DNA of 36,693 nucleotides from assembly GCA_947363565.1 (NCBI GenBank), contig CANAPP010000030.1:1-36693 (forward strand), in the 5' to 3' direction. Below, one piece after another: positions 1 to 36,693 of the stretch. Below the pieces are notes generated by a model, which had not been told where the DNA came from, ran no database searches, and worked only from the letters and a program-made list of their open reading frames with translations. The translations under genes and the position numbers were made by a program. The DNA is from an uncultured Lachnospiraceae bacterium. Lineage in GTDB: Bacteria > Bacillota > Clostridia > Lachnospirales > Lachnospiraceae. The first letter of the stretch is position 1; every line of letters starts with the position of its first letter.

Positions 1-46
1 TTAACTCTATGTGGAATTTAACTCTGCACTGGAATTTAAAATTTCA
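1..46. mobile_element. Probable IS21-like element terminus (left window end)
   Basis: The first 46 bases contain repeated GTGGAATTTA-type units (11-25 and 30-46). They end in TGGAATTTAAAATTTCA at 30-46, which is the exact reverse complement of 36648-36664 near the other end. Multiple short repeats ending in CA-3' are typical of IS21-family termini. No transposase gene is inside the window, so the family assignment is inference. What is directly visible is the inverted repeat and the repeated unit. Confidence 0.5.
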
Positions 47-56
47 AGTCAGCAAT

Positions 57-99
57 AAAAATGTACCGCTTATCATTTTTAAGATAAACGATACATTTT
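57..99 (-). terminator. Terminator of the btpA-FGGY operon
   Basis: Read on the minus strand, two 17-base arms (57-74 and 83-99 region) pair with two G-U wobbles around a short A-rich loop. They are followed by TTATT. The hairpin begins about 10 bases past the kinase stop codon, as expected for a rho-independent terminator. Confidence 0.65.
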
Positions 100-109
100 C
101 TTCTACTTC

Positions 110-1633
110 TTATGGCAATTCATGCATAATTTCTTTGGTCGCAGCATACAGCTTCTCGTACAGTTTCTGGTATTTTTGATAAATCTGGAATCTCTCTCTA
201 TCGGGTTCATATATTTTGCTTATCTGAATATAATCTGAAAGCTTATCAAAATTCTCTATGTGCCCTGTTCCTATCGCTGCGATCATGGCATCTCCATAGG
301 ATGCCCCCATAGTTTCTTTTGCAACCTTTACCGGTTTACCTGTGATATCCGCAATAATCTGAAGCCATTTTGCATTTTTAGTCCCACCTCCCGCACAGTA
401 AAGGTTCCGGATTTTTACCCCATGCTCTTCAAATATTTTCATATGCTGATTAATAGAATATCCGACACTTTCCAACACTGCATTACAAATGTGATCTCTG
501 GTATGATTTAATAAAAGTCCCATCACCACCCCTTTGGCCTGGTCATCGTTAATTGGAGTCCGCTCTCCTGCAAAATAAGGAAGCACAATCACTCCGTCAG
601 AACCTGCCTTAATATAATTAACACTTTCTGACATCCTGCTGTATGCATTTTCACCCCCATTTCTTTCCTCCTCTACATAGTCGGGATAATAAATATCCCT
701 CACCCATTTGGTCAAAGATCCCGCTGTATTCGTACCTCCATCCAGACAATATGTCCCGGGAACCAGATAATCCTCAGTCCAGATGCGCTCATCCGGAATC
801 ATCCTGTCCGAACAGCAGATAATATAGCAGGTGGATCCCAGCTGCACCATCGTATCTCCGGGAGATAATACACCCGTACTAATAGCCTCCGCGCCCGAAT
901 CATCTGTTCCTGCAACAACCGGCGTACCTTCTGATAACCCAGTCTCTGCCGCCGCTTCTGCGGTCACTGTTCCTACCACATCCTGTGTTTCTCTTCCTTC
1001 CGCCAACTGATCCCATCTGCAATATAATTCTTCTGTAAGTTCTTTATCAACCGTTAAGCTTTTGCCGTAACAAGGAGCAAAAGATGATATGGCTAAATAT
1101 CGGTCAATTACATATTTCCCCGTTAATTTTGCTGTCAGATAGGAAGATGCTGTCAAAAACTTATATGTCTTTTTATAAATATCCGGTTCATTATTTTTAA
1201 TCCATAAAATCTTTGGCATGCAATCAGAGGAACACAGTTCTCTGCCATTCAGCAACTCCTTTAGGCGCTTCTCTCCATAATATGCTGTAATCTCTTCTAT
1301 TTCTTTCTTAGCTCTGGCATCAATTCCATAAAGAATGGCCTTTCGAAGGGGCACGCAGTTCTCATCTACAGGAACAACATCTGCACTTAAGGCGCTGACA
1401 CCAATTCCGGCAATATCTTCCGACGAAACTCCGCTCTCCTTGAGCAGTAAATGTGACAATTTGCAAAAATCCCCCCACCACACTTTCTCTGCATCATGCT
1501 CAAAATAATTAGGTTTTGGATTTTCCAGATCATGCTCTGTAGCGGCTGAAGCAATCACCCTGCACATCTCATCTGTCAAAACCCCTTTGCTTTCTGTAGT
1601 CCCCACGTCAATCCCCATAAAATATTTTTTCAT
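110..1633 (-). CDS. FGGY-family carbohydrate kinase
   Basis: A sugar kinase of the FGGY (xylulokinase/glycerol kinase) family, 507 aa and full length. It would phosphorylate a ketose or polyol in the cytoplasm with ATP. The N-terminal phosphate-binding loop reads GIDVGTTESKG, the central domain has the family's GTDDSGAEA and QLGST elements, and the C-terminal adenosine motif is GGGTKNAKWLQ. The start is placed at the ATG at 1633 because GGAGAAAG sits just upstream; an in-frame ATG at 1645 is possible. It lies 17 bases after a BtpA/SgcQ-type gene and shares its promoter. The substrate cannot be read from the sequence. Transporter or isomerase genes that would reveal it are not in the window, because the left edge falls just past this gene. 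Confidence 0.85.
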   Translation of the reverse strand: MKKYFMGIDVGTTESKGVLTDEMCRVIASAATEHDLENPKPNYFEHDAEKVWWGDFCKLSHLLLKESGVSSEDIAGIGVSALSADVVPVDENCVPLRKAILYGIDARAKKEIEEITAYYGEKRLKELLNGRELCSSDCMPKILWIKNNEPDIYKKTYKFLTASSYLTAKLTGKYVIDRYLAISSFAPCYGKSLTVDKELTEELYCRWDQLAEGRETQDVVGTVTAEAAAETGLSEGTPVVAGTDDSGAEAISTGVLSPGDTMVQLGSTCYIICCSDRMIPDERIWTEDYLVPGTYCLDGGTNTAGSLTKWVRDIYYPDYVEEERNGGENAYSRMSESVNYIKAGSDGVIVLPYFAGERTPINDDQAKGVVMGLLLNHTRDHICNAVLESVGYSINQHMKIFEEHGVKIRNLYCAGGGTKNAKWLQIIADITGKPVKVAKETMGASYGDAMIAAIGTGHIENFDKLSDYIQISKIYEPDRERFQIYQKYQKLYEKLYAATKEIMHELP

Positions 1634-1650
1634 CACTTTCTCCATTCCGC

Positions 1651-2460
1651 TTATTTGCCTTCTCTGTACGCTCTCACTTGTTCCATAAAATCTGCAACCC
1701 TTTTCCCGTCTATATGCTCCTTAAAATCTCCATCTTTCTTAAATGTGGTTCCTACACAAGCACCATCAGATATAAATAATTTATCTTTGATATTCTTTAC
1801 ATTACAACCGGTGCCGCAAAATACAGGTATATCTATCTGACGCCTTACATCCGCAATCCAGTCTGAATTTGCCTCTTCTCCCGCATATTGACCCATAACG
1901 CAAAACGCATCTGGATTACAGTTAAAAATAGTTGATTTGGCAATAGATAAAAGATCGCGTTCCACAATATACTCATCTGCCTCGTTGTTTAGGAAATATA
2001 ACATCTTAAGATCTTCTAACCCCAGCGCCTTTTTTCTTCTAGTAACAGCCGCAATATCCGGCTGCATCAGCCCCATATCACCTGCATATACACCTGCAAA
2101 GGTGCCGCGTACAAATTTTGCCTCTACTGCGGCTGCAAGATCAATAGTCGCAATAGCATCCGACTCGCAGTCCACTCCATACGGTACCTTAATCTCCGGC
2201 ATAAGTTCTCCGATAATACGTGCCATGGCAGCAGGGCCGATATAGTCAATCTTTCTTTGATATGGAAGACTGAATTCATTTGAAAAAAGAACTCCGTCCA
2301 CTCCACCGTCCTGCAGCGCTTTTAAGTCTGCCCTCGCGCATTCTACTGCTTTCCCCATAGAATCACCTTTTTTAAACATAGGATCACCAGGAAATGCATT
2401 CAAATGCAGTAATGCGATAATTGGTTTTTCTACCCCAAACACTTCTTTTGTCCAGCTCAT
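1651..2460 (-). CDS. BtpA/SgcQ family protein
   Basis: A 269-aa protein of the BtpA/SgcQ family, predicted TIM-barrel proteins named after the photosystem I assembly factor BtpA and the E. coli sgc sugar-operon gene sgcQ. Family features visible are the opening PIIALLHLNAFPGDP, the GGVDGVLFSNEFSLPY segment, VPYGVDCESDAIATIDLAAA, and the C-terminal half with PVFCGTGCNVKNI. In heterotrophic bacteria the family sits in carbohydrate operons, and here it is followed by an FGGY kinase. The start at 2460 is chosen because AAGGAGGGG lies 6-8 bases upstream; an ATG eight codons earlier has no comparable site. The reaction is unknown, and a role in sugar or sugar-phosphate metabolism is inferred from context only. 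Confidence 0.8.
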   Translation of the reverse strand: MSWTKEVFGVEKPIIALLHLNAFPGDPMFKKGDSMGKAVECARADLKALQDGGVDGVLFSNEFSLPYQRKIDYIGPAAMARIIGELMPEIKVPYGVDCESDAIATIDLAAAVEAKFVRGTFAGVYAGDMGLMQPDIAAVTRRKKALGLEDLKMLYFLNNEADEYIVERDLLSIAKSTIFNCNPDAFCVMGQYAGEEANSDWIADVRRQIDIPVFCGTGCNVKNIKDKLFISDGACVGTTFKKDGDFKEHIDGKRVADFMEQVRAYREGK

Positions 2461-2636
2461 AGTCTGTCCCCTCCTTATCTTCATTTTGATCTATATATTA
2501 TTGTTCATAATATTCGCACTCTGAATCTTTTAAATCCAAACTGCTTTCCCAATCATCCAATAGCTACTTTTATAACAGTTCCTTCTTTATCAATCCGATA
2601 AAATAGATTTTTATATATACCCCATTTATATTTATT

Positions 2637-2665
2637 AATGTACCACTTTACTTTTTACTTGTCAA
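2637..2665 (-). promoter_or_regulatory. Promoter of the btpA-FGGY operon
   Basis: On the minus strand, TTGACA (2660-2665) is separated by 17 bases from TACATT (2637-2642), about 175 bases before the first gene. AATAAATTTATT (2664-2675), a 12-base palindrome overlapping the -35 edge, may be an operator. The stretch 2461-2826 holds this promoter, an upstream palindrome and a hairpin, but no gene I can support. Confidence 0.6.
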
Positions 2666-2720
2666 TAAATTTATTTAACACGCAATAAACTAAATGCGAT
2701 AATCCCTGAAATATCAATTA

Positions 2721-2736
2721 TGTGAAAATAATCACA
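2721..2736. promoter_or_regulatory. CRP-like palindrome TGTGA-N6-TCACA
   Basis: The sequence TGTGAAAATAATCACA matches the classic CRP/FNR-superfamily half-site arrangement exactly. Its centre is about 98 bases upstream of the predicted transcription start of the btpA-FGGY operon, a position compatible with upstream activation. Which regulator binds it is unknown. A 10-base-specified match in AT-rich DNA can also arise by chance. Confidence 0.3.
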
Positions 2737-2774
2737 ATTTCCGAAACATTTGTCAGAAATCTTATTCTGACAGC

Positions 2775-2821
2775 AACAGGGCACTGTTCCACGGATATTT
2801 TCCGCACAACAGCGCCCTGTT
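2775..2821 (-). terminator. Nested hairpin downstream of the small membrane-protein gene
   Basis: AACAGGGC (2775-2782) pairs with GCCCTGTT (2814-2821), extended inward by CTGTT/AACAG with a one-base mismatch, and the loop contains a further CGGA/TCCG stem. It starts 5 bases after the stop of the minus-strand gene at 2827. There is no U-run, so it may terminate weakly or protect the RNA end. Confidence 0.45.
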
Positions 2822-2826
2822 ATCAT

Positions 2827-3039
2827 TCAGTCAGAAGCAAGCCCCGATACGATCCCAACCACGATCAATATCGGAAATGCTATGTAGATCAGCCCGCCAA
2901 GCACCATCCCGATCAACACGACCGGCAGCAATATAATTGTCAGCAGAAATCTCGATATTCCCCAGGCTGCTCTAAATCCCAAGACGAATAATTTTCCAAA
3001 CACCCATATCATACATACAAAAAATATCAGCGATAACAT
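2827..3039 (-). CDS. Small hydrophobic membrane protein
   Basis: A 70-aa protein that is almost entirely hydrophobic. A first membrane segment spans about residues 2-21, a short turn with an Arg and a Trp follows, then one or two further segments cover about 30-66, ending in an acidic tail. I do not recognise a named family. The reading frame is supported by GGAGGAAGAAAAGG upstream of its ATG and by a 13-base overlap with the preceding 49-aa frame, which suggests translational coupling. It is transcribed away from a nearby XRE-type regulator gene. It could be a small toxin-like or membrane-stress protein, but nothing in the sequence decides this. Confidence 0.6.
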   Translation of the reverse strand: MLSLIFFVCMIWVFGKLFVLGFRAAWGISRFLLTIILLPVVLIGMVLGGLIYIAFPILIVVGIVSGLASD

Positions 3040-3176
3040 TTTCCTTTTCTTCCTCCCTCTGGCTTTCCGGTTTTGAACTCTGACTTGTCTCTGATTCCCA
3101 GTTTTTCACTGAACTCCGGATTGCTCTCTATCTTCCCAAGTATCCGGATCAGCCGGATCCTCTTTTCTGTATCCAT
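3027..3176 (-). CDS. 49-aa basic protein, coupled to small membrane protein
   Basis: A short frame that opens with MDTEKRIRLIRILGKIESNP, continues with EFSEKLGIRDKSEF, and ends in a Gly/Lys/Arg-rich tail. GGAGG lies about 15 bases upstream of the ATG, with a nearer GGGGTGACAGG. Its stop codon lies inside the next gene (start 3039), a typical coupled overlap. Small proteins with this I-R-L-I-(R/Q)-I-L-X-K-I-E-X-N-P pattern are, to my recollection, common in Lachnospiraceae near phage-like or XRE-type regulators, without assigned function. The amphipathic first half could be a dimerising helix. Confidence 0.55.
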   Translation of the reverse strand: MDTEKRIRLIRILGKIESNPEFSEKLGIRDKSEFKTGKPEGGRKGKCYR

Positions 3177-3205
3177 CCTGTCACCCCATTTCCTCCGACT
3201 TACCC

Positions 3206-3234
3206 TTGCCGTTTTATTATGATTCTATTATAAT
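3206..3234 (+). promoter_or_regulatory. Promoter of the XRE-type regulator
   Basis: TTGCCG (3206-3211), a 17-base spacer and a consensus TATAAT (3229-3234) lie about 90 bases before the regulator start. They sit in the short divergent region shared with the small membrane module. Confidence 0.55.
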
Positions 3235-3320
3235 GAATATCAGATAATAAATACACATTGAATAAAGTGAATTGCCTTTGCGTATTTCTCAAATTCCGGG
3301 ATATAAGGGAGACGATCATC

Positions 3321-3836
3321 ATGGGAAAACAATCTACGAGACAGAATAAGAACATTTATCAGCTATGCCGTGAAGCGCAGGGACTGACACGCGAAAAAGC
3401 CAGTGAAAAGATGTCCGGCGTATCTGCGTCAAGAATTGAAAAGATCGAATACGAACTGCAGGAACCTACGCCTTATGACATTATCCAAATGGCGGATTGC
3501 TACAAAAGGCCCGATCTGTGCAATTACTACTGTTCCCACAAATGTTCCATCGGCGACCGCTACGTCCCTGAGGTTGAAATATCAGAATTGTCCAACATCA
3601 TTTTGGAGACCATAGCCAGCCTGAATGAGATCAATCCTCTGACCAGCCGTCTCATCCAGATCGCACGGGACGGGAAGATCACTGACGACGAAATCAGGGA
3701 TTTTGCATTTATCAGCAAAAAGCTGGACGATGTGTCTCTCGCGATTGATTCCCTGAACCTGTGGGTAGATAAAACTGCCAGTGAAAATAATATTAACATT
3801 GAGCTTCTTAATGCTGAAAAAGATAAATTAAGATAA
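3321..3836 (+). CDS. XRE-type helix-turn-helix protein
   Basis: A 171-aa regulator with an N-terminal Cro/CI-type helix-turn-helix at about residues 11-55. Its recognition part is the segment MSGVSASRIEKIEYELQEP, followed by a Cys-rich strip (CNYYCSHKC) and a helical C-terminal half of about 100 residues, probably for dimerisation. The ATG at 3321 is used because AGGGAG lies 9 bases upstream; the longer frame from 3258 lacks a ribosome site. It diverges from the two-gene membrane module and may control it. The CxxxCxxxC cluster could bind a metal. No target or ligand can be named. Confidence 0.75.
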   Translation: MGKQSTRQNKNIYQLCREAQGLTREKASEKMSGVSASRIEKIEYELQEPTPYDIIQMADCYKRPDLCNYYCSHKCSIGDRYVPEVEISELSNIILETIASLNEINPLTSRLIQIARDGKITDDEIRDFAFISKKLDDVSLAIDSLNLWVDKTASENNINIELLNAEKDKLR

Positions 3837-3841
3837 AATCT

Positions 3842-3889
3842 GCGGGCAGTGATTTTAATTTTTCACCAAAACCGCTGCCCGCCGTTTTA
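3842..3889 (+). terminator. Terminator after the XRE-type gene
   Basis: GCGGGCAG (3842-3849) pairs with CTGCCCGC (3875-3882) across a 25-base loop and is followed by CGTTTT. It begins six bases after the regulator stop codon. Confidence 0.55.
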
Positions 3890-3903
3890 CTGATATTAAC
3901 CGG

Positions 3904-4320
3904 CTAATGATCATTCAGTTTCCTTAAAACATCTTCCACCTGGCGGATTGCTTCTGACACCTGTTCTCTTGCTTTATTGATCCGATCCTGGATCATCCAG
4001 TCCACAAAAAATCCGTCAAAAAACCAGTCTGCAAAAGAAAGAAAATCGCCGGTCTCGATATCCAGTTCATAAGATATGCTTACGTCTCTCAATTCCTGAC
4101 TGAACCTGTGAAGATCGTATTTCGCCCGCTCCATATTTTGCTTTGCGCTGTCCATTTTGGATTGCTTCAGCATGGTAGAGATAACCCCGCCGCCAAACAT
4201 ATCCCATAATCCCCAGTTCTTCGCGCTGTCCAGATTGTCCTGCGCCGCCTGGAGGCTTCTTAACGCCCGATAGCCGGCATCAACGGCTTCTCTTTTTTCT
4301 TTTTGTAAATCATACGTCAT
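3904..4320 (-). CDS. Hypothetical helical protein with WGLWDMFGGG motif
   Basis: A 138-aa protein not assigned to a named family. It is predicted to be almost all helical. Heptad-like helices (about residues 4-36 and 54-90) surround the striking motif WGLWDMFGGGVISTMLK at about 36-52. After an acidic linker comes an aromatic stretch (FLSFADWFFDGFFVDWMIQ) and a final charged helix. The ATG at 4320 has AGGAGTGA upstream; a longer frame to 4383 is not supported. The Gly-rich turn between two long helices suggests a hairpin-shaped peripheral membrane protein. It is transcribed alone, convergent with the XRE-type gene. Confidence 0.6.
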   Translation of the reverse strand: MTYDLQKEKREAVDAGYRALRSLQAAQDNLDSAKNWGLWDMFGGGVISTMLKQSKMDSAKQNMERAKYDLHRFSQELRDVSISYELDIETGDFLSFADWFFDGFFVDWMIQDRINKAREQVSEAIRQVEDVLRKLNDH

Positions 4321-4426
4321 TACCCGTTCACTCCTTTTACTTTTAAGATAATGATAAGATATAACGTCCGGGCGATAAACCATCGATTCGCAGATATATG
4401 AAGCTTTATTTATCCGTTTCAGAGAA

Positions 4427-4450
4427 ATGTGCCTGCTTAGTCCGGCACAT
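4427..4450 (-). terminator. Hairpin downstream of the 344-aa gene
   Basis: ATGTGCC (4427-4433) and GGCACAT (4444-4450) form a 7-bp stem about 35 bases past the stop of the minus-strand gene ending at 4483. It is followed by TTCTCTG, a poor U-tract. It would end the cobalamin block. Confidence 0.4.
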
Positions 4451-4482
4451 GATTTTCAAAACGCAAAAACAATATACCAGTC

Positions 4483-5517
4483 TCAGTGATATTTCCGCGG
4501 CAGAAAATTCCAAAGCTTTTGCACAATCTGGTTTTTCCCGGTAAATTCTTCCCGATACACCTTATCTGCCGCCCAGTATTTTTTTCCTTCTTTTTTCAGA
4601 TCATTTTCGTACCCGGTCTTTCCGTTGGCAGGGTTTACATCGAGCAGAGTGTGAAGCCCTCTCATCCCATCTACGACGGCCCGGTCGTTTTTACAATAAT
4701 TAAATGATTCCGTCTCGATGATCGGTTTATACTCCTCCATGGTATATGCCGCCGGATCACTGTCAATAAAACCGGTCGTTTTGTCCGCCCGCAGGTAATC
4801 CCACTGGGTCACAAACTGCTCCGCCGGGCCGTACTTATCCGGGCGCATCCGTATGATAAATTCCGACAAGCCGTTTTCCGCTTTCACCTTATCATTTGTC
4901 TGTCTGGTCAGCCTGCCGAGATCCTTCTTAAGCTTCCGGTTGTGAAGCCGCGAGCTTGAGCTGTAGTCCAACCGCCGCCCGGTCTTTTTCGCGTAAGCCT
5001 TAAGCTTCTGGAAATCAGTGCCGCCTCTAACATGTGTCCGGATATACTGGATATTGTGAAAATCGATATACATCCTGAACTGATGGACATAGGGGTTATT
5101 AAGGCCGCATTTTCCGTAAGCTTCGATCACTGTACGGGCGTATTCCTCCAAAAACGGGCTGTCTGGTTCCATGTCATCAGCAAACCAGTAACCGTCTCCC
5201 GCTGTCATTCCTGTGATCCTGCCGCTTACCGGGTCTGTCTCACACCGCAGATGGGTAAGCTTAAGCATCCCGTGCCCATCGATCACCCCGCCCATCTGTC
5301 GGATGGGAAGCATTGTTTTTGTCAGCGCATTATAGCCGCTTGCCGCGAACATCTTCCGATAAAGGGCAGAGCCTATCTGCTTGGCTTCCTGCTGCCAGGG
5401 AATCTGCTTTTGTTCCATAAGGCGCTCTTCAATCTCCCTCCTGCAGCAGTCAAGCGCCGCCTCATCCCAATAACCGTCTTTTTTTACTGCTGATAGATCA
5501 ATGCGTTGCAGATACAT
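4483..5517 (-). CDS. Unrecognised 344-aa protein at end of cobalamin operon
   Basis: I do not recognise this family. The protein is soluble, with no signal peptide or membrane segment, and rich in charged and aromatic residues. Conspicuous stretches are YVHQFRMYIDFHNIQYIR (about 145-162), a basic region with several Lys/Arg pairs (about 170-205), QFVTQWDYLRADKTTGFIDSD, and the Tyr/Trp-rich end WNFLPRKYH. Its ATG lies inside the last codons of cbiC (34-base overlap in another frame), so translation is probably coupled, although no clear Shine-Dalgarno is seen. Position in the cobalamin block suggests co-expression. Nothing in the sequence shows a corrin-related function, and it may be an unrelated passenger. 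Confidence 0.6.
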   Translation of the reverse strand: MYLQRIDLSAVKKDGYWDEAALDCCRREIEERLMEQKQIPWQQEAKQIGSALYRKMFAASGYNALTKTMLPIRQMGGVIDGHGMLKLTHLRCETDPVSGRITGMTAGDGYWFADDMEPDSPFLEEYARTVIEAYGKCGLNNPYVHQFRMYIDFHNIQYIRTHVRGGTDFQKLKAYAKKTGRRLDYSSSSRLHNRKLKKDLGRLTRQTNDKVKAENGLSEFIIRMRPDKYGPAEQFVTQWDYLRADKTTGFIDSDPAAYTMEEYKPIIETESFNYCKNDRAVVDGMRGLHTLLDVNPANGKTGYENDLKKEGKKYWAADKVYREEFTGKNQIVQKLWNFLPRKYH

Positions 5518-6119
5518 GCCGCTATATTACTCCCGCCTTTTCTTCCCTGTGCTACAATATACGGTACATCCTTAAGTGTCAGAACCATTTCTTTTGCCTG
5601 CACCACATTGACAAATCCCACCGGTGCCCCGATAATCAGTTTCGGCGTTATCCGCCCTTCCCGGATAAGCTCACACAGACGGATAAGCGCCGTGGGCGCA
5701 TTTCCAATGGCAAAGACCAGATCCTTTTTCAATGCGCAGGCTTTCTCCATGCTCACTGCCGCCCGCGTCCTGTTCTCTTTCGCCGCCCGCACCGCTACAT
5801 CTTCATCAGACATAAAGCAATAGACCCCGCCGCCGTACTCTGCCAGCCGTTTCTTGTTGATCCCGGCGCAGGCCATCTGCGTGTCCGTCACGATATAGGC
5901 CCCGCCGCGAAATGCAGAAAGCGCCTTTTCCACAGCATTTTCCGAAAAGACCAGATTCCTTGCATAGTCAAAATCAGCGCTGGTGTGGATGCAGCGTTTG
6001 ATGATCGGCGCCTGCTCCTTTGGAAGCTCTATCCCCCGCTCCTTTAGCTCCTGCGTGATGATTGCAAAGCTTCTGCTTTCTATCTGTGCCGGAAGCACGT
6101 TTTCTATCTCTGTTTCCAT
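5484..6119 (-). CDS. cbiC: Cobalt-precorrin-8 methylmutase
   Basis: CbiC/CobH moves the methyl group from C-11 to C-12 of (cobalt-)precorrin-8 to give (cobyr)hydrogenobyrinic acid in cobalamin synthesis. The catalytic histidine is His45 in the motif IHTSADFDY. Other family segments are ESRSFAII near the N-terminus, GGAYIVTDTQMACAGI, FAIGNAPTAL, and the C-terminal GAPVGFVNVVQAK followed by GRKGGSNIAACICNAL. The length of 211 aa from the ATG at 6119 is typical, and AGGAAAGG lies upstream. A frame from 6200, right after the cobQ stop, would add 27 unusual residues without a ribosome site. It is the third gene of a cobD-cobQ-cbiC order. Other corrin-ring genes are not in this window. Confidence 0.93.
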   Translation of the reverse strand: METEIENVLPAQIESRSFAIITQELKERGIELPKEQAPIIKRCIHTSADFDYARNLVFSENAVEKALSAFRGGAYIVTDTQMACAGINKKRLAEYGGGVYCFMSDEDVAVRAAKENRTRAAVSMEKACALKKDLVFAIGNAPTALIRLCELIREGRITPKLIIGAPVGFVNVVQAKEMVLTLKDVPYIVAQGRKGGSNIAACICNALIYQQ

Positions 6120-6203
6120 GACCGTTTTCCTTTCCTGTATCTGAAAAAACATCTCGAAGTTCTTCTGCCCGGCAAAATACCCATGCCAGGGCGAATGCAT
6201 ATC

Positions 6204-7811
6204 CTACGGCATCCCCATGATCCGGTATATCGCCGGTATGTCCAGATGCTCTCTTAAACCTGCCGCCAAAAGATCATACTGTGTCTCCTTAAACTGCCTG
6301 AAATCCATACCATCCTCCTGATTAAGCTGAAGCCCTTTCTTTTCTGCCAAGCTCCGGATAATCCCGGATGCCACCTCGTCTTTGTCAAATATGCCGTGTA
6401 CATAAGTTCCGTAGACATTTCCTGCCGACATGCCGTCGCAGCTTTTTTTTCCTGTGACCGTATCAGTAATTTCCGACATCTCTGTGACTGTACCGGCTGG
6501 TTTTGGCATTCCCGCAGCCGCATCGCCGACTTTCTTTTCATCCTCTGCCGCACTGACGCCCCTTCCCGGGCTGTCATACTCCAGGCCACCGCCTGAGACT
6601 TTTGTCTCCCCCATGTGGATTTCGTACCCTTCAAAGGAGATTCCCTGTAGCTTCCCCAGTACGCCCTGTACTTTTGTAAATGTCCCGGCAACCCGCGTCC
6701 TTACCTTCTGTCCGGCAAACACAGTCTTTGCCGCAAGAAGCCCCATTCCCCGCATGCTCCCCCCGGCTTCTAGATTTAAAGGATCATGCAGCGCCTCACC
6801 GAGCATCTGATAACCGCCGCAGATACCAAAGATGACCGTTCCCTTTCCCGCCGCCTTCAAAACCGCCGCTTCAAGCCCGTTCTGGCGCATCCAGAGCAGG
6901 TCGCCCATCGTATTTTTCGTCCCCGGTAAGATGATCATATCCGGATTCCCAAGATCCGGTGCTCTCCGGACATATCTCAGGGATACTTCCTTACGGTTTT
7001 CAAACGGCATAACGTCCGTGTAGTTCGATATCCTTGGGGTCAGGATGACCGCGATCTCTATCTGTGCCCGGTCCCTCCCTTTTCCGAAAAACCGCTCGGT
7101 CAGGCTGTCCTCCTCCTCAATCTCCACCGAAAGGAAGGGTGCGACACCCACCACCGGGATGCGTCCTCTCTCTTCCAACATCCGGATTCCTGTATCAAGG
7201 ATTGTCTTATCCCCCCGGAATTTATTGATGACCAGCCCCTTAACCCGCGTCCGCTCTTTTTCCTCAAGAAGCATGAGTGTCCCAAGGAGCTGCGCGAACA
7301 CGCCGCCCCTATCAATGTCCCCCGCAAGGAGAACCGGGGCGTCCACGAGCTCCGCCAGCCCCATATTGACGATATCCTCCGCCTTAAGGTTGATCTCCGC
7401 AGGGCTTCCCGCTCCCTCGATGACGATGATATCATACGCCTTGTCAAGCTTTTTGAATGCCCACAGGATATCCGGCACTAGCTTTTTTTTGTATGCAAAA
7501 TATTCCCGCGCGCTCATATTTCCCAGGACTTCGCCGTTTACGATCACCTGGGAGCCGGTATCATTGACCGGCTTAAGCAGCACCGGGTTCATCTCCGCCG
7601 CAGGCTCAATCCCGGCCGCCTCCGCCTGGACCGCCTGTGCTCTGCCCATCTCCAGGCCGTCCCTGGTGATAAAGGAATTAAGCGCCATATTCTGTGATTT
7701 AAAGGGCGCTACGCGGTACCCGTCCTGTCTGAATATCCGGCACAGTCCCGCGCAGAGAAAGCTTTTCCCTGCCCCCGACATCGTGCCCTGGATCATAATT
7801 GTCTTAGCCAT
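6204..7811 (-). CDS. cobQ: Cobyric acid synthase
   Basis: CobQ/CbiP (535 aa) amidates side chains b, d, e and g of adenosylcobyrinic acid a,c-diamide, using glutamine and ATP. The N-terminal dethiobiotin-synthetase-like ATPase has the P-loop variant GTMSGAGKS (9-17), then [11 protein letters not shown] and [12 protein letters not shown]. The C-terminal class I amidotransferase domain has the nucleophile Cys331 in [11 protein letters not shown] and His472 in [10 protein letters not shown]. Residues about 404-463, between EIHMGET and NVYGTYVHG, form a low-complexity insertion that looks like an extended surface loop. The start ATG has AAAGGATGG upstream and overlaps the end of cobD by 19 bases. 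Confidence 0.95.
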
Positions 7812-8866
7812 GCAACCATCCTTTCATTTTCCTCCCTCATACGCACCGCGATCCGGTAATATCCCCGGCAAAGCCCCCGGTAAGATGAACAGTCCCTGAG
7901 CAAAAAGCCGGCAGAAAGCGCCATGGCAAAAAGATCCCTCTCCTTCGCCCGAAAATCCCTGAAGAAGATATAATTCGCCTCCGAACCGTAGACCTTATAC
8001 CCAAGCTCCTTAAGCTGCCCGGCAAGGTACTCCCGCTCCCTTCGGATTACCCTTTTTGTCTCCGCCAGATAGGCGCCGCAGTTTTCAAGAGCCGCCACGC
8101 CGCCCGCCTGGGCCGGCACGGATACATTCCAGGACTGCAGCGTATCCCGCATCCGGCCAAGGAACTTCCGGTCGCTGCACATACCATATCCAAGCCTGAG
8201 CCCCGGCATGGCGAAAAGCTTCGTGAGCGCCTTGACGATGAGCATACCCGGGAAATCGTCAAGTCTGTCTTTCATCTGCGCCTTTTCCGGATCCTCCAGA
8301 AAATCCACAAAACACTCATCGATCACCAGGAAACTTCCCTGCCTGCTGCACGTTTCCGCGACCCACTCTACCAGGCCCTTCGGGATACTCTGGCCTGTCG
8401 GATTATTGGGATTGCACAGGAACACCATATCCGTCTTCGGCGTGACTGCATCAAGGAAATCCTCCGTCACCCGAAAGTTTTCCGTTTCGTTTAATTCATA
8501 ATAATTGACCTTCGCACCCACCGCCCGCAGCGCCCGTTCATATTCGGAAAATGTGGGAGAGAGGACCAGCGCCTTTTTGGGCTTCACGGCAAGCACCGCG
8601 GCAAAGATAAGCTCCGCCGCCCCATTTCCGCAGATAATATACTCCGCCGGCACACGCTCAAACTCGCCGACAGCCTCCGTCAGCCGTCCGCAGTGCATAT
8701 CCGGATACCGGCAGATCTCTCCTGCCGCCGCCCTGACTGCCACCGTCACCTCAGGCGGTGCACCTAACGGATTCACATTTACCGAAAAATCCGTCACCAC
8801 GCTTTTGCTGCGGTAGATGTCGCCGCCATGGATTTCCGCGATCAGACGCTCTTCCTTCACTGCCAT
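7793..8866 (-). CDS. cobD: Threonine-phosphate decarboxylase (CobD)
   Basis: A PLP-dependent fold-type I enzyme of 357 aa. It makes (R)-1-amino-2-propanol O-2-phosphate, the linker of the cobalamin nucleotide loop, from L-threonine phosphate. The N-terminus IHGGDIY and [10 protein letters not shown] are characteristic of CobD as opposed to histidinol-phosphate aminotransferase, its nearest relative. PLP contacts are CNPNNPTG (151-158), Asp183 in VIDECFVDF and the Schiff-base lysine, probably Lys216, in [18 protein letters not shown] use the ATG at 8866. GGGGAGG lies upstream, the length then matches the family, and longer frames to 8989 run into a decayed upstream gene. It is the first intact gene of the cobalamin block. 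No B12 riboswitch was seen upstream. Confidence 0.9.
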
Positions 8867-8937
8867 ATCCTGCACCATTCCTCCCCGCCCGCAACTTTTC
8901 GCGGACATTTTTTCTATAAGTATTCTAACAGACATGG

Positions 8938-9299
8938 TCAAAACCTGCCGTCCTCTGCAAATTTTCTCCTGGACGGATTCCCCTCGCACCGATAGATCTT
9001 CCTTTCCTTTACATCATAGACCACCGACCACACCGTATCCTTGTCAGTCCGCCGGTCGTACTGGCAGATAAAGCCGTACTCCCCTTTCAGCACGTCCGTT
9101 GCAAAGGAAAGCGCGTCACGGGATATCTCCCTTCTTGGCGCCTTCCTCCAAAACTACCTTCTCCTTAAGTCTCCGCTGTACAAACGCCTGCTGCATCGTC
9201 TGTTTCTCAATCCCGGTGAGAAAATCGCTGTTTCTGCCGAGTAACCCTCTGGCGCCTTCCCGGATCATAGCGGGCTTCCTGAAATCTTAAATGGTACAT
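8938..9299 (-). pseudogene. Decayed C45-type (AAT/IAT) acyltransferase or hydrolase
   Basis: Three fragments in different frames follow one ribosome site (AAGGAGAGC) and an ATG at 9299. The first reads MYHLRFQEARYDPGRRQ, like the usual N-terminus of C45 autoproteolytic acyltransferases (penicillin acyltransferase-like). A middle piece has GRNSDFLTGIEK. The last, ending at the stop at 8938, contains LKGEYGFICQYD and TVWSVVYDVKERKIYRCEGN, like the family C-terminus. About 360 bases remain of a normal 1 kb, so large deletions plus frameshifts are present and the autocatalytic Cys region is gone. The family call rests on remembered motif resemblance. The loss of frame is directly visible. Confidence 0.55.
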
Positions 9300-9301
9300 A
9301 A

Positions 9302-9352
9302 ATGCTCTCCTTTTCCTTAAAGTGAAGTCCCACCGGCGGATAAAGAGAGCAT
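9302..9352 (-). other. Inverted repeat covering the pseudogene ribosome site
   Basis: ATGCTCTC (9302-9309) and GAGAGCAT (9345-9352) are exact 8-base complements 35 bases apart. On the minus strand the second arm forms part of the AAGGAGAGC ribosome site of the decayed gene. It could be an RNA hairpin that masks that site, or the terminator region of the kinase gene ending at 9373. Confidence 0.35.
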
Positions 9353-9372
9353 AATTGAATAAAAAATTTATG

Positions 9373-12072
9373 TCAAGAACTGTTTTTCCCAGATAAAGAC
9401 CGGGAGTAGGAAATCACTGCCTCATTCTTCTTCATGAACAGCAGCCCAAAAGAATCCGGCCCGCAGTTGCTTGCGATGGCTGACGAAGCCTTCTGCAGAT
9501 AGACACGCTCAAAGGGACAGTACTGCCGGACAAGATACTGAATATACTCAAGCTTCCTCTTATCCATCCCGGCATAAGTGATAAATAAGATCCGCCGGTC
9601 GATATTCTTTACATCCCGCAATACCTTGCGTACATATCTTTTCGTGACACGGGCAAAATCGCCCATCTCTACGCTCCCGACTACCATCCTGCTCTTGCGC
9701 AGTACAATAACCGGATGCAGCAGCAAAGCGTCGCACAGGATCTGTATCCGTTTCGAGATCCTGCCTGCCTGGCACATCATGTGCGTGCTGTCGATGATAA
9801 AGGCCGAAGAAATATAGTTCCTGAGCATTTTCATGGTACTTACGATTTCCTCCTTCGAGGCATGGTGTTCCGCCATATAGGCAGCATAGAGCACCATCAT
9901 CCCCAGGCTGCTGGAAAGATGCCCGGAGTCGATCACGGTTACATTTTCAAAGGACTTGGCCGCCTCAAGCGCATGCACATACCCTTTGCTGACATTTTTC
10001 GCCATCGTAATATGCAGCACATTCTGGGCTTCGGTAAGTTTATCCGCGAAAAACCGCTCATAATCCTCCGTCTCCGGAGGCTGGGAGGCACCGCTTTGCC
10101 CCGCTCCCATATGATACAGTAATTCATCTGCCTTTATCTCCAGCTCATCCAGAAACCGCCCCTTATCCGTGCAGACATAATAAGGGCATACCGCGATACT
10201 AAACTCCTTCTTTAGGGACTCTGGGAGATCACACACACTGTCCGTAGTGACCAAAAGGGGAATCCTCTTCGCCTGTTCAAAGATCAGGACATCCTTCCCG
10301 ATCTCAGCCTGCTCTGTCTCTTCGCTAAGATTCACCAGCTCCTTGGGAAGAATACTCAGCACAGCCGCCTCAAGCAGCGCACCACTGACCGGCTTTGCCA
10401 GATACCCGGCGAACCCTTCCTTGCGGTAGAGAAGCTGGTTGTCGCTTCCCGCGTTGGCCGTCAGCGCGATGACCGGCACACCCTGGCACAGCCCAGCAGC
10501 CTGCGTCTGTATCTCATGAAAGCACTGGATTCCGTCCATCTCCGGCATAAGATGATCCATCAAGATACAGTCATAGTGCTGCATCTGCGTCATCTTCAGG
10601 CATTCCGCGGCGCTGAGCGCGGTATCGATCTGGATTTTTGTGGCTGACAGAAGCTTTCTGACTACCACCAGATTCATCTCATTGTCATCTACTACAAGGA
10701 TGTGGGCATCCCGCGCCTCAAAGCTTTGCTTGTAATGCTCTCCTTCGCGGGATTTTCTGCGGGAGGTTAAGGTAAATGTCCCCAGCTCGCTTTCATCGAT
10801 GATGTCCTGCTCCAGCATAACAATGAACTTGGAGCCTCTGGTATATACACTGTTGACACTGATCTCCCCGCCCATCAGCTTCACCAACTGCTGAACGATG
10901 TTAAGGCCCAGCCCGGTACCCTCGATATGGCGGTTTTTCTCCTCATCCACCCGCCTGAAGGCATTAAAGATATAGGGAATATTCTCCTTTTTCACTCCCT
11001 GTCCCGTATCCTCTACCATATACCAGACACGCACCCGGTTAAGGTTAAGCCGCTCACATCGGACAGAGAGCGTCACCGAACCCTCGCCCGTGTATTTCAC
11101 CGCATTGTTGAGTAGATTAATAAGCACCTGCTTGATGCGGATCTCATCGCCGCAGAGCATGCTCGGAATTGAAGGATCCACCTGGAGCTTAAACTCCAGC
11201 CCCTTCTCCCGGGCTTTGATCCAGATCATATTGACGATCTCCGAAAATAACGCTCCCGTCTCATAGGAGACATTCACAATCTCCATCTTCCCGGATTTGA
11301 TCTTGGACAGATCCAGGATATCATTGATCAGCGTCAGGAGCATCTTACTGGCACCCTGGATGTTCCTGGCATTCTCCGCCACATCCTCCGAGATGTCTCC
11401 CCGCAGGATAATCTCATTTAACCCGATGATCGTATTGATGGGCGTGCGGATCTCATGGCTCATACTGGAAAAAAAATGATTCTCCGCCTTGTTTAGCTCC
11501 TCAATCTCTTTCTTCTGCCGCCTGGAAAGCTCATTCTCCTCCTCGTAAAGCTTATTCAGAAACACAAGCAGGATACTGGTCAAAAGCCCCACCAGGACAA
11601 TGGAATAGGCAGAGTCAAAAAATGACCGTTCCTGGGTGTTATTGGCAACATACTCCGGGAAACGGAAGGCGATATAATAGCAAATTTCCGTCTCTGCAAC
11701 ACATAACACATAAAACACGATCTTACGCCTTCCCGCCAGGGTAACACTGATATAGATAAAATAGATCACCAGCCATTCCGGCACACCGCTGTAAAACCCT
11801 CCTGCGGTAAAAAAACTAAACGGAAAGAGTACCAGGATAAGCAGTGCGATCACCGTAGCTCCCCGATTGATCCGATCCTTCTCGATACTGACCTTTACGA
11901 CCACCGCCATGAATATAAGGCTTAACACCAGTATTATCCAATTTGTCACGCTTTTTCCCATGGGCAGCACAAACGTCGCCGCAATCATACAGCCGCCTGT
12001 GGTTATGCGGAACATGCGCTCCCGCAGGCTTACTCTATGGTTAAAGAAAAAATCATACAGTTTTTTTATCAC
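9373..12072 (-). CDS. Hybrid histidine kinase fused to a DegV-type domain
   Basis: An 899-aa membrane kinase. The N-terminus has about six membrane segments (residues 22-175). A HisKA domain follows with phospho-accepting His206 in SSMSHEIRTPIN, then an ATPase domain with the N-box near Asn322-Asn323 and G-boxes DTGQGVK and GTGLGLNIV (about 355-395). A receiver (457-577) has acidic Asp462/463, phospho-acceptor Asp506 and Lys560. Residues about 604-881 are a complete DegV/FakB-like domain, starting LLVTTDSVCDLP and including IDSGHLSSSLGM and CQAGRISK. DegV proteins bind fatty acids. Here Ala662, Ala691 and Asn869 replace the Thr, Ser and His I recall as holding the carboxylate, while Arg771 is kept. 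The start codon is GTG, with AGGAGG 9 bases upstream. It is the last gene of a three-gene phosphorelay operon. Confidence 0.88.
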   Translation of the reverse strand: MIKKLYDFFFNHRVSLRERMFRITTGGCMIAATFVLPMGKSVTNWIILVLSLIFMAVVVKVSIEKDRINRGATVIALLILVLFPFSFFTAGGFYSGVPEWLVIYFIYISVTLAGRRKIVFYVLCVAETEICYYIAFRFPEYVANNTQERSFFDSAYSIVLVGLLTSILLVFLNKLYEEENELSRRQKKEIEELNKAENHFFSSMSHEIRTPINTIIGLNEIILRGDISEDVAENARNIQGASKMLLTLINDILDLSKIKSGKMEIVNVSYETGALFSEIVNMIWIKAREKGLEFKLQVDPSIPSMLCGDEIRIKQVLINLLNNAVKYTGEGSVTLSVRCERLNLNRVRVWYMVEDTGQGVKKENIPYIFNAFRRVDEEKNRHIEGTGLGLNIVQQLVKLMGGEISVNSVYTRGSKFIVMLEQDIIDESELGTFTLTSRRKSREGEHYKQSFEARDAHILVVDDNEMNLVVVRKLLSATKIQIDTALSAAECLKMTQMQHYDCILMDHLMPEMDGIQCFHEIQTQAAGLCQGVPVIALTANAGSDNQLLYRKEGFAGYLAKPVSGALLEAAVLSILPKELVNLSEETEQAEIGKDVLIFEQAKRIPLLVTTDSVCDLPESLKKEFSIAVCPYYVCTDKGRFLDELEIKADELLYHMGAGQSGASQPPETEDYERFFADKLTEAQNVLHITMAKNVSKGYVHALEAAKSFENVTVIDSGHLSSSLGMMVLYAAYMAEHHASKEEIVSTMKMLRNYISSAFIIDSTHMMCQAGRISKRIQILCDALLLHPVIVLRKSRMVVGSVEMGDFARVTKRYVRKVLRDVKNIDRRILFITYAGMDKRKLEYIQYLVRQYCPFERVYLQKASSAIASNCGPDSFGLLFMKKNEAVISYSRSLSGKNSS

Positions 12073-12105
12073 GCAATGTCTCCTCCTCTCCAGCCGTAGA
12101 AAATC

Positions 12106-14565
12106 CTAAAATCCGGCAATGCTTCTGCAGACATTGTCATACATCTCCAAAAGCTTCTGATGATTCTTCTGGATATATGGGATATCCTCCTTCTTTCCCG
12201 CCTGCTCCAAAGCCTTTGCCTGCTCGGAAAGCTCTTCTGCGCCGATCGTCAGCGAAGTGCTCTTTAAAGCATGAACCTTCACCGCATAATCCGGCCAGTT
12301 TTCCGCTTCATAAAGAGAGGCGATCTCCGCCCTCTTATCCTTGCTCTGTCCGTGGAACATCCGCAGCATCTCAATATAAAAACTCTCGTCCCCACAGCAG
12401 TAATCAAGTCCAATCTGCGCGTTGATGCCGACTTCCGAAAGGACATCAAAAGGATTGAACGGCACCTCCTCTTCCTGCGGGGTACGATCCTCGGCCACAG
12501 GCTCGGCGCCGTACTGTATACTGCTCTTCGGCAGCACCCTCCTGAGTACCCGCTCTAAAACCGCACGCTCAATGGGCTTCGGGATAAACTCCGTAAATCC
12601 TTCATTCCGGAACATCTCCCTGGCACCGCTTATCGTATTGGCAGTCAGGGCGATCACCGGCAGGTCCTGATACATGCCATAGTTGATCTCCCGAATGCGC
12701 CTAAGCGTCTCCACACCGTCATAACCCGGCATCATATGATCGAGGAAAACGATGTCATAGAATGTCCTTCTGCACAGCTCCACCGCCTCTTTTCCGCTAA
12801 GGCACGTATCCACCTCTATCCCGTAGCTTCCAAGAACTCCTTTTGCCACCACAAGGTTCATCTCCTCGTCATCCACTGCCAAAGCCTTCACCCCTACACA
12901 GGAAAACGGCCTGCGCCCCGCATTCTGCGCCTCTTCAAATCCGTTCTCCTTCACCTCGCCGTTTAACAGGTTCACCACAGACAGAGCAAAAAACGGCTTC
13001 CGGATCATCAAAAGCCTGCTGTCTCTGCTCAGGACATACTCTCTTTCTGCGATCACTGCCACATGGAGCGTCTCCGCCAGCTCTTCATAATACCCGCGGC
13101 TCTCCTCATACTCGGACTGTGTGATAAATACATGGGTCAGCTTATGTGTCCGCTGCAGCTTCAAAAGCCCTTCAAAATTGTGGGCCTGATACCCTTCTAT
13201 GCCAAGCCCTTCCACAAGATGGAGGATCATCCGGTCATAATATCTCCTGATCTCATCGCTGCTGTATCTGTCCGGCCGGAAATAGCATGCAATACAAAGC
13301 TTCTCCGGATTGTTAAGCGCCATGCACGGCGTATCGTCAGCCACTCTCTGGGGAATGGTTATATGGGCATGCAGCCCCTGGTGTTCTTTGCTTTCAAAGT
13401 AGATAAACCCGTCCATAGCATGCAGAAGCCCCCTGGCAATAGGGATCCCAAGGCCAAGCCCGCCGGATAGCCGGCTGCTTCCTGTATCCGCCTGATAAAA
13501 TTCATCGTATATTTTCGTCAACTGCTCTTGTGACATCCCGATACCGGTATCATGGATATCGATAAGCAGATTGATCCCATAGCTTTCCCGCCGGAACTCA
13601 AGACAAACATTGATGCCGCCCTCCTCCGTGAATTTGATGGAATTCTCAAGGAGGATCTTAAGCACATGGGAAATCTTTTCCGCATCCCCAACAAGCACCG
13701 ACGGCATCTTAAGATCCATATCAAATACCATCTCAAGCTTCTGCCGGCTGCTCTGCACGGCAGTCATGGTGATCACATCATTGAGCACCGAAGTGATCAT
13801 ATATTCTTCCTTCGCCGGGGTCAGTGTACCCTCCACAATCTCCGTATAATCAAGGATATTGTTAATCTGGCCGGACAGCCGCTTTCCCGCCATCTGTATC
13901 GACTGTATATCCGTCTTTACTTCCGGGTCGGTCGCTTTTTCCAAGGCGACCTCACTGATTCCGATCACCATATTGATCGGCGTGCGCAACTCATGGGAGA
14001 CATTCGACAAGAAATCGGCATTCTGCCGTCCTACCGTCTCCAACTGTTCTGCTACCCGTTTGTATCTTTTCCGCGCTTCCAGTCTCCGGTTGATCCGATA
14101 TCTTGCAATTGCTGTCGCCCCTGCCGTCACAAAAATGCCGAGCATGAACCGTACGCCGTCCCGAAGCCCCAATCCGTAAATATAGATATGTAACGCAAGG
14201 AAATGATAGATCAACTGTATGACATATATAACCGCCGTCAGATAAACAAGGCTTTTCCTGTCCAGCATAGAAAAAACAAGAACCATGATGCAGGCCACCG
14301 CAGGCATATCAAAAAGAATGTCTGCATGAGCCCCGAAAAAGAAAAATTCAACCAGCATCACTCCGGCACATAAATTTTCATAAAGCGCCTCCGAGCCGAT
14401 CCTTCCGATGTGCAGACACCAGACCCCGAACGCACCGAACGCAATCAGTGGTATCATCCACATCTCCCAGGACATGATCAACGTAATCAAAGCCAGCATT
14501 GCACTAAACACACTGGCAATGCTGGCTAAAAGCAGATATTTCCCTGTCTGCCTCTCTTCTCTCAT
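12106..14565 (-). CDS. Hybrid histidine kinase with receiver and HPt domains
   Basis: An 819-aa membrane kinase. About five or six hydrophobic segments fill residues 10-155. HisKA has His191 in SNVSHELRTPIN, and the ATPase domain has the N-box around Asn308 and G-boxes DTGIGMS (339-345) and GGLGLGIPIA. Residues about 420-540 look like a degenerate receiver without a convincing phospho-Asp. A true receiver spans 559-679 with Asp565/566, Asp609 in FLDHMMPGYDG and Lys663. The C-terminal HPt domain (710-815) has His765 in VKVHALKSTSLTIGA. This is the layout of a phosphorelay hub: H191 to D609 to H765 to a separate receiver. Its ATG shares one base with the stop of the upstream CheY-like gene (TAATG), so the two are translationally coupled. 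The input signal is unknown. Confidence 0.88.
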   Translation of the reverse strand: MREERQTGKYLLLASIASVFSAMLALITLIMSWEMWMIPLIAFGAFGVWCLHIGRIGSEALYENLCAGVMLVEFFFFGAHADILFDMPAVACIMVLVFSMLDRKSLVYLTAVIYVIQLIYHFLALHIYIYGLGLRDGVRFMLGIFVTAGATAIARYRINRRLEARKRYKRVAEQLETVGRQNADFLSNVSHELRTPINMVIGISEVALEKATDPEVKTDIQSIQMAGKRLSGQINNILDYTEIVEGTLTPAKEEYMITSVLNDVITMTAVQSSRQKLEMVFDMDLKMPSVLVGDAEKISHVLKILLENSIKFTEEGGINVCLEFRRESYGINLLIDIHDTGIGMSQEQLTKIYDEFYQADTGSSRLSGGLGLGIPIARGLLHAMDGFIYFESKEHQGLHAHITIPQRVADDTPCMALNNPEKLCIACYFRPDRYSSDEIRRYYDRMILHLVEGLGIEGYQAHNFEGLLKLQRTHKLTHVFITQSEYEESRGYYEELAETLHVAVIAEREYVLSRDSRLLMIRKPFFALSVVNLLNGEVKENGFEEAQNAGRRPFSCVGVKALAVDDEEMNLVVAKGVLGSYGIEVDTCLSGKEAVELCRRTFYDIVFLDHMMPGYDGVETLRRIREINYGMYQDLPVIALTANTISGAREMFRNEGFTEFIPKPIERAVLERVLRRVLPKSSIQYGAEPVAEDRTPQEEEVPFNPFDVLSEVGINAQIGLDYCCGDESFYIEMLRMFHGQSKDKRAEIASLYEAENWPDYAVKVHALKSTSLTIGAEELSEQAKALEQAGKKEDIPYIQKNHQKLLEMYDNVCRSIAGF

Positions 14566-14924
14566 TATTCCTCAAACTCCTTTGCAACACGTTTCAGAAG
14601 CTCCTTCGGCTGGAACGGCTTCTTTAAGTAATTGACTGCTCCCAGCCTGATGGCACTCATGACGTCATCCTCATGCCCGGATGCCGTCAGGAAGATTACC
14701 GGCACCTGAACCGGATATTCCTTCATCCGCTCGAAAGTCTCAATCCCGTTCATCTCCGGCATCGCAATATCGAGAAGAACCAGATCTATCTTTTCATTTC
14801 TGAGTAGATAAAGCGCCCTCTCACCAGACTCCGCAAGAACCACTTCGTACTGCTTCTCCAGGATCATCTTCGTTCTCATCAAATTCATCGTGTCATCATC
14901 CACTACCATAATACGTTTCTGCAT
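14565..14924 (-). CDS. Single-domain CheY-like response regulator
   Basis: A stand-alone receiver of 119 aa with the acidic pair Asp9/Asp10, phospho-acceptor Asp52 in LVLLDIAMPEMNG, switch Thr near FLTASG and Lys in YLKKPF. There is no DNA-binding or enzymatic output domain. It is therefore a phospho-sink, a relay partner of the HPt domain in the next gene, or a protein-protein signalling unit like CheY or Spo0F. AGGAGG lies 7 bases upstream of the ATG. It is the promoter-proximal gene of the operon and is coupled to the HPt hybrid kinase by a one-base overlap. Confidence 0.9.
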   Translation of the reverse strand: MQKRIMVVDDDTMNLMRTKMILEKQYEVVLAESGERALYLLRNEKIDLVLLDIAMPEMNGIETFERMKEYPVQVPVIFLTASGHEDDVMSAIRLGAVNYLKKPFQPKELLKRVAKEFEE

Positions 14925-14975
14925 ATAGCTGCCTCCTGTTCGATCCTGAGGATTTCTTTATTCCCCGTAAATAAT

Positions 14976-15004
14976 ATTTTAAAACAGCCCAGCAATAAAA
15001 TCAA
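14976..15004 (-). promoter_or_regulatory. Promoter of the phosphorelay operon
   Basis: TTGATT (14999-15004), a 17-base spacer and TAAAAT (14976-14981) on the minus strand, about 50 bases before the CheY-like gene. It lies just downstream of the stop of the preceding methyltransferase gene, so the operon need not depend on read-through. Confidence 0.5.
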
Positions 15005-15014
15005 GTCAAACCAT

Positions 15015-16379
15015 TCATCTGGCGGCACTTAAAAGAGCAATTGTTTCTATATGATATGTGCCAGGAAATAAATCAATACACGCAATCTTTTCCACCCGGT
15101 ATCCCCGTCCCTGAAGCAGTTCAAGATCCCTGGCAAGGCTGGTGGGCTTGCAAGCGATATACACCATCCTCTCCACGCCAAAGCTGATGATCTTCTCAAG
15201 AGCTTTGGGGTTCACACCGTCTCTCGGCGGATCCAGCACGATAAGATCCGGAAGCTCACCTAGACTGTCGATCACCTTCAGCACATCCCCTGCCAGGAAC
15301 GTACAGTTATCAAGGCCGTTAAGCTTCGCGTTCTCCTTCGCCGCCTCAACGGCCTCCCCGACAATCTCCACCCCAACGACCCTGTGCGCCACCGGCGCAA
15401 GGATCTGAGCGATAGTCCCGGTTCCGCTATACAGATCGAAGATCACCTTATCCTTCGTCTCTCCGATGTATTCCCGCACCGTCTCGTAGAGGACCTCCGC
15501 GCCAAGAGAATTAGTCTGGAAAAAGGAAAAGGGCGTGATCTTAAACCGCAGCCCTAAAAGCTCCTCATAAAAGCAGTCCGTCCCCCAGAGTATCTCCGTC
15601 CCTTCATCCCTGACGATATCCGCTACCCCGTCATTTTTTGTATGGAGGATTCCCGCGATCTTCCCATCCAAGGGCAGGGCCAGAAGGGCTTCTGCCCACG
15701 ATCCCAGGGCGCACTCCATCTGGCCTGTGGTCACCAGGTCGATAAGGATCTCCCCCGTATTCACGGCCTTTCTCACCAGCAGGTGCCGGAAATATCCGGT
15801 ATGCCTCATCCGATGGTAATACGCAAGCCCCGTTTTCCCCGCAAAGTCCAGCGTACAGGCAAGGATTTTACGAAAATCCCCGTCCACGATCTTACAGTCT
15901 GTCACACTGACAATATCATGGAAGCTTCCCTTTTTATGCATACCAAGGGCAAGAGGCCCGTCCTTATACTCATCCCCAAAGGAGAATTCCATCTTATTGC
16001 GGTAAGCCTCCCGCACCGGGCTTTCCTTCACGCCCTCCCAGACGTAAAGCCCATTAACCGCCGCATCCATCATCTTCCTGATCTGGGATTCCTTAAGGGC
16101 TGTCTGTATATTATAAGGGAGGTTCTGGTAAGTGCATCCGCCGCACTGCCCGAAATGAGGACAGGAAGGCTCAATTTCTTCAGGTGCCTTTTCAAGTACC
16201 TCAAGGATCCTCCCTTCCGCCCTTCCCTGGCGCAGCTTATTGACCGAGAAACGGACCTTTTGGCCCGGCAGGCCATTTTTCACCGTAACCGCCGCACGTT
16301 CGTCCTCCAGATAGATCCTCCCTTTATTCGGGAAATCAACTGCCCCGATCACTCCCTCATATATCTGCCCCTTTTTCAT
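15015..16379 (-). CDS. rlmD: 23S rRNA (uracil-C5) methyltransferase, RlmCD/RumA type
   Basis: A SAM-dependent RNA m5U methyltransferase of 454 aa. It has an N-terminal TRAM-like domain (1-60), then a 4Fe-4S cluster site formed by Cys73, Cys79, Cys82 (CPHFGQCGGC) and Cys162 (TDCKIVD). The SAM-binding part has FDLYSGTGTIAQIL (314-327) and VLDPPRDG, with catalytic Cys410 in YIACKPTSLARDL. It resembles the Gram-positive RlmCD enzymes that modify two 23S rRNA uridines, although related paralogues (RlmC-, TrmA-like) cannot be excluded by eye. GAGAGGAAGG precedes the ATG. It stands between unrelated genes and is probably a single transcription unit. Confidence 0.9.
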   Translation of the reverse strand: MKKGQIYEGVIGAVDFPNKGRIYLEDERAAVTVKNGLPGQKVRFSVNKLRQGRAEGRILEVLEKAPEEIEPSCPHFGQCGGCTYQNLPYNIQTALKESQIRKMMDAAVNGLYVWEGVKESPVREAYRNKMEFSFGDEYKDGPLALGMHKKGSFHDIVSVTDCKIVDGDFRKILACTLDFAGKTGLAYYHRMRHTGYFRHLLVRKAVNTGEILIDLVTTGQMECALGSWAEALLALPLDGKIAGILHTKNDGVADIVRDEGTEILWGTDCFYEELLGLRFKITPFSFFQTNSLGAEVLYETVREYIGETKDKVIFDLYSGTGTIAQILAPVAHRVVGVEIVGEAVEAAKENAKLNGLDNCTFLAGDVLKVIDSLGELPDLIVLDPPRDGVNPKALEKIISFGVERMVYIACKPTSLARDLELLQGRGYRVEKIACIDLFPGTYHIETIALLSAAR

Positions 16380-16471
16380 AAACCCTTCCTCTCTGTCTCT
16401 CTTTTTATACGATCAATATCTGATTTCTGAAATGCTTTCACTGCACAAAACATCCTGACGCCCCATGCCTT

Positions 16472-17395
16472 TTATTCCACATATTTTGCCTTAAGGATCG
16501 TGCCGTCCTTTTCAATCTGCATGTGAAGGATACTTTTCACATACTGGTTAAACTGGGAATATCCATAGCTTCCTATCTTAAAATCCTTGTATTTCTCATA
16601 AACTTTATTGCCGAGTACGCTAAGCTCGATGCCGTTTCTCCCTGAATCCTTCACCAGTGAGATGACGTATCTGTCGATATCTTTTTTGCGCCCCCTGTCT
16701 TCCTTCAGGGTGACTGACACAAAATTCCCCTTTTTCACCAGTTCGATCCTTCTAAATTCCTCCAGGAACTTAGACAGCATATTATAGCCGTAGCTTCGCA
16801 CGTCAAAATCCGGGTGAAGGCTCACCAGGCGGCTCCCCACCTCTCCAAGCCCAGTCTGGCGGTTGTCATCCTGGTTCTCCAAGATCATCTGCACGACCTC
16901 ATCCTCGATGCGTTCCCTGCCAAGCGACTGGGATTCTCCTGCGGTGGCTCCTATGGTCTGTTCGCTGAGCAGATTCTCCAGAATGGTGAACTTGTCACAC
17001 GCCTTGCGGAACGGTTCCGGCGTCTTGTTCTCGCCCATGCCGATGACCGTCTTCCCGCTCTCCCTGAGCCTGCTGACCAGCCTCGTAAAATCACTGTCGC
17101 TGGACACGATACAGAACCCGTCCACATCGTGGGCGTACAAAATATCCATGGCGTCAATGATCATCGCCGAGTCTGTGGCATTCTTCCCCTGGGTATAGCT
17201 GAACTGCTGGATCGGCATGATGGAATTCTTCAAAAGCTCGTCCTTCCAACTGGAATGCTGGGTATTCGTCCAGTCCCCGTATATTCTTTTGTAGGTTATA
17301 TTGCCATATTTCGATAGCTCTGTCAATATAGGCTTGATATACCTTGCCGACACATTGTCCGCGTCGATCAGTAATGCATAGCATTGTCCATCCAT
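16472..17395 (-). CDS. NYN-domain (PIN-like) protein with two LOTUS/OST-HTH domains
   Basis: The N-terminal NYN domain (about 5-145) is a PIN-like ribonuclease fold. Acidic residues sit at the expected positions: Asp11 and Asn14 in LLIDADNVS, Asp75 in NATDSAMIIDAMD, and Asp100 and Asp102 in SSDSDFTRLV. Two OST-HTH/LOTUS RNA-binding domains follow at about 160-230 and 238-306, each with the FxxxSYGYxxFxxF-like pattern. This LabA/MARF1-like architecture suggests an RNA-cleaving or RNA-sensing cytoplasmic protein. AAGGAG lies 8 bases upstream of the ATG. It is flanked upstream by a terminator, so it has its own transcript. Substrate and physiological role are unknown. Confidence 0.85.
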   Translation of the reverse strand: MDGQCYALLIDADNVSARYIKPILTELSKYGNITYKRIYGDWTNTQHSSWKDELLKNSIMPIQQFSYTQGKNATDSAMIIDAMDILYAHDVDGFCIVSSDSDFTRLVSRLRESGKTVIGMGENKTPEPFRKACDKFTILENLLSEQTIGATAGESQSLGRERIEDEVVQMILENQDDNRQTGLGEVGSRLVSLHPDFDVRSYGYNMLSKFLEEFRRIELVKKGNFVSVTLKEDRGRKKDIDRYVISLVKDSGRNGIELSVLGNKVYEKYKDFKIGSYGYSQFNQYVKSILHMQIEKDGTILKAKYVE

Positions 17396-17420
17396 ATCAA
17401 AAACTCCTTATCTCCATGAT

Positions 17421-17448
17421 AAAAGCAGGCGTTAAGCCTGCTTTTTTT
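17421..17448 (-). terminator. Rho-independent terminator (bidirectional)
   Basis: GCAGGC and GCCTGC form a short GC-rich stem with flanking A- and T-runs. It ends the minus-strand gene at 17471; the minus-strand T-run after the stem is short (TTTT). It lies just upstream of the NYN gene. Confidence 0.65.
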
Positions 17449-17470
17449 GCACGGTAAAAAACGATAGCCG

Positions 17471-17725
17471 TTACACCTGATCCTCGTCGTTAAAAAAGTC
17501 GTCGTCAAAATCATCCTCGAAGTCCTCTTCAAAGTCTTCCAGATAATCCGGTGTAAAGAAACAATATACTCCATAAGCGATTGCAGCTACAGCCGCTATA
17601 GCGCCGATGATCGCAAGCACCCATAACACGGTCTTTGCCTGCTTTTCTTCTTCCTTTTTATTCAATAACTCATTTAATCTGGTCGTCGCGATGATCTCCT
17701 CTACTTTGTTCATGCTCTCCCACAT
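17471..17725 (-). CDS. Small single-pass membrane protein with acidic tail
   Basis: An 84-aa protein. It has a short charged N-terminal helix (EEIIATTRLNELLNKKEEE), one membrane segment (about residues 34-56, VLWVLAIIGAIAAVAAIAYGV), then an extremely acidic Asp/Glu/Phe tail with repeated DDF/EDF units. I recall close relatives throughout Lachnospiraceae as uncharacterised proteins. The ATG at 17725 has AGGAG five bases upstream. The longer frame (17758) would start almost at the predicted transcription start. The acidic cytoplasmic or extracellular tail could bind cations or a basic partner, but this is a guess. Confidence 0.7.
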   Translation of the reverse strand: MWESMNKVEEIIATTRLNELLNKKEEEKQAKTVLWVLAIIGAIAAVAAIAYGVYCFFTPDYLEDFEEDFEDDFDDDFFNDEDQV

Positions 17726-17765
17726 CCTTTCTCCTGCTGTCTGCAGCATATTCATCATTAAGTAT

Positions 17766-17774
17766 ATTATAGCA
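17766..17774 (-). promoter_or_regulatory. Extended -10 promoter of the acidic membrane protein
   Basis: On the minus strand TGC-TATAAT, a consensus extended -10 element, lies about 40 bases before the chosen ATG. No good -35 is seen 17 bases upstream, as is usual for extended -10 promoters. Confidence 0.5.
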
Positions 17775-17890
17775 CCCGCGGGTAAATATTACTATCATTT
17801 TATAAGAAAACCAGTAAAAAAATGTTCCCTTTTCTGCGGATATAGTGTTATCATTATTTTAAATTTCGTGAAAAAGGAGAGATTACAATT

Positions 17891-18988
17891 ATGGCTGGTT
17901 CAACATACGGAACTTTATTTAAGATCACAACATGGGGAGAATCCCACGGCGCCGCGATCGGTGTGGTCATCGACGGCTGTCCGGCAGGCCTTCCCCTTTC
18001 TGAGGAAGATATCCAGATATATTTAGACCGCAGGAGGCCGGGGCAGAGCCGATTCACCACCGCAAGGCAGGAATCGGACCGTGCCGAGATCCTCTCCGGC
18101 GTGTTTGAAGGGAGGACGACCGGCACGCCGATTTCTGTCATGGTGAAAAATCAGGATCACCGTTCAAAAGATTACGGCAGGATCAAAGACTGCTACCGGC
18201 CGGGGCACGCCGACTATACCTTCGACGCCAAATACGGCTTCCGCGACTACCGGGGCGGGGGACGCTCCTCCGGGCGGGAGACGATCGGCCGGGTGGCCGC
18301 CGGAGCTGTTGCCGCAAAGCTTCTTTATGAGCTTGGTATCCGGCTTACCGCCTTTACCCGCTCGATCGGAGCTGTCACAATTCCCGAGGAGGAATATGAT
18401 TTTTCCCGCATCACGGAAAATAAGCTGTACATGCCAAGTGACATTTACGCAAAAAAAGCTTCTGCTTTCCTGGAGGAATGCATGAAAAATAAGGACTCCT
18501 GCGGCGGCGTCATCGAGTGCCGGATCACCGGAGTGCCCGCCGGCATCGGAGAGCCGGTCTTTCAGAAACTTGATGCCGCCCTCGCCGCCGGCATCATGTC
18601 CATCGGCGCGGTAAAGGGGGTAGAGATCGGCGATGGATTTCTCGCCGCAGGCGCTTTAGGCAGCGCGAACAATGATGCGTTTTACGCGGAAGATCACCAT
18701 ATCTTAAAACGGACAAACCACTCCGGCGGGACACTCGGGGGCATCAGCGACGGAAGCACGCTCATCATCCGCGCGGCCATAAAGCCTACGCCCTCCATCG
18801 CGAGGGAAGAAAAGACAGTGACAAAGGACAGCAAAGACACCACTCTCGCCATCACCGGACGCCATGACCCGGTGATCGTCCCGCGGGCTGTTGTTGTGGT
18901 GGAAAGTATGGCTGCACTGACTGTGGCGGATCTGCTGATGGTGAATATGTCATCGCGGGTTGAGCGTTTGAAAGAATTTTATCTCTAA
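17891..18988 (+). CDS. aroC: Chorismate synthase
   Basis: AroC (365 aa) converts 5-enolpyruvylshikimate-3-phosphate to chorismate, the last step of the shikimate pathway, and needs reduced FMN. Signatures are TWGESHGAAIG with His19, RRRPGQSRFTTARQESD, the central GGGRSSGRETIGRVAAGA (about 122-139) and the C-terminal GRHDPVIVPRAVVVVESMAALTVAD stretch. AAAAGGAGAG lies upstream of the ATG. It is the only aromatic-biosynthesis gene in the window and is followed by an unrelated MarR gene about 135 bases away, so it appears monocistronic. Confidence 0.95.
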   Translation: MAGSTYGTLFKITTWGESHGAAIGVVIDGCPAGLPLSEEDIQIYLDRRRPGQSRFTTARQESDRAEILSGVFEGRTTGTPISVMVKNQDHRSKDYGRIKDCYRPGHADYTFDAKYGFRDYRGGGRSSGRETIGRVAAGAVAAKLLYELGIRLTAFTRSIGAVTIPEEEYDFSRITENKLYMPSDIYAKKASAFLEECMKNKDSCGGVIECRITGVPAGIGEPVFQKLDAALAAGIMSIGAVKGVEIGDGFLAAGALGSANNDAFYAEDHHILKRTNHSGGTLGGISDGSTLIIRAAIKPTPSIAREEKTVTKDSKDTTLAITGRHDPVIVPRAVVVVESMAALTVADLLMVNMSSRVERLKEFYL

Positions 18989-19029
18989 AATCTGGAACAA
19001 ATTCCTGAGGCAGAATCTTCATTATTTTA

Positions 19030-19087
19030 AAGTTGACTTTATCAACTCTTTATGCTATTCTTTTTTATGAGTTGATAAAGTCAACTT
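19030..19087. promoter_or_regulatory. 19-bp inverted-repeat operator overlapping the marR promoter
   Basis: AAGTTGACTTTATCAACTC (19030-19048) and its exact complement (19069-19087) are 20 bases apart. Each arm is itself a smaller palindrome (GTTGA-N5-TCAAC), as expected for dimer sites. The left arm contains the -35 TTGACT (19033-19038); 17 bases on is an extended -10, TGC-TATTCT (19054-19061), and the right arm lies over the start region. MarR repressors typically bind such sites and shut off their own gene, so autoregulation by the following gene is the natural inference. Confidence 0.75.
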
Positions 19088-19124
19088 ATTTTTTTCGACA
19101 ACCATTACCAAAGGAGGCATCACC

Positions 19125-19571
19125 TTGAATAACAATACGGTCAAAAACATCCGCCGTTTCAACCGGTACTACACCGCATGGCTGGATGTAATGAACAAAG
19201 GCTATCTGGGCACTGATTTTTCGTGGCCCGAATCGCGGGTGCTGTTTGAAATCTACCTCTGCCCCGGCATAACCGCTACGGACATCTGCAGACATCTGCG
19301 CATGGACAAAAGCTATGTCAGCAGGATCCTTAGCAGATTCGAAAAACAGGGATTTATCTCAAGAGAACTTATTCCGGGCAGCAAGGGTTTAAAACGGCTT
19401 TACCTTACCGGAGCCGGGGAAAAAGAGGCCAAGGAGATCGATTCATGCGGCGACAGGCAGATCATCGGGAAACTTGGCTCTTTAGACACCGAAACCTGCG
19501 AAAAACTCTGCAATGCCATGACATTTATCGAAAAGACGTTACGTGAGGAGGAACTACACGATGGACAATGA
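19125..19571 (+). CDS. MarR-family transcriptional regulator
   Basis: A 148-aa winged-helix repressor. An N-terminal dimerisation helix (NIRRFNRYYTAWLDVM) is followed by a helix-turn-helix at about residues 47-75 (GITATDICRHLRMDKSYVSRILSRFEKQGFI), a basic wing (GSKGLKRLYLT) and C-terminal helices. The start has AAAGGAGG upstream. The gene follows a paired palindromic operator that overlaps its promoter. Its last 11 bases overlap the next gene, a GNAT acetyltransferase. MarR and GNAT domains often occur fused in one protein, and here they are two coupled genes. The inducing ligand is unknown. Confidence 0.88.
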   Translation: MNNNTVKNIRRFNRYYTAWLDVMNKGYLGTDFSWPESRVLFEIYLCPGITATDICRHLRMDKSYVSRILSRFEKQGFISRELIPGSKGLKRLYLTGAGEKEAKEIDSCGDRQIIGKLGSLDTETCEKLCNAMTFIEKTLREEELHDGQ

Positions 19572-20049
19572 AATCACCATCCGTACATACCGGCCGGGAG
19601 ACCCGAGCCTTGTCTGCTACTTTCAGTACAGGCTCTACGAAGAGCAGTTTCATTTTAACGGATATTATGAAAAGGAAATGCTTCGCGGGATGGCTGAACT
19701 TTACGACGATCCAGACGGAAGCCAGATGTGGGTTGCCGAGCTTGACGAGAGGATCGTCGGGGATATCGCTGTGATCAAAAAGGGCGAAAGCAGCGCAAAG
19801 CTTCGGTGGTTCGGCGTGGATTTAAGCTTACAGGGGCTGGGGCTTGGAAACATGCTCCTTAGAACGGCCATGGACTTTTGCCGAGAAAAAGGCTATGTCC
19901 ATCTCACCCTCTCCACCCTCGACATCCTGAAGCCGGCGCGGCATCTCTATGGGAAATTCGGCTTTCACCAGACGAAAAGTGAATTTTTTAACGAGTGGGA
20001 TGAAAGCCGAAAGATGTATCAGGAAATCTGGGACTGTGAACTTATCTGA
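19561..20049 (+). CDS. GNAT-family N-acetyltransferase
   Basis: A 162-aa acetyltransferase. The N-terminal strand ITIRTYRPGDPSLVCYFQYRLY resembles the substrate-side part of MarR-GNAT fusion proteins. The acetyl-CoA site is in WFGVDLSLQGLGLGNMLLRTAMDFCREKGY (about 85-115), with the Q/G-x-x-G-x-G/A pattern. The C-terminus (ARHLYGKFGFHQTKSEF) is the usual GNAT ending. The ATG at 19561 has GAGGAGG upstream and overlaps the marR end. The acetylated substrate is not deducible; a small amine, antibiotic or protein is possible. Confidence 0.85.
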   Translation: MDNEITIRTYRPGDPSLVCYFQYRLYEEQFHFNGYYEKEMLRGMAELYDDPDGSQMWVAELDERIVGDIAVIKKGESSAKLRWFGVDLSLQGLGLGNMLLRTAMDFCREKGYVHLTLSTLDILKPARHLYGKFGFHQTKSEFFNEWDESRKMYQEIWDCELI

Positions 20050-20068
20050 GTTCCCGCCGCGTTCAAAA

Positions 20069-20092
20069 AGAGGGTGCTGCAAAACACCCTCT
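20069..20092 (-). terminator. Terminator of the DUF4867 gene
   Basis: AGAGGGTG (20069-20076) and CACCCTCT (20085-20092) form an 8-bp stem. Read on the minus strand it is followed by TTTTT, so it ends transcription arriving from the gene at 20102. It may also stop plus-strand transcripts from the GNAT gene, though without a U-tract. Confidence 0.7.
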
Positions 20093-20101
20093 GATCTCTA
20101 A

Positions 20102-20722
20102 TCACTCCAGCGAAATATTCTCTCCCTTAAGCCCGCAGAACGCACCGTCTATCTTCGCATCCTCATGGGCGATAAGCCATTTATTTTTCGCAGCCATAAG
20201 CTTTCCCTCTCCCTTTGGTGCAGGGGAGAAATCAAGCGCATGGTTCGTCCCCTCCGGCAGCACGATGACGCAACGGAAGCCTTCCGCCGATGCCTGGCAC
20301 GGCGCATAGTGCAGGGTGGTGGCATATAGCTCCACCGCCGTTCCAGCCGGAACAAAAAAGCTCTCCACATCTTCCGTATCATAGGTATAATCCTCCCGGA
20401 TGTCCTGCTGCCGTCCAAGAAGAAGGATCAGGTCGCTGGCGGCAATGTCCACCTCCGACGAGCGGTGGTACTCCAGTGCATTTAACTTAAGGTTGTGTCC
20501 GTTGCAATATCCCACCTGGATGGGCAGGCCGCCGTAAGCATTTTTCTTAAGTACCTCTGCCGCAGGCTCCGCCTCGAGACATTCAAGCCCCGGCACATAG
20601 ATGACCTCGTCTTCCGGGAGGGGCGTGTCCTTCATCACCTCCAAAAGCCCGGAAAAGTCATAGCCCTCAAGAACCTTTCCATATGTGGAAAATGCATCGT
20701 CTGTAACTTTTTTCATCTCCAT
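20102..20722 (-). CDS. DUF4867 family protein
   Basis: A 206-aa protein I recognise as the DUF4867 family, of unknown reaction. Conserved-looking parts are YGKVLEGYDFSGLL near the N-terminus, GYCNGHNLKLNALEYHRSSEV, ILLLGRQQDI, VPAGTAVELYATTLHYAPCQ and LPEGTNHAL. These His- and Glu-containing strands suggest a cupin-like barrel with a metal or sugar site. GAGGAGG lies upstream of the ATG. It follows a GH3 glycosidase on the same strand with a 134-base gap. In my recollection the family sits beside carbohydrate genes, so a sugar-related role is likely. Confidence 0.7.
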   Translation of the reverse strand: MEMKKVTDDAFSTYGKVLEGYDFSGLLEVMKDTPLPEDEVIYVPGLECLEAEPAAEVLKKNAYGGLPIQVGYCNGHNLKLNALEYHRSSEVDIAASDLILLLGRQQDIREDYTYDTEDVESFFVPAGTAVELYATTLHYAPCQASAEGFRCVIVLPEGTNHALDFSPAPKGEGKLMAAKNKWLIAHEDAKIDGAFCGLKGENISLE

Positions 20723-20856
20723 AGTTTACCTCCTCGATTTCTGCCACTGACATTACTTTACTTTTGCAGAACACTGCCGGGAACCTTCCCGGGAAATATG
20801 CCTGCCCCAAAAACTGATAGGTATATGCCGTCTGCTTTCTTAGCAGAAGACACCTC

Positions 20857-23340
20857 TTACTCCATGCACCTGACCATCACCTTAAGCAGATTGCAGGTAC
20901 AGAACTGAAGATCTCCGAGACTGATGATCTCCCCGCTCTTCACCCCGTTTACGATATCCGCCACATTTTCCGCGCACCCCGGCATCTGCAGGTCATTCCC
21001 CGCCTTGATGCACCATTCGCTTGATGACCAGGGGTATTTGTCGGAAGTAAGCCCCATATAGCTTGTGTCCTGAGTCGTACACCAGTCGGTCATGATGACG
21101 CCGTCAAAGCCCCATTCATCCCTGGCAACTGCCTGCAGAAGATCATAATGGTTCGCCGCATGGATCCCGTTGATCAGATTGTAGGAAGTCATAATGGAAT
21201 ACGGGTGTGATTCCTTTACTGCAATCTCAAAGCCTTTCAGGTAGATTTCCCGGAGAGCCCGCTCGCTGATGTGGGCGTTGGTGAACATCCGGTTATCCTC
21301 CTGGTTATTGGCGGCAAAATGCTTGATGGTCGTTCCCTGTCCGCCAAGGCTCTGCACGCCCTTTGTCGCCGCCGCCGCACATTTCCCGGAAATCAGCGGG
21401 TCCTCCGAGTAATATTCAAAATTTCTTCCGCACAAAGGATTCCGGTGGATGTTCATCCCTGGGGCAAGCCACAGGTGGATGTGGTACTTTTTCATCTCCC
21501 TGCCGACAATTTCCCCCATCCGCTCAAGGAACGCCGTATCCCAGGACTGCGCCAGCGTTGTCGCAATAGGGATTGCCGTACAGAACTGGTAATAATCCAC
21601 TGCATCCGCCGGGGTATCTTCCGGAAACGGCATACGGTTCATGCCGAAAATCTCGCCGCCGGGCAGCACCTTCCCCTCCTTCGTTGCCTTGAAATGAGGC
21701 TGGAGCCTCAACCCTGCCGGCCCGTCCGCTAAAATTAGCGGGAAGATTCCCCGTTCTTTAAAAAGATGGGAGCTTGTCTGCCCCGCCGCTCCCGGCACTA
21801 AGGTCGCGGCATTTCCCACCACCTGGGTTCCATTGTCTGTCCGTCTCTCGATACCGACGCAAAGATCTGCCATCTCTTCTACCGTAAGCTGCGCCGCAAG
21901 CTCCTCTAAAGCAGCACGCCCTTCCTTTACATCCGCAAGGGTCAGGCATTTCCCCGGATTCCTGTCCACAAGGACCGGACGCTCTTTATATTTTCCGGCC
22001 GGTGCTTCACTGATTCCGGCTCGCTCTTCGCAGCTTCCGCCCGGCGCTTTTACCAGGCGGTTGTCAAGCTGGCTTGTGATGGTCTTCTCCTCGATCCGCA
22101 CAGTTCCCGCTGTCTCCGTGTGGGCCGAATCCGCTCCGACACGAATCACATACTCGCCTGGCTCTAACACCCAAGCCACGTCTTTTGTGCTGTAGGACGC
22201 CATATCGGTACGCGCAAAACTTATCGTAAGCCTTTCTGTCTCACCCGGCTTTAAAAGCCTGGTCTTTTTAAACGCCGCCAGCTCCTGGTAAGGTTTCAAA
22301 AGCTCACCCTCCGGCGCGGAATAATAAACCTGGACGACCTGCCTGCCAGGAAATTTGCTACCTGTATTGGTCACCGCTATCTCCAGGGACATATCCTGCG
22401 CACAAAATTTCTCCGTCTTTATCGCAAACTCCGTATAGCTCTTCCCGTAACCAAAGCAGTAGGACGGCTCGATCTTACGCGTGTCAAAATACCGGTATCC
22501 CACAAAGATATCCTCTGTGTAATACTCGTCATCCACATTGCCGTTGTTGTGGCTGAAATCTTTTGCGGACGGATAATCACCGTAATCCTTCGCCCATGTA
22601 TCGGTGAGCCTTCCCGAAGGGTATGTCTTTCCCGTCAGCACATCTCCTACCACGAGCCCTCCGATATTGCCGAGCTGCCCCATGAGGACGACGGCATTAA
22701 GCCCGGGGATCTCCTTTATCGCCGTAGTGTCGATCACCCCGCCGATATTCAGCAGCAGGATAGTCTTTTCATAATTTTCCGCCAGAAACCGGATATTCTC
22801 AAGCTCCCTGTCCGTCAGCAGATAATCGCCTTTCCGGCATTCTCTGTCCTTCCCCTCCCCGGAATTTCTTGAAAGCACATAGACTGCTGTCTGCGCATCT
22901 TCTTTCTTCCCGATCCGCGGCGCCTGCGGCTCTTCAAAAGGGCGCTCAAAGAGAACCATGTGCACCGGCACACCTCTTTCCTCCATCTCCCGCTCCACAC
23001 TCTCCATATACGCTTTCTCTGCCCGGAAAAGCTCCGCGTCAAACTGATCCAGCCATTCTCCGCCAAGAATCTCAAAGCCGGCAGCCAAAAGTCCCTGCTC
23101 TACAGGGATATTCTCCCGCGTGTTCACATCCCCGGAACCGGTGCCGCCCTTTACGGTGTGCCTTGCCCCGTTTCCGTACAGCGCCACCTTCCGCTCAGTA
23201 CTTCCGAGGGGAAGTGCACCATCATTTTCCAAAAGCACCATGCATTCCCCTGCAAGTCGCCTTACTGTCTGCTGATTCTCCCGCTCAAGAGACGTGACTT
23301 CATCCGTCCTTAATGCAAAAAATTGTTCCATCTCCATCAT
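20857..23340 (-). CDS. Glycoside hydrolase family 3 with swapped domain order
   Basis: An 827-aa beta-glycosidase. In ordinary GH3 enzymes the catalytic barrel comes first. Here the alpha/beta sandwich (about 25-290, with KVALYGNGARHTVKGGTGSGDVN) and the fibronectin-like domain (about 330-425, VVQVYYSAPEGELLKPYQEL) precede the barrel (about 480-800). The nucleophile is probably Asp752 in FDGVIMTDW, and the substrate-binding KHFAANNQE and GRNFEYYSEDP motifs are present. This inverted order is known from rumen Clostridia beta-glucosidases. No signal peptide, so cytoplasmic. AAGGAGAGC precedes the ATG, which starts 15 bases after the potassium-channel gene ktrA. The specificity (glucose, xylose or others) is not readable. 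Confidence 0.9.
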   Translation of the reverse strand: MMEMEQFFALRTDEVTSLERENQQTVRRLAGECMVLLENDGALPLGSTERKVALYGNGARHTVKGGTGSGDVNTRENIPVEQGLLAAGFEILGGEWLDQFDAELFRAEKAYMESVEREMEERGVPVHMVLFERPFEEPQAPRIGKKEDAQTAVYVLSRNSGEGKDRECRKGDYLLTDRELENIRFLAENYEKTILLLNIGGVIDTTAIKEIPGLNAVVLMGQLGNIGGLVVGDVLTGKTYPSGRLTDTWAKDYGDYPSAKDFSHNNGNVDDEYYTEDIFVGYRYFDTRKIEPSYCFGYGKSYTEFAIKTEKFCAQDMSLEIAVTNTGSKFPGRQVVQVYYSAPEGELLKPYQELAAFKKTRLLKPGETERLTISFARTDMASYSTKDVAWVLEPGEYVIRVGADSAHTETAGTVRIEEKTITSQLDNRLVKAPGGSCEERAGISEAPAGKYKERPVLVDRNPGKCLTLADVKEGRAALEELAAQLTVEEMADLCVGIERRTDNGTQVVGNAATLVPGAAGQTSSHLFKERGIFPLILADGPAGLRLQPHFKATKEGKVLPGGEIFGMNRMPFPEDTPADAVDYYQFCTAIPIATTLAQSWDTAFLERMGEIVGREMKKYHIHLWLAPGMNIHRNPLCGRNFEYYSEDPLISGKCAAAATKGVQSLGGQGTTIKHFAANNQEDNRMFTNAHISERALREIYLKGFEIAVKESHPYSIMTSYNLINGIHAANHYDLLQAVARDEWGFDGVIMTDWCTTQDTSYMGLTSDKYPWSSSEWCIKAGNDLQMPGCAENVADIVNGVKSGEIISLGDLQFCTCNLLKVMVRCME

Positions 23341-23355
23341 GCTCTCCTTTTTCTA

Positions 23356-23997
23356 CTATATCCGCTTAAGCGCCTCATCCGCCCCAACAAGCATCAGGAT
23401 CGTATCCGGCCCAAGAGGCGTATCCGGATTGGGCGTGATCTCCACACGCCCGCCTTCCCTGATCCCGACTACGTTCACCCCGTAAGTCTTCCTCACGTTA
23501 AGCTCTTTGAGCGTCTTTCCGATCCATTTCTTCGGTATCACTGCCTCAACCATACTGTAATCCGGCGACAGCTCGATCCAGTCTGCAAGGTTGGCTGACA
23601 CCAGGTTCTTCGCAATCCGCCTGCCCATCTCTTTTTCCGGGAACACAACGGCATCCGCCCCTACCTTTCTGAGCACATCCGCGTACCTTTTATTGTGCGC
23701 CTTGCAGAGAATATAGGGGATGCCCGCTTCTTTCGCCGCCAGCACAGCCATGATACTTCCCTCCAGATTCTCCGACGAAGCGATGACAATCCCGTCAAAA
23801 TTCTTTGAGCCAAGCGTTTCAAATAGCTCCGGATCGCCGATATCCGCCTGCATGGCATAAGTCACCTTATCCGCCACGTCCTCGATCCGCTCCATATCCT
23901 GATCCACCGCCACGACATCACAGCCCAGCCGCTGAAGCGTCACCGCTACGCTCGCCCCGAAGCTTCCAAGCCCCAACACAATAAACTGCTTTCTCAT
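23356..23997 (-). CDS. ktrA: KtrA-type potassium uptake regulatory subunit
   Basis: A 213-aa cytoplasmic RCK protein that gates a Ktr/Trk potassium translocator. The N-terminal Rossmann fold begins IVLGLGSFGASVA (5-17), with Asp at the end of the second strand (VAVDQDMERI), and binds NAD(H) or ATP/ADP. A C-terminal TrkA_C domain covers about 135-213. One RCK unit only, unlike the double-RCK TrkA at 32998. The ATG at 23997 has GGGAGGA upstream. It directly follows the membrane subunit gene with a 53-base gap, the usual ktrB-ktrA arrangement. Confidence 0.88.
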   Translation of the reverse strand: MRKQFIVLGLGSFGASVAVTLQRLGCDVVAVDQDMERIEDVADKVTYAMQADIGDPELFETLGSKNFDGIVIASSENLEGSIMAVLAAKEAGIPYILCKAHNKRYADVLRKVGADAVVFPEKEMGRRIAKNLVSANLADWIELSPDYSMVEAVIPKKWIGKTLKELNVRKTYGVNVVGIREGGRVEITPNPDTPLGPDTILMLVGADEALKRI

Positions 23998-24050
23998 TGC
24001 CAATCCTCCCGCTTTTTTGTCCAAATTATTTCCAGCCCGTACAAAGAATG

Positions 24051-25433
24051 TCACCCGACCATGATCTGCTCCTTGGGAAGACTCCTCACTCTGTCCCACG
24101 GATGGGTCTTCCCCGCAAAGGTGAGGACCAACGTCAGCGGCCCCAGCCTTCCCATATACATCAGGATCATCAGGACCGCCTGGCTTGCCGGGCGAAGCTT
24201 CGGCGTCAGGTCTGCCGTAAGTCCCACTGTCCCTACAGCCGAAACCGTCTCATAAAGAACATCAATCAAGGCCACGCTGTCTGGCTCTATGACAAGAACC
24301 GCGATCGTCCCGGTGATAAATACGGCAAACGCTACCATCACCACGCAGAATCCTGTACGGAAATTCGCCACTGAGATCTTGCGCCCCATGCACTCCGTAT
24401 CATTTCCTCCCCGTACAAAGGTCACGCAGGCGAGAAACAGCATGGCAAAAGTGGTCGTTTTCACGCCGCCCGCCGTTCCTCCCGGAGAGCCGCCGATAAA
24501 CATCAATATAGCGCAGAAAAGCTTCGATTCCTCGTACATCGCTCCCTGGGGGAAGGTATAAAAGCCGGCGGTCCTCGTCGTCACCGACTGAAACAGCGAT
24601 GCCATCAGCTTCTGCCCTGCATTCATCCCTCCGATCGTCTCCGGATTGTTATACTCAGAGCAAAAGACAAACAATGTCCCCGCACCGATCAAAATCACGG
24701 TTGTGACGATCGCAAGCTTTGAATGAAGCTTAAGCCGCTTAAACTGCCATCCTCCCGGCAATCGGTCACGGACAGTCTCCCTCACGCTGCCAATCACATC
24801 AAACCACACGGTAAAACCGATACCACTTAAGATGATCAGCAGTATTGTGGTCATATTGACCAGCAGATTCCCCGCATAGCCCGCTAAGCTTTTATCCCCC
24901 AGTATATCAATCCCCGCGTTGCAAAACGCAGACACCGCATGAAAAACAGCGTAGCAGATTCCCCGAAGGATGCCGTACTCCGGCACGAACCGGAAGGCAT
25001 AGAGAAACGCTCCGCCGCCCTCCACCATAAGAGTTCCTATGATCACCTTGCGCACAAGGCCGACGATACCCCCAAGCCGCTGCGCACCGTAAGCCTCCTG
25101 CAGCATGATACGTTCCTTAAGTTCCATCCGCTTTCTCAGCAGAAAGAAAAACAGTGCCGCGCAGGCGATCACTCCAAGGCCGCCGATCTGGACGAGAAGG
25201 AGCAGCACCACTTTCCCGAACACCGTAAACTGGCTGGCCGGCACGATGGTCAAAAGCCCCGTCACGCACACCGCCGACACTGCGGTAAACAGCGCATCCT
25301 TAAATGCAATTGGCTTTATATTGCTCACCGGTAGCCACAAAAGCACTGCACCTAAAAAAATGACACTAAGAAAACCAAGTGCCGTAATGCGGAGAGTATT
25401 CCTTCTGATGCTTTTTCTTTTCTTCACCGTCAT
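24051..25433 (-). CDS. ktrB: KtrB/TrkH-type potassium translocator subunit
   Basis: A 460-aa membrane protein of the Trk/Ktr/HKT superfamily: four membrane-pore-membrane repeats with one selectivity-filter glycine each. The filter segments read SAVCVTGLLT, SAFCNAGIDI, TRTAGFYTF and SAVGTVGLTA. The intramembrane-gate-like Gly-rich part is GSPGGTAGGVKTTT. Size and pairing with a single-RCK partner fit KtrB. The ATG at 25433 is used. A longer frame would need a TTG start inside a perfect hairpin, and AAGGAAG lies upstream of the ATG. It is preceded by leuS on the same strand with a 111-base gap holding that hairpin. Confidence 0.88.
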   Translation of the reverse strand: MTVKKRKSIRRNTLRITALGFLSVIFLGAVLLWLPVSNIKPIAFKDALFTAVSAVCVTGLLTIVPASQFTVFGKVVLLLLVQIGGLGVIACAALFFFLLRKRMELKERIMLQEAYGAQRLGGIVGLVRKVIIGTLMVEGGGAFLYAFRFVPEYGILRGICYAVFHAVSAFCNAGIDILGDKSLAGYAGNLLVNMTTILLIILSGIGFTVWFDVIGSVRETVRDRLPGGWQFKRLKLHSKLAIVTTVILIGAGTLFVFCSEYNNPETIGGMNAGQKLMASLFQSVTTRTAGFYTFPQGAMYEESKLFCAILMFIGGSPGGTAGGVKTTTFAMLFLACVTFVRGGNDTECMGRKISVANFRTGFCVVMVAFAVFITGTIAVLVIEPDSVALIDVLYETVSAVGTVGLTADLTPKLRPASQAVLMILMYMGRLGPLTLVLTFAGKTHPWDRVRSLPKEQIMVG

Positions 25434-25459
25434 TTTTGCGTCTACTTCCTTCTTACAAT

Positions 25460-25492
25460 GGCGCAGATAATACTTCCGCAATTATCTGCGCC
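25460..25492 (-). terminator. Perfect 12-bp hairpin between leuS and ktrB
   Basis: GGCGCAGATAAT (25460-25471) and ATTATCTGCGCC (25481-25492) are exact complements with a 9-base loop. There is no U-tract on the minus strand. It may be a weak leuS terminator, an RNA stability or processing element, or an attenuator in the ktrB leader, 27 bases before the start codon. Confidence 0.5.
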
Positions 25493-25544
25493 AACCTGCA
25501 TGGTATTAATGAAATCTGCATAATCCTGCCGAACTGCTCTTAAC

Positions 25545-27974
25545 TTATTTCTGCACAATATTGATAATCTTCTTCGGCACATAGATCTCTTTCACGACCG
25601 TCCCGGTAAGCTTATCCGCCACCGCCTCTTTCCCGGCAGCGATTGCCTCCTCTTTCGTGCTGTCCGCCGAAATCGAGATGACCGCTCTCGTCTTCCCGTT
25701 GATCTGCACCGGAACCTCGATCTCATCGTCCTTCATGGCCTCCTCGTCGTAAACCGGCCATCCGGCTTTAAATACGCTGCCCTCATGCCCAAGCTGCTCC
25801 CAGATCTCTTCCGCCATATGGGGCGCGAACGGCGAGAGCAGGACTGCCATCGCTGACAGTGTCTCGATATCCACTCCACCTGCTTTCTTAGCAATCTCAA
25901 TCAGGTTATTATTGTGCTCCATAAATCCTGATATCGCGGTATTCAAGCTAAAGCTCTCCAGACGCACGGTGATATCTTTAATCAGCCTGTGGCGCTCCTT
26001 GAGCATCTCTTTCGTAGCATCAACATTCGCCTCTTTGCTGTCCATGACGAGGTTCCACAGACGCTTAAGGAAACGGTTTACACCGTCAATTCCCCGGTCA
26101 TCCCACTCAGCGTCTAATTCCGGCGGCCCTACGAACAGCTCATACATCCGGAGGGAATCACAGCCGTAATCTCTCACCAGGTCGTCCGGCGATACTACAT
26201 TTCCCTTGGACTTGCTCATCTTGATCCCGTTCTTCCCAGTGATCATTCCCTGATTAAACAGTTTCTGGAACGGCTCGTCAAAGTCAATGGCTCCGATATC
26301 GCACAAAAACTTCGTATAGAACCTGGAGTAGAGAAGATGCAGCACTGCATGCTCTACGCCTCCGATATACATATCTACCGGCAGCATGGCATCTGCCTTT
26401 TCCTTTGATACAAGCTCTTTATCATTATGATTATCCACATAGCGCAGGAAATACCAGGAGGAACCCGCCCACTGCGGCATCGTGTTCGTCTCACGCTTTG
26501 CAGCCGCCCCGCATTTCGGGCATTTGCAGTTCACCCACTCGTCAATTGCCGCAAGCGGAGATTCCCCGGTTCCCGTAGGCTCATAGGATTCTACCTCCGG
26601 CAGGCGCAGCGGCAGGTCTTCTTCCGGCACCGGCACATTGCCGCACTCCGGACAGTGTACGATTGGGATTGGCTCGCCCCAGTAGCGCTGGCGGGAGAAC
26701 ACCCAGTCGCGCAGCTTGTAATTCACCGTAGCGCGCCCCATCCCCCACTCTTCAATCATGTGGGGAGCCTCTTTTTTCAGGACCGCGGACTCCATGCCGT
26801 TCCATTTGCCGGAATTGATCATCGTTCCGCTTGCCTCGGTGTAGGCTTCCGTCATATTCTCAATCTCCACCCCGTCCTTTGCGATAACCTGCACGATCGG
26901 GATGTTAAATTTAGTCGCAAACTCAAAGTCACGCTCATCATGGGCAGGCACGCACATGATCGCTCCCGTACCGTAGTCCGCAAGGACATAATCCGACAGC
27001 CAGATCGGCGTCTTCTCGCCGTTTAACGGATTAATCGCATAGCTGCCCGTAAACACGCCGGTCTTTTCCTTATCCTGCATACGGTCTACGTTAGACTTCA
27101 TGGATGCGTCGTAGATATACTTCTCCACTGCCTCCCTCGTCTCATCTGTAGCAAGGGACGCCGCCAAGTCATGTTCCGGCGCAAGCACCATAAAGGTCGC
27201 CCCGTAAAGGGTGTCCGGGCGCGTCGTGTACACGGTAATCTTCTCATCCCGCCCGTCAACCGGGAAATCAACCTCAGCGCCGTAAGATTTCCCGATCCAG
27301 TCGGTCTGCATCTTCTTAACCTTCTCCGGCCAGTCAAGCTTATCAAGGTCACTTAAAAGACGCTCTGCATATGCGGTAATCTTGAGCATCCACTGACGGA
27401 GGTTCTTCTTCGTCACCTCCGCGCCGCAGCGCTCACATTTCCCGTTTACGACCTCTTCATTGGCAAGTCCCGTCTTACAGGACGGACACCAGTTAATGGG
27501 GAACTCCTTCTCGTAGGCAAGCCCTTCCTTGAACATCTTTACGAAAATCCACTGGGTCCACTTGTAAAATGCCGGGTCTGTCGTATTCACTTCCCTGTCC
27601 CAGTCGTAAAGCGCCGCAATCTCATTGATCTGGTGCTTGATATTCTTTACATTCTCCGCCGTGGAAATCGCCGGGTGAACGCCCATCTTGATGGCATAGT
27701 TCTCCGCCGGGAGGCCGAAAGCATCCCATCCCATGGGGTGGATGATATAATAGCCCTGCTGCAGCTTATATCTGCTCCACACGTCGGAGATGACATATCC
27801 TCTCCAATGGCCTACATGAAGGCCGTTTCCTGACGGATAAGGGAACATATCGAGGCAATAATACTTCTCCCTCTTGCTCCCATCCTCATTCTCAGTTACA
27901 TTCACCGGGTTTTTTTCCCAGTTCTCACGCCATTTCTTCTCAATCGCCTTATGATTGTAAGGTATCCTTGACAT
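25545..27974 (-). CDS. leuS: Leucyl-tRNA synthetase
   Basis: LeuS (809 aa, normal bacterial length) charges tRNA-Leu. The class I signatures are present: HIGH-type HVGH in YPSGNGLHVGHWRGY near residue 50, and KMSKSKGN in the C-terminal half. The editing domain shows YTTRPDTLYGATFMVLAPEH. Zinc-ribbon cysteines appear as CPSCKTG...CERCG and CPECG...CPKCG. AAGGAGAG precedes the ATG. Upstream lie a T-box leader, a terminator hairpin and a strong promoter, so expression should respond to uncharged tRNA-Leu. Confidence 0.97.
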   Translation of the reverse strand: MSRIPYNHKAIEKKWRENWEKNPVNVTENEDGSKREKYYCLDMFPYPSGNGLHVGHWRGYVISDVWSRYKLQQGYYIIHPMGWDAFGLPAENYAIKMGVHPAISTAENVKNIKHQINEIAALYDWDREVNTTDPAFYKWTQWIFVKMFKEGLAYEKEFPINWCPSCKTGLANEEVVNGKCERCGAEVTKKNLRQWMLKITAYAERLLSDLDKLDWPEKVKKMQTDWIGKSYGAEVDFPVDGRDEKITVYTTRPDTLYGATFMVLAPEHDLAASLATDETREAVEKYIYDASMKSNVDRMQDKEKTGVFTGSYAINPLNGEKTPIWLSDYVLADYGTGAIMCVPAHDERDFEFATKFNIPIVQVIAKDGVEIENMTEAYTEASGTMINSGKWNGMESAVLKKEAPHMIEEWGMGRATVNYKLRDWVFSRQRYWGEPIPIVHCPECGNVPVPEEDLPLRLPEVESYEPTGTGESPLAAIDEWVNCKCPKCGAAAKRETNTMPQWAGSSWYFLRYVDNHNDKELVSKEKADAMLPVDMYIGGVEHAVLHLLYSRFYTKFLCDIGAIDFDEPFQKLFNQGMITGKNGIKMSKSKGNVVSPDDLVRDYGCDSLRMYELFVGPPELDAEWDDRGIDGVNRFLKRLWNLVMDSKEANVDATKEMLKERHRLIKDITVRLESFSLNTAISGFMEHNNNLIEIAKKAGGVDIETLSAMAVLLSPFAPHMAEEIWEQLGHEGSVFKAGWPVYDEEAMKDDEIEVPVQINGKTRAVISISADSTKEEAIAAGKEAVADKLTGTVVKEIYVPKKIINIVQK

Positions 27975-28289
27975 CGCTTTATTTCTCTCCTTCCGAACCT
28001 GATAAAAGCCTTCTCATCTCCAAGAGACGAAAAGGCTTAACTTCCGTGGTACCACTCTTCTTCATGCGGCTTTACGCCTCATGCACTCATTGTTTCTGTA
28101 ACGGGAAATGCCCGCCCGCACCTACAGACAGCCGACCTGGCCATGCGTTTTACACGGCAGCCAAAGCTTTGTTCAGCACGGGAACTCCGAGGCGAGTTGG
28201 GAGATTTCCGCCTGCTGCCTTGCACCGTCCGGCAGTTCTCTGAAGACATCCCTCTCTTACTAATCCTCTTCATCGTCTTTTCAATATAC
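27975..28289 (-). promoter_or_regulatory. T-box riboswitch leader of leuS
   Basis: The minus-strand leader carries the T-box core AGAGTGGTACCACGG (28044-28058), whose bulge pairs with the tRNA acceptor end. The terminator stem AAGCCTTTTCGTCTC/...GAGAAGGCTT with a T-run lies at 28002-28038. Upstream is a Stem I with an AGTA element (GGATTAGTAAGAG), AGAGAACTGCCG and GGTGCAAGGCAGC. On the 3' side of Stem I, CTC at 28194-28196, in the context CAACTCGCC, is a plausible leucine specifier codon. Uncharged tRNA-Leu would favour the antiterminator and leuS transcription. Confidence 0.92.
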
Positions 28290-28296
28290 GATAAAT

Positions 28297-28325
28297 ATTA
28301 TAGGTAATATGTTAAAATAAGTCAA
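28297..28325 (-). promoter_or_regulatory. Promoter of leuS
   Basis: TTGACT (28320-28325), a 17-base spacer and a consensus TATAAT (28297-28302) on the minus strand, placing the transcript start just ahead of the T-box Stem I. Confidence 0.75.
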
Positions 28326-28349
28326 CCCTGAAGAAATTATTTTTTACGG

Positions 28350-28378
28350 TTGTTCCATACCCCGCTTTAGTGTATAAT
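28350..28378 (+). promoter_or_regulatory. Promoter of the small P-loop gene
   Basis: TTGTTC (28350-28355), a 17-base spacer and TATAAT (28373-28378) on the plus strand, about 60 bases before the coding start and divergent from the leuS promoter. Confidence 0.6.
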
Positions 28379-28437
28379 GAATATAAGTAAAGTTACTGGA
28401 TTTTCAGTAGAATATGATACATAAAGGAGAGTTTGCT

Positions 28438-28860
28438 ATGGTATATTTATTGACAGGTCCGAAAGGCAGCGGAAAAACGCAGCAAATGATTGAACAGGCT
28501 AACAAGAAATCAAAGGAGTGCAACGGCAACGTGGTTCTGATCAAAAAGACACACCGCGATACTGCCAGTGTTGCATTCAATATCCGTACGATCTGTATGG
28601 ATGATTACCCGGCGATCAGGAATATTGACGGATACATTGGATTTTTATATGGGATGTATAGTTCCAATCACGACATCGAATGTGTATTCATCGACGGCAT
28701 CTTAAAGCATGCGGATATTTCCCTTGAGAATGTTCCTGCGTTCATCGACAGGCTGAACCGTATCTCCAAAGAATGCGGCATCGAATTCTATGTGAGCATC
28801 AGCGCTGCAAAAGCGGATTTGGCAGATGTTAATCCTGAAATCTGTGAATATCTGAACTAA
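28438..28860 (+). CDS. Small P-loop NTPase-like protein
   Basis: A 140-aa protein with a Walker A motif at residues 7-14 (GPKGSGKT) directly after the first strand. A likely Walker B, ECVFIDGI, lies at about residue 85, where a hydrophobic strand ends in Asp. The remainder alternates strands and helices. It is much shorter than typical ATPases and has no accessory domain, so it may act as a minimal nucleotide-binding switch or nucleoside-kinase-like protein. AAGGAGAG precedes the ATG at 28438. It is a single-gene unit with its own promoter and terminator, and related stand-alone proteins occur in Lachnospiraceae by my recollection. Function unknown. Confidence 0.75.
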   Translation: MVYLLTGPKGSGKTQQMIEQANKKSKECNGNVVLIKKTHRDTASVAFNIRTICMDDYPAIRNIDGYIGFLYGMYSSNHDIECVFIDGILKHADISLENVPAFIDRLNRISKECGIEFYVSISAAKADLADVNPEICEYLN

Positions 28861-28880
28861 AGCTTTACCATCAAAACGAC

Positions 28881-28920
28881 AAAAAGGAATCCAGGGCAGG
28901 GATGCTTCGGATTCCTTTTT
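28881..28920. terminator. Bidirectional rho-independent terminator
   Basis: AAAAAGGAATCC (28881-28892) and GGATTCCTTTTT (28909-28920) are exact complements around a 16-base loop. The A- and T-runs serve both directions, ending the plus-strand P-loop gene and the minus-strand AEC transporter operon. Confidence 0.85.
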
Positions 28921-28931
28921 TCTGCAAAATA

Positions 28932-29867
28932 TTACGCCAACGTATCATAAAGCATTACCATCAGCGGCATTGTAACGATACAAAAGATAATGGACATCAC
29001 ATTGATGACACTTGCGTACTTAGCGTCCCTGTCATAGATCTGCGCAAGCTGCGTCACCATAGCCGCCGCCGGAGCTGACGTGGCTAAAAATACTACAAGC
29101 AGGATTCCTTTCGCGTCTGCGTGTACTCCCATCTTCGCAATCATTGAAAAGATAACTGCCGTCACCGCCGGATACACAAGAAGCCTGATAAAACAGACAA
29201 AATACGGGCGCTTGCGGCTGAATACCCACTTAAGATCCATATTTCCGATGACCATGCCGATGACAAACATCCCCGCCGTCCCGATCATACTCCCAAATCC
29301 TTCCAGGCAGGTGCCAATCACCTCCGGGATATGGATTCTTGCCGCGAAAAAGAAAGCGCCGGTTATCATCGCCATAATATTCGGGTTCAGCAATACCTTT
29401 TTATAGTTCCAATCTTCCGCCTGCTGCCCGATCGTCCGGCTGGCGTGTGTCCACAGCAGTATCGTCTGGACGATATTGTAAGCATTTGTATAAAACACCC
29501 ATTCTATCCCCATAACTGCAGCTACCAGCGGGATGATCAGATTCCCCGCATTGGTGTAGATCAACGAAGCCTGCTCGATACTGTTTAAGTTAAGCGGCCT
29601 GCGAAAAAGGGCGGTCCAGATGATCATCAGAATATGTACCAGCACAGCGGCCGCCAGAGCAAGCAAAAGCCCCTGTACTTTATCCTTTGTAAGCTCGATC
29701 TGAAAAGAGTAGATGACCATGCAGGGCGAACAGATATAGACGACCATATTGGAGATGACCTTACTGTCCTCACTCTTAAACAGCCCTGCTTTGACACTTG
29801 CATATCCCGCCGCCACGAAAAGAAACAGCGATATGATCTGTTCTGCAAGAAGTATACTTAATCCCAT
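28932..29867 (-). CDS. AEC family transporter (auxin-efflux-carrier-like permease)
   Basis: A 311-aa integral membrane protein with about ten hydrophobic segments, of the AEC family. Bacterial members move organic acids or other small anions, and some (MleP-like) carry malate. Typical elements are the first helix LSILLAEQIISLFLFVAAGY, followed by the SVKAGLFKSEDSKVISNMVVYI turn, a central NAGNLIIPLVAAVMG, and the C-terminal TSAPAAAMVTQLAQIYDRDAKYAS region. AGAGGAG precedes the ATG, which starts two bases after the upstream membrane-protein gene, so the two are co-transcribed. The substrate is unknown. Confidence 0.87.
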   Translation of the reverse strand: MGLSILLAEQIISLFLFVAAGYASVKAGLFKSEDSKVISNMVVYICSPCMVIYSFQIELTKDKVQGLLLALAAAVLVHILMIIWTALFRRPLNLNSIEQASLIYTNAGNLIIPLVAAVMGIEWVFYTNAYNIVQTILLWTHASRTIGQQAEDWNYKKVLLNPNIMAMITGAFFFAARIHIPEVIGTCLEGFGSMIGTAGMFVIGMVIGNMDLKWVFSRKRPYFVCFIRLLVYPAVTAVIFSMIAKMGVHADAKGILLVVFLATSAPAAAMVTQLAQIYDRDAKYASVINVMSIIFCIVTMPLMVMLYDTLA

Positions 29868-29869
29868 AG

Positions 29870-31525
29870 CTACTCCTCTTTATCCTGGCTGTTACCGCCC
29901 GCCGGTACAGGCACGCCCTTCCCGGAAATCTCAAGGGACATAACGGTATTGGCCTTCTCATCTTCCTTATATTCCATCGTAATCTCCTGCCCGGCCTCAC
30001 ACCTTACCACATCGATAAAGTCAACCACCGACGCATCAAAGATATCATCAGACCCTTCCACCATGATATAGTAGTGAGATGTCCCGTCAATGACCGCCTG
30101 GGCGATCTTCGTAATCTTTCCGGTAACTGTCTTGATCTCTCTTGTATCTTTTTCTACTTCCTTTACTCCATTGCTGAACAAAAGCTCCAGATAGTTCTCC
30201 TCGCACTGACTGACACTGTCCCCAATCGCAACAATCTGATATTTCTGTACATTCACCATCGCATATTTTTTCACAAGTCCGGCATCATCCTTAAGAGCGA
30301 TAAAATACGTCGGCTCGTCAGAGATATTGAGAAGAAGCGGGAAGGTAGCCGTATACTTTAAGTTCTGCACCTGTCCTTCCGCCGACGACATGGCCGAGGC
30401 TTCCGTCGCCCCTTCCACTTTATAGTATTTCGTCTCCATCGTCCGCTGGTTAGACAGCATAAACCCTACATTGGACTGGTCGCCGTTTACCGACGTAACA
30501 CCGGTGTACATCCATACATCATCATCTAAAGCAAGATAATTATAACCGTCCGTCGTCTCCAGGCAATCTTTCTGGCTCAATACACTGTTGATAAAGCCAT
30601 GCTTTAACGTTCCGTAATAGTCAAACAACTCCACAAGCAGGTCTGCCGCATAGGCACGGTCAATCCAGGACGGCGCATTCTCAATCTTATAAGTCTTCGT
30701 CTCACCGGTGATGGCATTGCAAAGAACGACCTTTCCCACCGTCTCCCCGCCGAAAAGCCCGATATTATATTTCTTCACCGGAGCCACCCAGTAAGGAACT
30801 CCGCTGTCGTCAATCTCAAAGCTTAAGCCCCCGTAGATATATGTCGGATGCGCAAATCTGAGATGCCGGTAGATATTCCGGTTAAAATATTCACTTGTCG
30901 TATACTTCATCCCTTCTTCAAGCTTTACAAGCTCCGTCGTCTGGGTAGCCATATTGATCCGTATATAAGCCGGTATACCCTCTGACTGGTTTGTAAACCA
31001 CTTGATCAGGCTGGCGTACCGAAGCGGCGACACTCTCACCGGATTATCCTTATAATTGATCTGGGTATAGATATCATCCACCTCAAACTGTGACACCATA
31101 TCTACCATACTTCCCATCTTCCGGTCTCCTAAGATCACTGCTGTATCCCGGTCAAGAAGAGGGATCTTGTCAAAGGATAGCTCCTCGACATCCTCCGTAA
31201 ACTCGCCTTCCTTCACCCTCATCAACTGCTGGTACTTTTTCGCATTAATGATCGGAGAAGATAAAAGTGTCCCGGCAAGATAGATGATCCCAAGCACTGC
31301 GATAAGCATACCGATCGCCCGAAGCCCCTTATTCTCCTTCGCCTCACGCAGTGAGCGCATCTTCCTGCGCCCCATACATGCCAATGCCCCAATGATCAGG
31401 ATAACAAAGATAAAAAACCATGTATCTGAAGAATGGATATTGATCGCGGGCAGTGAAATATAATAATAGATCCCAACTACGATGACAGCCAAAAACGCTG
31501 CCAACACCTTCCATTTTGCTCTCAT
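29870..31525 (-). CDS. Unknown membrane-anchored protein in the trk operon
   Basis: A 551-aa protein I do not assign to a named family. Three membrane segments are seen near the N-terminus (about 6-25, 35-51 and 70-88), separated by a basic strip (GRRKMRSLREAKENK). About 440 residues of soluble, strand-rich sequence follow and end in a short tail with VPVPAGGN. The large domain is Tyr- and Thr-rich with repeats of the type YKVE, YKIEN and YAMVNV, giving a beta-propeller or PepSY-like impression. AGGAGG precedes the ATG at 31525, inside a gap-free run between trkH and the AEC gene. It overlaps the trkH end only upstream of this start. A role beside potassium transport is inferred from position. 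Confidence 0.65.
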   Translation of the reverse strand: MRAKWKVLAAFLAVIVVGIYYYISLPAINIHSSDTWFFIFVILIIGALACMGRRKMRSLREAKENKGLRAIGMLIAVLGIIYLAGTLLSSPIINAKKYQQLMRVKEGEFTEDVEELSFDKIPLLDRDTAVILGDRKMGSMVDMVSQFEVDDIYTQINYKDNPVRVSPLRYASLIKWFTNQSEGIPAYIRINMATQTTELVKLEEGMKYTTSEYFNRNIYRHLRFAHPTYIYGGLSFEIDDSGVPYWVAPVKKYNIGLFGGETVGKVVLCNAITGETKTYKIENAPSWIDRAYAADLLVELFDYYGTLKHGFINSVLSQKDCLETTDGYNYLALDDDVWMYTGVTSVNGDQSNVGFMLSNQRTMETKYYKVEGATEASAMSSAEGQVQNLKYTATFPLLLNISDEPTYFIALKDDAGLVKKYAMVNVQKYQIVAIGDSVSQCEENYLELLFSNGVKEVEKDTREIKTVTGKITKIAQAVIDGTSHYYIMVEGSDDIFDASVVDFIDVVRCEAGQEITMEYKEDEKANTVMSLEISGKGVPVPAGGNSQDKEE

Positions 31526-31538
31526 AACTACCTCCTGT

Positions 31539-32984
31539 CTAAAATTGTTTTCTCCACACCGGAACAGCAAACAGCATCAGGAATGGGAAGATCTCCAGCC
31601 TTCCCGCCAGCATGTCAAAGCAGAACACAAGCTTTGAAAATACGGAAAACTGGGAAAAATTCCCGGCCGGACCCACATCTGCGATTCCCGGCCCGATATT
31701 ATTAAGCGTCGCCATCACGGAGCTGAACGTCGTTGCAAAATCTTTGTTGTCAATCGATACAAGTAAAATAGATCCGATCAGTATCGCCATATATGCCATC
31801 AGGTACGAGCAGACCTTGCGCACCACGTCCGTATTCATCTTCTTACCATTGACCCGGATAATACTTACGGATTTCGGGTGCTTCATCTGCTTAATCTCAC
31901 GTTTGATGCTTTTCAATACGATCAGCACTCTGGCCACTTTAATCCCGCCTCCGGTGGAGGACGCACACGCCCCGCAGATCATCAGCATCAGCAGGATACA
32001 CTGGGAAAACATAGGCCACAGTGCAAAATCTGTGGTGGCAAACCCGGTAGTGGTGATCACTGACCCCACCTGGAATACCGCATAGCGGAAAGCGGTAAGG
32101 ATACTGGGATAACTTCCGCTTAAGTTCATTGTGATAAACGCCGTGGATATGGCAATGATCAGTAAATATGCCCTCAACTCCTCATTCTTCCATACAGGCT
32201 TAAAATCCCGCAGGATCAGCAGGAAAAACAGATTAAAGTTGATTCCGAACAAGATCATAAAGACCGTGATCACTCCGTCGATATAAGCACTCCCAAAATG
32301 CCCCACACTCTCCGCATAGTTAGAAAAACCGCCGGTTCCCGCCGTTCCGAAAGCGTGTACCAGACTGTCAAACACATTCATGCCGCCAAGGAGCAAAAGC
32401 ACCACCTCCAGCGCCGTCATCCCAAAATAGATACCGTAAAGGATCCGAGCCGTGGATGTCATCTTAGGAACCAGCTTTTCTTTCTCCGGCCCCGGCACCT
32501 CCGCCATCATCAAGTACATCGTGCTGCTCTTTTCAAGGCTGGTAAGCACCAGCACAAACACCAGCACTCCCATACCGCCTACCCAGTGGGTAAAGCTTCT
32601 CCAGAAATGCATACACTGCGAGAGCGTCTCAACATCGGGAAGGATAGAAGAACCTGTCGTCGTAAACCCGGAGATCGTCTCAAATAATGCGTCAATATAA
32701 AGCGGTATCTCTCCGGAGATGGTAAAGGGAAGCGCCCCGAACACTGACCACAGGATCCACGCCAGCGCCACGATGACCAGCCCCTCCTTCTGATAGATCT
32801 TTGTCTTTTCCGGCTTCTTTATTCCTGTTAACAGGTACACAAAAAGCAGTATCGCTGACGGGATAAGGAAAGCAATCCCCTCATGTTCCCCATAAAGCGC
32901 ACCCACAAACGCCGGGATAAGTAAAAGCAGCGCCTCCACTCCCAGCATTTTCCCTAATATATACCGTATCATCTTTATGTTCAT
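31539..32984 (-). CDS. trkH: TrkH-type potassium translocator subunit
   Basis: A 481-aa channel-like membrane subunit of the Trk system. The four filter segments read SGFTTTGSSI, GTAGTGGFSNY, VITTTGFATTDF and NNIGPGIADVGP. Long hydrophobic helices connect them, and the gate region is SSTGGGIKVARV. It differs clearly from the KtrB-type protein at 24051 and pairs with a double-RCK TrkA. GGAG lies about 10 bases before the ATG, which begins 13 bases after trkA. It passes on directly to an unknown membrane protein. Confidence 0.9.
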   Translation of the reverse strand: MNIKMIRYILGKMLGVEALLLLIPAFVGALYGEHEGIAFLIPSAILLFVYLLTGIKKPEKTKIYQKEGLVIVALAWILWSVFGALPFTISGEIPLYIDALFETISGFTTTGSSILPDVETLSQCMHFWRSFTHWVGGMGVLVFVLVLTSLEKSSTMYLMMAEVPGPEKEKLVPKMTSTARILYGIYFGMTALEVVLLLLGGMNVFDSLVHAFGTAGTGGFSNYAESVGHFGSAYIDGVITVFMILFGINFNLFFLLILRDFKPVWKNEELRAYLLIIAISTAFITMNLSGSYPSILTAFRYAVFQVGSVITTTGFATTDFALWPMFSQCILLMLMICGACASSTGGGIKVARVLIVLKSIKREIKQMKHPKSVSIIRVNGKKMNTDVVRKVCSYLMAYMAILIGSILLVSIDNKDFATTFSSVMATLNNIGPGIADVGPAGNFSQFSVFSKLVFCFDMLAGRLEIFPFLMLFAVPVWRKQF

Positions 32985-32997
32985 CTTAGCAAGGCTC

Positions 32998-34356
32998 CTA
33001 ACCTAAAATATCGCTGAAATTGCTGACAATATGATCTTTTGTCACTACCATCACACTGTCACCCACCTCTAAGTGGTCATCCCCGTTCGGAACGATAACT
33101 TTCCTTTTCCGGCCGATACAGGCAATCAGATTATTCTTTTTGATGGAAAGATCTTTTAACGGCACATTCGTATACGCACATTCCTTCTTAATGATGAACT
33201 CTAATGCCTCCACCTTGCCCTGCACGAGCCGGTACATGGTCTCCACATTGGCACTGCTGTAGGAATTATTCCGCGCTCTTACATAACCCATGATCGCATC
33301 CGCCGTGGCACTCTTCGCCGAGACGATACTGTCAATTCCCAGGCCTTCCACCATCTGCGCCCTGGTGTCGTCATTTACCTTGGCAATGATCTTTGGTACA
33401 CCGACTGTCTTTGCAAAAAAAGACATGATAATATTCTCTTCATCCATTCCCGTCAGCGCCACAAACGCGTCTGTATCCGTAATCCGCTCTTCCATCAAAA
33501 GATCCTGGTCTGCCGCGTTGCCATTAATAATGGTAGCTTTCGGAAGCAGTTCACACAATTCTTCACACCGCTGCTCACTGCGCTCGATGATCTTCACTTT
33601 CATGCCTACCTGCAAAAGCTGTGAAGCAAGATAAAAGCAGACATGGCCTCCTCCGCAGATCAGCACCTTCTTCACCTTCGCATTCTTGCGTCCGATCGAT
33701 TTGAAAAACGTCCGCAGATCCTGATGCGCCGCCGCAATATGCAGGCGATCTCCTGCTCGCACCACAAAATTACCGTCCGGAATATAGACATCTTTTCCGC
33801 GCTTTACCGCACATACCAGTATCTTGATCTGAAATTTGCGATAAACCTCTGCAAGGGAGATATCTGTCAACGGCTGGTTTTCGCTGACTGCATACTCCAC
33901 CAGCTCTACCCGCCCCTTCATGAATGTCTCCACTTTGCTGGCCTCCGGGAACAACAGTACCCGCAAGATCTCATTGGATGCCGCAAGCTCCGGATTTACT
34001 GCCATAGACAGATGGAGATCTTCCTTAAGCATCCCAATCTGGCGATAATAAATGGGATTCCTCACCCGGGCGATCGTATGCTTTGCTCCAAGCCTTCTCG
34101 CCAGAAGGCAGCTTAACATGTTCATCTCATCTGCCGAAGCACAGGCAATCACAAGATCCGCGTGAGGCACATCCGCCTGCTTCATGATCTCCGCATCCGC
34201 GCCGTTCCCCGGAATACAAAAGATATCCATCTTATTCAATGCATCCTTAAGCTTTCCTTCATTCTGGTCAATCAGAGTGATATCATAATTTTCTTCTGAC
34301 AACTGTATTGCAAGCTTATGTCCTACCTTACCGTCACCAATAATTACAATCTTCAT
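32998..34356 (-). CDS. trkA: TrkA, double-RCK potassium uptake regulator
   Basis: A 452-aa cytoplasmic protein with two tandem RCK units. The first Rossmann fold starts IVIIGDGKVGHKLA (3-16) and is followed by a TrkA_C domain (about 145-225). The second starts VLICGGGHVCFYLA (about 232) and is followed by another TrkA_C domain. It binds NAD(H) and controls the TrkH channel encoded next. AGAGGA precedes the ATG. It is the first gene of an operon trkA-trkH-unknown-AEC, with an extended -10 promoter upstream. Confidence 0.92.
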   Translation of the reverse strand: MKIVIIGDGKVGHKLAIQLSEENYDITLIDQNEGKLKDALNKMDIFCIPGNGADAEIMKQADVPHADLVIACASADEMNMLSCLLARRLGAKHTIARVRNPIYYRQIGMLKEDLHLSMAVNPELAASNEILRVLLFPEASKVETFMKGRVELVEYAVSENQPLTDISLAEVYRKFQIKILVCAVKRGKDVYIPDGNFVVRAGDRLHIAAAHQDLRTFFKSIGRKNAKVKKVLICGGGHVCFYLASQLLQVGMKVKIIERSEQRCEELCELLPKATIINGNAADQDLLMEERITDTDAFVALTGMDEENIIMSFFAKTVGVPKIIAKVNDDTRAQMVEGLGIDSIVSAKSATADAIMGYVRARNNSYSSANVETMYRLVQGKVEALEFIIKKECAYTNVPLKDLSIKKNNLIACIGRKRKVIVPNGDDHLEVGDSVMVVTKDHIVSNFSDILG

Positions 34357-34400
34357 CTTCGTTCCTCTTTAATCGTTATAGTTTTAATTAAACATAGTAG

Positions 34401-34409
34401 AGTATAGCA
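34401..34409 (-). promoter_or_regulatory. Extended -10 promoter of the trkA operon
   Basis: TGC-TATACT on the minus strand, about 45 bases before trkA, just past the terminator of the EF-G-like gene. The -35 region is weak, as expected with a TGn element. Confidence 0.45.
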
Positions 34410-34424
34410 CCTTTATAAAAATAA

Positions 34425-34446
34425 GAAAAGCCCTCTCGGGCTTTTC
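34425..34446 (-). terminator. Terminator of the EF-G-like gene
   Basis: GAAAAGCCC (34425-34433) and GGGCTTTTC (34438-34446) form a perfect 9-bp stem with a 4-base loop. On the minus strand it is followed by TTATTTTT. Confidence 0.85.
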
Positions 34447-34468
34447 TTTTCTTATCTTTATTAATCTT

Positions 34469-36544
34469 TTATTCTTCCGCTGCTCTCTTGGCGATCTCTG
34501 CCTCCTGGACGTCTGACGGAGCTTGCTCATAACGGGCAAATTCATACTCATAAACTCCCCGTCCGCCGGTCATAGAACGGAGTGTCGTACAGTATCCAAA
34601 GAGTCCGGTCATCGGAATATCAGCCTCGATCACCTGATAACCGCCGTTTATCGGATTCATGCCAAGCACACGTCCGCGGCGCTTATTCAAGTCGCCCATA
34701 ACATCACCGGTATAGTCGTCCGGAACCGTTACCTTAATCGAAGCAATAGGCTCAAGAAGAACCGGGCCAGCCTCCATGAATCCCTTCTTGAACGCCTGGA
34801 TGGTCGCCGTCTTAAACGCCATCTCAGAAGAATCTACCGGATGGTAAGATCCGTCATACAACGTAGCCTTTACGCCCACAACCGGATATCCCGCCAAAGG
34901 ACCCTTGATCACGGACTCCTGAAGTCCTTTTTCAACTGCCGGGAAGTAGTTCTTCGGAACCGCTCCGCCTACAACTGTCTCTTCAAATACATATGGTGTC
35001 TCTAAATCTCCGGAGGAGGCAAATTTCATCTTAACATGACCATACTGGCCGTGACCGCCGGACTGCTTCTTATATTTCGTGTCCACATCAGAATTCTTAC
35101 GGATGGTCTCACGGAAAGCTACCTTTGGTGTCTCTAAAGTAACCGCACATTTATACCGCTCTGCAAGCTTGCTCACTGCAATCTCCAAGTGCTGGTCTCC
35201 CATGCCGTAGAGAAGAGTCTGACGGTTCTCGCTGTCATTAACTGCCTTTAAGGTAATGTCTTCTGCCATCATCTTCTGGAGCGCCTGGGATACTTTATCC
35301 TCATCGCCCTTGTTGGCAGTCACATATTTCATATAAGTATAAGGCTTGGAATACTCTGTCTTTCCGAACAGAAGCGGCATTGTCTTAGCGGAAAGCGTAT
35401 CACCCGTCTTTGTATTGCCAAGCTTTGCAATTGCTCCGATATCGCCGGCAAACAGCTCGCTTACCTCTACCGGCTTATTTCCGATCATCGTGTAGATCTT
35501 TCCAAGCTTCTCGTCAGACTCGGAAGATGCATTGTAAAGGACATCCTCGCCTTTAAGTACGCCGGAACATACCTTCACGAAAGAATATTTACCGATGAAC
35601 GGATCTACCATCGTCTTGAACACATAAGCCGATTTTGCCTTCGCAAAGTCATAGTTCGCCTCGTAGATCTCATTCGTCTTAAGGTTCACCCCTGCGCACT
35701 CTCTCCAGTCAGGACTCGGGAAAAATCTTACGATGTCAGATAACAGGTTCGCAACGCCCTGTGCCTGGATGTTCGATCCCATAGCAACCGGAACGATGCT
35801 TCCGTCCATAACCTCTGTACGCATCGCCGCACGGATCTCCTCCACAGAGAACTCCTCGCCTGCGAAATAACGCTCCATGAACTCCTCGCTGGTCTCCGCA
35901 ACCGCCTCAAGAAGCTTCTCGCGGTAGCTTTCTACATATTCCTTACAATAGTCCGGAATCTCGCACTCTTCCCTCTTTCCGATATCGGTGTAGCGTCTTC
36001 CGGCATTCTTAATAATATTCACATATCCAATCAGCTTCTCGTCCTCACGGATCGGTGAAAAATGAGGTGCGATCACTTTTCCGTACTTCTCTGTCAGATC
36101 CTCGACTACCTGACGGAAGCTGGCATCATCCACGTCCATCTCTGTCACATAGATCATACGGGGCAGGCTATATTTATCACACAATTCCCACGCCTTCTCT
36201 GTCCCGACTTCTACGCCTGCCTTACCTGATACAACGATTACCGCAGCATCCGCAGCACTGACTGCCTCTTCGACTTCTCCGACAAAATCGAAATATCCCG
36301 GAGTATCCAGCACATTGATCTTAGCCTTCTCCCACTCAATCGGAATCAATGATGTACTGATCGAAAACTCACGCTTCTGTTCTTCCTTGTCAAAGTCACT
36401 GATGGTATTGCCGTCCGTAACTTTGCCCATCCGGTTCACTGCGCCGGATACATAGGCCATAGCTTCTGCAAGACTTGTCTTTCCGCATCCGCCGTGCCCT
36501 AAGAGAACTACATTTCTGATTTCGTCCGTTCTATAAACTTTCAT
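34469..36544 (-). CDS. Elongation factor G-like GTPase (EF-G2 type)
   Basis: A 691-aa protein with all five EF-G domains, but not the canonical translocase. The P-loop is GHGGCGKT (16-23) instead of AHIDAGKT. Switch II reads DTPGYFDF (80-87), with Tyr84 in place of the catalytic His. The guanine-specificity NKxD motif is TEMD (134-137). The C-terminal half retains the SGGHGQYGHV and GYQVIEADIPM elements of EF-G. Such paralogues (EF-G-like, EF-G2) accompany a normal fusA in many bacteria, and several are reported or suspected to hydrolyse GTP poorly. AAGGAGG precedes the ATG. It is monocistronic, with its own promoter and a strong terminator. Confidence 0.88.
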   Translation of the reverse strand: MKVYRTDEIRNVVLLGHGGCGKTSLAEAMAYVSGAVNRMGKVTDGNTISDFDKEEQKREFSISTSLIPIEWEKAKINVLDTPGYFDFVGEVEEAVSAADAAVIVVSGKAGVEVGTEKAWELCDKYSLPRMIYVTEMDVDDASFRQVVEDLTEKYGKVIAPHFSPIREDEKLIGYVNIIKNAGRRYTDIGKREECEIPDYCKEYVESYREKLLEAVAETSEEFMERYFAGEEFSVEEIRAAMRTEVMDGSIVPVAMGSNIQAQGVANLLSDIVRFFPSPDWRECAGVNLKTNEIYEANYDFAKAKSAYVFKTMVDPFIGKYSFVKVCSGVLKGEDVLYNASSESDEKLGKIYTMIGNKPVEVSELFAGDIGAIAKLGNTKTGDTLSAKTMPLLFGKTEYSKPYTYMKYVTANKGDEDKVSQALQKMMAEDITLKAVNDSENRQTLLYGMGDQHLEIAVSKLAERYKCAVTLETPKVAFRETIRKNSDVDTKYKKQSGGHGQYGHVKMKFASSGDLETPYVFEETVVGGAVPKNYFPAVEKGLQESVIKGPLAGYPVVGVKATLYDGSYHPVDSSEMAFKTATIQAFKKGFMEAGPVLLEPIASIKVTVPDDYTGDVMGDLNKRRGRVLGMNPINGGYQVIEADIPMTGLFGYCTTLRSMTGGRGVYEYEFARYEQAPSDVQEAEIAKRAAEE

Positions 36545-36586
36545 ATTTAGCTGCCTCCTTGTTCTTTAGAAAAATCTCATATACAC

Positions 36587-36615
36587 ATTGTACTAAAAAT
36601 CCGGGCACATTACAA
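36587..36615 (-). promoter_or_regulatory. Promoter of the EF-G-like gene
   Basis: TTGTAA (36610-36615), a 17-base spacer and TACAAT (36587-36592) on the minus strand, about 45 bases before the start codon. Confidence 0.55.
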
Positions 36616-36647
36616 CTTATTTATTCAAAATATCCATTTACCTAAAA

Positions 36648-36693
36648 TGAAATTTTAAATTCCACTCCCTTATTCTCCAGTGGAATTTACTCT
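36648..36693. mobile_element. Probable IS21-like element terminus (right window end)
   Basis: TGAAATTTTAAATTCCA (36648-36664) is the exact reverse complement of 30-46, and GTGGAATTTACTCT (36680-36693) nearly repeats 11-25. The order TG-outermost with further internal GTGGAATTTA units suggests the start of an insertion sequence that continues past the window. No coding part is visible. Confidence 0.5.

Follow-up and report, generated by a model that had tools for sequence, protein, structure and literature searches.

A DegV domain with an altered lipid pocket fused to a hybrid histidine kinase in Lachnospiraceae

The 36,693-nucleotide stretch of DNA analysed here (the window), from an uncultured Lachnospiraceae bacterium, encodes a membrane hybrid histidine kinase that terminates in a DegV domain (HK-REC-DegV). 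DegV/FakB proteins are lipid carriers that serve FakA. The pocket of the fused domain is altered, and the altered pocket is itself conserved across fused domains. With moderate confidence, we propose that the DegV domain no longer partners FakA and serves a two-kinase phosphorelay as its ligand-responsive module in the cytoplasm. Four features together favor this reading: the domain is movable, its altered pocket is conserved, the contact with FakA is lost and the gene cassette is tight. The architecture, its conservation, the residue changes, the cassette and a complementary distribution of Hpt domains are read from sequence, and conservation suggests that the DegV domain may bind a ligand. 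The gene and its domains are as follows.

9373-12072, minus strand: HK-REC-DegV gene, 899 amino acids, GTG start, stop codon included
11518-12072, minus strand: N-terminal membrane part, residues 1-185 (hydropathy)
11290-11481, minus strand: HisKA, residues 198-261, with phospho-acceptor His206 (Pfam)
10807-11151, minus strand: HATPase_c, residues 308-422, with N, G1 and G2 boxes (Pfam)
10360-10701, minus strand: receiver (Response_reg), residues 458-571, with Asp506 and Lys560 (Pfam)
9430-10254, minus strand: DegV domain, residues 607-881 (Pfam PF02645 and fold searches)

The gene is a single open reading frame in the window, without an internal stop. Hydropathy analysis places four or five hydrophobic stretches within residues 1-180 of the protein, and no Pfam sensor domain in this membrane part scored above its own cut-off. 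The features of a hybrid histidine kinase are all present, namely the phospho-accepting His, the N, G1 and G2 boxes and the receiver Asp; among 130 aligned fused proteins, the His206 position is occupied by His in 129, with one gap, and the Asp506 position by Asp in every one. The DegV match is near-complete (profile positions 3-279 of 280, E = 5.8e-37, 128 bits vs a cut-off of 27), and its boundaries agree with a preliminary description, made from the letters of the window, that had placed such a domain at about residues 604-881 behind the receiver of a membrane hybrid kinase. Structure prediction, suggested there as a check, supports the fold only: fold searches recovered the DegV fold, and the model, for which only close sequences (71-87% identity with the window) were aligned, is weak, at a mean pLDDT of 66. 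The DegV part is under purifying selection, with dN/dS of 0.08-0.10 between the window and four orthologues from the same genus (rough values, at dS of 0.9-2.1). In its HisKA-HATPase-REC core and key residues, the protein is like the hybrid kinases BarA, TorS and ArcB, but it ends in DegV, its Hpt is supplied by an adjoining hybrid kinase, and it scores far below the cut-offs of those named families.

Two genes joined by an assembly or frameshift error, one of the cases that the preliminary description had named as fatal to its proposal, have almost no chance of explaining this protein. We found no support for such an error in the window, and a whole-protein search of 61 genomes recovered full-length orthologues as one open frame in 5 of 5 other genomes of the genus (81-88% identical), so that their presence in independent genomes, with the single frame of the window, rules the artefact out. 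The same search returned a full-length orthologue in another genus (G018, 77% identical) and matches at 40-52% identity in further genera. Also at odds with an artefact is the outcome of a search with DegV alone across 397 genomes of the family, which gave a match at 1e-20 in 155; in at least 69 of the 397, by a hand count of the matches listed, the match lies inside an open frame of at least 480 amino acids, frame length being a proxy for fusion and the architecture being read only for fetched loci. One genome (G358) has at least five such places, the most per genome among the matches listed. At E 1e-50, a profile of the fused domain had matches in 30 of the 246 genomes searched in the order, a set that takes in the family; among the 14 matched genomes outside the family, one has a long frame (G624, 924 amino acids) and 13 have frames of stand-alone size. 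A scan of named contigs found at least 589 stretches, at least 584 of them confirmed, and the best 80 of these loci (71-87% identical) come mostly from records and metagenome bins of Lachnospiraceae, with some labelled Oscillospiraceae, Clostridia or other genera; Schaedlerella arabinosiphila DSM 106076 and Acetatifactor muris DSM 23669 are among the sources. The HK-REC-DegV architecture is already visible in domain databases. No description of a DegV-histidine kinase fusion was found in the open-licence full-text literature; two papers name DegV as a neighbor gene or as one gene in a deleted region (PMC3146951, PMC12688256).

According to two reports on FakB1 (PMC8892158, PMC9136124), the carboxylate of the fatty acid is held by a network of Thr62, Ser95, Ser171 and His270, Arg173 is required for catalysis, Arg205 serves FakA and membrane binding, and both Arg residues are termed completely conserved. 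We mapped these positions by HMM-HMM (profile-profile) alignment of 70 fused DegV domains, the window included and one incomplete sequence (L044) left out, against 35 stand-alone domains, of which 33 came from loci of this bacterial family, the own genome among them, and two from the PDB. Apart from the own-genome and PDB sequences, these controls are the best-scoring PF02645 matches, and the set therefore leans to canonical carriers. Among the fused domains, 20, counting the window, are close kin of the window (70% or more). The equivalent residues in the window are listed below.

10084-10086, minus strand: Ser663, equivalent of FakB1 Thr62 (HMM-HMM and pairwise alignments)
10000-10002, minus strand: Ala691, equivalent of FakB1 Ser95 (HMM-HMM alignment)
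9760-9762, minus strand: Arg771, equivalent of FakB1 Arg173 (HMM-HMM alignment)
9664-9666, minus strand: Met803, equivalent of FakB1 Arg205 (HMM-HMM alignment), the Arg that docks onto FakA according to PMC8892158 and PMC9136124
9466-9468, minus strand: Asn869, equivalent of FakB1 His270 (HMM-HMM alignment)

The carboxylate network is thus incomplete in the window, with Ser663 retaining a hydroxyl and Ala691 and Asn869 departing from FakB1, and the docking Arg is Met803. At the His270 position, the fused domains have Asn in 65 and His in 2 of 70, in contrast to 33 His and 2 Tyr among the 35 stand-alone domains. The Ser95 position is Ala in 44 fused domains, Ser in 15, Thr in 7 and Gly in 4 (Ser in 31 of 35 stand-alone), and the Thr62 position is Ser in 50 and Thr in 10 (34 Thr and 1 Ser among stand-alone). 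Ser171 corresponds to Ala769, at a site that is variable in fused domains and Gly in 34 of 35 stand-alone ones. Several features are particular to the fused set: His786 replaces the Lys that precedes a conserved Pro (His in 59 of 70, Lys in 33 of 35 stand-alone), and two conserved motifs, DSGHLSSG and QKAS...NCGPG, contain His718 (42 of 70), Ser720 (65 of 70) and Cys870 (52 of 70). With the 20 close kin removed, Asn869 is matched in 45 of the remaining 50, Ser or Thr at position 663 in 40, Ala691 in 24 and Cys870 in 32. The pocket is not uniform, since the Ser95 site varies and the Arg173 site is Arg in only 33 of 70 fused domains, compared with 35 of 35 stand-alone ones; because even among the 20 close kin of the window only 9 have it, the retention of Arg771 carries little weight.

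These alignments modify the residue assignments made earlier. The pairings of the first Ser of the ISS motif with Ala691 and of the His of HxGPG with Asn869 hold, whereas the Thr of TSQP, previously paired with Ala662, has its true counterpart in Ser663; pairwise alignments to 2dt8, 4x9x and 1pzx concur with the profile alignment, and only that to 6mh9, offset by one, would favor Ala662. As to whether other fused proteins share the substitutions, a check suggested earlier, Asn is found in 65 of 70 and Ala in 44 of 70; the Thr site keeps Ser or Thr in 60 of 70. The Arg of GGRI is present in the window as had been said, but is no rule in the family. The loss of the FakA-docking Arg, the Hpt-bearing partner kinase and the conserved three-gene cassette had been overlooked.

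That the domain is an ordinary FakB, merely tethered to a kinase and delivering fatty acids to FakA, would fit the DegV fold, the retained network hydroxyl and Arg771, and the presence of FakA in the own genome. We nonetheless think it very unlikely, because the Arg205 position, key to FakA binding according to PMC8892158 and PMC9136124, is Met803 in the window and Arg in only 1 of 70 fused domains (33 of 35 stand-alone), and the catalytic Arg173 site is not Arg in 37 of 70. The window protein differs from FakB1 and FakB2 (PDB 4x9x, 2dt8, 5uto) in its fusion to a hybrid kinase, in the changes Ser95 to Ala691, His270 to Asn869 and Arg205 to Met803, and in that its sequence gives no sign of a DegV domain that presents substrate to FakA. 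The own genome encodes, besides FakA, four other DegVs, so that the carrier job can be covered elsewhere, which we count in favor of a sensor.

Directly upstream of the kinase gene lie two further genes of the cassette.

12106-14565, minus strand: partner hybrid kinase HK-REC-Hpt, 819 amino acids, with HisKA, HATPase, receiver and Hpt (Pfam)
12130-12372, minus strand: Hpt domain of the partner kinase, residues 732-812 (Pfam)
14565-14924, minus strand: single-domain CheY-like response regulator, 119 amino acids (Pfam)

The order is response regulator, HK-REC-Hpt, HK-REC-DegV. The regulator and partner kinase genes overlap by one base, and the latter ends 33 bases upstream of the HK-REC-DegV gene, so that the kinase, receiver, Hpt and response regulator of a multi-step phosphorelay are encoded together. 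The own genome has three Hpt matches, in the partner kinase, in a CheA-like 707-amino-acid frame with CheW and in a 117-amino-acid frame. About 150 residues of the partner (12106-14565) between HATPase and receiver have no Pfam match at E 0.001 and are perhaps a degenerate receiver.

Among the best 80 loci, a kinase lies directly upstream of the DegV gene in 67 and bears an Hpt in 66 of these, the exception (L218) being a fragment without Hpt. A contig edge cuts 9 loci, and the gene is masked by a longer antisense ORF in one (L222). Another ORF stands upstream in three: L197 is a 3-kb contig, and in L199 and L224 only small ORFs separate the regulator from the DegV kinase. A receiver-only gene is nearby in 61 of the 70 counted loci. 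In 60 diverse loci, the Hpt is distributed in a complementary manner. Where the DegV protein lacks an Hpt and a kinase is directly upstream, the neighbor has one in 38 of 42 cases (35 fused, 3 stand-alone); where an Hpt is part of the DegV protein, the adjoining kinase lacks one in 10 of 10 (9 fused and one partial frame, L267). In the four loci with an Hpt in neither protein, it is found in the next gene up (L110), in an ORF downstream (L118 and L295) or as a 123-amino-acid Hpt-like ORF (L111, whose DegV frame reaches the contig end). Another ORF is upstream in five loci (L112, L114, L117, L258, L279), and three are cut. Exactly one Hpt ORF occurs in 53 of the 60 neighborhoods, none in three that are all at contig edges (L117, L269, L284), and more than one in four (L115, L260, L273, L282). 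Fisher's test on 51 loci (L110 left out) gives p = 2e-8 with kinship ignored, a value that overstates the case because two changes on the tree can suffice to explain Hpt presence and the loci are not independent.

We built a quick tree of 87 DegV domains with the pocket columns removed, SH-aLRT support and the root set by hand on canonical carriers. It leaves out the rows from 24 near-copy or repeat loci, includes 14 of the 33 stand-alone rows and has L065 and L074 assigned to the fused group by hand. One group (support 99) unites twelve stand-alone DegVs, which retain Thr, Ser, both Arg residues and His and have a kinase within short flanks in 1 of 12 loci (L248), with a 59-row group (support 99) of mostly Asn-type domains. 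Inside the latter, 56 fused rows form one side of a branch (SH-aLRT 98), outside which stand three stand-alone DegVs (L090, L091 and L095) that have the Asn and lack Arg205, with Ser95 still there; their genes are each directly downstream of an HK-REC-Hpt gene (L108, L107 and L109, respectively). Because these three stand alone yet are changed and kinase-adjacent, the residue change and the kinase neighborhood likely came first and fusion later, with the forks among groups not fully resolved. The forms suggest a series from stand-alone carrier through stand-alone protein beside a kinase to fused domain, and an entire clade of DegV domains seems to have been recruited into signal transduction.

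HK-REC-DegV is the commonest variant among the loci examined. Variants of 1115-1166 amino acids have DegV followed by Hpt; in L070/L111, DegV comes first, before a part that resembles the membrane region of the window protein; in L106, it also comes first, followed by dCache, HK, REC and Hpt; and in L086/L112, HATPase and DegV were detected and HisKA and receiver were not. C-terminal, before Hpt, N-terminal or in a separate gene, these are places expected of a regulatory module. The DegV-HATPase protein of L112 (7790-10375) is possibly a decayed or non-catalytic kinase. In L115 (3450-13593), two tandem HK-REC-DegV genes lie between two different HK-REC-Hpt genes, one of which adjoins a lone receiver.

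The nearly constant presence of an adjoining partner kinase, the occurrence of DegV as a stand-alone neighbor of a kinase and the alteration of two carboxylate-network positions would also suit an interaction module that has no ligand and holds the two kinases, or the regulator, together, and the conserved pocket positions could serve protein contacts instead. We regard such a module as improbable, since the altered positions are conserved in the fused family and a dead pocket would not need that. The preliminary description had left the choice between a different, uncharged ligand and a pure interaction module; the conservation of the changed pocket favors a changed ligand or head group, but an uncharged one is not implied, because one hydroxyl remains and a carboxylate could still be held by Asn, Ser and His.

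For a ligand-responsive module, the DegV pocket would take up a hydrophobic or acyl-type ligand inside the cell, and the bound ligand would shift the kinase/phosphatase balance of its own HK-REC. Phosphoryl groups might then reach the response regulator from HK-REC-DegV by way of the partner kinase's Hpt. This regulator is CheY-like in the clade of the window; near related cassettes, regulators often carry HD-GYP or GGDEF. The direction of the signal, the route of phosphotransfer and the output are as we infer them from this arrangement. The earlier proposal of a kinase that senses acyl chains from the cytoplasm fits as regards a kinase with a cytoplasmic DegV module; the acyl chain as ligand, and a role in input rather than output, would be inferences beyond that.

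The usual place of DegV behind the receiver, where output domains often sit, counts against a sensor. It could be that phosphorylation of the receiver gates a lipid-binding or carrier domain, and that the kinase controls acyl capture or release, as would agree with the order of domains in most members examined and with a response regulator that, in the window, has no effector domain. This arrangement is unlikely in our estimate: the FakA-docking Arg is missing in 69 of 70 fused domains, DegV is also found before the membrane part, at the very start of the protein and between receiver and Hpt, and regulators near many related cassettes carry effector domains. Near 25 of 57 diverse loci there is a regulator with HD-GYP and/or GGDEF (Pfam on selected ones), near 16 a receiver only and near 4 a receiver with Hpt, and in 12 none was found within four genes on each side. 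Because the count extended up to four genes away in each direction, some of these regulators may lie outside the cassette, and pieces of a truncated partner kinase (e.g. L117, L258) may have been counted as a receiver.

The HD-GYP and GGDEF regulators suggest that the output of the cassette may be behavior or c-di-GMP. CheW and MCP genes are upstream of the cassette in 7 of the 60 diverse loci (L276, L280, L285, L286, L289, L290 and L294; Pfam run on L286 and L289), directly so in six, with two receiver genes intervening in L280. A CheA-like HATPase-CheW gene precedes the CheW and MCP genes in L286. The FliG, CheW and five GGDEF matches of the own genome are in line with motility or c-di-GMP as a possible output. 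We advance tentatively, as possible rather than probable, the broader idea that histidine kinases have gained in DegV a new class of input domain in the cytoplasm, in which lineage-specific, re-specified lipid or acyl sensors of gut Lachnospiraceae would signal the lipid state of the cell interior via a shared Hpt to c-di-GMP or chemotaxis. If lipid is indeed sensed, gut bacteria would have in this family a two-component link between membrane lipid or acyl pools and behavior, and its natural variants would be ready for a ligand search. Also comparable is DhaQ (PDB 2iu4), the DhaK-like protein encoded in the dha operon of Lactococcus: it binds dihydroxyacetone, its target is a transcription factor, and it is, unlike the window protein, not joined to a histidine kinase.

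Just downstream of HK-REC-DegV, at 5484-8989, are the cobalamin genes CbiC, CobQ and CobD-like; a link of the cassette to these, or to RlmD upstream, was rejected, no CobD- or RlmD-tagged ORF being present in flanks of up to 6 kb at the best 80 loci. Elsewhere in the window, a GH3 glycosidase (20857-23340) has a swapped domain order, with the C-terminal domain first, then an Fn3-like domain and the N-terminal domain, and a NYN domain is fused to an OST-HTH/LOTUS domain (16472-17395).
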